Below the pieces are notes generated by a model. It was given only the letters and a program-made list of their open reading frames with translations, did not search any database and was not told the DNA's origin. From Kaistia soli DSM 19436 (GTDB lineage Bacteria; Pseudomonadota; Alphaproteobacteria; Rhizobiales; Kaistiaceae): a stretch of DNA of 64,000 nucleotides. Location: contig NZ_FQUP01000007.1 of NCBI RefSeq assembly GCF_900129325.1, positions 64,501-128,500 on the forward strand. The letters run 5' to 3'. Shown piece by piece: positions 1-64,000 of this stretch (positions within the stretch are counted from its first letter, which is position 1; each line of letters begins with the position of its first letter). Position numbers and translations under genes: made by a program.

Positions 1-510
1 ACGCGGCTGCGTGTTCTCGCTCGCATTTTGCGGGCGGTGGGCGGCGCCATCTACGGCCCGCGCCTCGACAGCTTGGTCGAGCTTGCGTCGGCAATGACAT
101 CAGGCGTTGGGACGGTTCCTGCGCGGACACTTGCCGGAGTGACGATCGAGCGGCGGAAAGGCGAATTGCGGTTTCAGCGTGAGGCTGGCCGCGCCGGCCT
201 GCCCGAGATTCACGTTGCCGGTGCCTTCGAGGGCGTCTGGGATGGGCGCTTCATCGTGCGCATTGTGGCAGCCGAAGCGCGACTGAGGCTCGCCCCGCTC
301 GGAGACGCCGGACGGCGATCGCTTGGCGCCTGTCTCGAGGACGGATTGCCGCGCGCCATGGAAGCGAGCCCAGCGCTTTTTCAGGACGACAGGCTCATCG
401 CCGCGCCCATCCTGGGGTTCCAGGCCGCGCCAGAGCATAATATCCGTGCCGAAATGCGCTCGATCGTGCCGCTGCGCCTGCTTGATCGCAGGCGGATCGA
501 TGATCTATGA
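1..510 (+). CDS. tilS: tRNA(Ile)-lysidine synthase, C-terminal part (partial)
   Basis: The reading frame is open from base 1 and stops at 510, so the gene starts upstream of the window; about 169 C-terminal residues are visible. TilS adds lysine to C34 of tRNA-Ile(CAU) so that it reads AUA. The ATP-binding PP-loop domain would lie upstream, so the call rests on the C-terminal substrate-binding region (a 'RLAPLGDAGRRSLG'-like stretch) and on position: tilS directly precedes ftsH and glmM in many alphaproteobacteria. The 135 bases to the ftsH start hold no other gene. Confidence 0.75.
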   Translation, partial: TRLRVLARILRAVGGAIYGPRLDSLVELASAMTSGVGTVPARTLAGVTIERRKGELRFQREAGRAGLPEIHVAGAFEGVWDGRFIVRIVAAEARLRLAPLGDAGRRSLGACLEDGLPRAMEASPALFQDDRLIAAPILGFQAAPEHNIRAEMRSIVPLRLLDRRRIDDL

Positions 511-645
511 CCGGCCTCTCAACCATTCTGGCATTTTATGCATCGGCGCTGCCAGAGCTTCACTTGGCTTCCCAGGCCCGTACACCTATCTTAGCCGGTG
601 ACGAGCCGCGCCCGTGCGCAGCTCCCCGCCCTTGAAGGGACTCTT

Positions 646-2568
646 ATGAACGCGAATTTTCGCAACTTCGCCGTTTGGGTCATTATCGGCCTGCTTTTGA
701 TCGCGCTTTTCAACCTGTTCCAGAATCCGGGTCCGCGCGCAGCTGGCCAGGACATCGCCTATTCGCAGTTTCTGAATGATGTCGATTCCGGGCGGGTGAA
801 GAGCGTTGTGATCGCGGGCCAGCAGATCAGCGGCTCCTACAGCGACAATAGTGGCTTCCAGACCTTTGCCCCACAGCAGGATTCCGATCTTGTAAAGCGC
901 CTCGAGGCGAAGAGCGTCGCCATTTCGGCGAAGCCGCCGTCCGAGGCCGGCACGTCGCTGATCGGCGTGCTGATCTCCTGGTTCCCGATGTTCCTGATCC
1001 TCGCGGTCTGGATCTTCTTCATGCGCCAGATGCAGGGCGGCGCCGGCGGCAAGGCGATGGGCTTCGGCAAGTCAAAAGCCAAGCTCCTGACCGAGGCGCA
1101 TGGCCGCGTGACCTTCGATGACGTCGCCGGTGTCGACGAAGCCAAGGAAGACTTGCAGGAGATCGTCGAATTCCTGCGCGATCCGCAGAAGTATCAGCGG
1201 CTTGGCGGCCGGATTCCGCGCGGTGTGCTGCTTGTCGGCCCGCCCGGTACCGGCAAGACGCTGACGGCGCGCGCCGTCGCTGGCGAAGCCAATGTGCCGT
1301 TCTTCACGATCTCGGGTTCCGACTTTGTCGAGATGTTCGTCGGCGTCGGCGCGAGCCGCGTGCGCGACATGTTCGAGCAGGCGAAAAAGAATGCTCCTTG
1401 CATCATCTTCATCGACGAAATCGACGCCGTCGGACGCCATCGCGGCGCCGGGCTTGGCGGCGGCAATGACGAGCGTGAGCAGACGCTGAACCAGTTGCTC
1501 GTCGAGATGGATGGCTTCGAGCAGAACGAAGGCATCATCATCATCGCCGCGACCAACCGTCCCGACGTGTTGGACCCGGCGCTTCTGCGTCCCGGCCGTT
1601 TCGACCGTCAGGTGATCATCCCCAACCCGGATGTCGTCGGCCGCGAGAAGATCCTGAAGGTGCATGCCCGCAAGGTTCCGATGTCACCCGACGTCGACCT
1701 GAAGACGCTGGCCCGCGGCACCCCCGGGTTCTCCGGCGCCGACCTGATGAACCTCGTCAACGAGGCGGCGCTGATGGCGGCCCGGCGCAACAAGCGCATG
1801 GTCACCATGCGCGAGTTCGAGGATTCGAAGGACAAGGTGATGATGGGCGCCGAGCGGCGTTCGCTGGTCATGACCGAGGACGAGAAGCGCCTGACCGCCT
1901 ATCACGAGGCCGGTCATGCGATCGTCGCACTCAACGTCCCCGCGACCGATCCGGTCCACAAGGCGACGATTATCCCGCGCGGCCGTGCGCTCGGCATGGT
2001 CATGCAGCTGCCCGAACGCGACAAGCTGTCGATGAGCTACGAGCAGATGACGTCGCGCCTTGCTATTATGATGGGCGGCCGCATCGCCGAGGAAGTCACC
2101 TTCGGCAAGGACAAGGTCACGTCGGGCGCCGCGTCCGACATCGAGCAGGCGACGCGCCTTGCCCGAGCCATGGTCACGCGCTGGGGCTTCTCTGAAGAAC
2201 TCGGTACCGTCGCCTATGGCGAGAACCAGGAAGAAGTGTTCCTCGGTCACTCGGTGTCGCGGACGCAGAATATTTCGGAAGAGACGGCTCGCAAGATCGA
2301 CGCCGAAGTGCGGCGGCTGGTTGAGCTTGGCCTCGACGACGCCCGCCGCATTCTTTCCGAGAAGCACGGCGATCTCGAGATCCTGGCACAGGGCCTGCTC
2401 GAATATGAATCGATGAGCGGCGACGAGATCCGGGGCCTGCTCGCCGGCAAGCCGCCGATCCGCGACACGGGCGACGATACGCCGCCCTCGCGCCCCTCGG
2501 TGGTGCCGACGACGCGCGGGCCTCGGCCGAAGGGTGACACCGGACTGGAGCCGCAGCCGCAGTCCTGA
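646..2568 (+). CDS. ftsH: ATP-dependent zinc metalloprotease FtsH
   Basis: Membrane-anchored AAA+ protease that degrades misfolded membrane proteins and regulatory substrates such as LpxC or sigma-32. Membrane segments lie near residues 8-25 and 104-126 and enclose a small periplasmic domain. The AAA domain has Walker A GPPGTGKT (198-205), Walker B IIFIDEID (253-260) and the second region of homology near 304-320. The zinc site HEAGH is at 420-424. The ATG at 646 is chosen because the protein then begins MNANFRNF, the usual alphaproteobacterial start, with GAAGGGA about 6 bases upstream; an in-frame GTG at 598 would add 16 unsupported residues. It is 640 aa, normal for the family. Followed by a strong terminator. 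Confidence 0.97.
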
Positions 2569-2590
2569 TCGAATTGTTTGCCACGCAATA

Positions 2591-2618
2591 GGGCGGCCTT
2601 CGGGCCGCCCTTTTTGTT
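2591..2618 (+). terminator. Rho-independent terminator after ftsH
   Basis: GGGCGGCC, loop TTCG, GGCCGCCC, then TTTTTGTTT: a perfect 8-bp GC stem with a UUCG tetraloop and a U-tract, 22 bases after the ftsH stop. It separates ftsH from glmM. Confidence 0.92.
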
Positions 2619-2736
2619 TGTGCATTCTTTTATCCGAGGGCGTGGCGACGATGTAACCGTCGCTCATCAATTTTGAACGGTATTCGCCTAGTGTTCGGAC
2701 TATGAAGGTCCGCATGCGAAAAGACGGATGGCAGTG

Positions 2737-4083
2737 ATGGCGCGCAAGCTCTTCGGTACAGACGGCATTCGGGGCAAGGCCAATGCTTTCCCGATAACGC
2801 CGCAGATGGCGCTACAGGTCGGCATTGCAGCCGGCATTGCCTTCCGCAACGGTTCGCATCGCCATCGTGTCGTGATCGGCAAGGATACCCGCCTCTCGGG
2901 CTACATGATCGAGCCGGCGCTGACCGCCGGCTTCACGGCTGCCGGCATGGACGTGTTCCTGCTCGGGCCGATGCCGACGCCGGCCGTCGCGATGCTGACG
3001 CGCTCGCTCAGGGCCGACCTCGGCGTCATGATCTCGGCCTCGCACAATCCCTATGAGGACAATGGCATCAAGCTGTTCGGCCCGGACGGCTACAAGCTTT
3101 CCGACGAAGCCGAGGCACGGATCGAGGCGCTGATAGAGGAGGATCTGTCTGGCCGCCTCGCCGCATCCGGCGATCTCGGACGCGCCAAGCGTATCGATGG
3201 CGCTCGCGAGCGCTACGTGGAATTCGCCAAGCGGACGTTGCCAAAATCGCTTGATCTCTCAGGCCTAAGGATCGTCATCGATTCAGCCAATGGCGCTGCT
3301 TACAAGGTGGCGCCGGAAGCGCTGTGGGAACTTGGCGCTGAAGTGATTTCGATTGGCGACAAGCCCGATGGGCTCAATATCAACCGCGATGTCGGCTCGA
3401 CGGCGACGGATGCGCTGAGGCGCAAAGTCCACGAGGTACGTGCGGATATCGGCATCGCGCTCGACGGCGATGCTGATCGCGTGATCCTGATCGACGAGCG
3501 CGGCGAGATCGTTGACGGCGATCAGCTCATGGCGGTGGTTGCTGCTTCCTGGGCTGAGGAGGGAAAGCTCTCGAAGCCCGGCATCGTCGCCACGATCATG
3601 TCCAATCTCGGCCTTGAGCGTTATCTCGGTTCGCTTGGCCTGTCGCTTGCCCGCACCAAGGTCGGCGACCGCTATGTCGTCGAACATATGCGCAGCCACG
3701 GCTTCAATGTCGGCGGCGAGCAATCGGGCCATCTGATCCTCTCGGATTTCTCGACGACGGGCGATGGTCTCGTCTCGGCCCTGCAGATCCTCGCAGTGGT
3801 GCGGCAAACCGGCAAGCCGGTGAGCGAGGTCTGTCGCCGCTTCGAGCCGGTGCCGCAGATCCTCAAGAACGTCCGCTTCGGCGGTGGCAAGCCGCTCGAT
3901 ACCGCAAGCGTCAAGGCGGCGATCGCCGAGGGCGAGGCACGCTTGTCCGGCTCCGGCCGTCTGGTGATCCGCCCGTCCGGCACGGAGCCGCTCATCCGCG
4001 TCATGGCGGAAGGCGATGACGAGACGGTCGTCACCTCGGTCGTCGACGATATCTGTGTCGCGCTGAAGCAGGTGGCAGCGTAG
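2737..4083 (+). CDS. glmM: Phosphoglucosamine mutase
   Basis: Interconverts glucosamine-6-phosphate and glucosamine-1-phosphate on the route to UDP-GlcNAc for peptidoglycan and LPS. The four-domain alpha-D-phosphohexomutase fold is visible: N-terminal FGTDGIRG, catalytic phosphoserine loop ISASHNP (Ser about 102), metal loop DGDADR near 242-247, sugar loop GGEQSGH, and phosphate loop RPSGTEP near the C-terminus. Length is 448 aa. Two in-frame ATGs exist, 2728 and 2737; the second gives the usual [10 protein letters not shown] start and better spacing from AAGACGG. It lies downstream of the ftsH terminator, so it probably has its own promoter. Confidence 0.97.
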
Positions 4084-4098
4084 CCCGCCCACACCGTC

Positions 4099-4662
4099 CT
4101 AGAAGGTCGGTGGCGTGCAGGCGGAGACGAGTTCGAGTTCGCCTTCGCCGATATTTTTGAAGGCGTGCGGCTGGCGGCTGTCGAAGAAATAAGCGTCACC
4201 TGGACCAAGCTCATAGCGGGCGCCGGCGACCTCCAGCAGCATGCGGCCGCGGATGACGAGGCCGGCTTCCTCGCCCTGATGCGACAGCATGGCCTTGCCG
4301 CTCTCGGCGCCCGGCCGATAGCGCTCATGGATCATCTGCAGCGCGCGGCCTTCGAGATTGGCGCCGACCTGGCGGAAGGAGATCGGACCTCCTGCAATCT
4401 CTTTCAACTCGTCAGCGCGAAACACCACCTGCTCGCGATCACCAGGCGGCCCGGCAAAGAACTCTCCAAGGCTGATCGGGATGCCTGCCAGAATCTGCCG
4501 GAGACCCGAGACCGAGGGGCTGATGCGGTTGGCCTCGACCATCGACACGGTCGCATTGGAGACGCCGGCGCGCTTGGCCAGGGCGCGCTGCGAGAGCCCC
4601 TGCTTGAGGCGCAGATCGCGCAGGCGGGCGCCAACATCGATGTCAAAATGCGTGGCGTTCAT
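4099..4662 (-). CDS. XRE-family regulator with C-terminal cupin domain
   Basis: A 187-residue repressor/activator: an N-terminal helix-turn-helix (about 11-65, containing LSQRALAKRAGVSNATVSMV) joined to a small-molecule-binding cupin barrel (about 105-183), the PuuR-like arrangement. It is transcribed away from the transaminase/pyrimidine block that begins at 4785, so it is the likely local regulator, possibly sensing an amino acid or semialdehyde; the ligand is inferred, not seen. A perfect inverted repeat touches its start codon and no Shine-Dalgarno is visible, which suggests autoregulation and perhaps a leaderless mRNA. Convergent with glmM, 15 bases apart. Confidence 0.88.
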   Translation of the reverse strand: MNATHFDIDVGARLRDLRLKQGLSQRALAKRAGVSNATVSMVEANRISPSVSGLRQILAGIPISLGEFFAGPPGDREQVVFRADELKEIAGGPISFRQVGANLEGRALQMIHERYRPGAESGKAMLSHQGEEAGLVIRGRMLLEVAGARYELGPGDAYFFDSRQPHAFKNIGEGELELVSACTPPTF

Positions 4663-4682
4663 GTGTTCAATATAAAGAACAC
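4663..4682. promoter_or_regulatory. Candidate operator of the XRE-cupin regulator
   Basis: GTGTTC-N8-GAACAC is a perfect 6-bp inverted repeat with an AT-rich spacer, immediately upstream of the regulator's start codon (4662, minus strand). On the minus strand TATATT inside the spacer could be a -10 element with TTGCGG 17 bases further upstream. That would place transcription start at or next to the ATG. A protein bound here would block its own gene and sit about 20-70 bases from the divergent transaminase promoter. Confidence 0.6.
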
Positions 4683-4701
4683 TCTTAACGTCCGCAACGA
4701 A

Positions 4702-4730
4702 TTGACCGGCTTTTCTGGCGGGCCTACGTT
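4702..4730 (+). promoter_or_regulatory. Possible promoter of the pyrimidine catabolic operon
   Basis: TTGACC (4702-4707), a 17-base spacer, then TACGTT (4725-4730). The -35 matches sigma-70 at five of six positions, the -10 only at three. It lies 20 bases from the inverted repeat at 4663-4682 and 54 bases before the transaminase start. Pattern-based only. Confidence 0.4.
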
Positions 4731-4784
4731 CAGGAAAATGACCGGTCGAACCGTTCCGCCCGGCATCCCGGAGACCTTTTCAAC

Positions 4785-6107
4785 ATGACTGCGCCCGTCC
4801 GTCCTAACAATCTTGAAGCCTTCTGGATGCCGTTCACCGCGAATAGGCAGTTCAAGCAGAACCCGCGCATGCTGGTTGGCGCGAAGGACATGTACTACAC
4901 CTCGGCCGACGGACGGCAGATCCTGGACGGCACGGCCGGCCTCTGGTGCGTCAATGCCGGCCATGGTCGGGCGAAGATCGTCGAGGCGGTTTCGGCGCAG
5001 GTGGCTGAGCTGGATTACGCGCCGGCCTTCCAGATGGGCCATCCGAAAGCCTTCGAGCTTGCGGCGCGCCTCGCCGGCATGATGCCGTCGCCGCTCGACC
5101 ATGTGTTCTTCACCAATTCGGGTTCGGAATCGGTCGATACGGCACTCAAGATCGCGCTCGCCTATCATCGCGCCCGCGGCAAGGGCTCGAAGTTCCGTTT
5201 GCTCGGCCGCGAGCGCGGCTATCACGGCGTCGGCTTCGGCGGCATCTCGGTCGGCGGCATTTCGGGCAACCGCAAGACGTTCGGCACGCTGCTCACGGGT
5301 GTCGACCACATCCGTCACACGCACGATCTCGAGCGTAACGCCTTCACGCGTGGCGAGCCGGAATATGGCGCCGAATTTGCCGACGATCTCGAAAAGGTCA
5401 TCGCGCTGCATGACGCCTCCAACATCGCGGCCCTGATCGTCGAGCCGGTCGCCGGCTCTACGGGCGTGCTGCTTCCGCCGAAGGGGTACCTCAAGCGCCT
5501 CCGCGAAATCTGCGACAAGCACGACATCCTGCTGATCTTCGACGAGGTCATCACCGGCTTCGGCCGCCTCGGCACGCCGTTCGCCGTCGATTATTTCGAT
5601 GTCGTCCCGGACATGGTCTGCACGGCCAAGGGCATCACCTCGGGCGTGGTGCCGATGGGCGCGGTGTTCGCCTCCAAGAAGATCTACGACACCTTCATGG
5701 ACGCGCCGGAAAACACGATCGAGTTGTTCCACGGCTATACCTATTCGGCGCATCCGGTCGCCTGCGCCGCAGCGCTGGCGACGCTCGACATCTATGCCGA
5801 GGAGGGGCTGCTCACCCGCGCGGCCGAGCTTTCCGACTACTGGGCCGATGCACTTCACAGCCTCAAGGGCCTGCCGCATGTCATCGACATCCGCAATCTC
5901 GGCCTGATCGGCGCGATCGAGCTGGAGCCGATCGCAGGCAGCCCGACCAAGCGCGCCTTCTCGATCTTCCTCAAGGCGTTCGAGAGCAACCTGATGATCC
6001 GCACGACCGGCGACATCATCGCGCTGTCGCCGCCGCTGATCATCGAGAAGACGCATATCGACCAGATCTTCGAGACGCTCGGCCGTCTCCTGAAGCAGGC
6101 CGACTGA
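4785..6107 (+). CDS. Omega-amino acid (beta-alanine)--pyruvate transaminase
   Basis: Class-III PLP aminotransferase of 440 aa. Visible marks: FTNSGSESVDTALK (about 109-122, cofactor phosphate binding), YHG (145-147), IFDEVITGFGR (251-261, Asp to the pyridine nitrogen) and TAKGITSG with Schiff-base lysine K282. Family knowledge: close relatives move the amino group of beta-alanine or omega-amines to pyruvate, giving malonate semialdehyde and alanine. The context fits, because the next gene is an mmsA-type dehydrogenase and beta-ureidopropionase plus dihydropyrimidinase follow. GGAG lies 11 bases before the ATG. Substrate assignment is contextual. Confidence 0.9.
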   Translation: MTAPVRPNNLEAFWMPFTANRQFKQNPRMLVGAKDMYYTSADGRQILDGTAGLWCVNAGHGRAKIVEAVSAQVAELDYAPAFQMGHPKAFELAARLAGMMPSPLDHVFFTNSGSESVDTALKIALAYHRARGKGSKFRLLGRERGYHGVGFGGISVGGISGNRKTFGTLLTGVDHIRHTHDLERNAFTRGEPEYGAEFADDLEKVIALHDASNIAALIVEPVAGSTGVLLPPKGYLKRLREICDKHDILLIFDEVITGFGRLGTPFAVDYFDVVPDMVCTAKGITSGVVPMGAVFASKKIYDTFMDAPENTIELFHGYTYSAHPVACAAALATLDIYAEEGLLTRAAELSDYWADALHSLKGLPHVIDIRNLGLIGAIELEPIAGSPTKRAFSIFLKAFESNLMIRTTGDIIALSPPLIIEKTHIDQIFETLGRLLKQAD

Positions 6108-6128
6108 CGGGAAGGGGAGGAGCCCAGC

Positions 6129-7622
6129 ATGGACAGGATCGCCAATCTCGTCGGTGGCAAGAAGCTGCCCTCGACCTCGGCCCGCACGGCGCCGATCTTC
6201 AATCCGGCGACCGGCGAGCAGATCGCCGAACTACCGCTCTCGACAGCGGCTGAACTTGACGCGGCGGTGGCTGTCGCCAAGGCGGCATTCCCGGCCTGGG
6301 CCGAAACGACGCCGCTGAAGCGCGCGCGCGTGATGTTCCGCTTCAAGGATCTCCTGGAGCAGAACGCCGACCGCATCGCTCGTGCGATTTCATCCGAGCA
6401 TGGCAAGACGCATGACGATGCGCTCGGCGAAGTGCAGCGCGGCCTCGAAGTGGTCGAGTTCGCCTGCGGCATCCCGCATCTCCTGAAGGGCGAATATTCG
6501 AAGAATGTCGGCCCTTCGATCGACAGCTATTCCGATCGCCAACCGCTCGGCGTCGTTGCCGGCATCACGCCGTTCAACTTTCCCTGCATGGTGCCGCTGT
6601 GGATGTATCCGGTGGCGATCGCCGCCGGCAATTGCTTCATCCTGAAGCCGTCGGAGAAGGATCCGAGCGCGGCGATGGTGGTCGCTGAACTGCTGCACGA
6701 GGCCGGGCTGCCTGCCGGCGTGCTCAATGTCGTGCATGGCGACAAGGAGATCGTCGACGCGATCCTCGCGCATCGCGACATCAAGGCGGTCAGCTTCGTC
6801 GGCTCGACGCCGATCGCGTCCTATGTCTATGCGACGGGCACGGCGGCCGGAAAGCGCGTGCAGGCGCTCGGCGGCGCCAAGAACCACATGGTCATCATGC
6901 CCGACGCCGACATGGACAAGGCCGCCGATGCGCTGATGGGCGCGGGCTACGGCTCGGCCGGCGAGCGTTGCATGGCGGTTTCCGTGGCGGTGCCCGTCGG
7001 GGCCAGGACCGCGGATGCGCTGATCGAGGCGCTGGCGCCGCGCGTGCGCGCGCTGAAGATCGGCCCAGCTACCGACCGCGAGGCCGAGATGGGCCCGCTC
7101 GTCACGAAGCAGCATCTCGACAAGGTCGCTTCCTATATCGACAAGGGCGTCGCCGAGGGCGCGAAGCTCGTCGTCGACGGCCGCGGCTTCAAGCTGCAGG
7201 GCTATGAGGGCGGCTACTTCATCGGTGGCACGCTTTTTGATCATGTGGACAAGGAAATGACGATCTACCGCGAGGAGATCTTCGGTCCGGTCCTCTCGGT
7301 GCTGCGCGCCGGGAGCTATGACGAGGCAGTCGAGCTGATCAATGCCCATGAATTCGGCAACGGCACCGCGATCTTCACCCGCGATGGCGACGCTGCGCGC
7401 TCCTTCGCTGACAAGATCGAGGCAGGGATGGTCGGCATCAATGTGCCGATCCCGGTCCCGGTCGCCTATCATTCCTTCGGCGGCTGGAAACGGTCGATCT
7501 TCGGCGACCACGCCATCTACGGGCCGGAGGGCGTGCGCTTCTATACGCGCATCAAGACCGTCACCTCGCGCTGGCCGGATGGCATCAAGTCGGGTGCCGT
7601 GTTCAACTTCCCGACGATGTGA
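6129..7622 (+). CDS. mmsA: CoA-acylating (methyl)malonate-semialdehyde dehydrogenase
   Basis: Aldehyde dehydrogenase superfamily, 497 aa. Catalytic Cys is C281 in GSAGERCMAV. The usual general-base Glu motif (ELGGK) is replaced by GGAKNH near 248-253, which is diagnostic of the CoA-dependent MmsA/IolA group rather than a hydrolytic ALDH. The cofactor region ITPFNFPCMVPLWM (146-159) is typical. Expected reaction: malonate semialdehyde or methylmalonate semialdehyde + CoA + NAD+ to acetyl- or propionyl-CoA + CO2 + NADH. It follows the transaminase by 21 bases with a strong GGGGAGGAG site, so the two are co-transcribed and complete beta-alanine degradation. Confidence 0.94.
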   Translation: MDRIANLVGGKKLPSTSARTAPIFNPATGEQIAELPLSTAAELDAAVAVAKAAFPAWAETTPLKRARVMFRFKDLLEQNADRIARAISSEHGKTHDDALGEVQRGLEVVEFACGIPHLLKGEYSKNVGPSIDSYSDRQPLGVVAGITPFNFPCMVPLWMYPVAIAAGNCFILKPSEKDPSAAMVVAELLHEAGLPAGVLNVVHGDKEIVDAILAHRDIKAVSFVGSTPIASYVYATGTAAGKRVQALGGAKNHMVIMPDADMDKAADALMGAGYGSAGERCMAVSVAVPVGARTADALIEALAPRVRALKIGPATDREAEMGPLVTKQHLDKVASYIDKGVAEGAKLVVDGRGFKLQGYEGGYFIGGTLFDHVDKEMTIYREEIFGPVLSVLRAGSYDEAVELINAHEFGNGTAIFTRDGDAARSFADKIEAGMVGINVPIPVPVAYHSFGGWKRSIFGDHAIYGPEGVRFYTRIKTVTSRWPDGIKSGAVFNFPTM

Positions 7623-7661
7623 GGGCTTTCAACGCGACGCCTCCAAAGTCTACTCTCGACT

Positions 7662-7743
7662 TCATCCTGGGGCTTGACCCGGGGATCCAGGCTCTCGGTC
7701 ATCGAGGGAAAGTCTGGATTGCCGGGCCAGGCCCGGCAACGAC
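7662..7743. repeat. Rhizobial-type intergenic palindromic repeat, copy A
   Basis: Inverted arms around GGGCTTGACCCGGGGATCCAG and CTGGATTGCCGGGCCAGGC flank a short variable centre. The same arm sequence recurs at 58275-58377, with a diverged version at 35611-35696. This resembles the RIME-like palindromes of Rhizobiales intergenic regions. It lies inside the operon, between mmsA and the beta-ureidopropionase gene, and would form a long hairpin in the mRNA. Confidence 0.8.
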
Positions 7744-7777
7744 ACGCTGCCGACCGTCATCGAAGGACCAGAACGAT

Positions 7778-9028
7778 ATGACCGCCCCGACCGACAACCT
7801 CCGCATCAATGGCGAGCGCCTGTGGGACAGCCTGATGGAGATGGCGAAGATCGGGCCGGGGCTCAGGGGCGGCAACAACCGCCAGACGCTGACCGACGCC
7901 GATGCCGAAGGGCGAAAGCTCTTCGAGGGCTGGTGCGAGGCCGCCGGGCTCACGATGGGTGTCGACAAGATGGGCACCATGTTCATGACGCGGCCGGGCA
8001 CGGATCCGGCGGCGCTGCCGGTTTATGTCGGCTCGCATCTCGACACGCAGCCGACTGGCGGCAAGTTCGACGGCGTCCTCGGCGTGCTCTCGGCGCTCGA
8101 AGTGGTGCGCAGCCTCAATGATCTCGGCATCAAGACGAAGCATCCTATTGTCGTTACCAACTGGGCGAACGAGGAGGGAGCGCGTTTCGCGCCGGCCATG
8201 CTCGCGTCGGGCGTGTTCGCCGGCCAGCTGACACTCGATTATGCCTATGGCCGCAAGGATCCCGAGGGCAAGACCTATGGCGAGGAGCTGAAGCGCATCG
8301 GCTGGGTCGGCGATGAAGAGGTCGGCGCGCGCAAGATGCACGCCTATCTCGAATATCATATCGAGCAGGGGCCGATCCTCGAGGCCAGCGAGAAGCAGAT
8401 CGGCGTCGTAACACACTGCCAGGGCCTCTGGTGGCTGGAGGTGACGCTGACCGGCAAGGAGGCGCATACCGGCTCGACGCCGATGGCCATGCGTGTCAAT
8501 GCCGGGCTGGCGATGTCGCGGATCATCGAGATGGTCCAGGCGGTGGCGATGGAGAACCAGCCCGGGGCCGTTGGCGGCGTCGGGCAGGTGTTTTTCACGC
8601 CGAACTCGCGCAATGTTCTGCCCGGCAAGGTCGTGTTCACGATCGATATCCGCAGCCCCGATCAGGCGAAGCTCGATGGTATGCGCGCGCGGATCGAGGA
8701 AGAAGCGCCGCTCATCGCTGCAGAGCTCGGCGTCGGCTGCTCAATCGAGCCGGTCGGCCATTTCGATCCGGTGACCTTCGATCCGACGCTGGTCGCACGC
8801 GTACGGAACGCCGCCGAGCGGCTCGGCTACAGCCATATGGACATCATCTCGGGAGCCGGACACGACGCCTGCTGGGCCGCGAAGGTGGCGCCCGCCACCA
8901 TGGTCATGTGCCCCTGCGTCGACGGGTTGTCGCATAACGAAGACGAAAACATCACACCGCAATGGGCATCAGCCGGGGCGGACGTGCTTCTGCACGCCGT
9001 GCTCGAGACGGCCGAGATCGTCGGCTGA
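7778..9028 (+). CDS. hydC: Beta-ureidopropionase (N-carbamoyl-beta-alanine amidohydrolase), M20 family
   Basis: Zn-dependent amidohydrolase of 416 aa. It cleaves N-carbamoyl-beta-alanine to beta-alanine, CO2 and ammonia, the third step of reductive pyrimidine degradation. Metal and catalytic motifs: VGSHLDTQPTGGKFDG (84-99, His87 and Asp98), NWANEEGARFAP (128-139, Glu132/133), HIEQGP near 197 and the late GAGHDA (His ligand). Allantoate amidohydrolases and L-carbamoylases share these motifs; neighbouring dihydropyrimidinase favours the pyrimidine role. The ATG at 7778 (AAGGA about 10 bases upstream) is preferred over earlier in-frame starts that would translate the palindromic repeat. Confidence 0.9.
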   Translation: MTAPTDNLRINGERLWDSLMEMAKIGPGLRGGNNRQTLTDADAEGRKLFEGWCEAAGLTMGVDKMGTMFMTRPGTDPAALPVYVGSHLDTQPTGGKFDGVLGVLSALEVVRSLNDLGIKTKHPIVVTNWANEEGARFAPAMLASGVFAGQLTLDYAYGRKDPEGKTYGEELKRIGWVGDEEVGARKMHAYLEYHIEQGPILEASEKQIGVVTHCQGLWWLEVTLTGKEAHTGSTPMAMRVNAGLAMSRIIEMVQAVAMENQPGAVGGVGQVFFTPNSRNVLPGKVVFTIDIRSPDQAKLDGMRARIEEEAPLIAAELGVGCSIEPVGHFDPVTFDPTLVARVRNAAERLGYSHMDIISGAGHDACWAAKVAPATMVMCPCVDGLSHNEDENITPQWASAGADVLLHAVLETAEIVG

Positions 9029-9060
9029 TCCGCCTGCCAGAACCGAAGAGGGATTTGACT

Positions 9061-10518
9061 ATGACGACGGTGATCAAGGGCGGCACGATCGTAGCCGCGG
9101 ACCGCAGCTATGAGGCTGATATCCTCATCGAGGGCGAGACGATCAAGGCGATCGGGCCGGATCTGAAAGGCGATACGGTCATCGACGCGGCCGGCGCCTA
9201 TGTGATGCCCGGCGGCATCGATCCGCACACGCATCTCGAAATGCCCTTCATGGGTACCACGGCAGCCGAGACCTGGGAGAGCGGCAGCTTCGCTGCGCTT
9301 TCGGGCGGCACGACGATGGTCGTCGACTTCGTCATTCCGGGCGAGGACGGCATGCTCGCCGCCTTTGACGCCTGGGCCGAGCGCTCGGCGCGGCAGGCTT
9401 CGGGCGATTACTCCTTCCACATGGCCGTCACGGGCTGGTCGGAGAAGCATTTCGACGAGATGGAGAAGGTGGTGGCGCGCGGCGTCAACACCTTCAAGCA
9501 TTTCATGGCCTACAAGGGCGCGTTGATGGTGAATGACGACGAGATGTTCGCGTCATTCCAGCGCTGCGCCGCGCTTGGCGCGCTGCCGCTCGTCCATGCC
9601 GAGAATGGCGATATCGTCGCCGCGCTGCAGCAGAAATACATGGCAGAGGGCCGTCCGGGACCGGAGAGCCACGCCTTCTCGCGGCCACCCGAGGTGGAAG
9701 GCGAGGCGACCAACCGCGCGATCATGATCGCCGACGCCGCCGGCGTCCCCGTCTATATCGTGCACACTTCCTGCGAGCAGGCGCATGAGGCGATCCGCCG
9801 GGCGCGGCAGAAGGGCATGCGCGTCTATGGCGAGCCGCTGATCCAGCATCTCGTGCTCGACGAGGGCGAGTATTTCAGCAAGGACTGGAACTATTCGGCG
9901 CAGCGCGTGATGTCTCCGCCGTTCCGCAACAAGAGCCATCAGGACAGCCTCTGGGCGGGTCTCGCCGCCGGTTCGCTGCAGGTGGTTGCGACCGACCACG
10001 CAGCGTTCACCACGGCGCAGAAGCAGTTCGGTCTCACAGATTTCACCAAGATCCCGAACGGCACCGGCGGCCTCGAAGACCGTATGCCCGTACTCTGGAC
10101 GCGCGGCGTCGAGACGGGCCGGCTGACGCCGAACGAGTTCGTCGCGGTGACTTCAACCAATATCGCGCAGATCCTCAACATCTATCCGCAGAAGGGCGCC
10201 ATCCTGCCGGGCTCGGATGCCGATCTCGTCGTTTGGGACCCGACCCTGACCAAGACGATCACGGCTGCCAACCAGAAATCGATCATCGACTACAACGTTT
10301 TCGAAGGCATCGCCGTGAAGGGCCTGCCGCGTTACACAATCTCGCGCGGCGAGGTTGTCTGGTCGGATGGACAGAATTCCGGCCCGAGGCCTGGTCGCGG
10401 CAAGTTCATTGCCCGCAAGCCATTTCCGGCCATCAATCGTGCGCTGTCGAAATGGAAGGAACTGACGGCGCCGCGTTCCGTGACGCGATCGCCCGAACAT
10501 ATGCCGATCGGCGTCTGA
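9061..10518 (+). CDS. hydA: Dihydropyrimidinase
   Basis: Amidohydrolase-superfamily enzyme of 485 aa that opens 5,6-dihydrouracil/dihydrothymine to the N-carbamoyl-beta-amino acid. Binuclear zinc ligands: GGIDPHTHLE (51-60, H56/H58), FKHFMAYKGA (carbamylated lysine about K152), HAENGD, IVHTSC and ATDHAAF. The ATG at 9061 follows GAGGG and gives the standard MTTVIKGGTI start; an earlier in-frame start would overlap the preceding gene. The next gene starts 7 bases after the stop. Hydantoinases share this fold. Confidence 0.95.
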   Translation: MTTVIKGGTIVAADRSYEADILIEGETIKAIGPDLKGDTVIDAAGAYVMPGGIDPHTHLEMPFMGTTAAETWESGSFAALSGGTTMVVDFVIPGEDGMLAAFDAWAERSARQASGDYSFHMAVTGWSEKHFDEMEKVVARGVNTFKHFMAYKGALMVNDDEMFASFQRCAALGALPLVHAENGDIVAALQQKYMAEGRPGPESHAFSRPPEVEGEATNRAIMIADAAGVPVYIVHTSCEQAHEAIRRARQKGMRVYGEPLIQHLVLDEGEYFSKDWNYSAQRVMSPPFRNKSHQDSLWAGLAAGSLQVVATDHAAFTTAQKQFGLTDFTKIPNGTGGLEDRMPVLWTRGVETGRLTPNEFVAVTSTNIAQILNIYPQKGAILPGSDADLVVWDPTLTKTITAANQKSIIDYNVFEGIAVKGLPRYTISRGEVVWSDGQNSGPRPGRGKFIARKPFPAINRALSKWKELTAPRSVTRSPEHMPIGV

Positions 10519-10525
10519 GCGCCTG

Positions 10526-11338
10526 ATGACCGGGGAGGGGACATCGGGAACCGCGAAGGAAGCGCCGGCGATCAAGATTGCCGGCCTGTCGCTCGTCTTC
10601 AACACTAATGACGGCCCGGTGCAGGCGCTGTCCGATATCGACCTCGAGGTGAAGCGCGGCGAGTTCGTCTCGTTCATCGGCCCGTCAGGCTGCGGCAAGA
10701 CCACGCTGTTGCGCGTCATCGCCGATCTGGAGCAGCCGACCGGCGGATCGATCACGGTCAATGGCGTCTCGCCGGAGGAGGCGCGCCTCGCGCGCGCCTA
10801 TGGCTATGTCTTCCAGGCGGCGGCGCTCTATCCTTGGCGCACTATCGCCAAGAATATCGCGCTGCCGCTGGAGATCATGGGTCTCACCAGGGCGGAATGC
10901 GACAAGCGCGTCGCCGATAACCTTGCCCTCGTCGACCTCGCGGGCTTTGAGCGGAAATATCCGTGGCAGCTTTCCGGCGGCATGCAGCAGCGCGCCTCGA
11001 TCGCCCGTGCGCTCGCCGTCGAGCCCGAGCTTCTGCTGATGGACGAGCCGTTCGGCGCGCTCGACGAGATCGTCCGAGATCATCTCAACGAGAAACTGCT
11101 GCGGCTCTGGGACCGGACGCAGAAGACCGTGGTCTTTGTCACGCATTCGATTCCCGAGGCTGTATTCCTCTCGACCAAGATCGTCGTGATGTCGCCACGG
11201 CCCGGTCGCGTCACCGATGTCATCGAGTGCGGCTTTCCGCGCCACCGCACGCTCGATATCCGCGAGACGCCTGAATTCCTCGCCATCGCAGCGCGTGTCC
11301 GCGCCGGGCTTCGGGCAGGGCATTCCTATGAGGATTGA
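10526..11338 (+). CDS. ABC transporter ATP-binding protein (SsuB/TauB/ThiZ class)
   Basis: A 270-residue ATPase that powers the importer encoded by the next three genes. Walker A GPSGCGKT (52-59), Q-loop in YVFQAAALYPWRT, signature LSGGMQQR (about 151-158), Walker B LLLMDEPFGALDE and switch His in VTHSI are all present. The family serves taurine, sulfonate, nitrate and pyrimidine-like (NMT1/THI5) importers. Position directly after dihydropyrimidinase suggests uptake of a pyrimidine or its reduced/carbamoyl derivative; this is inference. The Shine-Dalgarno for 10526 is poor, so it may be coupled to the preceding stop. Confidence 0.93.
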   Translation: MTGEGTSGTAKEAPAIKIAGLSLVFNTNDGPVQALSDIDLEVKRGEFVSFIGPSGCGKTTLLRVIADLEQPTGGSITVNGVSPEEARLARAYGYVFQAAALYPWRTIAKNIALPLEIMGLTRAECDKRVADNLALVDLAGFERKYPWQLSGGMQQRASIARALAVEPELLLMDEPFGALDEIVRDHLNEKLLRLWDRTQKTVVFVTHSIPEAVFLSTKIVVMSPRPGRVTDVIECGFPRHRTLDIRETPEFLAIAARVRAGLRAGHSYED

Positions 11339-11459
11339 TGGCTCGTTGATCGAGCCCCAGCGGTCAGGCCCGGCGATGACAGGCATGAGAGCTTCAGCCA
11401 AAGGCGCGAAGGCTTCTGCCAGTCACGGCGCCGGACTGGCCGACAAGGTGACGACATGA
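11328..11459 (+). CDS. Possible 43-codon coupling ORF between ABC genes
   Basis: Starts at an ATG 11 bases before the end of the ATPase gene and ends in an ATGA overlap with the permease start at 11456. The predicted peptide (MRIDGSLIEPQ...) is basic, with no recognised domain. The spacing could let ribosomes pass through the 117-base gap. However, the permease has its own AAGGTG site, so this may be chance. Confidence 0.2.
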   Translation: MRIDGSLIEPQRSGPAMTGMRASAKGAKASASHGAGLADKVTT

Positions 11460-12382
11460 CGACTGCCGTGTCGCACCGCCTGGCGAAGCCGCCAGGCAAG
11501 CTCGTTCCCGTGCTCGTCGTCACGCTGGCGCTGATCGCGCTCTGGTATGTCGGTGCCTATTTCATGAATGCCACTCTGGCGCGCGATGCGTTCGCGCGCG
11601 CCAAGAAGGAGCCGACCGCGAGCGAGCTGCTGTTCGCCACCTATGCCATGGATCGGCCGCTGCTGCCGGCGCCGCACCAGATCGTCACTGAAATCTGGAA
11701 GTCGACCGCCCTGACGCCGGTCACCTCCAAGAAGAGCCTCGTCTATCATTCCTGGATCACGCTTTCGGCGACCTTGGCCGGGTTTCTCTCCGGTGCGCTG
11801 CTCGGCCTGATCCTTGCCGCAGCGATCGTGCATGTGCCGAGCCTTGATCGCAGCCTGATGCCCTGGGTGATCGCCTCACAGACAATCCCGATCGTTGCGA
11901 TCGCGCCGATGATCGTCGTGGTCGGCTATAATCTCATGAACGGGCAGATGGGCTTCTCGACCGATACGTCGCGCTTCATCGCCAAGGCGCTGATCTCGAC
12001 CTATCTCTCCTTCTTCCCGATTACGGTCGGGCTGGTGAAGGGGCTGCGCTCGCCCGACACCATTCTCGTCGACCTGATGCGCACCTATTCGGCCAATCGC
12101 TGGCAGACCTTCTGGAAGCTGCGCATGCCGGCGGCGCTGCCCTTTCTATTTGCCTCAATGCAGGTCGCGATCGCCATCAGCCTGGTCGGCGCCATCGTCG
12201 GCGAACTGCCGACCGGCGCCTCAGCCGGTATCGGCGCGCGGCTGCTCGCCGGTTCCTATTATGGACAGACGGTGCAGATATGGTCGGCGCTGATCGCTGC
12301 ATCCGTGTTGGCAGCGCTCCTTGTTTGGATGGTGAGCCTAGGGGGCACGGCCGTCGTCAAGCGGATGGGGCTCGCGCGATGA
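11456..12382 (+). CDS. ABC transporter permease (first subunit)
   Basis: BPD-type inner-membrane permease of 308 aa with a TM segment at 17-35 and a five- to six-helix core from about residue 95. The EAA-like coupling loop is near LRSPDTILVDLMRTYSANRW, followed by FWKLRMPAALPF, the contact with the ATPase. An unusual periplasmic stretch (about 38-95) precedes the core. AAGGTG lies 6 bases before the ATG. It ends in a 4-base ATGA overlap with the second permease, so the two are translationally coupled and probably form a heterodimer. Confidence 0.9.
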   Translation: MTTAVSHRLAKPPGKLVPVLVVTLALIALWYVGAYFMNATLARDAFARAKKEPTASELLFATYAMDRPLLPAPHQIVTEIWKSTALTPVTSKKSLVYHSWITLSATLAGFLSGALLGLILAAAIVHVPSLDRSLMPWVIASQTIPIVAIAPMIVVVGYNLMNGQMGFSTDTSRFIAKALISTYLSFFPITVGLVKGLRSPDTILVDLMRTYSANRWQTFWKLRMPAALPFLFASMQVAIAISLVGAIVGELPTGASAGIGARLLAGSYYGQTVQIWSALIAASVLAALLVWMVSLGGTAVVKRMGLAR

Positions 12383-13506
12383 ACCACAGCCGCGGCCATA
12401 TCCAGCCCTGGATCGCGTTGGTCGGGCTGATCGCGCTCAGCGCGCTGCCGCTCGACGCGGCCGATCCTACGCGCCTGCTGATCCGCGAGGGCCCCGTCGG
12501 CTGGGGGCTCGTCGCGTTGATGGCGGCCGCCATCGTCGCCGCTATCCGAGCCGGACGCAGCCTTGCCGCAGCAATTTTGCTGGCGCTTGCCGCGCATGGC
12601 GGCGCGGCGATGGCGATCGGCCTGTTGCCGAGCCTTGCCGGTCACACGGGCAGCGGCTTCTGGGCGCTGGTCCTGACGTCCTGGCTGCTCGTCTGGGCGC
12701 TGGTGACGGAACTCTCCGAATGGCCACGCCGGCCCGGGCTGCCGGGGCTCGTGCTCTCGCTGCTGATCCCCTTCCTGTTCGGGATCTGGCTGCTGATCCT
12801 CTGGCAGATCGTCGTGGTCGTCTTCCAGGTGCCGTTCGTGCTGATCCCCCCGCCTTCGGCGATCGGCGCGCGCATCGCAACCTCGCTGCCCATCCTTGCC
12901 GCCGACTTCCGGCAGACCTTCTTCAAATCGGTGGTGGCGGGCTATGCGATCGGCTGCGGCGCCGGCTTCCTGGTCGCAATCCTCGTCGACCGCGTCTCAT
13001 TCCTGAAGCGTGGCCTGCTGCCGATCGGCAATCTCGTCTCGGCGCTGCCGATCGTCGGTATCGCACCGATCATGGTGATGTGGTTCGGCTTCGACTGGCC
13101 GTCCAAGGCGGCGGTCGTCGTCGTCTCGACCTTCTTCCCGATGCTGGTGAACACGGTAACTGGGCTCTCCGCCTCGCAGCCGATCAGCCGCGATCTGATG
13201 CGCACCTACGCCGCAACGTATTGGCAGACGCTGTTCAAGCTGAGGCTGCCCGAGGCGATGCCGTTTGTCTTCAACGCGCTCAAGATCAATTCGACTCTCG
13301 CCCTGATCGCGGCCATTGTAGCCGAGTTCTTCGGCACGCCGATCGTGGGCATGGGCTTCCGCATCTCTACCGAAGTCGGGCGCATGAATATCGACATGGT
13401 GTGGGCGGAAATCGCGGTGGCGGCGCTGGCCGGCTCCGCGTTCTACGGCGTGGTCGCGCTCGCCGAGCGCGCCGCGACTTTCTGGCATCCGTCCTTCCGC
13501 ACCTAG
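12379..13506 (+). CDS. ABC transporter permease (second subunit, with N-terminal TM extension)
   Basis: 375 aa. About four extra hydrophobic segments occupy residues 10-110, ahead of a normal six-helix permease core. EAA-type coupling loop: QPISRDLMRTYAATYWQ followed by FKLRLPEAMPF. The ATG at 12379 overlaps the stop of the first permease (ATGA). Two different permeases beside one ATPase and one binding protein indicate a heterodimeric channel, an arrangement seen in NMT1/THI5-like importers of Rhizobiales. The role of the extension is unknown. Confidence 0.88.
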   Translation: MNHSRGHIQPWIALVGLIALSALPLDAADPTRLLIREGPVGWGLVALMAAAIVAAIRAGRSLAAAILLALAAHGGAAMAIGLLPSLAGHTGSGFWALVLTSWLLVWALVTELSEWPRRPGLPGLVLSLLIPFLFGIWLLILWQIVVVVFQVPFVLIPPPSAIGARIATSLPILAADFRQTFFKSVVAGYAIGCGAGFLVAILVDRVSFLKRGLLPIGNLVSALPIVGIAPIMVMWFGFDWPSKAAVVVVSTFFPMLVNTVTGLSASQPISRDLMRTYAATYWQTLFKLRLPEAMPFVFNALKINSTLALIAAIVAEFFGTPIVGMGFRISTEVGRMNIDMVWAEIAVAALAGSAFYGVVALAERAATFWHPSFRT

Positions 13507-13534
13507 GGACGGAAACGACAACCTGGAGGGGTCA

Positions 13535-14527
13535 ATGAAGAAGTGGATGATGGGCGCGATCGCTGCCGCGACCGGCCTTGCGATGAGCGCGCCGGCCTAT
13601 GCTGCCGATCAGCTGACCCTGCAGCTGAAATGGGTCACGCAGGCTCAGTTCGCCGGCTATCTCGTCGCAAAGGCGAAGGGCTTCTACGAGGCCGAAGGGC
13701 TCGACGTCACGATCAAGCCGGGTGGCCCGGACGTTTCGCCGGTGCAGGTGATCGCCGCCGGCGGCGCCGACGTGATCGTCGACTGGATGGCAGATGCGCT
13801 CGCCTCGCGCGAAAAGGGCGTCAAGCTCGTCAACATCGCGCAGCCGTTCAAGAGTTCGGGCCTGCTGCTCGTCTGCCGCAAGGACACCGGCATTGCCACG
13901 CCCGCCGACTTCAAGGGAAAGACCCTCGGCGTCTGGTTCTATGGCAATGAATATCCGTTCATGGCCTGGATGAACAAGCTCGGCTACAAGACCGATGGCG
14001 GCGCCAACGGCGTCACCGTGCTGAAGCAGGCGTTCAATGTCGATCCGCTGGTACAGAAGCAGGCCGACTGCATCTCGGCCATGACCTACAACGAATATGG
14101 CCAGATCCTCGACGCCGGCCTCAAGGCCGAAGACCTCGTCGTCTTCAACTATCGCGACGAGAATGTCGGCATGCTGGAAGACGGGCTCTATGCGCTCGAG
14201 GACAAGCTCGCCGATCCCGCCTATGTCGACAAGCTCGCCCGCTTCGTGAAGGCGTCCGAGAAGGGCTGGGCCTATGCGCGCGAAAACCCGGACGAGGCGG
14301 CACAGATCACGGTCGATGCCGACGAGTCGGGTTCGCAGACATTAGATCACCAGAAATACATGATCGGGGAAGTGAACAAGCTCACCGACGCTACGTCCGG
14401 CGCGCTCGACCCGGCTGATTACAAGCAGACGGTGCAGACCATGCTGTCGGCCGGCGGCGTCATCTCCAAGGAGCCTGACGCGGCCGCGACGACGACGGCG
14501 GTCACCGACAAGGCCGGCCTCAAATAG
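13535..14527 (+). CDS. ABC substrate-binding protein, NMT1/THI5-like
   Basis: Periplasmic binding protein of 330 aa. The signal peptide is clear: MKKWMM, a hydrophobic core, then APAYA|AD at about 23/24. The mature N-terminus LTLQLKWVTQAQFAGYLVAK and ADVIVDWM match the NMT1/THI5 fold, whose members bind pyrimidines, thiamine precursors or sulfonates. It is the last gene of the block and is followed by a hairpin terminator. Context points to a pyrimidine or related ring compound. A second NMT1-like protein at 41666 is governed by a TPP riboswitch, so the two probably differ in ligand. Confidence 0.9.
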   Translation: MKKWMMGAIAAATGLAMSAPAYAADQLTLQLKWVTQAQFAGYLVAKAKGFYEAEGLDVTIKPGGPDVSPVQVIAAGGADVIVDWMADALASREKGVKLVNIAQPFKSSGLLLVCRKDTGIATPADFKGKTLGVWFYGNEYPFMAWMNKLGYKTDGGANGVTVLKQAFNVDPLVQKQADCISAMTYNEYGQILDAGLKAEDLVVFNYRDENVGMLEDGLYALEDKLADPAYVDKLARFVKASEKGWAYARENPDEAAQITVDADESGSQTLDHQKYMIGEVNKLTDATSGALDPADYKQTVQTMLSAGGVISKEPDAAATTTAVTDKAGLK

Positions 14528-14553
14528 GCTTAGCCACAAGTTGCAATGCAGGG

Positions 14554-14584
14554 ATCGGGCGCCGTCTGGCGCCCGATTTCGTTC
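14554..14584 (+). terminator. Terminator of the pyrimidine/ABC operon
   Basis: ATCGGGCGCC, loop GTCT, GGCGCCCGAT: a perfect 10-bp stem 27 bases after the last stop, followed by TTCGTT. The U-tract is short, so termination may be partial. Confidence 0.7.
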
Positions 14585-14590
14585 AGGCGA

Positions 14591-15157
14591 TCATGTCGCC
14601 ATTTCCAGTGCCGAAACCCGCCTGATCAACGCCCGCGCATCCGGCGGCGGCTCGCGCTCGATGCGACGATAGACGCTTCCTTCGGCGTTTCTGGTGATCA
14701 GACGGCAATCCACCAGTTCGCGCCGCAGCAGCGCATGATCCCCAAATGTGTGCCGCTCGGCCAGAAATGCTTTCACACCGGCATCTCCAAGGGTCTGCCG
14801 GGTGGGAAATGCCGCCCAGAGCGCCCATAGGCAGAGCAACTGATGGTTTCGACGCGCCGGCCAGCGGATCAGGCGGCCGCGCGCATCGAAGTGGCGCTGA
14901 GCACGCGCCACGAGAGCAAGATCAGGACCGGCCGGCACCGGCAGCGGCGACAGTGGCAGCGCGGCAGCGGTGTCGGGCGATTGCTGCACCGTGGCGGCGC
15001 GCAACTGCTGGAACTTGCGGTGGCCGGTCGAGCGCGCCAGCATGTTAAGCACTTCGACATGGCTCGGAAGGGCGCTGCGGCCCTCGAACTGCTTGCGCAG
15101 CGACTTTGCCAATGCGGAGATGTCGCCCACAGAGAAGGCGATCGGGGTTCGTGTCAT
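14591..15157 (-). CDS. DUF2087-type protein, possible ArsR-like regulator relative
   Basis: 188 residues, function unknown. The C-terminal half (about 90-165) has the DUF2087 pattern: RHFDARGRLIRWPARRNHQ, a helix, then DHALLRRELVDCRLI and GSVYRR. That small helical domain often accompanies metalloregulator-like proteins. The N-terminal 55 residues (SALAKSLRKQF...SHVEVLNMLAR) look helical, similar to glyoxalase-related regulatory proteins. ATG at 15157 with GAGGA just upstream; an in-frame TTG sits 6 bases earlier. Convergent with the ABC operon, sharing its terminator region. Confidence 0.7.
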   Translation of the reverse strand: MTRTPIAFSVGDISALAKSLRKQFEGRSALPSHVEVLNMLARSTGHRKFQQLRAATVQQSPDTAAALPLSPLPVPAGPDLALVARAQRHFDARGRLIRWPARRNHQLLCLWALWAAFPTRQTLGDAGVKAFLAERHTFGDHALLRRELVDCRLITRNAEGSVYRRIEREPPPDARALIRRVSALEMAT

Positions 15158-15335
15158 GACCAATCCTCGATGTGCCGATCCATCGGATTGTCGCGGTCAC
15201 CGCTTGCGACCCGGCACGAGGCTGGTGTCAGTCTGATCGCATGATGCAGGTTTAGCTTCCCCTCGCGGGGCGGTGACGCCTGGGTGAACTGCTGACCCTA
15301 CACCATCATAGCGGCTCGCTGCGCCGAGCGCCATG

Positions 15336-16550
15336 TCAGACGATGTTCTTCTCGAACAAGGGTCGGTTGTGGGTGATGCGCTCATAGCCGAGAGGAGAAA
15401 GGTCGAGCGTCTGGTAGGCGCCGTCGACGGCTAGCTCGGCGAGGCCGCGGCCGACGGCGGGCGCCTGCTGCAGGCCATGGCCGGAGAAGCCGTTGGCGAT
15501 GAAGAGATTGTCGAAGGGCGGCACACGGCCAACGATCGCGTTGTGGTCGAAGAGGTTCATGTCGTAGTGCCCGGCCCAGGATCGCGCCTGTCGAATGGTC
15601 TCGAACGCGGGCACTCGGCTCGCCAGAACCGGCCAGATCAGATCCTCGAACAGCGCATGGTCGACATCGAAATCGGTCGCGAGAGGATCATGAGCTTCGT
15701 CCGGTGCCGAGCCACAGAGGAAGAGCTCCCCCTCCGGACGGCAATAGACGCCGGACGGATCGATCAGCATGGGAAAGCCCGGCAGCTTTTCCTTGCAGGC
15801 GAAGGTGAAGATGCAGCGCTTGCGCGCCTCGACCGGCAGTGGCACGCCAATATCCTCCAATAGCTCCCGTGCGCCAGTTCCCGCCGCGATGATCACCGCG
15901 TCCGCTGTCGCGGTGGCGCCATCGGCGAAGCGCACGCCTGTGGCACGGCCGCGTTCGGTCAGGATTTCAGTCACCGTCGCGCTGGCGGTCTCGACGCCAA
16001 GCGATCGCGCCCTCTTACGAAGCGCCTGCATGAGGCCGTAGCCGTCGAACCAGCCTTCGCCGGTAGCGCCGAAGGCGCCGGCGGCGATGTCGTCGAGGAC
16101 GAGATAGGGGAAGCGCTCGGCAAGCTCTGCTGGGTTGAACAGCACGATGTCAGCGCCGCGGCTGGATTGCAGCGCGTGGTTTTCGGTCAGTGTCGCCGTG
16201 CCGGCGGCGGTGGCGAGAAAGAGATAGCCGCCCTCGTTGAGACTGATGAACGGCCGGTCATTCTCGACAGAGAGAGTGTCGCCGATCGCGCGCAGGAATT
16301 CGATGCCGTAGAGCGACATGTCGATATTCACCGGCGAGGAGAATTGCTGCCGGATCGAGGCGGCGGAAAGAGCGCTGGCCGCCTGCTGGAAGGTCGGGTC
16401 CTTCTCGACCAGCAGAACGCTGCCGGAAAAGCGCGGATGCGCGGCGATGTGATAGGCGGCGGAGGCGCCGTGAACGGCGCCGCCGACGATGATGACGTCA
16501 TGGTGGCGCGCCACGCTCTCGCTCCGTCCCGGAAGTTCCACCATGACCAT
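15336..16550 (-). CDS. FAD-dependent oxidoreductase, DadA/SoxB-like
   Basis: 404-residue flavoprotein of the DAO superfamily. The N-terminal nucleotide-binding motif is VIIVGGAVHGASAAYH (about 19-34). A substrate-domain signature (FDGYGLMQALRKRAR) and a C-terminal FAD motif (NLFIANGFSGHGLQQAP) follow. Relatives oxidise glycine, sarcosine or D-amino acids; the substrate here is not readable. It lies 42 bases downstream of an Lrp-type regulator on the same strand, and the pair diverges from alanine dehydrogenase. Amino-acid oxidation, perhaps of D-alanine, is a reasonable inference. Confidence 0.85.
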   Translation of the reverse strand: MVMVELPGRSESVARHHDVIIVGGAVHGASAAYHIAAHPRFSGSVLLVEKDPTFQQAASALSAASIRQQFSSPVNIDMSLYGIEFLRAIGDTLSVENDRPFISLNEGGYLFLATAAGTATLTENHALQSSRGADIVLFNPAELAERFPYLVLDDIAAGAFGATGEGWFDGYGLMQALRKRARSLGVETASATVTEILTERGRATGVRFADGATATADAVIIAAGTGARELLEDIGVPLPVEARKRCIFTFACKEKLPGFPMLIDPSGVYCRPEGELFLCGSAPDEAHDPLATDFDVDHALFEDLIWPVLASRVPAFETIRQARSWAGHYDMNLFDHNAIVGRVPPFDNLFIANGFSGHGLQQAPAVGRGLAELAVDGAYQTLDLSPLGYERITHNRPLFEKNIV

Positions 16551-16592
16551 GCCATGCGCCTATTTCGTCGTCGATGCGGCGAAGCGGTCGTG

Positions 16593-17054
16593 TCAGCCGA
16601 TCGGCACGAGAGGTCGCTCGATGGCCTCGCGGAGCGCGAATTTCGATTCGATGCGCGCAACGCCCGGCAGGTGGCCCAGCACATTCGCATGTAATCGTTC
16701 GAAATCCGGCAGGTCGCGCGCCACGATCCGCAGCAGATAGTCGCTCGAGCCCGACATCAGATAAAGCGAGAGGATGTTGGGGCATTTCCGCGCCGCGGCC
16801 TCGAAGGCCTTGAGCGCCTCGTCGTTCTGCCGATCGAGTGAGATTTCGACAAAGGCCGTGATGCCAAGGCCGAGCGCATTCGGATCGACGACCGCACGGT
16901 AGCCAGCGATGACGCCGCCTGTTTCGAGGCGCTGCAGACGGCGTGTGACGGCAGAGGCGGAGAGGCCGATCCGCTCGGCAAGTTCCACGGCAGAAAGCCG
17001 GCCTTCGCGGGCGAGCGCCCCAACGATCCGCCGGTCGAAATCATCGAGCTGCAT
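16593..17054 (-). CDS. Lrp/AsnC-family transcriptional regulator
   Basis: 153 aa. An N-terminal winged HTH (FDRRIVGALAREGRLS, then LSASAVTRRLQRLE, residues 6-50) and a C-terminal RAM effector domain (about 65-145, with MSGSSDYLLRI). Such proteins respond to amino acids and often control a divergent catabolic gene. Here that gene is alanine dehydrogenase, 135 bases away, with the FAD oxidoreductase downstream. An AldR-like role is inferred. Inverted repeats lie in the intergenic region. Confidence 0.92.
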   Translation of the reverse strand: MQLDDFDRRIVGALAREGRLSAVELAERIGLSASAVTRRLQRLETGGVIAGYRAVVDPNALGLGITAFVEISLDRQNDEALKAFEAAARKCPNILSLYLMSGSSDYLLRIVARDLPDFERLHANVLGHLPGVARIESKFALREAIERPLVPIG

Positions 17055-17121
17055 GAATCATGCGCCTTCCGCTTCGTTGCCGCAGTCTCAATGCGCGCTC
17101 ACGCGCATATGGGCATGAAAT

Positions 17122-17136
17122 AGCACGAAATCTGCT
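17122..17136. promoter_or_regulatory. Candidate Lrp-type site between lrp-like gene and ald
   Basis: AGCA-N7-TGCT, a 15-bp AT-centred dyad 54 bases before the ald start, with length and symmetry like Lrp-family sites. A second dyad, GCATGA-A-TCATGC (17051-17063), covers the regulator's own start codon. Sequence pattern only. Confidence 0.35.
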
Positions 17137-17189
17137 CTCTTGCGGCGATATTCTCCATGCACAGCCAATAAGAGCCAGGGGATATCATC

Positions 17190-18305
17190 ATGCTCGTCGG
17201 CGTTCCGAGAGAAATCAAGAACAACGAATTCCGCGTCGGCCTGACGCCGGCCGCCGTGCGCGAATATGTGGCGCGGGGCCATGGCGTCCTCGTCGAGACC
17301 GGCGCGGGGTTGGGCATCGATGCGCCCGACGCCGCCTACGTCGCGGCCGGCGCCACGATCGCCGCTTCGGCCGGCGAGGTGTTCGCCAAGGCCGGCATGA
17401 TCGTCAAGGTCAAGGAGCCTCAGCCCGAGGAGTGGGCACAGTTCCGGCCGGGCCAGATTCTCTTCACCTATCTCCATCTCGCGCCCGATCCGGTGCAGGC
17501 GCGCGGCCTGATGGAATCGGGCGTGACGGCGGTCGCCTACGAAACGGTCACTGACGCTCATGGCGGGCTACCGCTGCTCGCACCGATGAGCGAAGTTGCG
17601 GGCCGCCTGTCGATCCAGGCCGCGGCAACGGCGCTGCAGAAGCCGAATGGCGGCCGCGGCATCCTGCTCGGCGGCGTGCCGGGTGTGGCGCCGGCCAAGG
17701 TCGTCGTGATCGGCGGCGGTGTCGTCGGCATGCATGCGGCTCGGATGGCCGCCGGCCTTGGCGCCGAGGTGACCGTCCTCGACCGCTCGGTGCCGCGCCT
17801 CCGCGAGCTCGACGAGACGTTCGCCGGACGTATCCGCACCCGTTATTCGACGATCGACGCGCTCGAGGATGAAGTCATCTCGGCCGATGCGGTCATCGGC
17901 GCGGTGCTCATCCCCGGCGCAGCGGCGCCGAAGCTCGTCACGCGGGCCATGCTGCCGAAGATGAAGCGCGGCGCGGTGCTGGTCGATGTCGCAATTGACC
18001 AGGGCGGTTGCTTCGAGACATCGCACGCGACGACCCATGCCGAGCCGACCTATGTCGTTGACGGCGTCATCCACTACTGCGTCGCCAATATGCCGGGCGC
18101 CGTGCCGCTGACCTCGAGCCATGCGCTCAATCACGCCACGCTGCCCTTCGGAGTAGCGCTGGCCGGGGAAGGGCTTGCCGCGCTCGCCCGCGATCCGCAC
18201 TTGCGCAATGGCCTCAACGTCCATCGCGGCCGGATCACGCATCGCGCCGTCGCGGAGGCGCTCGGCGAGAGCTTCGCTGATCCTGCCGGGAATATCGCGG
18301 CCTGA
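17190..18305 (+). CDS. ald: Alanine dehydrogenase
   Basis: NAD-dependent L-alanine dehydrogenase (alanine + NAD+ + water to pyruvate + ammonia + NADH), 371 aa, the family's normal length. Visible: N-terminal [18 protein letters not shown], the substrate-binding lysine region [11 protein letters not shown] (about 72-82), catalytic-His region FTYLHLAP (about 93-100) and Rossmann loop [14 protein letters not shown] (about 171-184). AGGGGAT lies 7 bases upstream of the ATG. It diverges from the Lrp-type gene. The pyrimidine block's transaminase makes alanine, so Ald could regenerate pyruvate for it. Confidence 0.97.
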
Positions 18306-18309
18306 GCGG

Positions 18310-19926
18310 TCACTCCGTGGTCTGCGTCGCCGTCGCGCAATTTCTGAGCGACGGCGGAAGCAGAGACGGATCACGCGCCACGGCGAAGAGGGTGAGCGCG
18401 GAAAACCGCCATCTGCAGACTGTCCGGTCGGCGGTGACATCGGGCGGAAGCCAATCGGCGTAGAGCGTCGCGATCCAGGCGACATCGCGCGCCTTTGCGG
18501 CGCTCCAGATCCGGTCCATCGGCTCAAGCGGTGGCCGCACGAACTGGTAGGTGATGCCGTCGGACTTCGGCAAGTAGTGGGCGAGGTCGCGTGGAGTCTG
18601 GTCGCTATTGGCGAGGATTTCGGTGTCGCTGATGCCGTTTGCGCGAAGAAAGGCGGCAACGCTCCGCCAATCCAGCTTTCGCTCCGACACGAGCATGTCG
18701 GCGGCCTGAAGTGAAATGGCCAGAAAGAAGATCGCCAGCAAAGCGGCGCCCGGGATGCGCCAGGCCGGACGGGACACGAGAAACGTCATCGCGGCCGCGA
18801 CCAGAAGGATGGTGGCTGGCATCATGCCGAGCATGTAGCGCGGCGTCACGGCAGTGAAGCTTCCGATGATGATGAAGACAAGCGGCGTGCCGATCGCCGT
18901 GACGATCAGGTAGCGGCCGACGGTTCTGCTGATACCGAGGAGAGCGCCTGCTGCTATCAGTGCCAGAAGAGCGGCCCCCAGCCAGGTCTCATAGCTTGCC
19001 GGCAAGAAGTGATTGGCATCGTAGTCGACGGCAAACCCGTAGATGGGTCGATAGGAGTCGAGGAAGCGGTTGGCGGCTGATGTGGCGACCTGCCACTTCA
19101 TCAACCCTTCGGCTTTTCCGCCGAGGCTGATGAAGCCAGGCACCAGGCCCATCATCGCGACGAGCGTCACGACCGAGGTTGCGAGGAAATGGCGCCGCCA
19201 GAGTAATCGCTTTTCGGTGGATTCTCGAAGAGCGCCGCAGGCAAGGGCGCCCGCTTGCAACATGGCGACGGCCACGATGCCGGCTGGAATCGTCAGCGCG
19301 GCACCGACGGTGCCGACGGTCGCCGCCCAGGCATAGCGTTTGACACCCGATTGCCGCGTCAACATCGACAGATGGCCGAGCATGGCCAGGACGACGAAGA
19401 ACAGCATCATCGTGTATGGCCGCGCCTCCTGACCGTAGGCGATCAGGATCGGCAGCGTCACATAGAGAAGGACGGTCGCGACGGCGGCGAATGCGCCTAT
19501 GAAGCGCAGCGCGATGATCGCCAGAAGGCCGGCGGCACCCGCGCTGAACAGGGCTGATGGCAGGCGGAGCCAGAATTCATTCGCCGCGCCGAGGCCTAGG
19601 ATCTTGATGAGCGCAAAATAGCTCGGGAAATGGCCATTGGCGAGGCGATCGCGGATGAGCTCGCCCCAGGATGCCTCCGCGACATCGGCTGTCAGCACTT
19701 CGTCGTACCAGAGCGCCAGCCTGCCGAGCGTTGGCAGCAGGACGGCCAGCACGAGAAGGGCAGCGCTCAGGAAGATCGCCAGTTCGACCCCGAGCGGCCA
19801 ACGTCTGCCGGTGGTCCAGATGCCCGCCGATCCGGCTAGGCTTTCCTGTCCGTTCGGGTCCGCTCGTTCGCGCTGTGCAGCGCGAATGGCCCGCGATCCC
19901 GCTTGAAGTCCGGGCGATCCATCCAT
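18310..19926 (-). CDS. Multi-pass membrane glycosyltransferase (GT39/ArnT-like)
   Basis: About 538 aa from the ATG at 19926, with roughly ten to twelve hydrophobic segments. The first periplasmic loop has ALWYDEVLTADVA, the acidic YDE motif typical of GT-C enzymes that use polyprenyl-phosphate sugars (PMT, ArnT, GT83). The C-terminal periplasmic part contains SERKLDWRSVAAFLRANG. The likely role is modifying a surface glycan or lipid; donor and acceptor are unknown. An open frame extends upstream to 20199 but would collide with the divergent cysQ region, and its composition is not membrane-like, so the later start is chosen. Convergent with ald, 4 bases apart. Confidence 0.82.
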   Translation of the reverse strand: MDGSPGLQAGSRAIRAAQRERADPNGQESLAGSAGIWTTGRRWPLGVELAIFLSAALLVLAVLLPTLGRLALWYDEVLTADVAEASWGELIRDRLANGHFPSYFALIKILGLGAANEFWLRLPSALFSAGAAGLLAIIALRFIGAFAAVATVLLYVTLPILIAYGQEARPYTMMLFFVVLAMLGHLSMLTRQSGVKRYAWAATVGTVGAALTIPAGIVAVAMLQAGALACGALRESTEKRLLWRRHFLATSVVTLVAMMGLVPGFISLGGKAEGLMKWQVATSAANRFLDSYRPIYGFAVDYDANHFLPASYETWLGAALLALIAAGALLGISRTVGRYLIVTAIGTPLVFIIIGSFTAVTPRYMLGMMPATILLVAAAMTFLVSRPAWRIPGAALLAIFFLAISLQAADMLVSERKLDWRSVAAFLRANGISDTEILANSDQTPRDLAHYLPKSDGITYQFVRPPLEPMDRIWSAAKARDVAWIATLYADWLPPDVTADRTVCRWRFSALTLFAVARDPSLLPPSLRNCATATQTTE

Positions 19927-20197
19927 AAGTCCCGAAGCTCCACTGAGACGCGCCGAAGCAAGCGTTGCCGGCGCCAAACTAGAGCATGATCCAGTCCTCG
20001 TGAAGAACCGGAGCCGGGAGGCCGCCCCGCTCCGCCTCGCGGCGCCCAATGCTGGAGCGCATCCCGCGATCCTCCTTGTCAATTCTTGTGCGAGGCCGCG
20101 TCTGGGGTTACTAGCTGCTCCGCGACGGGCCTCGATGGCGCCGGCTTGCTCGCCTGCCGACGGACGTCTTTCGGCAACCGAACCGCGATGGGTCCGC

Positions 20198-21025
20198 ATG
20201 ACGACCGCCTCCCTGCCGATCTCCGACGCTGAACTGCTCGAAACCCTTGTCGATACGGTGTTGCGGGCGGGCCGTGTTGTTCTCGAAGTCTATGACAGCG
20301 CTTTTGCGGTCGAGCAGAAGGGCGATTCATCGCCCGTTACCGAGGCGGATCGGCTCGCCGAGGTGATTATCCTGGCCGATCTCGCGCGCCTCGTGCCGGG
20401 CATTCCGGTCGTCGCGGAAGAAGCCTGCTCAAGCGGCCAGGTGCCGGCGGTCGGCGCGACGTTCTTCCTGGTCGATCCCGTCGATGGAACGCGCGAATTC
20501 ATCAGTCGCAATGGCGATTTCACGGTGAATATCGGCCTTATCCGCAACGGAACGCCGGTACTCGGCATCGTCTATGCACCGGTGCGCGGCGCGCTGTATC
20601 TTGGACGTCTCGGCGCGGCGGCGGAACGCCTCTACGTCGAGAACGACCGCGTTGTCGCGCGACAGATCATCGGCGTCGCATGTCCATGTCCGGAGCCGCC
20701 TCGCATCATCGCAAGCCGTTCGCATCGGACGTCCGAGACGGATGCCTTCATCGCCACTCACCCCGGCGCCTCGATCGTCTCGGCCGGCTCTTCGCTCAAA
20801 TTCTGCCTGATGGCGGCGGGGGAGGCTGACCTCTATCCGCGCATGGGCCCGACAATGCAGTGGGATACGGCGGCCGGCGATGCCGTGTTGCGGGCTGCCG
20901 GTGGCATCGTCACCGAGACAGACGGCCGTCCGCTTGGTTATGGCCCGAACGGGCGGCCCGGAGCCATGGCCTTCGCCAACCCGTGGTTCGTGGCATATGG
21001 ATGTGTTCGGACCAATCTCGACTAA
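20198..21025 (+). CDS. cysQ: 3'(2'),5'-bisphosphate nucleotidase CysQ
   Basis: Mg-dependent, Li-sensitive phosphatase of the inositol monophosphatase fold, 275 aa. It hydrolyses PAP/PAPS and so relieves product inhibition of sulfate assimilation. Metal motifs: EE in VVAEEACSS, DPVDGTREF (about 93-101) and WDTAAGDAVLRAAGG. The ATG at 20198 gives the usual length; upstream in-frame codons have no support. It precedes cysD and cysNC on the same strand with a 145-base gap, matching their pathway. Confidence 0.93.
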   Translation: MTTASLPISDAELLETLVDTVLRAGRVVLEVYDSAFAVEQKGDSSPVTEADRLAEVIILADLARLVPGIPVVAEEACSSGQVPAVGATFFLVDPVDGTREFISRNGDFTVNIGLIRNGTPVLGIVYAPVRGALYLGRLGAAAERLYVENDRVVARQIIGVACPCPEPPRIIASRSHRTSETDAFIATHPGASIVSAGSSLKFCLMAAGEADLYPRMGPTMQWDTAAGDAVLRAAGGIVTETDGRPLGYGPNGRPGAMAFANPWFVAYGCVRTNLD

Positions 21026-21170
21026 TCCTGTATACTTAGCGGAAATCCCTTTCCCTGTTTGGAGCCGTCCGCGCGATGTCGCGTGGTATTGGGCCTGATA
21101 AACGCGACGCCCGTGCTTGAGAGAGGGCAGCTGCGAAGACTAGGTTCCGAGTTGTGCCGGAGCCCACCGA

Positions 21171-22079
21171 ATGACATCTCATCTGAAGCCGCATCTTCGC
21201 CGCCTTGAAGCCGAGGCGATCTTCATCATGCGCGAGGTTGCAGCCAATTTCGCGAACCCCGTGATGCTCTATTCGATCGGCAAGGACTCGTCGGTCATGC
21301 TGCATCTGGCGATGAAGGCGTTCTATCCGGCCAAGCCGCCCTTTTCCCTGCTGCATATCGATACGACCTGGAAGTTTCGCGAGATGATCGCGTTTCGCGA
21401 CGAGACCGTGCGTCGGCTCGGCCTCAATCTCCTCGTGCACACCAACCCTGAGGGCAAGGCGGCCGGCATCAATCCGTTCGATCATGGCTCGTCCAACTAC
21501 ACCCAGGTGATGAAGACTGAGGCGCTGAAGCAGGCGCTCGACGCGGGCGGCTATGACGCCGCGTTCGGCGGCGCTCGGCGCGACGAGGAAAAGAGCAGGG
21601 CCAAGGAGCGGGTCTTTTCCTTCCGCACTGCCAGCCATGGCTGGGATCCCAAGAACCAGCGACCCGAACTCTGGTCGCTCTACAACACGCGTATTGGCGC
21701 GGGCGAGACGATCCGTGTCTTCCCGCTCTCCAACTGGACCGAGCTCGATATCTGGGAATACATCCTCGCCGAGCAGATCCCGATCGTACCGCTCTACCTT
21801 TCGGCAGAGCGTCCGGTCGTCGAGCGGGGCGGCCAGCTGATCATGGCCGATGACGAGCGCATGCGACTGCTGCCCGGCGAGACGCCGGTGAAGCGCCGCG
21901 TCCGCTTCCGCACGCTCGGCTGCTACCCGCTCACCGCTGCGGTCGAGTCTGACGCCGAGACGATCGAGGACATCGTCGAAGAAATGTTGCTGGCCACGAC
22001 CTCGGAACGTCAGGGCCGGCTCATCGACCACGATGAATCCGGCTCGATGGAAAAGAAGAAGCGCGAGGGATATTTCTGA
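21171..22079 (+). CDS. cysD: Sulfate adenylyltransferase subunit 2
   Basis: PP-loop ATP pyrophosphatase that forms adenylyl sulfate from ATP and sulfate. PP-loop [15 protein letters not shown] (about 37-51), [12 protein letters not shown], a basic [15 protein letters not shown] segment and [12 protein letters not shown] are characteristic. 302 aa is the family length. GGAG lies about 8 bases before the ATG. The stop overlaps the start of cysNC by one base (TGATG), so the two subunits are translationally coupled. Confidence 0.97.
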
Positions 22080-23995
22080 TGGCCGAGCCCGTGACCCTCC
22101 GCCCCGACAGCGAGGCCCCGGCGCGCAGCCTGGCGCTCGGCGATGCCGACAAGAGCCTGCTGCGCTTCCTGACCTGCGGTAGCGTGGACGACGGCAAGTC
22201 GACGCTGATCGGCCGTCTGCTGCTCGATTCGAAGCGGCTGTTCGAGGACCAGATCGCAACGCTCGAAAAGGATTCGAAGAAGTTCGGCACGGTCGGCGAT
22301 GATATGGACCTGGCGCTGCTCGTCGACGGCCTCGAAGCCGAACGCGAACAGGGCATCACCATCGACGTCGCCTATCGCTTCTTCGCGACGGAGAAGCGGA
22401 AGTTCATCGTCGCCGATACGCCCGGCCATGAGCAATATACGCGCAACATGGCGACCGGCGCCTCGACAGCTGATCTCGCCGTCCTCCTGATCGACGCCCG
22501 CAAGGGCATCCTCAGCCAGACGCGACGGCATGCGACCATCGCCTCGCTGCTTGGCATCCGTCATGTCGTGCTGGCGATCAACAAGATCGATCTCGTCGGC
22601 TACGACCGGGCGGTATTCGACGCCATCGTGGCGGCATTCGACGCCGATGCCGGCCATTACGGCTTCGCGACGCGCGTCGCGATCCCGATCTCGGCGCGCT
22701 ATGGCGACAATGTCAGCCTGCATAGCGAACATATGCCCTGGTATCGCGGGCCGACGCTGATCGAGCATCTGGAGAATGTCGAGCTCTCGTCCGGCGCCGC
22801 CGCGACGAAGCCGCTCCGCTTTCCCGTGCAGTGGGTCAATCGGCCGGATCTGACCTTTCGCGGCTATGCCGGGACGCTTGCTGCCGGCACGGTTCGTCCC
22901 GGCGACGACGTCGTCGTAGCGCGGAGCGGCCAGCCAGCCCGTATCGAGCGCATCGTCACGTTGGACGGCGACCTCAACCAAGCGTCGGCCGAGGATGCCG
23001 TCACGCTGACGCTCGACCGCGAGATCGATCTTTCGCGCGGCGATATACTGGTGCCGCCGGGCGCGCGCCCCGATGTCTCCGACCAATTCGCCGCCCATGT
23101 CATCTGGATGGCAGAAGAGCCGATGCTGCCTGGCCGGCCTTATCTCATGAAGATCGGCACGCGGACCGTGGGCGCCGCCGTCACCGAGCTGAAGCACCGG
23201 GTTGAGATGGACACGCTGAAGCCGCTCGCGGCCAAGACGCTGTCGCTCAACGATATCGGCTTCGCGAATTTCTCCCTCGCTGAGCCGATCGCCTTCGACC
23301 CCTATGACGATGTGCGGACGACGGGCGCCTTTATCCTGATCGACCGCTTCACCAACCAGACAGTTGCTGCGGGCATGATCCGCTTCGGCCTACGCCGTGC
23401 CACCAATATCCATCGCCAGGCCCTGACCATCGACAAGGCGGCGCGGTCGGGCGCGAAAAGCCAGAAGCCGGCCATTCTGTGGTTCACCGGGCTTTCGGGC
23501 GCCGGCAAGTCGACGATCGCCAATCTTGTCGAGCAGAAGCTGCATCTGGCCGGGCGCCACACCTATCTGCTCGATGGCGACAATGTCCGTCATGGCCTCA
23601 ACCGCGATCTCGGCTTCACAGATGCTGACCGCGTCGAGAACATCCGGCGCGTGGCCGAGACGGCCAAGCTCTTCGTCGACGCCGGGCTCATCGTGCTGGC
23701 TTCGTTCATCTCGCCGTTCCGCTCGGAGCGGCAGCTCGCCCGCGATCTGGTCGAGGAGGGCGAGTTCGTCGAGATCTTCGTCGATACGCCGCTTGCGGTT
23801 GCAGAGGCCCGCGATCCCAAGGGGCTTTATCGGAAGGCCCGCGAAGGCAAGATCGTGAACTTCACCGGCATCGACAGCCCCTATGAAGCGCCCGAAAAAG
23901 CCGAGTTGCGGCTCGAAGCCGGCAGCGCAAGCGCTGAAGATCTCGCAGATCGCGTCATCGACTATCTTTCGGCCAACGGCTTCATCCCGCGCTGA
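22079..23995 (+). CDS. cysNC: Bifunctional sulfate adenylyltransferase subunit 1 / APS kinase
   Basis: 638-residue fusion. Residues 1-440 are the CysN GTPase: G1 GSVDDGKS (34-41), G3 [13 protein letters not shown]4 NKID, then two beta-barrel domains. Residues about 460-638 are the APS kinase CysC: P-loop GLSGAGKS (about 471-478), [18 protein letters not shown] and [18 protein letters not shown]. Together with CysD it makes PAPS from sulfate, ATP and GTP. The fusion (NodQ-like) is common in Rhizobiales. Either an assimilatory or a sulfation role is possible; no nod genes are nearby. Confidence 0.97.
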
Positions 23996-24067
23996 GGCGT
24001 GGGATGAAGTAGAGGCCTCCAAAAGGCTTGATTTGGTCCGGAAGATGGTGCGTGCGGCTGCGGCTGC

Positions 24068-25258
24068 TCAGGGTAGCAGGTCGATGGTCACGGAACGGAT
24101 ATCGGCCGCGGTCTGGTCGCCAGGAATGCCGGGCTCGATCAGGATCGCATCGCCTTCACCACCGGTGCGCTCCTTCGGTACCTTCCAGGTCATCGTCAGG
24201 GACTGGAAGTCGCTGCCGAGCTTCAGATCGGACCAGCCGCTGAGCTGGTGACCGTTCTGATAGGCGAGACGCAGCGTCGCGGCCGGATTGTCCCTGGCAC
24301 CCCGCGCGGCCACGACGATACGAATGTCGTGGCCGGCGATCCGCTGATAGACGCCCGGCCCGACGATGAGACGTGCACCATTGGCGCTCGCGGATGACGA
24401 GATCTCGACGAAGCCGGCGTCGGCGCTCCCCTCGAATTTGACGGGGTTATCCGACGCCGACTTGAACCCCGATGGGTCATGCCCGTCGAACAGCACGAGG
24501 CTCTCCGTTGCCGGGGGGCCGGCGGGCGAGACGACTTCCGGGACTGCATCTGGCGCCGCGACGGCCGATTCTGACGGATTATCGGCCGGAGGCGCTGATT
24601 GTGTAGGCGGAGGGACAGCCTCTGCCGGAACGTCGGTGCTCTCGAGCGTATCTGTGCTGGGAGGGGCCGACTCGGTCGCCGCAGGCGCAGTCCCGCCGGC
24701 CGATTGCTCGACCGTCGTTGGCGTCGTGCTGCCAAGCGTCATCTGCTGGGCCAAATAGAGCCCGGCAATCAGGATCACCAAAAACCCGACGAGCCCGCCG
24801 GCGATGAGCGCCAGGGTCTTCACCGATAGTCCACGCGTCTCGTTCAGCGGCTCGGAAGCCTCGTCTACGTCTGGTTCGATATCTTGATCGCCTTCCAGCG
24901 ATTGATCTTCGAGGTCGTCCTCGTCGAAGGGGCCCTCGTCAGGATCTTCGTCGACATAGTCCTCATCGCCCGCCTCATACTCCTCGTCGAAATCCGAGCT
25001 CGCAAGCGGGGCATCAGGCGTCGGCTCGACAGCTGCGCGAGCAGGGGTGGGCGCGAAGTCGGCTTCAATCGCGCGGATATACGCGTCGACCTCGTCGATC
25101 TTCCGTTCGATCGCCTCGGCGCTCAGCGGCGGATCATAGACGGCAAGCAGCCGCAGCATCGAGGCGCGGACATTGCCGAGCGCAATGCGCCGCGCCTCCC
25201 GATCCGAGGGATCGAGGTCGGCAATGGCGCGTCGAAGGGCTGTTTCGAGATGGCTCAT
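24068..25258 (-). CDS. Single-pass membrane protein, acidic and Pro/Thr-rich, unknown function
   Basis: 396 aa, not assignable to a named family. Order: a cytoplasmic helical domain (1-68, containing YDPPLSAEAIERKIDEVDAY); a very acidic stretch (88-135); one TM helix (about 147-170); a long Ala/Pro/Thr/Ser-rich periplasmic linker (175-255); and a C-terminal beta-rich domain (258-396) starting LVLFDGHDPSGFKSA. The layout and the N-terminal helical pattern match the protein at 38799, suggesting paralogy. Convergent with cysNC. Ppk2 lies upstream on the same strand, 72 bases away. Confidence 0.75.
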   Translation of the reverse strand: MSHLETALRRAIADLDPSDREARRIALGNVRASMLRLLAVYDPPLSAEAIERKIDEVDAYIRAIEADFAPTPARAAVEPTPDAPLASSDFDEEYEAGDEDYVDEDPDEGPFDEDDLEDQSLEGDQDIEPDVDEASEPLNETRGLSVKTLALIAGGLVGFLVILIAGLYLAQQMTLGSTTPTTVEQSAGGTAPAATESAPPSTDTLESTDVPAEAVPPPTQSAPPADNPSESAVAAPDAVPEVVSPAGPPATESLVLFDGHDPSGFKSASDNPVKFEGSADAGFVEISSSASANGARLIVGPGVYQRIAGHDIRIVVAARGARDNPAATLRLAYQNGHQLSGWSDLKLGSDFQSLTMTWKVPKERTGGEGDAILIEPGIPGDQTAADIRSVTIDLLP

Positions 25259-25330
25259 GATTCGTTGCCGGGAAGAATTAGGCGAAGATCGCGGTCATGG
25301 CGAGCCGTCGGCGTGATCCCTGCTCTTATC

Positions 25331-26332
25331 TCAGCCGCGGCGGCGAAGGAATTTTGGCCCGAAGCCGAGCACCCGCGGATCCGGCGTTCCAACGACCGAT
25401 GTGTCGCGACCTGGGTAATCGACGCTGGAAAGCACCTGTCGGATAACGTTGATGCGGGCGCGGCGCTTGTCATTGGCGAGCACGACCGTCCATGGCGCCC
25501 CTTCGGTGTGGCAGGCGTCGAGCATCGTATCGCGCGCCTTGGTGTAGTCGTCCCATTTGTCGAGCGCCGCATAATCGATCGGCGAGAGCTTCCAGATCTT
25601 AAGCGGATTGTGTCGCCGCTCATGGAAACGCTTCATCTGGGTCTCACGGCCGATATCGAGCCAGAACTTGAAGAGAATAAGGCCAGAATCGACCAGAAGG
25701 CTTTCAAAAGGCGGCACCTGTGCGAGAAATGCCTTGTGCTCGGCTGGTGTGCAAAAACCCATCACAGGCTCGACCCCGGCGCGATTGTACCAGGAGCGGT
25801 CGAAAGTGACGATCTCGCCGGCGGTCGGCATCTCTGCGACGTAGCGCTGAAAGTACCACTGGCCGGCCTCCGTCTCGGTCGGCTTCGGCAGCGCGACGTC
25901 GCGGGCATGGCGCGGGCTTAGATACTGGCGGAATGCGAAAATGGCCCCGCCTTTGCCGGCGGCGTCGCGGCCTTCGAAGACCAGCGCCATGCGCAGGCCC
26001 TTGGCCATGACATGCGCCTGCAGCTTGACCAGTTCGATCTGCAGGGGAATGAGCTCCGCTTCATATGCATCGTTCTTCAGCGGCTTGTCGTAGGGATAAC
26101 CACCGGCCTTGAAGGCAGCCTTGTCGATCCAGTCCGGCAGGATAGGGTCGTCGAGATCGAAGCGACCATGTTTCGTTTCGACGGCGGGCGCATCCGCCGC
26201 CGGCTCGAGCTGGGGCGGCAGCGTGTCCGATTGAGGCTCAGGGCGCGACGCGGCGGCGCTGTCTGCCTTCTTCTTCGCTCCGTTGCCGTTGCCAGCGCCC
26301 TTGCCCTCCCGCTTATCGCTGTCCTTCGCCAT
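25331..26332 (-). CDS. ppk2: Polyphosphate kinase 2
   Basis: 333 aa. PPK2 transfers phosphate between polyphosphate and nucleotides, usually making GTP/ATP from GDP/ADP. Walker A is [11 protein letters not shown] (119-129); lid and Walker B features appear in [13 protein letters not shown] and [19 protein letters not shown] (about 176-193). An unstructured, Lys/Ala/Pro-rich N-terminus (1-55) precedes the fold, which looks like the single-domain class I. It is divergent from phoR, with Pho-box-like repeats between them, so it likely belongs to the phosphate-starvation regulon. Confidence 0.93.
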
Positions 26333-26371
26333 GAACGATCCCTCCGCCGGACTTTTATGTTGGCTTTGATT

Positions 26372-26398
26372 CTGTCACAGACGTCATCCGTTTGTCCC
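26372..26398. promoter_or_regulatory. Pho-box-like repeats between ppk2 and phoR
   Basis: CTGTCAC (26372), ACGTCAT (26381) and TTGTCCC (26392). The last two are spaced by the 11 bp expected for PhoB half-sites (CTGTCAT-N4-CTGTCAT). The site lies 40 bases from the ppk2 start and 72 from the phoR start, so it could serve both. Match quality is moderate. Confidence 0.4.
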
Positions 26399-26469
26399 GC
26401 ATGTCATGCGATCCTGTTTTTTCGGACGGCTTGAGATCGTGGCGGGGGAATCAGGAGGCAGACGCGAGC

Positions 26470-27792
26470 ATGGCGGGTGAATCGGCAGGGCGTGACGAAG
26501 GCGCGGCGGCGCCGGGCGGTGATGGCGGCGTGGTCGGCCGCCTCGGCGCTGCTCGCTATGTCCTGCTCGGTTTCATCGGCCTGCTGACGATCCTCGTCGC
26601 CGCCGGAGCGCTCGCGCTGCATACGGCCGCGTTGCTGTTCTTTGCCGTGACGCTGATGATCGCGGCGCTGCCGCGCGGCGAACGTCTCGTGCCACGCCGG
26701 CTCGCCCAGCGCGCACCGCCTTCGGTCTGGCCCGAGACGGGCCTCAAGCAGATGGCGGATGCCCTTCCGGATCCCTGTGTCATCCTCGATCGACGAGGCT
26801 TCGTCCGTTACCAGAACCATCTCGCCGAAGCGGCCTTTCCGATCCGCCCCGGCGATCCCCTGACATTCCGCCTCCGTGCGCCCGATCTCCTGCGCGCCTA
26901 TGAGCGGGTGGCCGCCGGCGGCGCGGCGGAACGGCTTGAATTCGTCGAGCGGGTGCCGACAGAACGCTGGTATGACGCATGGTTCTCGCCGATCGAGACG
27001 CGCGACGATCACGGACGTGGCGGCTTCATCATGTTGCTCTTCTCTGACAAGACTGAACAGCGGCGCGCCGAGCGCGTCCGCGTCGACTTCGTTGCCAATG
27101 CCAGCCACGAGCTGCGCACGCCGCTGGCCTCGCTCGCCGGATTCATCGAGACCCTGCAGGGCCCGGCGCGGGATGACGCCGTCGCCCGCGAACGCTTTCT
27201 CGGCATCATGCATGAGCAGGCGACGCGGATGAGCCGCCTGATCGACGATCTCTTGTCGCTGTCGCGCGTCGAGATGAAGGCACATATGCGGCCCGAGGCG
27301 CCTGTCGATCTGGCGGCGGTGCTGCGCGGGGTCGTCGATGCGATGGAACCGCTGGCGCGCGAGCAGCAGGTGGCGATCGAATCGCGCCTGCCCGATGCGC
27401 CGATGGTGATCGCTGGCGATCGGGACGAACTGGTGCAGGTGTTCCAGAACCTTGTCGAGAACGCCTGCAAATATGGCCGCTCTGGTGGCCGCGTGGTGGT
27501 TGAACTCGAACCAGGCGATGCCGGCGAGGGTCCGCGGGCGACGGTGAAGGACTTTGGGCCCGGCATTGCGGCCGAGCACCTTCCGCGATTGACGGAGCGC
27601 TTCTACAGAGCCGACGAAGCGGCCAGCAGCACGCGCGGAACAGGGCTTGGCCTCGCCATCGTCAAGCACATCCTCAATCGCCATCGCGCCCGTCTCGTGA
27701 TCGAAAGCCAGCCGGGGGAGGGCGCCGCGTTCATTGTCGAATTCGCAGGCGTCACCATTGTCCCGAAGCGCATCGATTCGACGAAAGCATAA
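26470..27792 (+). CDS. phoR: Phosphate-regulon sensor histidine kinase
   Basis: 440 aa from the ATG at 26470, which has AGGAGG 12 bases upstream; an earlier ATG (26401) is possible. Two TM helices (about 28-67) form the short PhoR-type anchor with almost no periplasmic loop. A PAS domain (about 93-190), H-box ASHELRTPL (phospho-accepting H213), N-box NLVENACKYG (about 327-336), FGPGIAAEHLPRLTERFYR and G2 box GTGLGLAIV follow. It senses phosphate through the PstSCAB-PhoU complex encoded immediately downstream and phosphorylates PhoB (32531). Confidence 0.93.
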   Translation: MAGESAGRDEGAAAPGGDGGVVGRLGAARYVLLGFIGLLTILVAAGALALHTAALLFFAVTLMIAALPRGERLVPRRLAQRAPPSVWPETGLKQMADALPDPCVILDRRGFVRYQNHLAEAAFPIRPGDPLTFRLRAPDLLRAYERVAAGGAAERLEFVERVPTERWYDAWFSPIETRDDHGRGGFIMLLFSDKTEQRRAERVRVDFVANASHELRTPLASLAGFIETLQGPARDDAVARERFLGIMHEQATRMSRLIDDLLSLSRVEMKAHMRPEAPVDLAAVLRGVVDAMEPLAREQQVAIESRLPDAPMVIAGDRDELVQVFQNLVENACKYGRSGGRVVVELEPGDAGEGPRATVKDFGPGIAAEHLPRLTERFYRADEAASSTRGTGLGLAIVKHILNRHRARLVIESQPGEGAAFIVEFAGVTIVPKRIDSTKA

Positions 27793-27810
27793 CATTTACA
27801 TAGACTTGAT

Positions 27811-27850
27811 CTGTCACAAAAGCGTATTGCTTTCGTCATAGAACCATTAC
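27811..27850 (+). promoter_or_regulatory. Tandem Pho-box upstream of pstS
   Basis: Four 7-base elements start exactly every 11 bp: CTGTCAC (27811), GCGTATT (27822), TCGTCAT (27833), CCATTAC (27844). The first and third match the PhoB half-site (CTGTCAT) well; the second and fourth are weak. The periodic arrangement before pstS is what PhoB-activated promoters show. The start codon lies 94 bases further on. Confidence 0.65.
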
Positions 27851-27943
27851 CTGAGGTCACTAGGGTCCGACCCGTTCCAAGCCTGTTGCACTGCGGCAAT
27901 GGCTCGGAGGCCCACAAAATTGACTCCATCAGGGAGATGGTCT

Positions 27944-28999
27944 GTGAAACTCACGAACATCGTACTCGCGGCCGGCGTTGTCGCCGCCGCCATCGGTTTC
28001 GGTTCCGCCCAAGCCGTCGATATCTCGGGGGCTGGCGCGACCTTCCCCTATCCGATCTATGCCAAGTGGGCTGACGCCTACCAGAAAGAGACCGGTGACA
28101 AGCTCAACTACCAGTCGATCGGTTCCGGCGGCGGCATCAAGCAGATCAAGGCGAAGACCGTCACCTTTGGTGCGTCCGACGCGCCGCTGAAGCCGGAAGA
28201 GCTCGAGAAGGAAGGGCTCGTCCAGTTCCCGACCGTCATCGGCGGCGTTGTTCCGATCATCAACGTCCCGGGCATCAAGCCGGGCGACGTCACGCTTAGC
28301 GGCCAGGTTCTTGCCGACATCTTCCAGGGCAAGATCACCCAGTGGGATGACGCGGCCATCAAGGCTCTGAACACCGGCGTCGACCTGCCTTCGACTGCCA
28401 TCGCTGTCGTGCATCGCTCGGACGGCTCGGGCACCAGCTTCGTGTTCACGACCTACCTGTCGCAGGTCAGCAAGGGCTGGGCTGACGACGTCGGCGCTGC
28501 TTCGGCCGTCGAATGGCCGGTCGGCCTCGGCGCCAAGGGCAATGAGGGCGTCGCTGCCGGCGTGTCGCAGACGGTCGGCTCGATCGGCTATGTCGAATAT
28601 GCTTTCGCCGCGCAGAACAACATGACCTTCACGAAGCTCGTCAACAAGGACGGCCAGACGGTCGCTCCGGAAGTGCCGAACTTCGCCGCCGCCGCCGAAG
28701 GCGTCGATTGGGCCAACCTGCCGGGCTACTACGTCATCCTGACCAACGAGCCAGGTGCCAAGGCCTGGCCGATCACTGCCGCCACCTTCATCCTGATGCA
28801 CAAGACCCCCAAGGATGACGCCGCTTCCGCCGCTGCCCTGAAGTTCTTCAACTGGGCCTATGCGAACGGCGACCAGATGGCTGCCGATCTCCACTACATC
28901 CCGATGCCGGACGCCGTCGTCGCCAACATCAAGGCGACCTGGGCCAAGGACATCGTCGGTGCGGATGGCAAGCCGCTCTTCGTCGAGGTCGCGAAGTAA
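27944..28999 (+). CDS. pstS: Phosphate ABC transporter substrate-binding protein
   Basis: Periplasmic high-affinity phosphate-binding protein, 351 aa. The GTG at 27944 is chosen because AGGGAG lies 7 bases upstream and the protein then begins with a classic signal peptide ending SAQA|VDISGAG. An ATG at 27899 would add 15 residues before the hydrophobic core. Phosphate contacts lie in GAGATFPYPIY, GSGGGIKQI, ASDAPL and HRSDGSGTSFVF. It begins the pstSCAB-phoU-phoB operon. A stem-loop after the gene probably raises PstS output relative to the permeases. Confidence 0.96.
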   Translation: MKLTNIVLAAGVVAAAIGFGSAQAVDISGAGATFPYPIYAKWADAYQKETGDKLNYQSIGSGGGIKQIKAKTVTFGASDAPLKPEELEKEGLVQFPTVIGGVVPIINVPGIKPGDVTLSGQVLADIFQGKITQWDDAAIKALNTGVDLPSTAIAVVHRSDGSGTSFVFTTYLSQVSKGWADDVGAASAVEWPVGLGAKGNEGVAAGVSQTVGSIGYVEYAFAAQNNMTFTKLVNKDGQTVAPEVPNFAAAAEGVDWANLPGYYVILTNEPGAKAWPITAATFILMHKTPKDDAASAAALKFFNWAYANGDQMAADLHYIPMPDAVVANIKATWAKDIVGADGKPLFVEVAK

Positions 29000-29017
29000 G
29001 CGTCGACCGTTGATCCG

Positions 29018-29042
29018 GGGAGAGGGCTCCATGCCCTCTCCC
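29018..29042 (+). other. Stem-loop between pstS and pstC
   Basis: GGGAGAGGGC, loop TCCAT, GCCCTCTCCC: a perfect 10-bp stem followed by TCTCGCTTC, without a U-run. Hairpins here usually protect the pstS mRNA 3' end or partly terminate transcription, so the binding protein is made in excess over the membrane subunits. Confidence 0.65.
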
Positions 29043-29085
29043 TCTCGCTTCAGTCACGGGCTCCACATAGAGCCGGGGGAATGAC

Positions 29086-30078
29086 ATGGTGGATGCTGTT
29101 ATGACCGGCTTGCGGAGCACAGGCGTCGATAGCTCCAAGCTCAAGCGGATGAGCCGGCTGCGTTCCGGCGACATTCTGTTCAACTGGGTGACCTTCGCCG
29201 CGGCGCTGATGGTCCTGGTGTTGCTTGGCGGCGTTATCATCTCGCTGATCCACGGCTCGATCCCGGCCTTCCAGACTTTTGGCCTCGGCTTCCTGACGAC
29301 GCAGAGCTGGAACCCGGTGACCGAGAAATTCGGCGCGCTGGCCCCGATCTACGGCACGGTCGTCACCTCGATCATCGCGCTCGTCATCGCCGTGCCGGTC
29401 GGCATCGGCATCGCGATCTTCCTCACCGAACTCTGCCCGCCCTGGCTGAAGCGTCCGATCGGCGTCGCCATCGAATTGCTCGCCGGCATTCCCTCCATCA
29501 TCTACGGCATCTGGGGCCTGTTCGTCTTCGCGCCCTTCTTCCAGACCACCATCCAGCCGTTCCTGATCGGTCTCTTCGGCGACGTTCCCGGCCTTTCCAG
29601 CGTCTTCGCCGGGCCGCCCTACGGCATCGGCGTCATGACGGCCGGTATCATTCTCGCCATCATGGTCCTGCCCTTCATTACCTCGATCACCCGCGACGTG
29701 TTCGACACCGTCCCGCCGGTGCTCAAGGAGGCGACCTACGGCCTTGGCTGCACGACGGCGGAAGTGGTCACCAAGGTGGTGCTGCCTTATTCCCGCGTCG
29801 GCGTCATCGGCGGCATCATGCTCGGCCTTGGCCGCGCGCTCGGCGAGACCATGGCGGTGACCTTCGTCATCGGCAATGCGCACAAGATCTCTGCCTCGAT
29901 CCTCGCGCCGGGCACCACAATCTCGGCCTCGATCGCCAACGAATTCACCGAGGCGGTCGGCGATCTCTATACCTCCTCGCTGATCGCCCTTGGCCTGATC
30001 CTCTTCGTCATCACGTTCATCGTTCTTGCGGCCGCCCGCATCATGCTGGCCCGCATGAACGCCAAAGCCGGCAACTGA
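29086..30078 (+). CDS. pstC: Phosphate ABC transporter permease PstC
   Basis: 330-residue inner-membrane subunit with six to seven TM helices. An N-terminal cytoplasmic tail (1-35) precedes the first helix; the conserved SLIHGSIPAF and the PstC-type stretch LLAGIPSIIYGIWGLFVFAPF (about 126-146) follow. The coupling loop is DTVPPVLKEATYGLG, with GRALGETMAVTFVIGN near 248-263. Works with PstA, PstB and PstS. The ATG at 29086 follows GGGGGA. Confidence 0.95.
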   Translation: MVDAVMTGLRSTGVDSSKLKRMSRLRSGDILFNWVTFAAALMVLVLLGGVIISLIHGSIPAFQTFGLGFLTTQSWNPVTEKFGALAPIYGTVVTSIIALVIAVPVGIGIAIFLTELCPPWLKRPIGVAIELLAGIPSIIYGIWGLFVFAPFFQTTIQPFLIGLFGDVPGLSSVFAGPPYGIGVMTAGIILAIMVLPFITSITRDVFDTVPPVLKEATYGLGCTTAEVVTKVVLPYSRVGVIGGIMLGLGRALGETMAVTFVIGNAHKISASILAPGTTISASIANEFTEAVGDLYTSSLIALGLILFVITFIVLAAARIMLARMNAKAGN

Positions 30079-30090
30079 GGCGAATACACC

Positions 30091-30972
30091 ATGGCATCGC
30101 TTGGAAACTCCGCCGTTTCGTCGCCGACTGCACAGTCGCTCTATCGCAGGCGCCGACGCGGCAACGGCATCCTCCTGTCGCTGTCCTTCGCGGCGACGAT
30201 CTTCGGCCTCGCCTGGCTGTTCCTGATCCTGGCGGCGCTGCTCTGGCAGGGCTTCTCGGGCCTGTCGCCGGCGATCTTCACAGAGATGACCCCGCCTCCG
30301 GGCGAGGGCGGCGGCCTGCTCAACGCCATCGTCGGCAGCTTGATCATGACCGTCGCCGGCGTGGTGATCGGCACGCCGATCGGCATCCTGGCTGGCACCT
30401 ACATGGCCGAATATGGCCGCCACAACCAGCTGAGCAACGTCGTCCGCTTCATCAACGACATCTTGCTGGCGGCGCCGTCGATCGTCATCGGCCTGTTCGT
30501 CTATGAGGTCGTAGTGGCACCGATGGGCCACTTCTCGGCCTTCGCCGGTTCGATCGCCCTCGCCATCCTGGTGATCCCGGTGGTCGTCCGCACCACCGAG
30601 GACATGCTCAACCTCGTGCCGAACACTTTGCGCGAGGCTTCGGCCGCACTTGGCCTGCCCCGTTCGGTGATGATCCGCAAAGTCGCCTATCGCGCGGCGA
30701 TGTCGGGCATCGTGACCGGCGTGCTGCTGGCCATCGCCCGCGTCTCGGGCGAAACGGCACCGCTGCTGTTCACGGCGCTCAACAACCAGTTCTGGAGCAC
30801 CGACCCGAACGCGCCGATGTCGAGCTTGCCCGTCACCATCTTCCAGTTCGCCCTCAGCCCCTATCCCGAGTGGCAGAAGCTCGCCTGGACCGGCGCGCTG
30901 CTGATCACTGTCGCGGTGCTTGCGCTCAACATCGTAGCCCGCACCTTCCTTAGCCCGAGGACTTCGAAATGA
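30091..30972 (+). CDS. pstA: Phosphate ABC transporter permease PstA
   Basis: 293 aa, partner of PstC. First TM at about 29-53, then [20 protein letters not shown] and [18 protein letters not shown]; coupling loop [17 protein letters not shown] and the family motif [14 protein letters not shown]. It starts 12 bases after pstC and ends in an ATGA overlap with pstB, so the permeases and the ATPase are translated together. Confidence 0.95.
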
Positions 30973-31754
30973 TGCAGACCGCCGTCGCGCCGAACGCGCT
31001 GCCCGAAAAGATTTCGATCAAGAACCTCAAATTCTTCTACGGCGAAAACCTCGCTCTGAAGTCGATCAACCTGCCGCTCTACGAGAAGAAGGTCACCGCC
31101 TTCATCGGGCCGTCGGGCTGTGGAAAGTCCACGCTGTTGCGCGTCCTGAACCGGATGTACGACCTCTATCCGAAGCAGCACGCCGAGGGCGAAGTCCTGT
31201 TCGACGGTGGTAACATCCTTGCTCCGGGCCAGGACCTCAACCTTCTGCGCGCCCGCATCGGCATGGTGTTTCAGAAGCCGACGCCGTTCCCGATGTCGAT
31301 CTATGACAACATCGCCTTCGGCATTCGCCTTTACGAGAACCTGTCGCGGTCCGAGATGGACGAGCGGGTCGAGGCGGCGCTGACGCGTGGGGCTCTCTGG
31401 AACGAGGTCAAGGACAAGCTCAATTCGAGCGGCCTCAGCCTCTCCGGTGGCCAGCAGCAGCGCCTCTGCATCGCCCGGTCGATCGCCGTTCGTCCCGAAG
31501 TCGTGCTGTTCGACGAGCCCTGTTCGGCGCTCGACCCGATCTCAACCTCCAAGATCGAGGAACTGATCGACGAGCTGACGGCCGACTACACGATCGCCAT
31601 CGTGACGCACAACATGCAGCAGGCCGCGCGCGTCTCCGACTACACCGCCTTCATGTATCTCGGCGAACTCATCGAGTTCGACGAAACGTCGAAGATCTTC
31701 ACGGCCCCGGGCGACAAGCGCACCCAGGATTACATCACCGGACGCTTCGGCTGA
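30969..31754 (+). CDS. pstB: Phosphate ABC transporter ATP-binding protein
   Basis: 261-residue ATPase. Walker A GPSGCGKS (about 47-54), Q-loop [16 protein letters not shown] (the [12 protein letters not shown] segment is specific to PstB), signature LSGGQQQR, Walker [14 protein letters not shown] and switch His in VTHNMQQA. It drives phosphate import and is part of the sensing complex with PhoU and PhoR. Confidence 0.97.
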
Positions 31755-31779
31755 GGCCGGACCGCGCCAGGAGGACGAC

Positions 31780-32496
31780 ATGTCGGAACATATCGTTACC
31801 CGCTACGACGACGAGCTGAAGGACGTCCAGCGCCGCATCGCGGAGATGGGCGGCATGGCCGAGCGTCTCGTCGACCTGTCGGTCCGCGCATTGACGCGCC
31901 TCGACACGACGATGGCCAATTCCGTCATCGCCGACGACCGCCGCCTCGACCAGGTGCAGCGCGAATGCGAAGAGCTGGCGATCATGATCATCGCCCGCCG
32001 CCAGCCGATGGCGCTCGACCTGCGCGAAGTGATCGGTGCGATGCGCATTTCCAACGATCTCGAGCGAATCGGCGATCTGGCCAAGAACATCGCCAAGCGC
32101 GTGCTGGCACTCGATGGCCAGTTCCAGTCGAAGCGCTTCATTACCGGCGTCGAGCACATGGCCGAGCTGTCGCTCGCCCAGCTCAAGGATGTTCTTGACG
32201 CCTATGCGGCACGAGACGTCAACCAGGCCTTCGAGGTCTGGCGCCGCGATGCCGACATCGATTCGATGTATACGTCGCTGTTCCGCGAATTGCTGACCTA
32301 CATGATGGAAGATCCGCGCAACATCACGCTGTGTACGCATCTTCTGTTCTGCGCGAAGAACATCGAGCGCATCGGTGACCATGCCACCAACATCGCGGAA
32401 ACGGTGCACTATGTCGTCACCGGCGAGGCGTTGACGCAAGACCGCCCGAAGCAGGACGAGTCGAGCGTAACCAGCGTCTCCTACGAGACACGCTGA
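31780..32496 (+). CDS. phoU: Phosphate transport system regulatory protein PhoU
   Basis: 238 aa, all-helical, two PhoU repeats with the metal-binding E(D)xxxD-type motifs: ISNDLERIGDLAKNIAKR (about 89-106) and CAKNIERIGDHATNIAE (about 190-206). It couples PstSCAB activity to PhoR, dampening Pho induction when phosphate is plentiful. AGGAGG lies 8 bases before the ATG, 25 bases after pstB. Confidence 0.96.
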   Translation: MSEHIVTRYDDELKDVQRRIAEMGGMAERLVDLSVRALTRLDTTMANSVIADDRRLDQVQRECEELAIMIIARRQPMALDLREVIGAMRISNDLERIGDLAKNIAKRVLALDGQFQSKRFITGVEHMAELSLAQLKDVLDAYAARDVNQAFEVWRRDADIDSMYTSLFRELLTYMMEDPRNITLCTHLLFCAKNIERIGDHATNIAETVHYVVTGEALTQDRPKQDESSVTSVSYETR

Positions 32497-32530
32497 GCAG
32501 CGCGCCTCGAAGAAGGACACCAGGACCGAG

Positions 32531-33232
32531 ATGACGCCACGCGTGATGATCGTCGAGGACGAGGAGGCTCTTGGCCTCCTCCTCCGCTACAACCTTGAAG
32601 CCGAGGGCTATGCGGTTGAGGTCGTGCCGCGCGGCGACGATGCCGAGACCCGACTGAAGGAGACGGCGCCGGATCTCTTGCTGTTGGACTGGATGCTGCC
32701 TGGCATTTCCGGCATCGAACTCTGCCGGCGGCTCAGGGCGCGCGACACCACTCGCACGCTGCCGATCATCATGCTCACCGCGCGCGGCGAGGAGCAGGAG
32801 CGGATCCGCGGCCTGGCGACGGGTGCTGACGACTATGTCGTGAAGCCGTTCTCCGTGCCCGAGTTGATGGCCCGCGTGCGCGCCATTCTGCGCCGCTCGC
32901 GGCCCGAGGTGATCGCGTCGCTGCTTCGGGCCGGCGATATCGAGCTTGATCGCGAGACACACCGGGTCCGACGTTCAGGGCGTGAACTGCGCCTTGGACC
33001 GACGGAGTTCCGGCTGCTGGAGTTCTTGATGAAGAGCCCCGGCCGAGTCTTCTCGCGCGAACAACTCCTGGACGGTGTCTGGGGACGCGATGTCTATGTC
33101 GACGAGCGGACTGTCGACGTCCATATTGGTCGTCTGCGCAAGGCGGTCAATCGCGGCCGCGTCAAGGATCCGATCCGAACCGTACGCGGCTCCGGCTATG
33201 CTTTCGATGATCAGTTCGTCGGCATGAACTGA
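32531..33232 (+). CDS. phoB: Phosphate regulon response regulator PhoB
   Basis: 233-residue OmpR/PhoB-family regulator. The receiver domain (5-120) has acidic pocket ED (10-11), phospho-acceptor D53 in LLLLDWMLPG, T83 and K105 (VVKPFS). The C-terminal winged helix (about 130-228) includes REQLLDGVWGRDVYVDERTV and VDVHIGRLRK. It would bind the Pho-box repeats upstream of pstS and in the ppk2-phoR gap. phoB lies at the end of the pst operon and phoR before it, a common rhizobial order. No terminator is obvious in the 263-base gap that follows. Confidence 0.96.
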   Translation: MTPRVMIVEDEEALGLLLRYNLEAEGYAVEVVPRGDDAETRLKETAPDLLLLDWMLPGISGIELCRRLRARDTTRTLPIIMLTARGEEQERIRGLATGADDYVVKPFSVPELMARVRAILRRSRPEVIASLLRAGDIELDRETHRVRRSGRELRLGPTEFRLLEFLMKSPGRVFSREQLLDGVWGRDVYVDERTVDVHIGRLRKAVNRGRVKDPIRTVRGSGYAFDDQFVGMN

Positions 33233-33495
33233 TCTTCAAATCCAAATCTTAATCTTCACCATTATTGAGGTCGGTGCCGCGTCGTTCCGCACGCCGGCTG
33301 ACGGCCGTTCGTGCCAAGCGGTTGGGCGAATTGGTGATTCGGCTTGGCGGCCGGTGTTTAGACATCAGTAACGTAAACAGCCGTGGTTAAGCGACGTAGT
33401 TAATCTGTTCTTAAAGCTTCTCCGGCAGATTCATCTTCGGTGAATTTGTATCGATCGGGCTTGGCCTCGATCCAGTCGATGCCGGGGAGACTTCC

Positions 33496-34245
33496 ATGCA
33501 TTACGTGAAGACAATGACGCTCGCCGCGATGATCGGGGCGGGCCTTGCCATGTCGGGGGCTGCGATGGCCGCCGACATGCCCGAGCCCTATGTTGAGCCG
33601 GCTCCGCCGGTGATCGCGACCGGCGGCTGGTATCTGCGCGGCGACATTGGCTACAAGTGGTATAACAATCCAAGCACCAGCTTCGTCACCAGCACTTACG
33701 TCGACGACTGGAACAACAATTCGCTCGACAATACCGGCGTCATCGGCCTCGGTGCCGGCTATCGCTTCAACGATCACTTCCGTGTCGACGCCACCGTCGA
33801 TTATGAATTCCAGGCCGGCGCCTATGGCGAGGGCTATTGTGGCGGTTGCGGCGGCGTCGGTCATACGATCGAGACGGCCAATATCGACGCCTGGACATTC
33901 CTCGCCAACGGCTATGTCGACATCGGCACCTGGTCCGGTTTCACGCCCTATGTCGGCGCGGGTATCGGCACCTCCTATCTGCAGACCAGCGACGTCGCCT
34001 ATCTCAATCCAAACGGCGTCGGCGGAACCTGGGACGGCGCGGGCAACTGGAACTTCGCCTATGCCCTCATGGCAGGCGTTTCCTACGCCTTCTCGCCGAA
34101 CGTGTCGGTCGACCTCAACTATCGCTATCTGAATCTCGGCGACGCCGTGTCGGGCTATATTCCGGCTGGCGGCGGCGGCACGATCAACTACGACAACATC
34201 TCGGCCAACGAGGTTCGCCTCGGCCTGCGCTACAACTTCTACTGA
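33496..34245 (+). CDS. Outer-membrane beta-barrel protein (Omp25/Omp31-like)
   Basis: 249 aa. Signal peptide cut near MSGAAMA|ADMPEP. The mature part alternates aromatic and polar residues as in an eight-stranded porin-like barrel, e.g. GWYLRGDIGYKW, GYRFNDHFRVDATVDYEF, YALMAGVSYAFSPNVSVDLN, and ends with an aromatic residue (LRYNFY) as needed for BAM recognition. This family of small surface proteins is abundant in Hyphomicrobiales. GGGGAG precedes the ATG. A strong terminator follows, so it is probably monocistronic. In the upstream 263 bases only AT-rich stretches were seen and no confident promoter. Confidence 0.9.
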   Translation: MHYVKTMTLAAMIGAGLAMSGAAMAADMPEPYVEPAPPVIATGGWYLRGDIGYKWYNNPSTSFVTSTYVDDWNNNSLDNTGVIGLGAGYRFNDHFRVDATVDYEFQAGAYGEGYCGGCGGVGHTIETANIDAWTFLANGYVDIGTWSGFTPYVGAGIGTSYLQTSDVAYLNPNGVGGTWDGAGNWNFAYALMAGVSYAFSPNVSVDLNYRYLNLGDAVSGYIPAGGGGTINYDNISANEVRLGLRYNFY

Positions 34246-34266
34246 GCGCAGCGGCGATCGATCAAA

Positions 34267-34303
34267 GAGGGGCGCGTCCGCAAGGATGCGCCCCTCGTCT
34301 TTT
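34267..34303 (+). terminator. Terminator after the outer-membrane protein gene
   Basis: GAGGGGCGCGTCC, loop GCAA, GGATGCGCCCCTC, then GTCTTTTC: a 13-bp stem with one G-U pair, a GCAA tetraloop and a short U-tract, 21 bases after the stop. Confidence 0.88.
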
Positions 34304-34362
34304 CAGGTGGTGAGGCACGGCCACGCGTTGACTTCCCTCTCGCCCGCGCCTAAAGCCGTCCG

Positions 34363-34409
34363 CGGGACACGCCTCCCCAACGAGGCGCTGCTATCTGAGA
34401 GGGTAGATC
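34363..34409 (+). promoter_or_regulatory. serC-type leader RNA with RBS-sequestering hairpin
   Basis: Two hairpins sit directly before serC: CGCCTC-CCCAAC-GAGGCG (34370-34387) and CTATC-TGAGAG-GGTAG (34391-34406, one G-U pair). The second contains the Shine-Dalgarno (GAGAGGG). This arrangement, and its place before serC-serA in an alphaproteobacterium, match the published serC RNA motif as I recall it. TTGACT-N17-TAAAGC (34328-34356) is a fitting promoter, giving a start near 34363. The ligand, if any, is unknown. A covariance-model hit would be decisive. Confidence 0.65.
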
Positions 34410-35585
<1,176 letters not shown>

Positions 35586-35610
35586 GTTCCTCTTCAGCAC
35601 ATCAACGCCC

Positions 35611-35696
35611 GTCATGGCCGGGCTCGTCCCGGCCATCCACGTCTATGATCCCCATCGATGGGGCGCCGTGGATGCCCGCACAAGCCCGGGTATGAC
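35611..35696. repeat. Rhizobial-type intergenic palindromic repeat, copy B
   Basis: Begins GTCATGGCCGGGCTCGTCCC and ends in the complementary CCCGCACAAGCCCGGGTATGAC, with inner arms ATCCACG/CGTGGAT. It is a diverged relative of the elements at 7662 and 58275 (shared GTCAT...GCCGGG edges) and sits between serC and serA. The RNA hairpin may uncouple expression of the two genes. Confidence 0.75.
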
Positions 35697-35719
35697 GCGC
35701 CAGAAAAAGGCCAGCCACC

Positions 35720-37306
35720 ATGGCACCGCGCGTTCTCATTTCCGACAAGCTCTCCAAGACCGCCGTCCAGATCTTCAAGGATCGCGGCGTCGAGGTCGAC
35801 TACCAGCCCGACCTCGGCAAGGACAAAGAGAAGCTGCTCGAGATCATCGGCAATTATGATGGCCTCGCCATCCGCTCCAACACCAAGGTGACGGAGAAGG
35901 TGATCGCCGCCGCGACCCATCTCCGCGTCATCGGCCGGGCCGGCATCGGCGTCGACAATGTCGACATTCCCGCCGCAACGGCGAAGGGCATCATCGTGAT
36001 GAACACGCCCTTCGGCAATTCCATCACTACCGCCGAGCATGCGATTGCGATGATCTTCGCGCTCGCCCGCCAGATCCCCGAGGCCAACGCATCGACGCAG
36101 GCCGGCAAGTGGGAGAAGAACCGCTTCATGGGCGTCGAGGTGACGGGCAAAACGCTCGGCATCATCGGCTGCGGCAATATCGGGTCGATCGTTGCCGACC
36201 GCGCCGTCGGTCTCAAGATGCGCGTCATCGCATTCGATCCGTTCCTCTCGGACGAGCGTGCCGTCGCGCTCGGCGTCGAGAAGGTTGAACTCGAAGACCT
36301 CTTCCGCCGCTCCGATTTCATTACCCTGCACACGCCGCTGATCGACAAGACGCGCGGTATCATCGACGCCAAGGCGATCGCCCAGATGAAGGACGGTGTG
36401 CGCATCATCAATTGCGCGCGCGGCGGGCTGGTCAACGAGGCCGATCTCGCCGAGGGGCTGAAGTCCGGCAAGGTCGGCGGTGCGGGCTTCGACGTGTTCG
36501 TCGAGGAGCCGGCGACGGAGAATGCGCTGTTCGGCCTGCCGAACTTCATCGCCACGCCCCATCTTGGCGCCTCCACCACCGAGGCGCAGGAAAACGTCGC
36601 GCTGCAGGTCGCCGAGCAGATGGCCGACTATCTTGTGAAGGGCGCCGTCTCCAACGCCCTGAACATGCCGTCTATCACTGCCGAGGAAGCGCCGCGCCTG
36701 ACGCCTTTCGTCAAGCTCGCCGACCAGCTCGGGTCGTTCGCGGGCCAGCTGACCGAGACGGGGATCACCGCGATCAAGCTCGAATATGAGGGCGATGTCG
36801 CGGCGCTTAACGTCAAGGCGCTGACCAATGCGGCGCTGGCCGCCGTGTTGCGGCCGCAGCTCCAGACGGTCAACATGGTCTCGGCGCCCGCGATCGCGCG
36901 CGAGCGCGGCATTGCGGTCGAAGAGGTTCGCCGCGAGCAGCAGGGCGCCTATGAGAACTATATCCGCCTGACCGTGACGACCGAGAAGCAGGAGCGTTCG
37001 GTCGCAGGGACGGTGTTCGCCGATACCAAGCCGCGCATCATCCAGATCAAGGGCATCAACATGGAAGCCGAGCTCGGCCGCCACATGCTCTACGTCACCA
37101 ACAAGGACAAGCCCGGCTTCATCGGCCGCTTCGCCAGCCTGCTCGGCGCCGAGGGGATCAACATCGCCACCTTCAATCTCGGCCGACAGGCCGCCGGCGA
37201 GGACGCGATCGCGCTGGTCGAGGTCGACGAGGCGATCTCGGATGACGTGATCGGCCGCGTCGGCGCGCTCGAAGGTGTCGTCCAGGCCAAGCGCCTCTCT
37301 TTCTGA
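35720..37306 (+). CDS. serA: D-3-phosphoglycerate dehydrogenase
   Basis: 528-residue long-form SerA: first step of serine synthesis from 3-phosphoglycerate, NAD-dependent. Catalytic and NAD domain (1-310): RAGIGVDNVDIPAATAKGI, Rossmann GIIGCGNIGSIVADRA, INCARGGLVNEADL (Arg) and ATPHLGASTTEAQ (catalytic His). An intervening domain (about 320-450) and a C-terminal ACT domain (about 455-528, MLYVTNKDKPGFIGRF) allow serine feedback. AAAAAGG lies upstream of the ATG. Confidence 0.97.
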   Translation: MAPRVLISDKLSKTAVQIFKDRGVEVDYQPDLGKDKEKLLEIIGNYDGLAIRSNTKVTEKVIAAATHLRVIGRAGIGVDNVDIPAATAKGIIVMNTPFGNSITTAEHAIAMIFALARQIPEANASTQAGKWEKNRFMGVEVTGKTLGIIGCGNIGSIVADRAVGLKMRVIAFDPFLSDERAVALGVEKVELEDLFRRSDFITLHTPLIDKTRGIIDAKAIAQMKDGVRIINCARGGLVNEADLAEGLKSGKVGGAGFDVFVEEPATENALFGLPNFIATPHLGASTTEAQENVALQVAEQMADYLVKGAVSNALNMPSITAEEAPRLTPFVKLADQLGSFAGQLTETGITAIKLEYEGDVAALNVKALTNAALAAVLRPQLQTVNMVSAPAIARERGIAVEEVRREQQGAYENYIRLTVTTEKQERSVAGTVFADTKPRIIQIKGINMEAELGRHMLYVTNKDKPGFIGRFASLLGAEGINIATFNLGRQAAGEDAIALVEVDEAISDDVIGRVGALEGVVQAKRLSF

Positions 37307-37453
37307 GCGACGGATTCGCGCCGGTTGCCGGCGGGGGTCGCGCGGCCGGTACGGAATCGATATAAGGTTCGCGCGCTTCGCCCCGGCCCGGTGCCGGGGC
37401 GCGGCATGTCAGGATATCCCGAAAGGCGCCCAAGCGGGCGGAGAGGCCGTTTC

Positions 37454-38746
37454 ATGGGGAATGTGGTCGTCGTCGGCTCGCAATGGGGCGACGAAGGGAA
37501 GGGCAAGATCGTCGACTGGCTGTCGGAGCGGGCGGATGTGGTCGTGCGCTTCCAGGGCGGGCATAATGCTGGCCATACGCTGGTGATCGATGGCGTCAGC
37601 TATAAGCTCAGCCTTCTGCCTTCCGGCGTCGTCCGTCCGGGCAAGCTTGGCGTCATCGGCAATGGCGTTGTCGTCGATCCACACGCGCTGGTGGCCGAGA
37701 TCGATCGTCTCGCGGCCCAGGGCGTCGCCGTTTCACCGGACAATCTGCGCATTGCCGAGAACGCCGCGCTGATCCTCTCGCTGCATCGCGAGCTCGACAC
37801 CTTCCGCGAGACCAGCAATTCCGGCACGCGCATCGGCACGACGAAACGCGGCATCGGCCCGGCTTATGAAGACAAGGTTGGCCGCCGCGCCATCCGCGTC
37901 ATGGATCTCGCCGATCTCGAAGTGCTGCGCGACAAGATCGATCGGCTGTTGTCGCATCACAATGCGCTGCGCCGTGGCCTCGGCCAGGCGGAAATCGATC
38001 CGAACGTTCTCTATGAGGAACTCGCCTCGGTCGCCGACAAGGTGCTGCCGTTCATGGATTCGGTCTGGCGGCTGCTCGACGAGCATCGCAAGGCTGGCAA
38101 GCGCATCCTGTTCGAGGGCGCGCAGGGCGCATTGCTCGACATCGATCACGGCACCTATCCGTTCGTCACCTCGTCCAACACGGTCGCCGGCCAGGCCGCG
38201 ACCGGTTCGGGCGTCGGGCCCGGCTCGGTCGGATATGTCCTCGGTATTACCAAGGCCTATACGACGCGCGTCGGCGAAGGCCCGTTCCCGACCGAACAGA
38301 CCGGCGAAGTCGGGGACTTCCTCGGCACGCGCGGCCACGAGTTCGGCACCGTCACGGGACGCAAGCGTCGTTGCGGCTGGTTCGATGCGGTCCTGGTGCG
38401 GCAGACCGTGCGCACCTCGGGCATCCATGGTATTGCGCTGACCAAGCTCGATGTCCTGGACGGCCTTGAAGAAATCAAGATTTGCGTTGGTTATAGGCTG
38501 GATGGTCGCGAGATCGACTACCTGCCGGCAGCCCAGGCTGCGCAGGCTCGTGTCGAGCCGATCTACGAGACGCTCGAAGGCTGGCAGGATTCCACCGCTG
38601 GGGCACGGCGCTGGAACGACCTGCCGGCTCAGGCCGTCAAATATGTGCGCCACGTCGAGGAATTGATTGGCGCGCCCGTTGCATTACTGTCGACGAGCCC
38701 CGAGCGCGACGACACGATTCTCGTCCAGGATCCGTTCCAGGACTGA
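37454..38746 (+). CDS. purA: Adenylosuccinate synthetase
   Basis: GTP-dependent IMP + aspartate to adenylosuccinate, the committed step to AMP; 430 aa. N-terminal P-loop [18 protein letters not shown] (catalytic Asp13), GGHNAGHT (His41), [38 protein letters not shown] and KLDVLDG. The ATG at 37454, after GGAGAGG, gives the universal [12 protein letters not shown] start; the frame is open further upstream without a good start. It follows serA by 147 bases. Confidence 0.97.
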
Positions 38747-38798
38747 GCCCGACGCAAGTCGGCGCCGGTCCGGACGCTCCGCTTAGCAGAATGGAACG

Positions 38799-40529
38799 AT
38801 GACCGACTATTACGTCGTACTGAAGAGGGCCGTCGGAGGGCTGGAACACGAAGCCTCCGACGTGCGCCGGTCGATCTATGACAAGGCGCGCTCGGCTCTG
38901 CTTGGCCAGCTCAAGGCGATCACGCCACCGCTCACCACAGCCGAGATTTCCAAGCAACGCCTGGAACTCGAGGAGGCGATTCGCCGCGTCGAGCGGGAGG
39001 CTGCGATGACGGCAGCCGGGCCGTCGCCTGCGCGTGTGCGCGCCGCCGCAGCGGCCGCCGACGCGATGGCCGCCGAGGCGATGCGCCTGGCGACAGAGGA
39101 AGAAGCCGAAGTCGAGGCCGAGGCTGCCAATCCCGCGCCGCCGCCGGCACCCCCGCGGCCGCGCGCGACGCCTGTGCCGCCGGACTTCCGAGCGCCGGAG
39201 CCGCGTTCGAGCGATCAACGCGGCATGGCGCCGCGCAATGCCGATGCGTCTTTGGACGCCGGGCAAAATCGTAACGCCGCGCGGGTATCGCCGCCTCGTC
39301 AGCCAGCTGCGCCGGCGTGGACGCCTGAGGAAGAGCCGATCGCTGAAGTGCCGCGCCGTGTCTCCCAGGCCCCGCGCCAGGAGCCGCGCTTCGGCGACGA
39401 AGTCGAGGCGATGGAAGAGCCGGTCGACGTTGCGCCGATTGAGGCCGACGAGCGGTCCGAGTGGCCTGATGACAGCGACTCAGAGACACGCCTCGCGCCA
39501 GTCGACGAGCCACCGCGCCGTGAACGCCGCGAAAAGCGGCCCCGCAAGGAACAGCCCGCCTATGTGGAGCGCGCCAAACCCTCTCGCGGTCCGGCGATCA
39601 TCATCATCCTGATCATCGCGGTTCTCATTCTCGGCGGCATCGCGGCGCTCGTCTGGTCGCAGCGTGCTAAGGTCAATGATGTCGTTGGGGACCTGATCTC
39701 TTCCGACAAGGGATCGGCACCGACGGCGCAGACCGAGCCGGCACCTGATGCCGCAAGCTCGAAGAATGCCGACCGCCTCGGCGGGGCGCCTGCCGAGGAA
39801 GCGCCCAAATCTGTCCGGACCGTGACCGCCGAGCCGCCGGCCGAGGGGACGGAGCCCGATCCGCTCGCCGGTGTCGTTCAGCCCGGCAGCAATGCGCCGA
39901 GCGAGACTGCACCGGCTCCACAGTCGGACGCGTCCGCATCGCCTGCCACGCCTGCGCCGGCCGAGCAGACCGACAATGCCGCGACACCTGGCGACGATCT
40001 CGTCGCGCAGAAGGCGATTCTCTATGAGCAGCCGCTCGGCGGCAGTGCCAATGTGACCGCGCTGCAAGCGAACGTGACATGGAAGTTCGAGCCTGACTCG
40101 TCCAACGGCCCGCAGATCGTCGCCAATGTCGATGTGCCGGACCGGCAAATGAAGGTGACGGTCAATATACGCAAGAACAACGACACCGCGCTGCCGGCGA
40201 GCCACCTCGTCGAGGTGATCATCGATACGCCGGCCGATTTCCCGGGCGGCGGCGTTAAGGCGGTCCCGGCCTTCGTGATGAAGCCGACAGAGGAGGCGCG
40301 CGGCGTTCCGCTCGACGGCGCTGCCGCCAAGGTGGCTGACGGTTTCTTCTGGATCGCGTTCGCCAATGACAGCGCGCCGATGGCGCAGAACATCGCGCTG
40401 ATGAAGGAACGCAACTGGATCGATATTCCGCTTGTCTACAACAACGACCAGCGCGCGATCCTGACGCTCGAAAAGGGCACACCTGGGCAGCGCGTGTTCG
40501 ACAAGGCGCTGGCCGCCTGGGGCAATTGA
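38799..40529 (+). CDS. Single-pass membrane protein with N-terminal helical domain, unknown function
   Basis: 576 aa, conserved-looking but unnamed. Residues 1-70 form a helical domain (RRSIYDKARSALLGQL, ITPPLTTAEI, RLELEEAIRRVEREA). A low-complexity Ala/Pro/Glu-rich cytoplasmic region (70-262) follows, ending in a basic KRPRK patch, then one TM helix (265-286), an Ala/Pro/Thr-rich linker (290-400) and a C-terminal beta-rich periplasmic domain (about 405-576, from AILYEQPLGG). The organisation and N-terminal pattern parallel the protein at 24068. It lies 52 bases after purA and is followed by a GC hairpin. Confidence 0.78.
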   Translation: MTDYYVVLKRAVGGLEHEASDVRRSIYDKARSALLGQLKAITPPLTTAEISKQRLELEEAIRRVEREAAMTAAGPSPARVRAAAAAADAMAAEAMRLATEEEAEVEAEAANPAPPPAPPRPRATPVPPDFRAPEPRSSDQRGMAPRNADASLDAGQNRNAARVSPPRQPAAPAWTPEEEPIAEVPRRVSQAPRQEPRFGDEVEAMEEPVDVAPIEADERSEWPDDSDSETRLAPVDEPPRRERREKRPRKEQPAYVERAKPSRGPAIIIILIIAVLILGGIAALVWSQRAKVNDVVGDLISSDKGSAPTAQTEPAPDAASSKNADRLGGAPAEEAPKSVRTVTAEPPAEGTEPDPLAGVVQPGSNAPSETAPAPQSDASASPATPAPAEQTDNAATPGDDLVAQKAILYEQPLGGSANVTALQANVTWKFEPDSSNGPQIVANVDVPDRQMKVTVNIRKNNDTALPASHLVEVIIDTPADFPGGGVKAVPAFVMKPTEEARGVPLDGAAAKVADGFFWIAFANDSAPMAQNIALMKERNWIDIPLVYNNDQRAILTLEKGTPGQRVFDKALAAWGN

Positions 40530-40535
40530 CGGGGA

Positions 40536-40557
40536 GGGCGGCTCTCCTGAGCCGCCC
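40536..40557 (+). terminator. Hairpin after the 576-aa membrane protein
   Basis: GGGCGGCTC, loop TCCT, GAGCCGCCC: a perfect 9-bp stem 6 bases past the stop, followed by TGCTTCCC rather than a U-run. Probable but imperfect terminator. The remaining sequence up to 40701 shows no gene. Confidence 0.5.
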
Positions 40558-40701
40558 TGCTTCCCGCTGACGCATCATCTCGTTCTATCGCTTGATCCTG
40601 TCGCCGCCGAACGCTTCGCTCGGCGGCGATCTGTTTTCTGCGCGTTGGGTCGTCCTTCTCGGCCCTCTTGCGCTTGTGGGACGCTTCGGCCATGCTCCGG
40701 C

Positions 40702-40796
40702 CATTCCGAGGGGTGTTCGCGAACGCGAGCTGAGATGGCCTAGGGCCGAACCCTTCGAACCTGATCCGGGTCATGCCGGCGAAGGGACGGGAAGCT
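40702..40796 (+). promoter_or_regulatory. TPP riboswitch (THI element)
   Basis: The conserved thi-box core is plain: GAGGGGTG (40708-40715), CTGAGAT (40730-40736), GGCC, ACCCTTCGAACCTGATCCGG (40750-40769) and GTCATGCCGGCGAAGGGA (40770-40787). Flanks TTCCG and CGGGAA can close P1. It binds thiamine pyrophosphate and represses what follows, here a permease and an NMT1-like binding protein, so those are thiamine-precursor uptake genes. No clear terminator hairpin was found between the aptamer and the permease, so control is probably at translation initiation. Confidence 0.95.
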
Positions 40797-40862
40797 TGAT
40801 CCAATTGGCTCGTTCATCGCCGACGCGTGGCTTATTCCGTTTGTGGAAGGGGCTGGCCGTCC

Positions 40863-41642
40863 TTGGCTGAGCAGTCGCCATCATTGCGTGTCGTCGCGTC
40901 CATGTTGCGCGGCTTCGCCATTGCCGTCGCATTGATCGCGATCTGGCAGGCGGTGATCATGATATTCGCGCCGCCGCCCTTCATGCTGCCGCCGCCCGCC
41001 AAGGTCTGGCAGGCGCTGGTGTCGCGGCCGGAACTCTGGTCGCGCGATGCGCTGACGACGCTCACCGAAACCATCCTCGGCCTCGTCACCGGATCAATCG
41101 CCGGCGTGCTGCTCGCGCTGGCGATGATGCTGATGCCGCCACTCGGTCGGGTCCTGATGCCATTGCTCGTCGTAACGCAGGCCTTTCCGGTCTTCGCCAT
41201 CGCGCCGCTGCTCGTGCTCTGGTTCGGCTTCGGCATCGGCTCGAAGATTGTCATGGCAACCATCGCCATCTTCTTTCCGGTCGCCTCGGCCTTTCATGAC
41301 GGCCTGACGCGCACCGATGAGAGCCTGATCGATCTGGGCCGGCTGCACCGCGCCCGCCATGACCAAGAGCTTTTTCTCCTGCGCGTGCCGAGCGCCCTGC
41401 CGGCCCTGGCCTCGGGGTTGCGCGTCGCGGCTGTCTACGCGCCGGTCGGCGCGTTGATCGGCGAATGGGTCGGCGCGTCCTCGGGTCTCGGCTACGCGAT
41501 GTTGATGGCGAATGGCCGCGCGCAGACCGACGTCGTCTTCGCCGCCCTCGCGCTGCTGGCCGTCATGGCCCTGCTGGTGCGCGCCGTGGTCGTCGCCCTC
41601 ACGCGCCACATCGCCCCTTGGGCGCCGGAAACGCGAACCTGA
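40863..41642 (+). CDS. ABC permease for thiamine precursor (ThiX-like)
   Basis: About 259 aa, six TM helices, BPD permease core. The start is uncertain: a TTG at 40863 has GGAAGGGG 10 bases upstream, an ATG lies at 40902 and an in-frame GTG at 40827. Features: PPPFMLPPPAKVWQALV after the first helix, VTQAFPVFAIAPLLVLWFG and coupling loop DESLIDLGRLHRARHDQE with LLRVPSALPALASGL. It follows a TPP riboswitch, so import of a hydroxymethylpyrimidine-type precursor is likely. It pairs with the binding protein at 41666; no ATPase gene is adjacent. Confidence 0.88.
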   Translation: MAEQSPSLRVVASMLRGFAIAVALIAIWQAVIMIFAPPPFMLPPPAKVWQALVSRPELWSRDALTTLTETILGLVTGSIAGVLLALAMMLMPPLGRVLMPLLVVTQAFPVFAIAPLLVLWFGFGIGSKIVMATIAIFFPVASAFHDGLTRTDESLIDLGRLHRARHDQELFLLRVPSALPALASGLRVAAVYAPVGALIGEWVGASSGLGYAMLMANGRAQTDVVFAALALLAVMALLVRAVVVALTRHIAPWAPETRT

Positions 41643-41665
41643 TCTCCCTAAGGAAGGAAATACCG

Positions 41666-42616
41666 ATGAGACCGATCCTCCGCCGTGCCGCCCTTGCCCT
41701 GACGATGGCCCTCGCGCTGCCTGTCATCCCGGCAATGGCTGCCGACAAGCTCACGGTCCTCCTCGACTGGTTCGTCAATCCCGACCATGCGCCGCTGGTC
41801 ATTGCCAAGGAGGGCGGCTTCTTTGCGCGACACGATCTCGATGTCGATCTGATCGCCCCGGCCGACGCCAGTGCACCGCCGCGCCTTGTCGCCGCCGGGC
41901 AGGCTGACATCGCGGTCAGCTACCAGCCCGATCTGATGCTGCAGGTGAAGGAAGGACTGCCGCTCGTCCGCATCGGGACGTTGGTCGAGACGCCGCTCAA
42001 CTGTCTGATTGTTTTGAAGGACGGCCCGATCAAGACGCTGGCCGACCTGAAAGGCAAGAAGGTCGGCTACTCCGTGGCGAGCCTCCAGGACGCCTATATC
42101 GGCGCCATACTCGGCTCAGCCGGGCTGACAGCCAAGGATGTCGAGATGGTGAATGTCAATTTCAACCTGACGACGGCGCTGATGTCCGGCCAGGTCGACG
42201 CGGTCATCGACGGCTATCGCAATTTCGAGCTGACGCAGCTTGCGATCGAGGGCAAGCCCGGCATTGCCTTCTTCCCCGAAGAGCATGGCGTGCCGCCCTA
42301 TGATGAGCTCGTCTATGTGACCCGCAAGGATCTTGCCACCGACCCACGCATGGCGCGCTTCATCGCGGCGGTCGAGGAGGCGACGATCTTCCTGACCAAC
42401 CATCCTGACGAAGGGCTTGCGCTGTTCCTCAAGGCGCATCCCGATCTCGACGACAAGCTGAATCGCACCGCTTATGCCGATACGCTGCCACGCTTCGCCA
42501 AGCGACCGGCGGCGCTGGACCCCGGCCGCTATGATCGTTTCGCGGCCTTCCTGAAGGACAAGGGACTGCTGGATACGATCCCGCCGGTCGAAAGCTACGC
42601 CATCGCGCCGCGCTGA
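41666..42616 (+). CDS. Thiamine-precursor-binding protein (ThiY/NMT1-like)
   Basis: 316 aa. Signal peptide MRPILRRAALAL...PAMA|AD (about 25/26). The mature start LTVLLDWFVNPDHAPLVIAK matches the NMT1/THI5 family that binds formylaminopyrimidine or HMP. Later motifs: PPRLVAAGQADIAVSYQPD and KGKKVGYSVAS. AAGGAAGGAAA precedes the ATG, 23 bases after the permease stop. With the riboswitch upstream, the physiological role is thiamine salvage. ThiZ, the expected ATPase, is missing here; the next gene is convergent. Confidence 0.9.
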   Translation: MRPILRRAALALTMALALPVIPAMAADKLTVLLDWFVNPDHAPLVIAKEGGFFARHDLDVDLIAPADASAPPRLVAAGQADIAVSYQPDLMLQVKEGLPLVRIGTLVETPLNCLIVLKDGPIKTLADLKGKKVGYSVASLQDAYIGAILGSAGLTAKDVEMVNVNFNLTTALMSGQVDAVIDGYRNFELTQLAIEGKPGIAFFPEEHGVPPYDELVYVTRKDLATDPRMARFIAAVEEATIFLTNHPDEGLALFLKAHPDLDDKLNRTAYADTLPRFAKRPAALDPGRYDRFAAFLKDKGLLDTIPPVESYAIAPR

Positions 42617-42623
42617 ACGGGTT

Positions 42624-44423
42624 TTACGCTTCTGGAAGGCCTGCGATGCGCAGGCCTTCCAGATAGCGCTCCATGTCTGCGTCACCGAGATTGTGGACCG
42701 CCTGGCGTACCTCTGCCAGCGTCATTCCCGGCCGTTCCTGGAGCAGCCGGGCAACGGCAGTCCGGGCGAGCGGCATGTCGCCGGCGAGTGCCGCGGAGGT
42801 GGCCAGCAGGCGATTGGCCCAGATCATCCCGGGACGCGCGTCGAGAGCCTGGCGCGCTTCGCGGGCAGCTTCGGCATAGTCCCCGAGCATGAACAGACAG
42901 GTCGCCATGCCGGCATAGGCATTGAAGCGCACGGGGTCGTCGGGGCTAAGAAGGATGGCGCGGCGGAGACTGGCCAGCCCTTCGCGCGGCTGGCCCGAAT
43001 AGGCCTGAATGAAGCCGAGCCGCGTCCAAGCCCATGCAAGGGTCGGATCGAGCGCCAGGGCGCGGTCGATATGGACCCGCGCCTGCGATTGGTCGACATT
43101 CAAGATCGACAAGGTGGCGCCGATCATCACATGCACGAGCGCGTCCGGCTCCGCAGTCTCGGCTGCCTTCTGCGCGAGCGCGAGCGCGAGGCGCTTGTCG
43201 CGTTCGACATCGTCGGACCAGAGATACGTGACTTCCTGGCTGAGGCACCACGCTTTCAGCCCCAGCGCCTGGCCGGATCGCGGATCCGTAGCGAGCGCTT
43301 CGTCGAGCAGGCGGATGGCGGTGGCGTTATCTTCGCGCCGATGTGCCCAGAAATGCGGCATCGCCTTCAGGACAAGATCGTGGGCGCGCAGGGCGTCGGT
43401 ATTCTTGCGGCGGGCGCGGTCGATTTCCGCGGTCCGGATCGCTGGATGAAGCGCTCCGGCAATGCTTGTCGCGACCTCGTCCTGCAGGGCAAATGGATCG
43501 TCGACCGTTCCTTCCATTCGGCCGGACCAAAGATGTGTGCCCGTCTCGGCCTCGATCAGCTGCGCCGTAATGCGGATGCGATTGCCGGCGCGGCGTACGC
43601 TGCCCTCCACGGCATAGCGAAGGCCAAGATCGCGGGCGAGGGCACGGATATCGGGCGACGCGGCAAGCGAGTGCCGACCGATCAAGCGAATCGAGCGCAC
43701 ATGAGCGAGCGTCGCTGTCGTCTCCTCGGCGACACCGTCGGCAATGCTTGCGCAGCTCTTGTCCGAGGAAAGATCGCCGAAAGGCAAAATCGCCACCAGG
43801 GGGCGCTGGTCCTCCGGGGGTTCGGCGGCCAGCCCTGGCAAGGCGAGCACGCCGGGCGTCAGCATCTGATTCTGCGTGGGCTGGATGTCAGGAACCGTGC
43901 GGCCCGGAGGAACCCAGAACCAGGCCTCAACGGGGTAGGGCACGCTGCGCAGCATCAGAAAGCCCACTGGCTTGAAGGCCGATGCCGGTTCGCCAAGCAA
44001 CTGCCAGCGCACGGAATGCGTGATGGCGATGCCGCCCGGCGGCGCCGCGGCCTGCAGGCGCATGGCAAAGCCGAGCGCGGCGCCGAAACGGTCGTGGTCG
44101 GATAGGATCACATCGGCGAGGACGATTGCGGCCCGGACCTCGATCTGAGGCCGGTCGGAGGCGGCATTGTGCTCGGCCATAGCGAGCTGGAAGCCCATGC
44201 ACCACTCGACGGCATCGAGCACGCTCGGAAACTCGACCAGTCCGCCATCGCCCATCATCTTGATGATCTGGGCGCTGAATTTAGGCAGCGTCGCCCTGAC
44301 AAGCGTCTTGTAGATGGCCCGCATCTCGCGAAGCGTGCCGAGTTCATCGCGCTGGACCAGCTCGGAATAGCCGACCATATCGAGCGCAGCTATGACGGTG
44401 AGGCGGCGACGCGGACGCGCCAT
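42624..44423 (-). CDS. Class III nucleotidyl cyclase-like protein with TolB-like and TPR regions
   Basis: 599 aa, soluble. Residues 1-165 are a cyclase homology domain: first metal Asp D15 (ALDMVGYSEL), second D59 (MMGDGG) and R122 (FAMRLQ). At the position of the transition-state Asn (usual VN.A..R pattern) a glycine is found (ALGFAMR), so activity is doubtful. Residues about 205-330 form a TolB/FlgO-like segment (PLVAILPFGDLSSDK), followed by TPR-type helices (about 350-590, e.g. ALDPTLAWAWTRLGFIQAY). This cyclase-TolB-TPR arrangement is expanded in Rhizobiales and usually signals by cAMP. Convergent with the thi gene pair. Confidence 0.85.
   Translation of the reverse strand: MARPRRRLTVIAALDMVGYSELVQRDELGTLREMRAIYKTLVRATLPKFSAQIIKMMGDGGLVEFPSVLDAVEWCMGFQLAMAEHNAASDRPQIEVRAAIVLADVILSDHDRFGAALGFAMRLQAAAPPGGIAITHSVRWQLLGEPASAFKPVGFLMLRSVPYPVEAWFWVPPGRTVPDIQPTQNQMLTPGVLALPGLAAEPPEDQRPLVAILPFGDLSSDKSCASIADGVAEETTATLAHVRSIRLIGRHSLAASPDIRALARDLGLRYAVEGSVRRAGNRIRITAQLIEAETGTHLWSGRMEGTVDDPFALQDEVATSIAGALHPAIRTAEIDRARRKNTDALRAHDLVLKAMPHFWAHRREDNATAIRLLDEALATDPRSGQALGLKAWCLSQEVTYLWSDDVERDKRLALALAQKAAETAEPDALVHVMIGATLSILNVDQSQARVHIDRALALDPTLAWAWTRLGFIQAYSGQPREGLASLRRAILLSPDDPVRFNAYAGMATCLFMLGDYAEAAREARQALDARPGMIWANRLLATSAALAGDMPLARTAVARLLQERPGMTLAEVRQAVHNLGDADMERYLEGLRIAGLPEA
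42632..42662. repeat. Perfect 14-bp inverted repeat at convergent gene ends
   Basis: CTGGAAGGCCTGCG, ATG, CGCAGGCCTTCCAG. It lies within the last codons of the cyclase-like gene (minus strand) and 16 bases past the end of the thi binding-protein gene (plus strand). There is no U-tract on either strand. It could act as a bidirectional transcript-end hairpin. Confidence 0.6.
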
Positions 44424-44661
44424 TGAGCCTTTTCCAATTTAGCAAGAGCTGATTTTGACTGACCCTTTTCCGACAGGTGATCGATCGGACGAGCCTTACC
44501 CCGAACCGATGGTTATTCATGATCCGTGCCGGATGCACGATGTAATTGCAGGGGCAAGCGATCACGATATTGTCATCGCTGGAACAAGCCAGACAATGGC
44601 TGCAAGGATTGCGTGAATTGAAGAGGAAGCCTGTCGCAGGCGATGTCTTGAGGCCGAGGCC

Positions 44662-45582
44662 TCAGAGACTTGCCTGCTCCAGTTCATCGTCATCGGAATG
44701 GCCACGCTCAAGCTCGCGTGCGCCCCGCTTGACGGCCTTCTGGACTTTCTCGAAGGCGCGCACCTCGATCTGGCGCACGCGTTCGCGGCTGACGCCGAAT
44801 TCGGTCGACAGTTCCTCGAGCGTGATCGGCTCCTCTGCGAGACGGCGAGCCTCGAAGATCCGACGCTCACGATCGTTCAGCACGCCCATGGCGTCCTTCA
44901 GCAGGCGGCGGCGGTTGTCCGCTTCTTCCTGATTGGCGAGTACCGTTTCCTGGCTCTCGCTGTCGTCGACGAGCCAATCCTGCCACTCGCCACCTTCGGC
45001 ATCGGCCCGGAGCGGTGCATTCAGCGAGGTATCGCCGCCGAGGCGGCGGTTCATCGAGATGACGTCCTCGTTGGTGACCCCGAGCTTGGTGGCAATCTGC
45101 TGAACCTGATCGGGCTTCAGGTCGCCCTCGTCGAGCGCCTGGATCTGGCTCTTCATCTTGCGCAGATTGAAGAACAGCCGCTTCTGGTTCGCTGTGGTGC
45201 CCATCTTCACGAGGCTCCACGACCGCAGGATGTATTCCTGGATCGAGGCCTTGATCCACCACATGGCGTAGGTCGCGAGGCGGAAGCCCTTTTCAGGCTC
45301 GAACCGCTTCACCGCCTGCATGAGGCCGACATTCCCCTCAGAAATGACCTCGCCGATCGGCAGCCCATAGCCGCGATAGCCCATGGCGATCTTGGCGACG
45401 AGGCGCAGATGGCTCGTCACCAGACGATGGGCGGCATTCCGATCGTCATGTTCCTTGTAGGCCTTGGCGAGCATATACTCCTCGTCGGGGGCCAGCATCG
45501 GAAAGCGCCTGATCTCGTCGAGATAGCGCGATAGTCCGGCCTCGCCCGAAGCGATGACCGGCAAACTTGCCCTGGCAGCCAT
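44662..45582 (-). CDS. rpoH: RNA polymerase heat-shock sigma factor RpoH
   Basis: 306-residue group-3 sigma factor that directs heat-shock and, in alphaproteobacteria, some oxidative-stress genes. Region 2 (LRLVAKIAMGYRGYGLPIGE, then FRLATYAMWWIKASIQEYI for -10 binding), the RpoH box QKRLFFNLRKMK (133-144) and region 4 HTH (ITLEELSTEFGVSRERVRQIE) are clear. The ATG at 45582 follows AAGGAAGGGGG; an upstream in-frame start at 45636 would add 18 residues. On its upstream side CCATATATAG (around 45652) could hold a -10 element. The two DUF1127/sRNA modules in this window are plausible targets. Confidence 0.96.
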   Translation of the reverse strand: MAARASLPVIASGEAGLSRYLDEIRRFPMLAPDEEYMLAKAYKEHDDRNAAHRLVTSHLRLVAKIAMGYRGYGLPIGEVISEGNVGLMQAVKRFEPEKGFRLATYAMWWIKASIQEYILRSWSLVKMGTTANQKRLFFNLRKMKSQIQALDEGDLKPDQVQQIATKLGVTNEDVISMNRRLGGDTSLNAPLRADAEGGEWQDWLVDDSESQETVLANQEEADNRRRLLKDAMGVLNDRERRIFEARRLAEEPITLEELSTEFGVSRERVRQIEVRAFEKVQKAVKRGARELERGHSDDDELEQASL

Positions 45583-45751
45583 TGAGACCCCCTTCCTTTC
45601 ACGGCGTCGCAGACAGCCAACGCCGAATGCGGCCATAACGGCCCGCTTGGCTATATATGGGTGTTAATTCCAGCGAAAACAGGGCTATCCCGCAGCGCGG
45701 GATCACAAGGCCGAGACTGCTCCGCGATCGTGAAGTCGCAGTTTTAACGAC

Positions 45752-46762
45752 CTAGAGTGCCTCGAAACCTTCGATCAGGCTAGCGAGATCCGCAGGAGGC
45801 TCCGCCTCGAAACGCAGCGTCTCGCCGGTGACGGGATGCTCGAAGCCAAGCAGCCACGCATGCAGCGCCTGCCTCGGAAAATGTGAAACCTCGGAACGGA
45901 GTGGTTCGGGCAGAAGGCCTGATTTCGTCAGAAAGCCCTTGCCATAGTCCTGGTCGCCGATCAGCGGGTGACCAAGCGCCGCCATATGGACGCGGATCTG
46001 ATGCGTGCGCCCCGTTTCGAGGCGCAGGTCGATCAGGCTGGCGATCGGGGCCGAGGCCGGCCCGAAGCTCTCCGAAACGGTATAATGGGTGATCGCCTGC
46101 TTGCCGCCCTGCTTGACGATCGCCATCTTCTGCCGGCTCGTCGGCGAGCGACCGAGCGGCGCGTCGACAAGGCCGTAGGGCAGGGACGGCACGCCCCAGA
46201 CGATGGCCTGGTAGCCGCGTTCGAGCGGGCCGCTGCGGCCGTGATCGGCGAATTGCGCCGCGAGGCCCTTATGGGCGCGGTCGGTCTTGGCGACGACCAT
46301 CAGTCCCGTCGTCCCCTTGTCGAGGCGATGGACGATGCCTGGGCGGCGGACACCGCCGATGCCGGAAAGGCTCGATCCGCAATGGGCGATCAGCGCATTG
46401 ACCAGCGTGCCGGTCCAGTTGCCGGCAGCGGGATGAACCACAAGACCGGCCGGCTTGTCGATTACGACCAGCGCATCGTCCTCATAGACGATGTCCAGCG
46501 GGATCGCCTCGCCCTCGGGCTCGGCCGGTTCTGCTTCCGGGATGGTGACGCGGACATGGTCGCCCGAATTGACCGGCTTTTTGCCCTCGACTATGGTCGC
46601 GCCGCCGACGCTGACATGGCCCGCTTCGATCAGGGCCTTGAGGCGGCTTCGGCTCAATCGTTCGATGCGGGCGGCGAGCCAGGCATCGAGACGCCGGCCT
46701 GTTGCCTCGGCTTCGACCACGAGGTCGACGATATCCTCGCCGTCGTCCGGAAAGTCATCCAT
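45752..46762 (-). CDS. rluD: 23S rRNA pseudouridine synthase (RluD-like)
   Basis: 336 aa. N-terminal S4 RNA-binding domain (about 22-75, RRLDAWLAARIERLSRSRLK) and a pseudouridine synthase domain with catalytic D148 in PGIVHRLDKGTTGL, plus ETGRTHQIRVHMAALGHPL. In RluD this modifies U1911/1915/1917 in helix 69; RluA/RluC specificity cannot be excluded. Its ATG (46762-46760) overlaps, on the opposite strand, the ATG of the next gene (46761-46763), so neither gene has room for a conventional leader. Confidence 0.93.
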   Translation of the reverse strand: MDDFPDDGEDIVDLVVEAEATGRRLDAWLAARIERLSRSRLKALIEAGHVSVGGATIVEGKKPVNSGDHVRVTIPEAEPAEPEGEAIPLDIVYEDDALVVIDKPAGLVVHPAAGNWTGTLVNALIAHCGSSLSGIGGVRRPGIVHRLDKGTTGLMVVAKTDRAHKGLAAQFADHGRSGPLERGYQAIVWGVPSLPYGLVDAPLGRSPTSRQKMAIVKQGGKQAITHYTVSESFGPASAPIASLIDLRLETGRTHQIRVHMAALGHPLIGDQDYGKGFLTKSGLLPEPLRSEVSHFPRQALHAWLLGFEHPVTGETLRFEAEPPADLASLIEGFEAL

Positions 46763-47177
46763 GGTTCGCGCTTCTTCCGCCCCACATCCGCTGCAGCCTC
46801 GATCGCTCGATGATGACGAGCGCGAAGAGCCGCCGCTCGATCCGGCGGTCGAGCGCATCCGCCAGCGCCTGAAGCGGCTGATCATTATTTCGAGCGCAAC
46901 GCTTCTTGTGGGGCTTATCGCCGTGCTCGCTGCCGTCATCTACAAGATCGGGCCAGGACAAGACAAGGCCAGCCTTGCCGCATCCGCCGGCGAAGCGACG
47001 ATTGCTGGTGCGCTGCCTGCGGGAGCCAAGCTGCTTTCGACGGCGCTGGACGGCCGGTTGTTGGCGCTGACCTTCGAGTCGGATGGAGTTGTCCGCATCG
47101 CGATCGTCGATCTTGCCACCAACAAGGTTCTGCGGCGGGCTGTGCTGTCCGGGGCATTGCTGCCCGCGACGCCCTGA
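46761..47177 (+). CDS. Small single-pass membrane protein, unknown function
   Basis: 138 aa. A cytoplasmic N-terminus rich in acidic and basic residues (1-38, ending VERIRQRLKR), one TM helix (about 40-63, LIIISSATLLVGLIAVLAAVIY) and a C-terminal periplasmic part with beta character (GAKLLSTALDGRLLALTFES, VRIAIVDLATNKVLRRAVL). No named family recognised. It is divergent from rluD with overlapping start codons and ends 84 bases before tRNA-Glu. The upstream open frame lies antisense to rluD, so the ATG at 46761 is the sensible start. Confidence 0.75.
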   Translation: MVRASSAPHPLQPRSLDDDEREEPPLDPAVERIRQRLKRLIIISSATLLVGLIAVLAAVIYKIGPGQDKASLAASAGEATIAGALPAGAKLLSTALDGRLLALTFESDGVVRIAIVDLATNKVLRRAVLSGALLPATP

Positions 47178-47261
47178 CTTCTTCACCGCATTTCCGCCGC
47201 GCCGCTTGCCAAGCGCCGAGGGGTTCGCTATATCGCGAACGTCGCTGAACAAGCGACCCGC

Positions 47262-47336
47262 GCGCCCTTCGTCTAGCGGTCAGGACGTCGCCCTCTCACG
47301 GCGAAAGCAGGGGTTCGATTCCCCTAGGGCGCGCCA
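47262..47336 (+). tRNA. tRNA-Glu (anticodon CTC)
   Basis: 75 bases including an encoded CCA. Acceptor stem GCGCCCT/AGGGCGC with discriminator G. Anticodon stem TCGCC/GGCGA holds loop CTCTCAC, anticodon CTC, reading GAG. The T arm carries GGTTCGATTC. All arms fold without mismatch. Confidence 0.96.
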
Positions 47337-47381
47337 AACTTCCTCGATACACCGGTTTATCCCGCGGCTCTGCTGCCGGTT

Positions 47382-47801
47382 GTGATGCTGTCGGCTCTGG
47401 CAGCGGCATTACCAGGTGTGGCCGTTGCGGGAGTGCGCGCTTGCAGCAGCCCCGGCAGCGTGACAGCCTGCTTTGTGGAACGCTGTGAGGTCATCTCAGA
47501 TTGCGCCCGTTTCGCCGGCCGCGTGGTTCTCACCGCGGCGGCGGCGATCGTCATCGTGTTGGCTGTGGTCCATGAGGCCGACGCGTGCCAGGGCTGCGGT
47601 TGCCGCGGCGGGCCGGGCTATCGCGCGCCAAACGGCCGCTGCGTGAGCTGGGCGCAAATCGGCCGCATCTGTGGATCGCCGCCGACCACGCACTGCGCCG
47701 CAGAAGGTCCCAACGCCGGCGCCGATGAGGCTGCGCAGGAAGGGCAGAGGATCCAACGCCTGAAGGATGCCGCGGGCAAGAATGACGGCGCAGGCGAGTG
47801 A
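47382..47801 (+). CDS. Small Cys-rich exported protein, unknown function
   Basis: Up to 139 aa. The informative part is a hydrophobic segment (VVLTAAAAIVIVLAVV, about 48-63) followed by a cysteine cluster: DACQGCGCRGGPGYRAPNGR, then CVSW and GSPPTTHC (about 67-105). The pattern suggests a secreted or lipid-anchored domain with disulfides or a metal site. The start is uncertain: GTG 47382, ATG 47385 or GTG 47523; the last would place the hydrophobic segment as a proper signal peptide. A charged tail ends the protein. It lies 45 bases after tRNA-Glu. Confidence 0.5.
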   Translation: MMLSALAAALPGVAVAGVRACSSPGSVTACFVERCEVISDCARFAGRVVLTAAAAIVIVLAVVHEADACQGCGCRGGPGYRAPNGRCVSWAQIGRICGSPPTTHCAAEGPNAGADEAAQEGQRIQRLKDAAGKNDGAGE

Positions 47802-47906
47802 GGTCCTTTGCCTGGCCGCCGGACAGACACCGGCAGGGATGATCACTTCGAAGCGCGAGCCGCGTCTATCGGATCGACCGCAATGGCACAACCTGGCCAC
47901 TGAACG

Positions 47907-47942
47907 CGAAAACGCCCGCCGGGGAGGAGATCGGCGGGCGTT
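47907..47942 (-). terminator. Terminator of the DUF1127/sRNA unit
   Basis: Minus-strand stem AACGCCCGCC/GGCGGGCGTT (10 bp) with a 12-base loop that contains CTCCTCCCC, followed by TTCGC. It is also the third sRNA hairpin. Confidence 0.75.
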
Positions 47943-48029
47943 CTCATGAGGGGCAGCCGGCGAGGGAGGAGGTTCGCTTGCTGCCAGATCGCGGGGACGG
48001 GGGAGGACCGTCCGCGCGAAGTCTTGAAC
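47907..48029 (-). ncRNA. Cuckoo/CcsR-like sRNA array in the 3' region of a DUF1127 gene
   Basis: Read on the minus strand from the DUF1127 stop, three hairpins expose anti-Shine-Dalgarno loops. (1) 47995-48013, GGACGG/CCGTCC with loop TCCTCCC. (2) 47952-47985, GGCAGC/GCTGCC with inner CGA/TCG and apical ACCTCCTCCC. (3) 47911-47942, a 10-bp stem AACGCCCGCC/GGCGGGCGTT with CTCCTCCCC in the loop, ending in TTTT as a terminator. CCUCCUCCC-loop RNAs co-transcribed with a DUF1127 gene are the hallmark of the CcsR ('cuckoo') sRNAs of Rhodobacter and relatives. The boundaries are structural, not measured. Confidence 0.8.
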
Positions 48030-48176
48030 TTAGTAGCCGACGGAGCGGCGAGCGACCTGATCGATGTCGGCGCGGTTGATGCCGAGATCGGCAAGCTCGC
48101 GCTTGGTCAGGCGGGAAAGCTCATTGTAGGTTTCCCGGTATTTACGCCAGTTCTTGAAGCCATTGACGATGTTCAT
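48030..48176 (-). CDS. DUF1127 small protein
   Basis: 48 residues, basic: MNIVNGFKNWRKYRETYNEL, then RLTKRELADLGINRADI and a RRSVGY end. This matches the YjiS-like DUF1127 domain (RELxDLGIxRxxI). Related tiny proteins such as CcaF1 of Rhodobacter bind RNA and help process the sRNAs encoded behind them. GAAAAGGTG lies upstream of the ATG. The gene is followed directly by the three-hairpin RNA region and shares a promoter signature with the DUF1127 gene at 63717. Confidence 0.93.
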   Translation of the reverse strand: MNIVNGFKNWRKYRETYNELSRLTKRELADLGINRADIDQVARRSVGY

Positions 48177-48245
48177 CTCGGCACCTTTTCTTTCGATCTT
48201 CGATGGGCGCCGGCTGTTGCCGTCCGTCCGTTCTCGTTGACTGAA

Positions 48246-48273
48246 AGATAGGCCCGGTCCCTCCATGCGAGCA
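48246..48273 (-). promoter_or_regulatory. Shared promoter signature of the first DUF1127 gene
   Basis: Minus strand: TGCTC (48273-48269), 17-base spacer, CTATCT (48251-48246), continuing TTCAG; the -10-like element is 70 bases before the ATG. The same TGCTC-N17-CTATCTT pattern precedes the second DUF1127 gene. The -35 element is not a sigma-70 consensus, so an alternative sigma such as RpoH is possible. Confidence 0.55.
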
Positions 48274-48371
48274 GGCCAAAAAATCGCATGGCTGAACTGC
48301 GGCCAGTGCAAAGCAGCATGGATTGCCCAACTTATTGTGCGATGCAATATCGCCAGGCCTTCCGACCCGCA

Positions 48372-49193
48372 TCAGGCTGGAATAGCGAGTACCGGGCAGG
48401 GGGCGTGGCGCATCACGCGTTCGGTATGGGTGCCGCGAAGCATGTCGAGGAGACTGTCGCGTTTGCGCGTTGGCATCACGATGAGCCCCGCGCCGTCGGC
48501 CTCATTCAGGATGGTCTCTACGATTGGGCCCTTCGCTTCACGGACAACAGCGCTTTTGTCACCGTCGCCCCAGACGATGCGCGGCGGCTCGGTCCCGACA
48601 TGGATGAAATCGGCGATATCGCGCGAGAGGCCGATCGCGTTCGTCAGCCCGGCCAGGATCGAAAGCGCATAGGCAGGCTCCGGATCGGCGGCAACCGGCA
48701 CGAGAATGCGGCCGAGCGACAGCGCGCCGGTCTCGCTGTCGACGAAGCCCGGAACCTCCGAAGGCACCAGCAGGACCGGTGCCTCGGCGAGCGCGGCGAT
48801 CTTCTCCGCGACCGAGCCATGCATGACGCGATCGAGCCCCTCGCGGCTATGCGTGCCGAGCACCAGGAGATCGACAGCGTGTCGCGCGATGAAATGCTGC
48901 ACGCCGGCGGATGCGTCACGGTCGCGGATATCGACCTTGAAGACGGCGACGCCCGTGGCCGGCTCGACGGCTTCGCGGGGCGCGTCGGCCGCGAGCAAGC
49001 CCCAGCGCGCCAGCGTTTCGCGCACCGCCGGGGCGTGATCTCCGGATGAGTGCGGATCGCCGAGACGATGGACATGCAGGATGTGCAGTTCCGCCTTGAG
49101 CAGGATGGCGAGCTTGAGTGCATGCGCGAAGGCACTCTCGCTGGCCGGTGTGAAATCGGTCGGATGCGCGATCCGGTATCTGGGCGATGTCAT
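48372..49193 (-). CDS. Tandem universal stress protein (UspA) domains
   Basis: 273 aa with two Usp folds. Domain 1 (about 6-140): RIAHPTDFTPASESAFAHAL at the N-terminus and VLGTHSREGLDRVMHGSVAEKI (the G-x2-G-x9-GS ATP-binding pattern) near the end. Domain 2 (about 155-273): GRILVPVAADPEPAYALS and VMPTRKRDSLLDMLRGTHTERV, with a weaker nucleotide motif. Such proteins aid survival under stress. ATG at 49193; its Shine-Dalgarno is weak. It lies next to the DUF1127/sRNA unit on the same strand. Confidence 0.9.
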   Translation of the reverse strand: MTSPRYRIAHPTDFTPASESAFAHALKLAILLKAELHILHVHRLGDPHSSGDHAPAVRETLARWGLLAADAPREAVEPATGVAVFKVDIRDRDASAGVQHFIARHAVDLLVLGTHSREGLDRVMHGSVAEKIAALAEAPVLLVPSEVPGFVDSETGALSLGRILVPVAADPEPAYALSILAGLTNAIGLSRDIADFIHVGTEPPRIVWGDGDKSAVVREAKGPIVETILNEADGAGLIVMPTRKRDSLLDMLRGTHTERVMRHAPCPVLAIPA

Positions 49194-49288
49194 GTCTCGT
49201 CGGGTCCCCGTTGCCACGGCGAGCCTATCAAATTCCTGTTGCTGCTTCACGGGGCGCCCGGCAGGCCATGGATGCCATGGTGAATGAA

Positions 49289-49819
49289 CTAGGCGTCGCG
49301 TTCGATCTTGGCGATCGTGGCGGCCAGCTCGGCGTCGATGTCGCCATCGAGATCGATGATCAGCACGTCCTCGTCCGCTCCGGGCCTTTCCAGCGTCGCG
49401 AGCTGGCTGTCGAGCAGGGAGGCGGGCATGAAATGGCCCTTGCGGGTGTTCATCCGTTCGCGCAGCAGCGCCAGCGAGCCATCGAGAAAAACGAAGGTCG
49501 TGCGCCGCCGCGTCGCGCTGGTCAGGATCGTGCGATAGCTGCGCTTCAGCGACGAGCAGGCGGCAACGATCCCTGCAGGACCGTCGTCGCTCTCAGCGAG
49601 GCGGGCGGCGATCGCCTCGAGCCAGGGCTTGCGATCGGCGTCGTCGAGCGGAATGCCGGCCGACATTTTCGCGACATTGGCGGCGGGATGCAGCTTGTCG
49701 CCCTCAAGGAACGTGGTGCCGAAATGCGCGGCGAGTGCCTCACCAATGGTCGTCTTGCCCGACCCAGACACGCCCATGACGATGAGATTGCGCTTGAGAA
49801 GGGGGGTGGTCGTGGTCAT
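49289..49819 (-). CDS. gntK: Gluconokinase
   Basis: 176 aa, thermoresistant-type gluconate kinase (gluconate + ATP to 6-phosphogluconate). P-loop VMGVSGSGKTTIGEAL (14-29), then LEGDKLHPAANVAKMSAGIP and DDADRKPWL (substrate region), VAACSSLKRSYR, and ERMNTRKGHFMPASLLDSQL, all standard for GntK. The ATG at 49819 follows GGGAG; an upstream ATG at 49855 is possible. It lies downstream of the lipid-kinase gene on the same strand, 64 bases away. No gluconate transporter is nearby. Confidence 0.94.
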   Translation of the reverse strand: MTTTTPLLKRNLIVMGVSGSGKTTIGEALAAHFGTTFLEGDKLHPAANVAKMSAGIPLDDADRKPWLEAIAARLAESDDGPAGIVAACSSLKRSYRTILTSATRRRTTFVFLDGSLALLRERMNTRKGHFMPASLLDSQLATLERPGADEDVLIIDLDGDIDAELAATIAKIERDA

Positions 49820-49883
49820 GCTCGCTCCCGGCATCGGCTTTTGATCCGCCTTCATCCGATGCAGGCCGGCTTTGCGCAACCCT

Positions 49884-50804
49884 TCAATCGAGCGGCGTGA
49901 CCACAGCGGCGGCACCGAGATGCAGGGCGAGCGCGCGCGACCGACACTCGACGCGGAAGCGGCGCGCCTTGATCGGCTCGCCGTCGAGATTGACAGAGAG
50001 TTCCTTGTCCGAGCGGTATTCGAACCACGGGCTACGCGCACGCACCTGCAGGCCGGGCAGGGCTACGGCGCCCTGCAGGAGAATCCCCGTCAGAGCATCG
50101 AGACGATTTTCAGCTGGAAGCTCCGGCAGCACCATGAGGTCAAGCGCGCCATCGTCGAGCAGGGCGTCGGGACAGAGCATGATGCCGCCGCCGGCCTGAC
50201 GGCCATTGCCGATGGCAAGCGCCAGGAACGCGCCTTCCCATTCGAAACCTTCGCCTGTGATCCTTCCGGAATTGGCGGAAAGCTCACGGAAACGCGAAAC
50301 GCCGGTCAGCACGTAAGCGAGCCCGCCGATGCTGCGCTTCAGGTCCGGGTCGGTTTCGACAGTGACCCGCGAGCCGAAGCCGCCGGTCAGGAGATTGATG
50401 AAAGGGCGTCCATCGACGAGGCCGATATCGATGGGCCGGGCGGGACGCGTCACGGCGAGCCGAAGCGCGGCGGTGGCGTCGGCGGCTGGGATGTCGGCCG
50501 AGCGGGCGAAATCATTGGCGGTTCCAAGCGGCAGCACGCCGAATGAGCAGCCAGGGGGCGGCTCGGCCTTGAGCGCCGCGGCGAAGACTTCGTTGACGGT
50601 GCCGTCGCCGCCGCCGGCGATGATCGCGTCGAGACTGCCGGCCTTTGCCTCGGCGACGGCTTCCGTCGCCATGCGGCCGGCGTCGCCAGCCTCGAATGTG
50701 ACGCGAACGCTGACGACATGGCCGTCGGCGCGCACGGCATCGACAGCGTCATGCACGCGCGCCTCGCGGGCGACCTTGCCATGGACGATCAGTCGAAGAT
50801 GCAT
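49884..50804 (-). CDS. Diacylglycerol/lipid kinase family protein (YegS-like)
   Basis: 306 aa. The DAGK catalytic domain shows ATP-binding GGGDGTVNEV (64-73) and LPLGTANDFARS (about 91-102). The C-terminal beta-sandwich (GNGRQAGGGIMLCPDALLDDG, then NLDGEP) is the YegS/DgkB type. It phosphorylates a lipid such as diacylglycerol or phosphatidylglycerol; the substrate is unknown. The start overlaps the stop of the aldehyde dehydrogenase gene by one base (TGATG), so the two are co-translated, an unusual partnership. Confidence 0.92.
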   Translation of the reverse strand: MHLRLIVHGKVAREARVHDAVDAVRADGHVVSVRVTFEAGDAGRMATEAVAEAKAGSLDAIIAGGGDGTVNEVFAAALKAEPPPGCSFGVLPLGTANDFARSADIPAADATAALRLAVTRPARPIDIGLVDGRPFINLLTGGFGSRVTVETDPDLKRSIGGLAYVLTGVSRFRELSANSGRITGEGFEWEGAFLALAIGNGRQAGGGIMLCPDALLDDGALDLMVLPELPAENRLDALTGILLQGAVALPGLQVRARSPWFEYRSDKELSVNLDGEPIKARRFRVECRSRALALHLGAAAVVTPLD

Positions 50805-52306
50805 CAGATCACCGCGCAGACGGTTTTCGTCTCGAGATAATTCTCGAGCCCCTGGGGACCATTCTCATAGCCCCAGCCCGATTCCTTGTGACCACCCTTT
50901 GGCAGTTCTGGCGAAAAATAGGAGTGGCAGTTGATCCAGACGGTTCCGGCGCGCAGAGCAGCCGCCATGCGATGGGCGGCGGAAAGGCTCTCCGTCCAGA
51001 CACTGGCGGCAAGGCCATAACGGCTGTCATTGGCGAGCGCGAGGACTTCGCCGACATCGTCGAACGGCGTCACGGCGACGACGGGTCCGAAGATCTCTTC
51101 GCGCATCAAAGCCATGTCCGGCCGCGTGTTCACCACGACGGTCGGCCGGTAGAATGTGCCGTCCTGCTCGCCGCCGACGAGGACTTCTGCGCCGTCCGTG
51201 CGGCCGCCATCGACATAGGCGGCGACGCGATCGGCCTGGCGTCGGCTGACAAGCGGCCCGAGATCGACATTCGGATCAAGGCCATGGCCGAGGCGCAGCT
51301 TGCCCGCCTCTTCAGCCAGGCGCTCAACGAACTGGTCATAGATAGGCCGCGCGGCATAAATGCGCGAGCCGGCGACGCAGACTTGGCCACCATTGGCGAA
51401 GATGCCGCGCGCCGTGCCGGGAACCGCGAGACCGAGGTCCGCGTCGGCGAGCACGATCGCCGGCGATTTGCCGCCGAGCTCCAGCGTCAGCCGCTTGAGG
51501 TTGGTCTTGGCTGCGTCGAGCAGCGCCTTGCCGGTGAGTGTCGAGCCGGTGAAGGCGATCTTGTCGACGTCGGGATGGTTCGCGAGCGCCGCGCCGACGG
51601 TGCGGCCATGGCCGGTGACGATATTGACCACACCCGCCGGCAGGCCCGCCTCGATCAGCAGTTCGCCAAGCCGGAGCGCGGTGAGCGAGGTGTCCTCGGC
51701 CGGTTTCAGCACGACGGTGCAGCCGGCGGCAAGCGCAGGCGCCAGCTTCATCGAGGCCATCAGCAGCGGAGAGTTCCACGGCGTGATCGCCGCGACGACG
51801 CCGACCGGTTCGCGCAGCGTATAGGCGAAGAGCCTCTTGCCGGGCGGCTGATAGCCGATCGAGGTCGGGATCGTCTCGCCGAGGATCTTGTTGGCGAAGC
51901 CGCCATAATAGCGGAACTGGGCGACAGCGCCTGGAATCTCGCCAAAACGCGCGGTGCGGAAGGACTTTCCCTGGTCGAGCGTCTCGATTTCGGCCATGGC
52001 GTCGGCGTTCGCCTCGATCAGATCGGCGATGCGGAAGAGAAGCCGTCCCCGATCGGTTGGGCTCATGCCGCGCCAGACGTCGCTTTCGAAGGCGCGGCGG
52101 GCGCTCGCGACGGCCGCGTCGACATCGGCGGCGGTGCCTTCCGCAATCTCGGCCAGCGTTGCCCCCGTCGCCGGATCGATGCTGGCGAAAGATGCGCCGC
52201 CTGTGGGCTCGACCCAGGCACCGTCGATCAGCAGTTTCTTGCGGCCGCCGAGAAAGGCGCGCGCGCCCTCGCTCGACGGAGCCAGCGGGACGACATGGAT
52301 GGTCAT
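50804..52306 (-). CDS. NAD(P)-dependent aldehyde dehydrogenase
   Basis: 500 aa. The classic ALDH core: ITPWNSPLLMASMKLAPAL (cofactor), TLELGGKSP with general base E276, NGGQVCVAGSR with catalytic C310, and EEIFGPVVAV. It oxidises an aldehyde to the acid. In this cluster the substrate may come from the TPP decarboxylase or the GMC alcohol oxidase encoded upstream. Its start overlaps the end of the molybdenum-hydroxylase small subunit by four bases (ATGA), so it belongs to that operon. The exact aldehyde cannot be read from sequence. Confidence 0.92.
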   Translation of the reverse strand: MTIHVVPLAPSSEGARAFLGGRKKLLIDGAWVEPTGGASFASIDPATGATLAEIAEGTAADVDAAVASARRAFESDVWRGMSPTDRGRLLFRIADLIEANADAMAEIETLDQGKSFRTARFGEIPGAVAQFRYYGGFANKILGETIPTSIGYQPPGKRLFAYTLREPVGVVAAITPWNSPLLMASMKLAPALAAGCTVVLKPAEDTSLTALRLGELLIEAGLPAGVVNIVTGHGRTVGAALANHPDVDKIAFTGSTLTGKALLDAAKTNLKRLTLELGGKSPAIVLADADLGLAVPGTARGIFANGGQVCVAGSRIYAARPIYDQFVERLAEEAGKLRLGHGLDPNVDLGPLVSRRQADRVAAYVDGGRTDGAEVLVGGEQDGTFYRPTVVVNTRPDMALMREEIFGPVVAVTPFDDVGEVLALANDSRYGLAASVWTESLSAAHRMAAALRAGTVWINCHSYFSPELPKGGHKESGWGYENGPQGLENYLETKTVCAVI

Positions 52307-52821
52307 GGAGTCTGTCCTTCTGCCGCACCATTCCTGAGCGCGGCGAATTTCCGCGCGGCGCGCTCAGCGCCGCGCAGGATCGAATGATAGCCGGTACAAC
52401 GGCAGATATTGCCTTCAAGAGCCGTCAAGATCGCTTCCCGCGCCGGGGCTTCGTCGCGGAGGAAAAGCGCCGTGAGCGACATCACAAACCCGGGTGCGCA
52501 ATAGCCGCATTGGAACGCAACCTCCTCGACCAGCGCCTCGCGGACGATCTGGGCTGCGGGCATCGCATCGAGACCTGCAGGCGTGGTAATCGCGGTTCCG
52601 TCTGCCTGAAAGGCCATCAAGAGGCAGGCATTCGTGGCAGCGCCGTCGACAAGCACCATGCAGGCGCCGCAACGGCCAATATCGCAGCCGCGCTTGACGC
52701 CTGTGTGCCCGCAGTCTTCGCGCAGGATATCGACGAGCCGGCGATCCAGCGCGCCGCGGACGGTCACGGCCTCGCCATCGACCGTGAAGCAGACCTTCGG
52801 ATGTTCCCATTCAGCGATCAT
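52303..52821 (-). CDS. [2Fe-2S] subunit of a molybdenum hydroxylase
   Basis: 172 aa, the CoxS/XdhC-type iron-sulfur subunit. The first plant-ferredoxin-like cluster is held by C46, C51, C54 and C66 (GCDIGRCGACMVLVDG); the second by C105, C108, C140 and C142 (FQCGYCAPG; GNICRCTGYHSI). All eight ligands are present. It passes electrons from Mo-pterin to FAD in the fused subunit encoded just upstream. The start overlaps that gene's end by 11 bases. Confidence 0.95.
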   Translation of the reverse strand: MIAEWEHPKVCFTVDGEAVTVRGALDRRLVDILREDCGHTGVKRGCDIGRCGACMVLVDGAATNACLLMAFQADGTAITTPAGLDAMPAAQIVREALVEEVAFQCGYCAPGFVMSLTALFLRDEAPAREAILTALEGNICRCTGYHSILRGAERAARKFAALRNGAAEGQTP

Positions 52822-55800
52822 CAGCAAGCCCTGCGAGCGCATCGAGAATGTCCTCGGGCCGGATCGGCGTGACGGCCGCATAATGGCCGATGGCGTCGGC
52901 AATGGCTGCCGCGATAGCCGGCGTGACCGCGCCAATGCCGATCTCGCCGACGCCGCGCGGCCCGTGCGGATCGCCGTCATCGAGATCCTCCAGCGCCGTG
53001 ACCCGCATGTGCTCCGGCGCGTCGCGGATCGAGGGCAGCATATAGGTGTCGAGGTTGGCAGTCACATAGGCGCCGCCCTGCATCAGAGCGTCTTCTGTCA
53101 GCGTAAAGCCGAGTCCCTGTCCGCCGCCGCCTTCGATCTGGCCGAGATAGGCCGCAGGATCGACGATCGGGCCGGCGGCGACGTGCTGGTCAAGATCGAG
53201 CACGCTCACCATGCCCGTCACAGGATCGACGGCGACGCGGACCACCGCGGCACCGAAGCAGAAGACATAGCGGGCATTGCCATCCTTGTAGTCGGCGGTC
53301 GGGAAGTGGAAGGCCAAGGTTTCGCGCGGGCGCTCATCCTCCGTCAGGCCGCGGGCGAGTTCGGCAAAGCTCATGAGCAGCGCGCCGCTGTTCGAGCCCG
53401 CGTCGCGAATGCCGCCGGGCGCGAGTGCCAGTTGCTCCGCGGGCCGGCCGAGCTTCTTCGCGGCGAGCGCGCAGAGCGCGGCGGCGAAGGGCTTCCCCGC
53501 TTCCTGTGCCGTCCGCCAGATGACATAGGTGCCGCGCGCCGCGGTGGTCGAGCCGGATTCCGGGGTGAGCGCCGTATCGCCGACGACGGGAAGGACATCG
53601 CTCCGCGCGCAGCCGAGCGCGGCGGAAACGGCGGCCTCGATCGCCGGCATGACGCCCTGGCCCATCTCGTCGAGACCGAAGGCGGCCTCGATCCGGCCAT
53701 CTGCGCGAAAGGCGAGGCGCCCGCCGCCGGGATCGGGCGGCAGCGAGCCGAGGCCAGTGCCCTGGTGGTGCAGCGCCATGCCGGTGCCGATGAGGCGACC
53801 TTTGTCATCGCGGCCGCGCGGCGCCTGCCAGAGCGGGTTCAGCGCCGCCTGGTCGAGCATTTCCGACAGGCGCTCGGTCGGGGCGACCGGATGGCCGAAA
53901 AAGCCGGGGTCGCCGGGCGCGCGCAGATTGCGCCTGCGAATCTCGACCGGGTCGAGGCCGGCAAGTATTGCGAGGCGGTTCATCTGGCTCTCGATCGCGA
54001 ACACCATCTGGTTGGCGCCGAAACCGCGAAAGGCGCCGCAGACGCCGTTGTTGGTGTAGGCGAGCCGACCGCGGCTGACGATGTTGTCGATCCGATAAGG
54101 GCCGGCGACATGTTCGAGCGCGGTCTCCAGTACGGCCGGACTGAGCGAGGCATAGGCGCCGCACTCCGACGTGACATCGACCTGTTGCGCGATCAGCATG
54201 CCATTTTCGTCGCATGCCGTTTTCATACGGATTGTCATCGGATTTCGCCGGATTCCGGCGATAATCGACTCAGCGCGATCAAGCTGCAGACGGATCGGTC
54301 TTCCCGTTTTCAGCGCCAGAAGCGCCATGGCCGGCTGCACCGTGAGTTCGTCCTTGCCACCGAAGGCACCGCCGGTCGGCGAGGTGATGACGCGGATTCT
54401 GTCCTCGGGCAGGCCGAGGATGCGGGACAGCTGGAAACGGTCGCGCGAGCCATGCTGTCCGCCGACCGCGACCGTCAGCGTGCCATCGGCTTCGGGGATG
54501 ACGGCGCCGCCCTCTGTTTCCATGAAACCGTGCATCTGGCGCGGCGTCACGTACACATCCTCGACGACATGCGCGGCGCGGGCGAAGGCAGCGTCGACGT
54601 CGCCGCGCCGATGATTGAGCTCAAGCCGGAGATTGCCGCCCGCATGGATTGCCGGCGCACCCGCCGCCATTGCCGCATCGAAGCTGTCGACCAGCGGCAG
54701 CGGTTGGTAGTCGACGCGGATGAGGGCGAGCGCCCGCGCCGCCGTTTCGGCGTCAATCGCTGCGACGGCGGCGACCGGATCGCCGGCGTGGCGAACCTTG
54801 TCGAAGCAGAGCGCTGGCTGATCCGGCTCGACGATGCCGAACGCGTTGAGCCCCTGGATATCGGCGGCGGTGACGACCGCTACGACGCCTGCCAGAGCCT
54901 CCGCCGCGCTGGTGTCGATCGAGCGGATGAGCGCGTGGGGAATGCCGGCCCGCAGGATGCGCCCGACCAGCATGTCAGAGCTGCGCCGGTCGGTCAGGTA
55001 GGTGAGCTTGCCTGACACCTTCGCGCTGATATCGGGGCGAACTGCCCAGCTGCCGGCGAGGGCTTCATGCGAGACCGTTATGCTGCCATGTGTGCCGCCC
55101 GGCGGCACCGGCCGCCGCATCGAGGCGGGATGCCTTGCCGGAGGTGCCGCTTCACTGCCGAGGCCAGCCGCGAGCGCATTGGCAGCGACGGACCGGCGAT
55201 AGCGCGCGCTACGGAAGGCATCGGACTGCGTTGCAATATCGGCTGCGGCAATCGCGCGGAACGCCGTCCAGTCCATGCCGTCGACGGACTTGCCGGCGAG
55301 GAAAGCCTCGCTCGCGATGAGACGCTGCGGCCGGGTGATGCCGCCGCCCGCGGCGATGATCGGCGCGCCGAAAACACCGCTTTCAACGGGCGCTACGGCT
55401 GCGACGCCGATGATGCTCGGTGTGAAAGCGGCGCGAAGGCCGGTCTTGCGCGTGACAAAGCGCGCCTCTGCGGGCATCGGCCTGATCTGGATCGAGAGCA
55501 GCAGTGCGCCGGGGGAGAGATTGAACCAATCGAGGATCGGCCGTGTGGAGACGTCATCGCTCGCCAGCACCTCGATTGATGCGCCCAGCGCAACAAGCGC
55601 CGGCCAGAGACAGCCGACGCCGCCGGCGATATTGCCGCCGATGGTCGCAAGGTTTCGCACTGGCGCCGCCGCGACGGCCCGGATGGCCTCGGCGAGCAGT
55701 GGCCATCCGTCCAAAACGCGCATATCGCGCTCGATCGCCGCGAGCTGCGTCGTGGCGCCGATGCGAAGCGCGCTGCCCTCGACGTCGATGGTGGAAAGAC

Positions 55801-55951
55801 CGAGGCGCGAGAGATCGACGAGGCGTTCGGGCTTGGCCTCGCCCCGTGCCCAGCCGAGCTGGATTAATGTGCCGCCGGCAATCGCGCGGCTGCCCGGCTC
55901 GGCGAGAAGGCCGGCGGCGTCCGCAATCGTTGCCGGTGTCACGACGCGCAT
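52811..55951 (-). CDS. Molybdenum hydroxylase, fused FAD and Mo-pterin subunits
   Basis: 1046 aa. Residues 1 to about 285 are the FAD-binding subunit (AIAGGTLIQLG, NLATIGGNIAGGVG). Residues about 305-1046 are the Mo-binding subunit of the xanthine oxidase family: GGQHGSRDRFQLSRILGLP, SPTGGAFGGKDE, CGAFRGFGANQ, GGGGQGLGFTLTED and catalytic Glu about E1003 in GPRGVGEIGIG. Usually these are separate proteins or are fused as 2Fe-2S+FAD; an FAD-Mo fusion with a free 2Fe-2S subunit is uncommon. It hydroxylates a heterocycle or aldehyde; the absence of neighbouring purine genes argues against a simple xanthine dehydrogenase. Confidence 0.92.
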   Translation of the reverse strand: MRVVTPATIADAAGLLAEPGSRAIAGGTLIQLGWARGEAKPERLVDLSRLGLSTIDVEGSALRIGATTQLAAIERDMRVLDGWPLLAEAIRAVAAAPVRNLATIGGNIAGGVGCLWPALVALGASIEVLASDDVSTRPILDWFNLSPGALLLSIQIRPMPAEARFVTRKTGLRAAFTPSIIGVAAVAPVESGVFGAPIIAAGGGITRPQRLIASEAFLAGKSVDGMDWTAFRAIAAADIATQSDAFRSARYRRSVAANALAAGLGSEAAPPARHPASMRRPVPPGGTHGSITVSHEALAGSWAVRPDISAKVSGKLTYLTDRRSSDMLVGRILRAGIPHALIRSIDTSAAEALAGVVAVVTAADIQGLNAFGIVEPDQPALCFDKVRHAGDPVAAVAAIDAETAARALALIRVDYQPLPLVDSFDAAMAAGAPAIHAGGNLRLELNHRRGDVDAAFARAAHVVEDVYVTPRQMHGFMETEGGAVIPEADGTLTVAVGGQHGSRDRFQLSRILGLPEDRIRVITSPTGGAFGGKDELTVQPAMALLALKTGRPIRLQLDRAESIIAGIRRNPMTIRMKTACDENGMLIAQQVDVTSECGAYASLSPAVLETALEHVAGPYRIDNIVSRGRLAYTNNGVCGAFRGFGANQMVFAIESQMNRLAILAGLDPVEIRRRNLRAPGDPGFFGHPVAPTERLSEMLDQAALNPLWQAPRGRDDKGRLIGTGMALHHQGTGLGSLPPDPGGGRLAFRADGRIEAAFGLDEMGQGVMPAIEAAVSAALGCARSDVLPVVGDTALTPESGSTTAARGTYVIWRTAQEAGKPFAAALCALAAKKLGRPAEQLALAPGGIRDAGSNSGALLMSFAELARGLTEDERPRETLAFHFPTADYKDGNARYVFCFGAAVVRVAVDPVTGMVSVLDLDQHVAAGPIVDPAAYLGQIEGGGGQGLGFTLTEDALMQGGAYVTANLDTYMLPSIRDAPEHMRVTALEDLDDGDPHGPRGVGEIGIGAVTPAIAAAIADAIGHYAAVTPIRPEDILDALAGLADDR

Positions 55952-55953
55952 CG

Positions 55954-56823
55954 TCAGGCGGCCCGGTTCGTCGTGCCGTAGCGGATGCCCTTCTCCTTCA
56001 GCCAGCGTCGATAGGCGATCGAAGAGGAGTCCGCACGCGTCGGGATTTCGGCGCGCGGTTCGAGCGGAAGCAGCAGCGGGCGCTGGTTCTCGACGATGAT
56101 GCGGTCCTGCAGGAAGATCACCTGCTCGAAGCGCAGTAGCGCCGTCTGCGTGGAGAGGCTGTCGACGAGATACATCACCGGCTGGGCACGGCAGAGGTCT
56201 TCCTCGATCGGCTGAATAAACAGGGCGATCGCGTCAAGCCGGTTCGGCGATGTCGGGCAGACGCGATAGAGCATCACGATGAAGGGCGAGGGGACGCGAT
56301 AGGTCAGGTGGACGAAATCGCCCTTGTCCTCGGTCGCGGCGATGCGAGGCTGGAAAAAGGTACAGTTCGTCGCCCAGACCTCGTCGACATCGCGCCTGAT
56401 TTCGGACTGGTAGTGCGGCACCTCGGTATAAGGCTCGGCGCCGAGGATGTCGGTGTGAACAAAGGGAAAATGCGCCATGTCGAGGAAGTTCTCGACAATC
56501 CGGAGGCCGGATGCGCGCATCTTGACCCAGCCGCAGGGCACGAAGCGGCGGTCCGGTTCTGCGGCCTCGGGGATCTCGACGATAGCCCGCACCGGCGTCC
56601 CGAGCGAGGTCCAGACGCAGCCATAACGCTCGGCGACAGGAAGCGGCGGGCCGAGCGCTCCGTCTTCCTGCACCTCGCGGATCTCGGGTGCTCCGTCGGA
56701 AAGGCGACGGCTGACGATGTCCTGGCCGAGCAGCCGGTTTCGCATGGCCACTGCGCCTAGCTCAGCCGATGTTTCGACGGCGTACCAATCGTCCAGTGCG
56801 ACGCGATCCGTGGTGCGGGTCAT
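55954..56823 (-). CDS. Ring-hydroxylating-oxygenase alpha-like protein lacking the Rieske centre
   Basis: 289 aa, similar to VanA-type (phthalate-family) oxygenases but short by about 60 residues. The N-terminus DWYAVETSAEL...RRLSDGAPEI matches the usual entry strand. It then jumps to PLPVAERYGCVWTSLGTP, so the segment that carries CxH...CxxH is absent; the five cysteines of the protein do not form that motif. The catalytic domain looks complete: NFLDMAHFPFVH gives bridging D115 and Fe ligands H118 and H123, and FLQDRIIVENQRP gives D240. Its electrons must come from another protein, if it is active. The gap to the Mo-hydroxylase gene is 2 bases. Confidence 0.85.
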   Translation of the reverse strand: MTRTTDRVALDDWYAVETSAELGAVAMRNRLLGQDIVSRRLSDGAPEIREVQEDGALGPPLPVAERYGCVWTSLGTPVRAIVEIPEAAEPDRRFVPCGWVKMRASGLRIVENFLDMAHFPFVHTDILGAEPYTEVPHYQSEIRRDVDEVWATNCTFFQPRIAATEDKGDFVHLTYRVPSPFIVMLYRVCPTSPNRLDAIALFIQPIEEDLCRAQPVMYLVDSLSTQTALLRFEQVIFLQDRIIVENQRPLLLPLEPRAEIPTRADSSSIAYRRWLKEKGIRYGTTNRAA

Positions 56824-56841
56824 GTCCGTTCCTCGCCGTTG

Positions 56842-58215
56842 TCAGGCTTTCGTCCACTGCTTCGAGCCTTCGGCGTTCTCGGCAAGCCAGGCCTTGCGAC
56901 GGGCGAAGAGGCCGGGCGCGACACTATGGGCGCGGGCGATCAACTCCTTGATATCCGCCGTCTTGAGCGTGCCGTTCTCGACCACCACCTCGCCGTCGAT
57001 GACGGTCATGTCGACATCGCCGCCGCGCACGGCATGGACGAGATTGTGCTGGAGATTGAAATATTCGCCCGTGCCGAACAGTGGCGTCATGCGCGGCGTA
57101 TCGGTGCGCACGGCGATGAAATCGGCCTTCTTGCCGACTTCCAGCGAGCCGATCTCCTGGTCGAGGCCGATCGCCTTGGCGCCGGTGATCGTGCCCATGC
57201 GCAGCACCGGCCAGCTGTCGAGCGCCGCAGCGTCGAGGCCCTTCAGTTTGCCGAGCAATGAGGCAACCTTCATCTCCTCGAACATGTCGAGATTGTTGTT
57301 CTCCTTCTCGCCGTCGGTGCCGATGCCGACCGCGACGCCGGCGGCCAGCATCGCCTCGACCGAAGCGATGCCGCTGGCGAGCTTCATGTTAGAAACCGGA
57401 TTGTGCGCGACCGAGACGCCGCGCCGGCCGATCAGGTCGATCTCGCTTTCGTCGAGCCAGACGGCATGCGCGATCATGGCGCGCGGGGTCTCGAAGAAGC
57501 CGAGTTCATCGAGCACGAACATCGCGCGCTTGCCGTAGCGCTTGTCGAACTCGGCCGCCTCGATATTCGATTCCGAGCAATGCGTGTGGAAGCCGGTCTT
57601 GTAGCGCTTCGCCATCTCGATGGCGCGCTGCTGGCCGGCCTCGTCGGCATAGAAGAGATGTTCGAGGCCGACCCAGACATTGACGCGGCCACCGGCCTTG
57701 CCGTGCCAGTCCGCGATGGTGCGCTCGTTGTCGTCGAGGCTTTCGAAATAGTCGTAGTCGGGATGGGCGCCGACATAAGGCACCGCAACGAGGCGATTGC
57801 CGATCGTTTGCGCGGCGCGGGCGCTGCCATCCATGAAACGCCACATGTCGACCAATGTCGTCGTGCCGCCGAGGACGCTCTCTGCATAGCAGAGCAGCGA
57901 GGCAACCTCGGCTTCCTCGGCGTTCAGCACGCGGTGCATCGGATTGATATGCAGCGTCAGCCAGTCCCAGACCGGGAGATGTTCCGCCGTGCCGCGCAAC
58001 AAGCCGGAATGCATGTGGGCGTTGACGAGACCGGGCATCAGCAGCCGGTCCTCGAGGCGGACCACCGCCGCATCAGGATGGGCTTTGGTCAGTTCACCGG
58101 CCGTACCGACTGCAGCGATGGTTTTGCCGGAAACGAGGATCGCGCCATCCGGGATGCTGCGATTCTCGGCATCCATGGTGATCAGGAAGTCAGCGGCGTA
58201 GATCGTATCGGTCAT
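56842..58215 (-). CDS. Amidohydrolase/deaminase of the ATZ/TRZ (cytosine deaminase-like) group
   Basis: 457 aa, metal-dependent hydrolase. Ligands and motifs: VNAHMHSGLLRG (H67, H69), GFHTHCSES, MIAHAVWLDE, HNPVSNMKLASG and GIGTDGEKENNNLDMFEEMK (metal Asp). Relatives deaminate S-adenosylhomocysteine, methylthioadenosine, pterins, 8-oxoguanine or triazines. The substrate cannot be fixed, but a nitrogen heterocycle is likely given the Mo-hydroxylase and oxygenase encoded next to it. The start follows a G-rich site. An intergenic palindrome separates it from the GMC gene upstream. Confidence 0.9.
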   Translation of the reverse strand: MTDTIYAADFLITMDAENRSIPDGAILVSGKTIAAVGTAGELTKAHPDAAVVRLEDRLLMPGLVNAHMHSGLLRGTAEHLPVWDWLTLHINPMHRVLNAEEAEVASLLCYAESVLGGTTTLVDMWRFMDGSARAAQTIGNRLVAVPYVGAHPDYDYFESLDDNERTIADWHGKAGGRVNVWVGLEHLFYADEAGQQRAIEMAKRYKTGFHTHCSESNIEAAEFDKRYGKRAMFVLDELGFFETPRAMIAHAVWLDESEIDLIGRRGVSVAHNPVSNMKLASGIASVEAMLAAGVAVGIGTDGEKENNNLDMFEEMKVASLLGKLKGLDAAALDSWPVLRMGTITGAKAIGLDQEIGSLEVGKKADFIAVRTDTPRMTPLFGTGEYFNLQHNLVHAVRGGDVDMTVIDGEVVVENGTLKTADIKELIARAHSVAPGLFARRKAWLAENAEGSKQWTKA

Positions 58216-58274
58216 GAGGCCCCCCGGGTCCGGTTATGGTTTGAGACAGGGATCGGCCGGAAGCCTATCCGCCT

Positions 58275-58377
58275 GTCATTGCCGGGCTTGACCCGGCGAT
58301 CCAGCCTTGCCTGCAAGGCGCGGGCCGATCCGATGCTGGAAGGAAGTCTGGATTGCCGGGTCAAGCCCGGCAATGAC
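58275..58377. repeat. Rhizobial-type intergenic palindromic repeat, copy C
   Basis: Best-preserved copy: 30-base arms, starting GTCATTGCCGGGCTTGACCC and ending with its complement at 58377, pair at 29 of 30 positions around a 43-base centre. It is between the GMC oxidoreductase and amidohydrolase genes in the same transcription direction. Arms match copy A (7662-7743) closely. Confidence 0.88.
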
Positions 58378-58410
58378 ACAGCCTTGCCTTCGGCCAAGCC
58401 CTGAAGGGCT

Positions 58411-59976
58411 CTAGACATTCGCAGCCCTCGCCAGCACGAGGTCCGCCGCCCGCTCGGCGATCATCGTTACGGGCGCATGAGTGTTGCAGGTCGGGATCAG
58501 CGGGATCACCGAGGCGTCGGCGATGCTGAGGCCTTCGAGACCATGTACCTGCAATGATGGGTCGACGACGGCGTTCGCGTCGGTGCCCATCTTCGCGGTG
58601 CCGCAGGTATGAAAGAATGTCGAGCAGGCGTTGCGGACGAACACCTCCGTCTCGGCCCGGCTGAGCCGTCCGGCAGGCGCTGCATAGCCGGCAAAGAGAT
58701 CGGCAAAGGCGTTGGTGCCGGCAAGGTCCATCACGAATTCGACGCCGGCGACCAGCGCATCGAGATCGTCCTGCTCGGCGAGATAGTTCGGCTGGACCTC
58801 GATGCGTCCGCCCGGTCCGGCCTCGAGCAATTTCAGATAGCCGATGCTCTTCGACCCCATCAGGCCGGGGGCGACCGCGAAGACGTCGCCCGAAAGATCG
58901 TGCGCCGCCGCGATCTCGGGGACGGCGCTGCGGCCCTGGATGCAGAAGGCGTGTAGATCAGGCTTTTCGAGGTCGGGACGGCTTTTCCAGTTGATCATCG
59001 AGCCGCCGCCATTGTCGCGCATCGGCGCGAGCGGTGCCTTGGCGCGGAAGTTCACCGCGCGGACCAGTGGGTGATCCTGCAGGTTCTTGCCGACGCCCGG
59101 CAGGGGCACGCTCACAGGGATGCTTAGGCGCTGAAGGTCGTCGGGGTCGCCGATGCCGGAATTCAGCAGGAGACGCGGCGTATCGATGGCGCCGAGGGCG
59201 AGGATGATCTCTTTATGGGCGCGCGTCGTGATCGGGGCGCCGTCGACGATGTGGGAGATGGACACGCAACGGTTGCTCTCGAAGCCGAGCGTGATCGCGA
59301 GCGAGCCGGTCAGGATCGTGAGATTGTCGCGATCGGCGACAGGGTGCAGATAGCCGCGCGCGGAACTCCAGCGCGTGCCGGCGGCGATATTGAAGTTGGA
59401 GAGCGTCGCGCCTTCGTTGATCGGGCCGTTCGGATCATCGACCGGAGGGACGCCGAGTTCGATGGCGCCATCGCGCAGGGCGATCGCCACCGGATGCGGA
59501 TCGGCGCTGCGCTCGATGCGCAGCGGTCCGCTGGCGCCGCGAAGGTCGGTCTCGCCGTCCTCCCAGTCCTCGCAGCGCTTGAAATAGGGCAGGCAGCTCG
59601 CGAAGTTCCAGCCGGTCGCGCCCACCGCTTCCCAGGCGTCGTAATCGGATGGATGGCCGCGATACCACATCATCGCGTTGATCGATGACGAGCCGCCCAG
59701 CACCTTGCCGCGCGGTATGCCGATGACGCGGCCGCGGACATGCGCCGTCGGGGCATAGTCATAGCCCCAGTCATAAGGCCCACGCGTCAGGCTGACCCAT
59801 TTCGTCGGATCCTCGATCGCGGCGACGCCGAGATCCAGCGGCCCGGCCTCGATCAGCAGGACCGTTGCGCCCGCGTCTGTCAGGCGGCGCGCCATGACCG
59901 AGCCGCCCGAGCCGCCGCCAAGGACAATGAAGTCATAGGCGGGTTGGAGCTCGGAGGCGGCGCGGGCATAGGCCAT
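58411..59976 (-). CDS. GMC-family FAD oxidoreductase (choline dehydrogenase-like)
   Basis: 521 aa. FAD motif DFIVLGGGSGGSVMARRL (15-32), GMC signatures RGKVLGGSSSINAMMWYRG (about 82-100) and EIILALGAIDTPRLLLNSGIG, and C-terminal active site STFFHTCGTAKMG (His) with TCNTHAPVTMIAERAAD. It oxidises a primary alcohol to an aldehyde; the substrate is unknown. The ATG at 59976 overlaps the stop of the TPP beta-subunit gene by one base, which links it to the decarboxylase. An upstream in-frame extension lies antisense-free but within the decarboxylase gene and is rejected. Confidence 0.93.
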   Translation of the reverse strand: MAYARAASELQPAYDFIVLGGGSGGSVMARRLTDAGATVLLIEAGPLDLGVAAIEDPTKWVSLTRGPYDWGYDYAPTAHVRGRVIGIPRGKVLGGSSSINAMMWYRGHPSDYDAWEAVGATGWNFASCLPYFKRCEDWEDGETDLRGASGPLRIERSADPHPVAIALRDGAIELGVPPVDDPNGPINEGATLSNFNIAAGTRWSSARGYLHPVADRDNLTILTGSLAITLGFESNRCVSISHIVDGAPITTRAHKEIILALGAIDTPRLLLNSGIGDPDDLQRLSIPVSVPLPGVGKNLQDHPLVRAVNFRAKAPLAPMRDNGGGSMINWKSRPDLEKPDLHAFCIQGRSAVPEIAAAHDLSGDVFAVAPGLMGSKSIGYLKLLEAGPGGRIEVQPNYLAEQDDLDALVAGVEFVMDLAGTNAFADLFAGYAAPAGRLSRAETEVFVRNACSTFFHTCGTAKMGTDANAVVDPSLQVHGLEGLSIADASVIPLIPTCNTHAPVTMIAERAADLVLARAANV

Positions 59977-60584
59977 CAGTTGTGCTCGCTCGGCCCCATG
60001 ATGGTGATGCCTTCGCTCGCCTCGACATGCCGAACGAAGATGTATTTGTCCTCGCGCCCGTCCGAATGCTTGCGCTTGATATCTGGCTGCACGGTGCCTG
60101 AAACCTTGGCGACGACGAGATAGGGAGTGTCCGCCGCAAGGCCGGCCGCGCAATGGGCGTCGAACTCATCGATCGTCCGGGCCGTGTGCGCCGCGTCGAT
60201 GCCGGCGCCGCGGGCGATCGCGGCGATGTCGACGCGGCCGGAGGCGGTATGCGTCGGCGGACCGCCGATCGACTGGTACATCTCGTTGTCCCAGACAACG
60301 ATGAAGAGGTTCTTCGGCTGCTCGTTGCCCACGGTGGCGAGGATGCCGAGATTGAACATCATGCCGCCATCGGTATCGAGCGAGACGATGCGCCGATGCG
60401 GCAGGCCGACGGCGAGACCGAAAGCCTCCGGCGTGACGCAGCCGAGCTGCTGCTGGAAGAGGCTCGCGGCGCGCATATGCGGGGCCGCGTTATACCATTC
60501 GTCGACGCTGGCGCCGAGCGAGAGGATCACCAGTTCATTGTCGAGCCGGGCGGCCAGCGCCTTCATGCAGTCATAGCGCTTCAT
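59976..60584 (-). CDS. TPP-dependent 2-oxoacid decarboxylase, beta (PP-domain) subunit
   Basis: 202 aa, resembling sulfopyruvate/phosphonopyruvate decarboxylase beta chains. The TPP-Mg motif spans SLDTDGGMMFNLG (68-80) to VWDNEMYQS (97-105). N-terminal MKRYDCMKALAARL is typical. It would form an active enzyme with the PYR-domain subunit at 60652 and decarboxylate a 2-oxoacid to an aldehyde, which the cluster's aldehyde dehydrogenase could oxidise. Sulfo-, phosphono- or other side chains cannot be told apart. Its start is coupled (ATGA) to a 24-codon mini-ORF created by a tandem duplication. Confidence 0.85.
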   Translation of the reverse strand: MKRYDCMKALAARLDNELVILSLGASVDEWYNAAPHMRAASLFQQQLGCVTPEAFGLAVGLPHRRIVSLDTDGGMMFNLGILATVGNEQPKNLFIVVWDNEMYQSIGGPPTHTASGRVDIAAIARGAGIDAAHTARTIDEFDAHCAAGLAADTPYLVVAKVSGTVQPDIKRKHSDGREDKYIFVRHVEASEGITIMGPSEHN

Positions 60585-60684
60585 CGAACGACGCTCCCGC
60601 CGAGGGCAATGGCTGCACGCGCCGCGAGCATGTTCATGCAGATCTGGCGCTTCATCGAACGACGCTCCCGCCAAGGGCGATCGC
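60576..60684. repeat. 71-bp-offset tandem duplication at the subunit gene junction
   Basis: GCGCTTCATCGAACGACGCT followed by CCCGCCGAGGGCAATGGC at 60576-60613 recurs at 60647-60684 with only a few changes. On the minus strand each copy carries the end of the alpha subunit (…ALGGSVVR, stop) overlapping the start of a beta-like ORF (MKR…). The region between was duplicated together with them. Confidence 0.85.
60581..60655 (-). CDS. 24-residue mini-ORF between decarboxylase subunits
   Basis: Encodes MKRQICMNMLAARA followed by AIALGGSVVR and stop. Its first half resembles the beta start (MKRYDCMKALAAR) and its last half equals the alpha end (AIALGGSVVR). It begins in an ATGA overlap with the alpha stop and ends in an ATGA overlap with the beta start. 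It may serve as a translational relay and is unlikely to have its own function. Confidence 0.4.
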   Translation of the reverse strand: MKRQICMNMLAARAAIALGGSVVR

Positions 60685-61152
60685 AGAATGATAGTAGGAG
60701 GCATAGGACCAGTCATAGGCGTCGGTGATGGCCCGCTCGATCTCTTCCTCTTCGCGGACGACGCGATAGGGAATGCGCAAGGCGTTCAGCACCGGCTCCA
60801 TCGTGATACCGTGCGGGATTGCCCACCAGTTGTTCTCGCCGAGCTCGCCGCGATAGCTCATCAGCATGACGACCGGAATGCCGGCGCCAAGGCCCATGCG
60901 GGCGAGTGGCTCGACTGAGGCGCGGAGGCCTGAATTTTCCATCACGAGCACGGCGCGCTTGCCGGAAAGGAAGACGCCACCGCAGATCGCCGCGCCTTCG
61001 CCCTCATTGGTGACACGGATGGTGCGGATATCGGGATCGGCATCGAGCGCCGGATAAAGCGGCTTGAACAGCGAATCCGGCAGGTAGCAGGCAACCGTCA
61101 CCCCGGCCTTCTTCAGGCCGCGAAGGACGGCGTCGACCGCGCTCTGTTGCAT
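60652..61152 (-). CDS. TPP-dependent 2-oxoacid decarboxylase, alpha (PYR-domain) subunit
   Basis: 166 aa, N-terminal-type TPP domain as in ComD/sulfopyruvate decarboxylase alpha. VACYLPDSLFKPLYPAL, then RVTNEGEGAAICGGVFLSGK (about 46-65, containing the activating Glu), VMENSGLRASVEPLARM and HGITMEPVLNALRIPYRV. It partners with the subunit encoded at 59976. First gene of the catabolic operon on the minus strand; a LysR-type site lies 75 bases upstream. Products of this family are aldehydes such as sulfoacetaldehyde or phosphonoacetaldehyde, but the substrate here is open. Confidence 0.85.
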   Translation of the reverse strand: MQQSAVDAVLRGLKKAGVTVACYLPDSLFKPLYPALDADPDIRTIRVTNEGEGAAICGGVFLSGKRAVLVMENSGLRASVEPLARMGLGAGIPVVMLMSYRGELGENNWWAIPHGITMEPVLNALRIPYRVVREEEEIERAITDAYDWSYASYYHSAIALGGSVVR

Positions 61153-61226
61153 GGTGTCGGTTCCTCGTGATGGCCGAGCATCGCAAGCGCCTTGCGCACC
61201 GCATAGTCCTAAAATGACGACCTGGC

Positions 61227-61245
61227 TGTTGCGTCCAGCGCAACA
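61227..61245. promoter_or_regulatory. LysR-type operator (T-N11-A dyad)
   Basis: TGTTGCG-TCCAG-CGCAACA is a perfect 7-bp inverted repeat containing the T-N11-A core. It starts just past the lysR stop (61247, minus strand) and lies 75 bases before the decarboxylase start, the position expected for activation of that operon by the adjacent LysR protein. Confidence 0.6.
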
Positions 61246-61246
61246 C

Positions 61247-62176
61247 TCAGGCGTCGGATCGGGCCGCCCGCTCCATGGCGAGGCTGAGCTGCGCGGCGAG
61301 GGCCGTCGCCGCCTCCGAGGTTTCGCCCTTGCCGCGCGTCACGAGGGTCAGGCGGCGCGGTTTCAGGCGCGGGTCGCGGATCGGGACAAAGGCGAGCCGT
61401 CCGTCGCGAACCTCGCTCTCGATGCCGACGCGGGTCTGCAAGGCGACGCCGAGGCCGCGACTGGCGAGGTCGACCATCAGTTCGATCGAGTTGGTGCGCA
61501 TCCGCCTGACGACGCCGACCCCGGAAGCCTCCAGAGCCTCTTCGAGGGCGCGGCCGAGCGACAGGCTGTTGTCGGAGACGATGATGCGCTCGCCGGCCAG
61601 TTCATGCAGGCGAAGGCCAGTGCGTCCGGCAAAGCGATGATCCGGTGTCACCAGCGCGCCGATGCCGAGTTCCACGATCGTGAGGCGCTGCGTCGCCTTG
61701 GGCGCAGCGATGTCGAAGGCAATGCCGATCTCGCAGTCGCCCTCGGCGACGGCTGCAAAGGCGGCGCGGGAATCGACGACGCGCATGTCGACCGTGATCT
61801 CCGGATAACGCTGCCAGAAGATCGCCAGCGCATCCGCGGTCAGCCCGCGCGCGACGCTCTCGACCACCGCAATGGAAAAGGCGCCGCGGCGGAGGCCCTT
61901 GAGCTCGCCGAGTTCGCTCATTGCTCGCGCGAGTTCCGCGCCGCTCGCCCGGGCGCGGTAGAGCATCAATTCGCCCGCGCTGGTCAGCTTCAGCCGCCGC
62001 GTCGAGCGGTCGAACAGCGGCGTGTCGAGTTCTTCCTCGAACTGTGCCAGCGCGCGGCTGATGGACGAGGGCGCGACATTCAGCATGCGGGCGGCCTTGC
62101 GGATCGATCCGAGGCGGGCGACGAGCTGAAAATAATGCAGCCTCGGCGAGACGAGGCCGAGCCGGAGCGGATCCAT
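61247..62176 (-). CDS. LysR-family transcriptional regulator
   Basis: 309 aa. N-terminal winged HTH (about 14-72; LGSIRKAARMLNVAPSSISR is the helix pair, then FEEELDTPLFDRSTRRLKLT) and a two-lobed effector domain (about 97-300; VDLASRGLGVALQTRVGIE near the hinge). Likely activates the adjacent minus-strand catabolic operon via the dyad at 61227-61245; the inducer may be a pathway compound. ATG at 62176 overlaps the AraC gene's stop (TGATG); a GTG lies 3 bases earlier. Confidence 0.93.
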   Translation of the reverse strand: MDPLRLGLVSPRLHYFQLVARLGSIRKAARMLNVAPSSISRALAQFEEELDTPLFDRSTRRLKLTSAGELMLYRARASGAELARAMSELGELKGLRRGAFSIAVVESVARGLTADALAIFWQRYPEITVDMRVVDSRAAFAAVAEGDCEIGIAFDIAAPKATQRLTIVELGIGALVTPDHRFAGRTGLRLHELAGERIIVSDNSLSLGRALEEALEASGVGVVRRMRTNSIELMVDLASRGLGVALQTRVGIESEVRDGRLAFVPIRDPRLKPRRLTLVTRGKGETSEAATALAAQLSLAMERAARSDA

Positions 62177-62988
62177 CACGCTGTGCCCGCGCCCGCGGCC
62201 ACCAAGCTGCGAAAACGGCCGGGCGTCATGCCGAAGCGAGCCTTGAAGGCGCGCGTCATGTGGCTCTGATCGGCAAAGCCGACGCGCGCCGCGACGTCCG
62301 ACAGCGTCGCGCCGCCCGCGATCAATGCATGGGCCGCGGCGAGGCGGCGACCGATCAGGTATCGATGCGGCGAGGTGCCGGTGAGGTGGCGGAAGGCCCT
62401 GGCCGTCACGAAGCGGTCGATGCCGGATACGCGTTCGAGATCGGAGGAGCCGATCGGGCGGTCGAACTCCGCATCGAGCAGGCTTTTCACGCGCGCGACG
62501 GCCGCGATCGGCTGTGAGGTCCCATGGGGCTGGAGGCCGCTCCGCCGCGCCAGCAGCACCGCGAGTTCCGCAAGGAAGCCGTCGATGGCGAGGGGAGAAG
62601 CGGGACGCGGGAAGCCGGTGAAAATCTCCGCCAGAAGGTCGGCGAGGCGAGGATCGGCCGCGACTGCCTCGTCGACGAATGGATGCGCGCCGGGCTGGCC
62701 GAGCGCTTCGGCAATCCGCGCCGGCTCGACATAGATCATGCGGTAGAGGAAGCCGTCCGGCGCCGCGGCACGGCCGTCATGCAGTTCGTCCGGATGCAGC
62801 ACCATGCACTGGCCGCGCCAACTGACCCGGCCCGCACCGCGATAGCGAAAGCCCTGCGCGCCCGCGAGCGTCACGCCGATGGCATAGGTCTCGTGCCGAT
62901 GCGGATCATAGGCGTGGCCGCCGAAGCGGGCGACGAGCCGCTGGACGCCATCGGCGGCGGGTTCTGTCATGATGAAGTCGTCGGTCAT
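62176..62988 (-). CDS. AraC-family regulator with N-terminal cupin-like domain
   Basis: 270 aa. N-terminal AraC ligand domain (about 10-150: HAYDPHRHETYAIGVTL, MVLHPDELHDGRAA) and C-terminal double HTH (about 165-265: RPIGSSDLERVSGIDRFVTA; GGATLSDVAARVGFADQSHMTRAFKARFG is the usual second helix pair and signature region). It lies divergent from a DUF2000 gene, a pairing seen in other proteobacteria, and is translationally coupled to lysR. Confidence 0.93.
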   Translation of the reverse strand: MTDDFIMTEPAADGVQRLVARFGGHAYDPHRHETYAIGVTLAGAQGFRYRGAGRVSWRGQCMVLHPDELHDGRAAAPDGFLYRMIYVEPARIAEALGQPGAHPFVDEAVAADPRLADLLAEIFTGFPRPASPLAIDGFLAELAVLLARRSGLQPHGTSQPIAAVARVKSLLDAEFDRPIGSSDLERVSGIDRFVTARAFRHLTGTSPHRYLIGRRLAAAHALIAGGATLSDVAARVGFADQSHMTRAFKARFGMTPGRFRSLVAAGAGTA

Positions 62989-63041
62989 TCACTGCACGAT
63001 CGTTCAAGACGCGGCCGTCCGACGATCCTAGCCTTGTGACC

Positions 63042-63449
63042 ATGCTTTACGCCACCAAGACTGCACTCGTGATCCTCGACGATCTCCTGCCCTGGCAGAA
63101 GGTCAATATCGCCGCCTTCCTGGCCGGGGGCCTCGCCGCCCGGCATGAGATCATCGGCGAACCCTATCGCGACGGCGACGGCAACGCCTATGCTGCACTG
63201 ATCCGCGAGCCGGTGTTCATCTATGGCGCGGACGCCGCGGGCCTGAAGCGGACGCATGGACGCGCGCTTTCCCGTTCGCTCGAGATCGCGATCTATATCC
63301 GCGAGATGTTCGCAACCAGCCATGACGCCGCCAACCGGGAAGCTGTCGCAGCGCTACCGGCCGACGCGCTGGATTTCGTCGGCATCGGTCTGCATGGCGA
63401 GCGCAAGATCATCGACAAGGTGACGAGCGGCCTGAAGTTCATGGGGTGA
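63042..63449 (+). CDS. DUF2000 family protein
   Basis: 135 aa. LYATKTALVILDDLLPWQKV at the N-terminus, then GLAARHEIIGEPYRD and FIYGADAAGLKRTHGRA, match the DUF2000 family, a compact alpha/beta fold of unknown function that often sits opposite an AraC regulator. Divergent from the AraC gene with only 53 bases between, so probably its target. ATG at 63042; an in-frame GTG is 6 bases earlier. Confidence 0.85.
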   Translation: MLYATKTALVILDDLLPWQKVNIAAFLAGGLAARHEIIGEPYRDGDGNAYAALIREPVFIYGADAAGLKRTHGRALSRSLEIAIYIREMFATSHDAANREAVAALPADALDFVGIGLHGERKIIDKVTSGLKFMG

Positions 63450-63628
63450 TCGGCAGCGGGTCATGCCGACATGAGGCTCAACCGCGCCAGCGATGTGGCC
63501 AGAATCCGGACATGATGTGGCGGTCCGTCTCTAGACCGGCGGAAGATGGCTATTGTGCGGCGCAACATGGAGCCGCAATGTGATATTGCTCTGCATCAAA
63601 CGCAGGCCTGCCATGACTTTTCTCTGAG

Positions 63629-63656
63629 TGCTCATCTCCGGCGGACTGGCCTATCT
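63629..63656 (+). promoter_or_regulatory. Shared promoter signature of the second DUF1127 gene
   Basis: TGCTC (63629-63633), a 17-base spacer and CTATCT (63651-63656) followed by TCCA. Spacing and bases match the element before the DUF1127 gene at 48176, and the distance to the ATG (60 bases) is similar. The rest of the 63450-63716 gap shows nothing else recognisable. Confidence 0.55.
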
Positions 63657-63716
63657 TCCAATCATCGAAAGCGGAACGGCACTGGCCCGGCGCTTCCGGA
63701 AGAAGGACCGAATGAA

Positions 63717-63869
63717 ATGGCAAATGGCATCGTTGCTTCCTACAAGAGCTGGCTGAAGTATCGCCAGACCTGCAATGAGCTCAACCGGCTGACCACCCGC
63801 GAGCTTGATGACCTCGGCATCGCACGCGGCGAAATCTCCAAGGTCGCCAAGCGCTCGGCCGGATACTGA
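63717..63869 (+). CDS. DUF1127 small protein (second copy)
   Basis: 50 residues, basic: MANGIVASYKSWLKYRQTCN, then RLTTRELDDLGIARGEI and a KRSAGY end, clearly homologous to the protein at 48030. GAAGAAGGA precedes the start; an out-of-frame ATG lies 5 bases earlier. It is followed immediately by three CCUCCUCCC-loop hairpins. RNA binding or sRNA maturation, as for CcaF1, is inferred. Confidence 0.93.
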   Translation: MANGIVASYKSWLKYRQTCNELNRLTTRELDDLGIARGEISKVAKRSAGY

Positions 63870-64000
63870 GTTTCCAGAATTCGCCGGGAACGAACCTCCT
63901 CCCTCGTTCCCCGCGATTGGCGCGCGGCTGACCTCCTCCCCAGCCCAGCGCCCTTTATAGAGACGCCCGTCGACCTCCTCCCCGACGGGCGTCTTTTTTT
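63870..64000 (+). ncRNA. Cuckoo/CcsR-like sRNA array, three CCUCCUCCC hairpins
   Basis: Three hairpins behind the DUF1127 gene. (A) 63886-63911: GGGAACGA/TCGTTCCC, perfect 8 bp, loop ACCTCCTCCC. (B) 63926-63945: GGCTG/CAGCC, identical loop ACCTCCTCCC. (C) 63961-63994: AGACGCCCGTC/GACGGGCGTCT, 11 bp, loop GACCTCCTCCCC, then a U-run. The stems differ in sequence while the loops are the same, so the loop is the conserved element. This is the CcsR/cuckoo architecture known from Rhodobacter. The window ends in the U-run. Confidence 0.88.
63961..64000 (+). terminator. Terminator of the second DUF1127/sRNA unit
   Basis: Perfect 11-bp stem AGACGCCCGTC/GACGGGCGTCT with a 12-base loop containing CCTCCTCCCC, followed by at least seven T residues up to the window end. 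It doubles as the third sRNA hairpin. Confidence 0.93.

Follow-up and report, generated by a model that had tools for sequence, protein, structure and literature searches.

The alpha-r14 small RNAs of Alphaproteobacteria have been described as a family with three hairpins, a common anti-Shine-Dalgarno (aSD) motif and strongly divergent stems (PMC3927594), and the same three aSD hairpins with divergent stems are described in PMC10746234 and PMC7143759. NfeR1 of Sinorhizobium meliloti is activated by LsrB, carries three redundant aSD motifs, and silences two solute-binding-protein mRNAs as well as ntrB (PMC10746234, PMC8844928). Short DUF1127 genes paired with CcsR-like RNAs are known as the CIN1 locus, cited in PMC10253847. 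The published LsrB site is TGCA-N6-GCAT (PMC10746234), a VtlR motif of Brucella is quoted in PMC12595884, and the regulator gene itself is published in a trxB plus LysR-gene arrangement, that of vtlR/lsrB (PMC7486931). The Agrobacterium gene atu1667 is a DUF1127 gene by its stated orthology to Brucella genes (PMC7486931, PMC12595884).

The locus presented here stands at the end (63717-64000) of the window, which is the whole 64,000-nt stretch of Kaistia soli DNA that was analysed. It is firmly an additional member of alpha-r14, and because both the description of this RNA family and its DUF1127 association in CIN1 are already in print, the locus is of a known type.

Anatomy of the Locus

The first-pass annotation reported a DUF1127 gene followed by three hairpins with one common loop, and the PF06568 match and the RNA fold agree with it (Table 1). 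The predicted minimum-energy fold reaches -62.4 kcal/mol, against -34.1 kcal/mol (sd 3.2) for shuffled sequences (z -8.9), and 0 of 200 shuffles matched the native fold. All three loops are ACCUCCUCCC, 100% identical, and the 10-mer ACCTCCTCCC at 63894, 63931, and 63973 is in each case the exact loop of that fold. The positions 63886, 63926, and 63961 previously given for the stems do fall within them, but the full stems start at 63881, 63919, and 63959. Tandem duplication of a single hairpin was ruled out, as the longest repeat common to all three hairpins is the loop 10-mer and only 12 nt are common to two, which limits the repeat to the 10-12-nt loop.

Table 1. Features of the two DUF1127-alpha-r14 operons in the window.
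Feature	Position	Strand	Evidence
LsrB/VtlR-like LysR box TGCATCAAACGCAGGCCTGCCATG	63592..63615	+	Perfect pattern match; binding predicted from published boxes
Putative weak core promoter GTGCTCA-N16-CTATCT	63628..63656	+	By eye against relatives
DUF1127 gene, 50 aa	63717..63869	+	Pfam PF06568, E 4e-14, 52.5 vs cut-off 23.3 bits
alpha-r14 (NfeR1-type) sRNA, full length of model (1-123)	63876..63998	+	RF02344, 81.9 bits
Hairpin 1, loop 63894-63903	63881..63916	+	Fold, covariation
Hairpin 2, loop 63931-63940	63919..63952	+	Fold, covariation
Hairpin 3, loop 63973-63982, likely intrinsic terminator too	63959..63996	+	Fold, covariation
Second alpha-r14 sRNA	47907..48024	-	RF02344, 61.7 bits, over cut-off; fold
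Second DUF1127 gene, 48 aa	48030..48176	-	
LsrB/VtlR-like box of second copy	48283..48310	-	Pattern match

The 9-mer CCTCCTCCC occurs four times in the 64 kb window against 0.63 expected (0 of 100 shuffles gave four), with three of the four occurrences packed into 88 nt. Across the whole genome it is not enriched (23+15 vs 36+15 for the reversed control), so that its presence is meaningful only in context. Hairpin 3 carries seven T (63994-64000); the window stops within these T, and in the contig a G follows. Together they look like a terminator, which was missed by a terminator consensus scan that permits loops of 3-8 only. Since the DUF1127 stop codon lies 6 nt upstream of the RNA, a separate sRNA promoter would need to sit within the DUF1127 ORF, and the gene and the RNA are likely co-transcribed.

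The genome (5.23 Mb, 15 contigs) contains four ar14 matches over the cut-off, each with a different short DUF1127 gene immediately 5' of it, while a fifth over-cut-off DUF1127 match has no ar14 nearby. In the second copy of the window, one loop contains a perfect 9-mer and the other two are shorter or variant. The two operons are divergent and about 16 kb apart (47907-48176 on the minus strand, 63717-63998 on the plus strand); comparable divergent DUF1127-alpha-r14 pairs occur in three other genomes, G025 (16 kb), G019, and G024 (about 6 kb each).

Three weaker ar14 matches in the genome were dismissed: C8:180627 has no aSD hairpin set, the single aSD hairpin at C4:970005 (L113) arises from the ribosome site of a solute-binding-protein gene read on the opposite strand, and C4:1192640-1192735 on the minus strand (L016) has two hairpins only and no DUF1127. 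The last of these sits between two co-directional ORFs, and one of its hairpins is a 13-bp stem with a perfect ACCTCCTCCC loop; in the two relatives compared, G021 and G016, the low-scoring ar14 matches are unrelated to it. Other Rfam matches over the cut-off in the window are a COG3860 RNA motif (15244-15298, minus), a serC leader (34360-34411, plus), a TPP riboswitch (40699-40804, plus), and a tRNA (47262-47333, plus).

Assignment to the alpha-r14 Family

Among the Rfam 15 covariance models, RF02344 (ar14) matches 63876-63998 with 81.9 bits, well over its gathering cut-off of 58.8. The RNA had been assigned to the cuckoo CcsR family with a DUF1127 partner, with a covariance search by the cuckoo RNA model named as a check. 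The CcsR1 model (RF02791) gives 34.4 bits on the same stretch, under its cut-off of 65.3, so membership in CcsR1 was rejected; the ar7 model likewise stays below its cut-off (32.7 vs 60 bits). What stands of the earlier assignment is the cuckoo type and the DUF1127 partner, whereas the covariance models place the RNA in alpha-r14/NfeR1. The three hairpins with the CCUCCUCCC motif unpaired in each are those of alpha-r14, and the short DUF1127 gene adjoining an aSD-loop hairpin RNA is the arrangement of a cuckoo/CIN1 locus. The "three tandem units" of the first-pass annotation are correctly counted, but three is the ordinary number for alpha-r14.

Linkage and Selection among Relatives

The closest loci belong to Mesorhizobium sp. 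BR1-1-16, whose DUF1127 protein is 100% identical, followed by several Kaistia species. A survey of the family across 28 genomes paired 63 ar14 matches (E<=0.001) with 98 DUF1127 matches (E<=1e-4) by position. A DUF1127 gene was found within 400 nt 5' on the same strand for 49 of 51 over-cut-off ar14 matches, two of the 49 being second units of a tandem pair, and for 55 of all 63; conversely, 53 of the 98 DUF1127 matches were linked to ar14. Direct tandems of two alpha-r14 units behind one DUF1127 gene, with six hairpins expected, lie at G001:C16:81994-82326 and G002:C35:16440-16763.

A detailed set of 33 loci, made up of the best locus of every genome that had a match (27) and of additional copies, contained 98 hairpins of at least five pairs, with a loop carrying CCTCC in 96, TCCTCCC in 88, and CCTCCTCCC in 64. 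For covariation, 17 distinct loci of the genus Kaistia were used, after two without three recognisable loops (L015 and L042) and one duplicate had been removed from 20. With RNAalifold on 29 rows only hairpin 3 was recovered, and misalignment of divergent rows by MAFFT at hairpins 1 and 2 is the probable cause; for this reason, inner stem pairs were counted in register with the loop (7, 4, and 12 pairs for hairpins 1, 2, and 3).

By this count, 390 of 391 inner-stem cells are paired (118/119, 68/68, and 204/204 for the three hairpins; shuffle maxima 115, 59, and 197), with 12 compensatory pairs (4, 3, and 5). Loop identity is 0.994, 0.994, and 0.982, against stem identities of 0.91, 0.74-0.75, and 0.88-0.92. 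These values support selection on the loops and on pairing, in agreement with the earlier claim that the loops are under selection, and the expectation set beforehand as a check, that relatives keep the stems together with identical loops, is borne out.

Upstream Box and Candidate Regulator

A regex, run without a shuffle control, detected a conserved upstream element, roughly TGCATCAnnCGCAnnCCnGCCATG, at 19 of 20 loci of the genus and at 8 of 13 from the rest of the family; by eye the element resembles the LsrB site and the Brucella VtlR motif. The window box has one mismatch to TGCA-N6-GCAT and fits the published GCAT-N3-TG-N3-T form inexactly, again by eye. Searched across the 5.2-Mb genome as a degenerate pattern, the box matches perfectly at just four places, one ahead of each DUF1127-ar14 locus; with up to three mismatches allowed there are 10 matches, vs 1 for the reversed pattern. 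As the short TGCA-N6-GCAT motif occurs in the window at chance level (60 matches with at most one mismatch vs 62.6 expected), only the longer box is informative. Outside the family the box is seldom found: a similar regex matched 3 of 21 loci in a survey of the order, and among ten plasmid loci the box regex matched none and the GCAT-N3-TG-N3-T form three. A sigma-70 consensus scan of the locus found no promoter, and a regex for box plus core promoter matched 9 of 20 genus loci, the window locus not among them.

The genome contains a trxB gene followed by a LysR gene (C4:1567313-1568203, minus strand), in a 4.9-kb stretch that has no Rfam match at E<=0.1, and so no recognised AbcR RNA lies beside the pair. 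Upstream of the locus, no RpoH1-type site was found at up to three mismatches to the S. meliloti consensus. The four perfect LsrB/VtlR-like boxes at these loci argue against heat-stress wiring of the Rhodobacter type, as far as such motifs can tell. A box with two mismatches at G000:C4:1736880-1736908 (plus strand, L099) precedes a 71-aa ORF whose C-terminal half appears vaguely DUF1127-like by eye; a Pfam search of this ORF at E<=0.01 found nothing.

Predicted Targets

Sites complementary to the loop, GGGAGGAG-N4-11-ATG, number 35 in the genome vs 1 for the reversed control. Ten with an ORF of less than 80 aa were dropped, which left 25 target ORFs. Controls were ORFs behind other GGAG ribosome sites, taken from three patterns (11 sites, 30 of 55, and 30 of 69); 5, 11, and 15 ORFs of less than 80 aa were dropped and 4 duplicates removed, which left 36. 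Parts of ABC transporters account for 11 of the 25 targets vs 1 of the 36 controls (Fisher p 9.5e-5, a nominal value for author-chosen patterns). The 11 are nine solute-binding proteins and two permeases, and the sole control is an ATPase. The controls contain more spurious ORFs, since 9 of 36 have no Pfam match vs 1 of 25 targets; with Pfam-matched ORFs only, the ratio is 11/24 vs 1/27 (p 5.5e-4).

Pairing of the loop with GGGAGGAGG is calculated at -19.2 kcal/mol, stronger than the -14.7 kcal/mol of pairing with an assumed 16S tail sequence. The targets are thus predicted, from sequence, to be probably ABC-transporter and nutrient-uptake mRNAs, a class that agrees with the one reported for NfeR1 (PMC10746234, PMC8844928), although transporter genes could carry strong ribosome sites for reasons other than sRNA pairing.

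Separability of the RNA from DUF1127

One locus of the same genome (contig C9) aligns with a locus of the relative G024 (contig C3) in two blocks, 1526 bp in the upstream gene region (78%) and 130 bp in the RNA (85%), which are separated by 361 nt in one member of the pair and 132 nt in the other. The orthologous locus in G024 has no DUF1127 gene, and it has the box, its GCCATG end lying 66 nt ahead of the RNA, as well as three perfect loops. This was established from the two BLAST blocks and from the sequences read directly, as a MAFFT alignment of the junction misplaced the box. Four further genomes, G008-G011, have an ar14-like RNA and no DUF1127 match at E<=1e-4; that of G011 scores 71.5 bits, over the cut-off, the other three are degenerate (35-43 bits), and in two of the four the motif is absent from hairpin 2.

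In the order survey, where stricter filters were applied, ar14 was found at E<=1e-6 in 13 of 61 genomes, and of 21 loci examined, 12 had a DUF1127 gene within 450 nt upstream and 9 had none. Of 41 named DUF1127 loci, 34 gave one or more aSD-type hairpins in a permissive scan of the 700 nt downstream; the box was found in 14 of the 41, none of them in Rhodobacterales and none among five Rhizobium loci (L066-L070).

Ten plasmid loci were chosen by the authors, nine from 324 records and one from 153, and eight of them have an over-cut-off ar14 3' of DUF1127. By eye, a hairpin resembling a terminator and a stretch resembling a promoter seem to separate DUF1127 from ar14 at these loci. Seven plasmids with DUF1127 and alpha-r14 (L235-L238, L242-L244), from Pseudorhizobium, Agrobacterium, Sinorhizobium, Pararhizobium, and Rhizobium, are typed as conjugative, and such a pair is potentially a mobile anti-SD sRNA. 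A 3'-5' exonuclease gene lies upstream in six of the seven annotated plasmid stretches (ten were fetched). Taken together, the survey, plasmid, and G024 data indicate that the adjacency of DUF1127 and the RNA is common, that their transcriptional coupling is variable, and that protein and RNA are separable.

Proposed Mechanism and Alternatives

The anatomy, family membership, covariation, co-orientation, conserved box, and target-class enrichment were all observed here. The explanation that we consider likely is an operon activated by LsrB/VtlR, in which one transcript gives rise to a 50-aa DUF1127 protein and to an alpha-r14 sRNA that silences uptake genes. An LsrB/VtlR-type regulator would activate the operon at the upstream box, a single transcript would cover the DUF1127 ORF and the RNA, and processing downstream of the stop codon and ahead of hairpin 1 would free an sRNA of about 123 nt from the 3' end of the transcript. 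The three identical loops would be redundant, each pairing with ribosome-binding sites of the GGGAGGAG type, and pairing would block translation, chiefly of ABC-transporter solute-binding-protein mRNAs. The DUF1127 protein may either bind RNA and assist its maturation, as CcaF1 does, or bind a sensor kinase, as a DUF1127 protein of Agrobacterium reportedly does. Membership in the family is firm; the mechanism draws on relatives and target-class enrichment, and promoter activation, processing, and translational silencing in particular are modelled on relatives.

A Rhodobacter CcsR-type locus, with RpoH driving a stress operon and a CcaF1-like DUF1127 protein maturing sRNAs that act on C1 metabolism, appears unlikely. 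The gene order, DUF1127 followed by aSD hairpins, is identical and recurs in Rhodobacterales loci, where a permissive scan called as many as 12 hairpins, the CcsR1 model does attain 34.4 bits, and CcaF1 is an RNA-binding DUF1127 protein that aids RNase E maturation of CcsR RNAs (PMC10253847). However, that score is under the cut-off of 65.3, no RpoH1-type site by the S. meliloti consensus was found upstream, and the LysR-type box found instead gave no regex match in the surveyed Rhodobacterales loci. The role in stress and C1 metabolism that the first-pass annotation names for CcsR should therefore not be transferred: the box is LsrB/VtlR-like, no match to the S. meliloti RpoH1 consensus within three mismatches lies upstream, and the predicted targets point to ABC transporters.

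It is still less probable that the hairpins are a mere 3' UTR, stabilising or terminating the DUF1127 mRNA with loops that have no role in trans. Hairpin 3 is terminator-like and the RNA directly abuts the ORF, but loop conservation exceeds stem conservation, the RNA occurs without DUF1127 at the orthologous locus in G024 and in G008-G011 (one over the cut-off), and NfeR1 works in trans (PMC10746234). Least probable, and only marginally to be considered, is an RNA that chiefly binds the DUF1127 protein, as a sponge or in self-regulation, and not mRNAs; the close linkage (49/51) and the RNA binding of CcaF1 (PMC10253847) are as this reading would have them, whereas the RNA also occurs where DUF1127 is absent, 9 of the 21 order-survey loci having none within 450 nt upstream, and the target classes are enriched (11/25 vs 1/36).

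Beyond the likely operon in Kaistia, a broader reading is put forward tentatively, at somewhat short of even confidence: in Hyphomicrobiales, LsrB/VtlR may control, rather than small proteins as such, a unit of protein plus RNA from which the anti-Shine-Dalgarno RNA is the output that is kept, with the DUF1127 ORF optional between box and RNA. This ORF would be co-transcribed in Kaistia, split off by its own terminator and a second promoter on Rhizobiaceae plasmids, and absent in G024 and NfeR1. The presence of the Kaistia-derived box in only 3 of 21 order-survey loci lowers the probability of such a unit. If it were real, DUF1127 deletions that leave the RNA intact would under-report the regulon.

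Comparison with Known Systems

The element itself is ordinary for Alphaproteobacteria, and its value is comparative. The locus connects three lines of research, namely the VtlR/LsrB regulon, DUF1127 proteins, and NfeR1/CcsR RNAs, and the analysis provides, for a non-model genus, a short list of transporter targets open to testing. The one-box DUF1127-alpha-r14 architecture, together with the G024 locus lacking DUF1127, bears on whether atu1667 acts as a protein or a regulatory RNA, a question posed in PMC7486931. The literature searched, partly available as excerpts, yielded no statement of the combined LsrB-DUF1127-alpha-r14 operon, and priority is not claimed; a search for Kaistia and small RNA yielded papers that looked unrelated.

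The locus is most like alpha-r14/NfeR1 (Smr14C2, SmelC397; RF02344) of S. meliloti, with which it shares three hairpins, CCUCCUCCC in each loop, and divergent stems, as well as, by sequence and prediction only, an LsrB-like box and the ABC-transporter target class. There are six copies per genome in S. meliloti (PMC7143759) and four here. In NfeR1, the LsrB site lies at -72 to -57 of the RNA start, with the box directly before the RNA (PMC10746234), whereas here the DUF1127 ORF stands between them and the GCCATG end of the box lies 268 nt before the RNA.

The SmelA075/SmelA099 models (Reinkensmeier 2011) and cuckoo/CIN1 (Reinkensmeier and Giegerich 2015) likewise combine aSD modules in varying number with short DUF1127 genes; in the features tested here no difference from them was found, and the locus is treated as a member. 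The CcaF1-CcsR1-4 operon of Rhodobacter sphaeroides (RF02791) has the same order, DUF1127 followed on the same strand by an RNA with CCUCCUCCC loops, presumably in one transcript, but it has four RNAs where this locus has one three-hairpin unit, and the LysR-type box and the CcsR1 score of 34.4 of 65.3 bits also set the two apart. Finally, the VtlR-activated atu1667 of Agrobacterium and three short DUF1127 genes of Brucella resemble the present locus in having a short gene under a VtlR/LsrB site; unlike here, they are treated as protein genes, or the choice between protein and sRNA is left open (PMC7486931).
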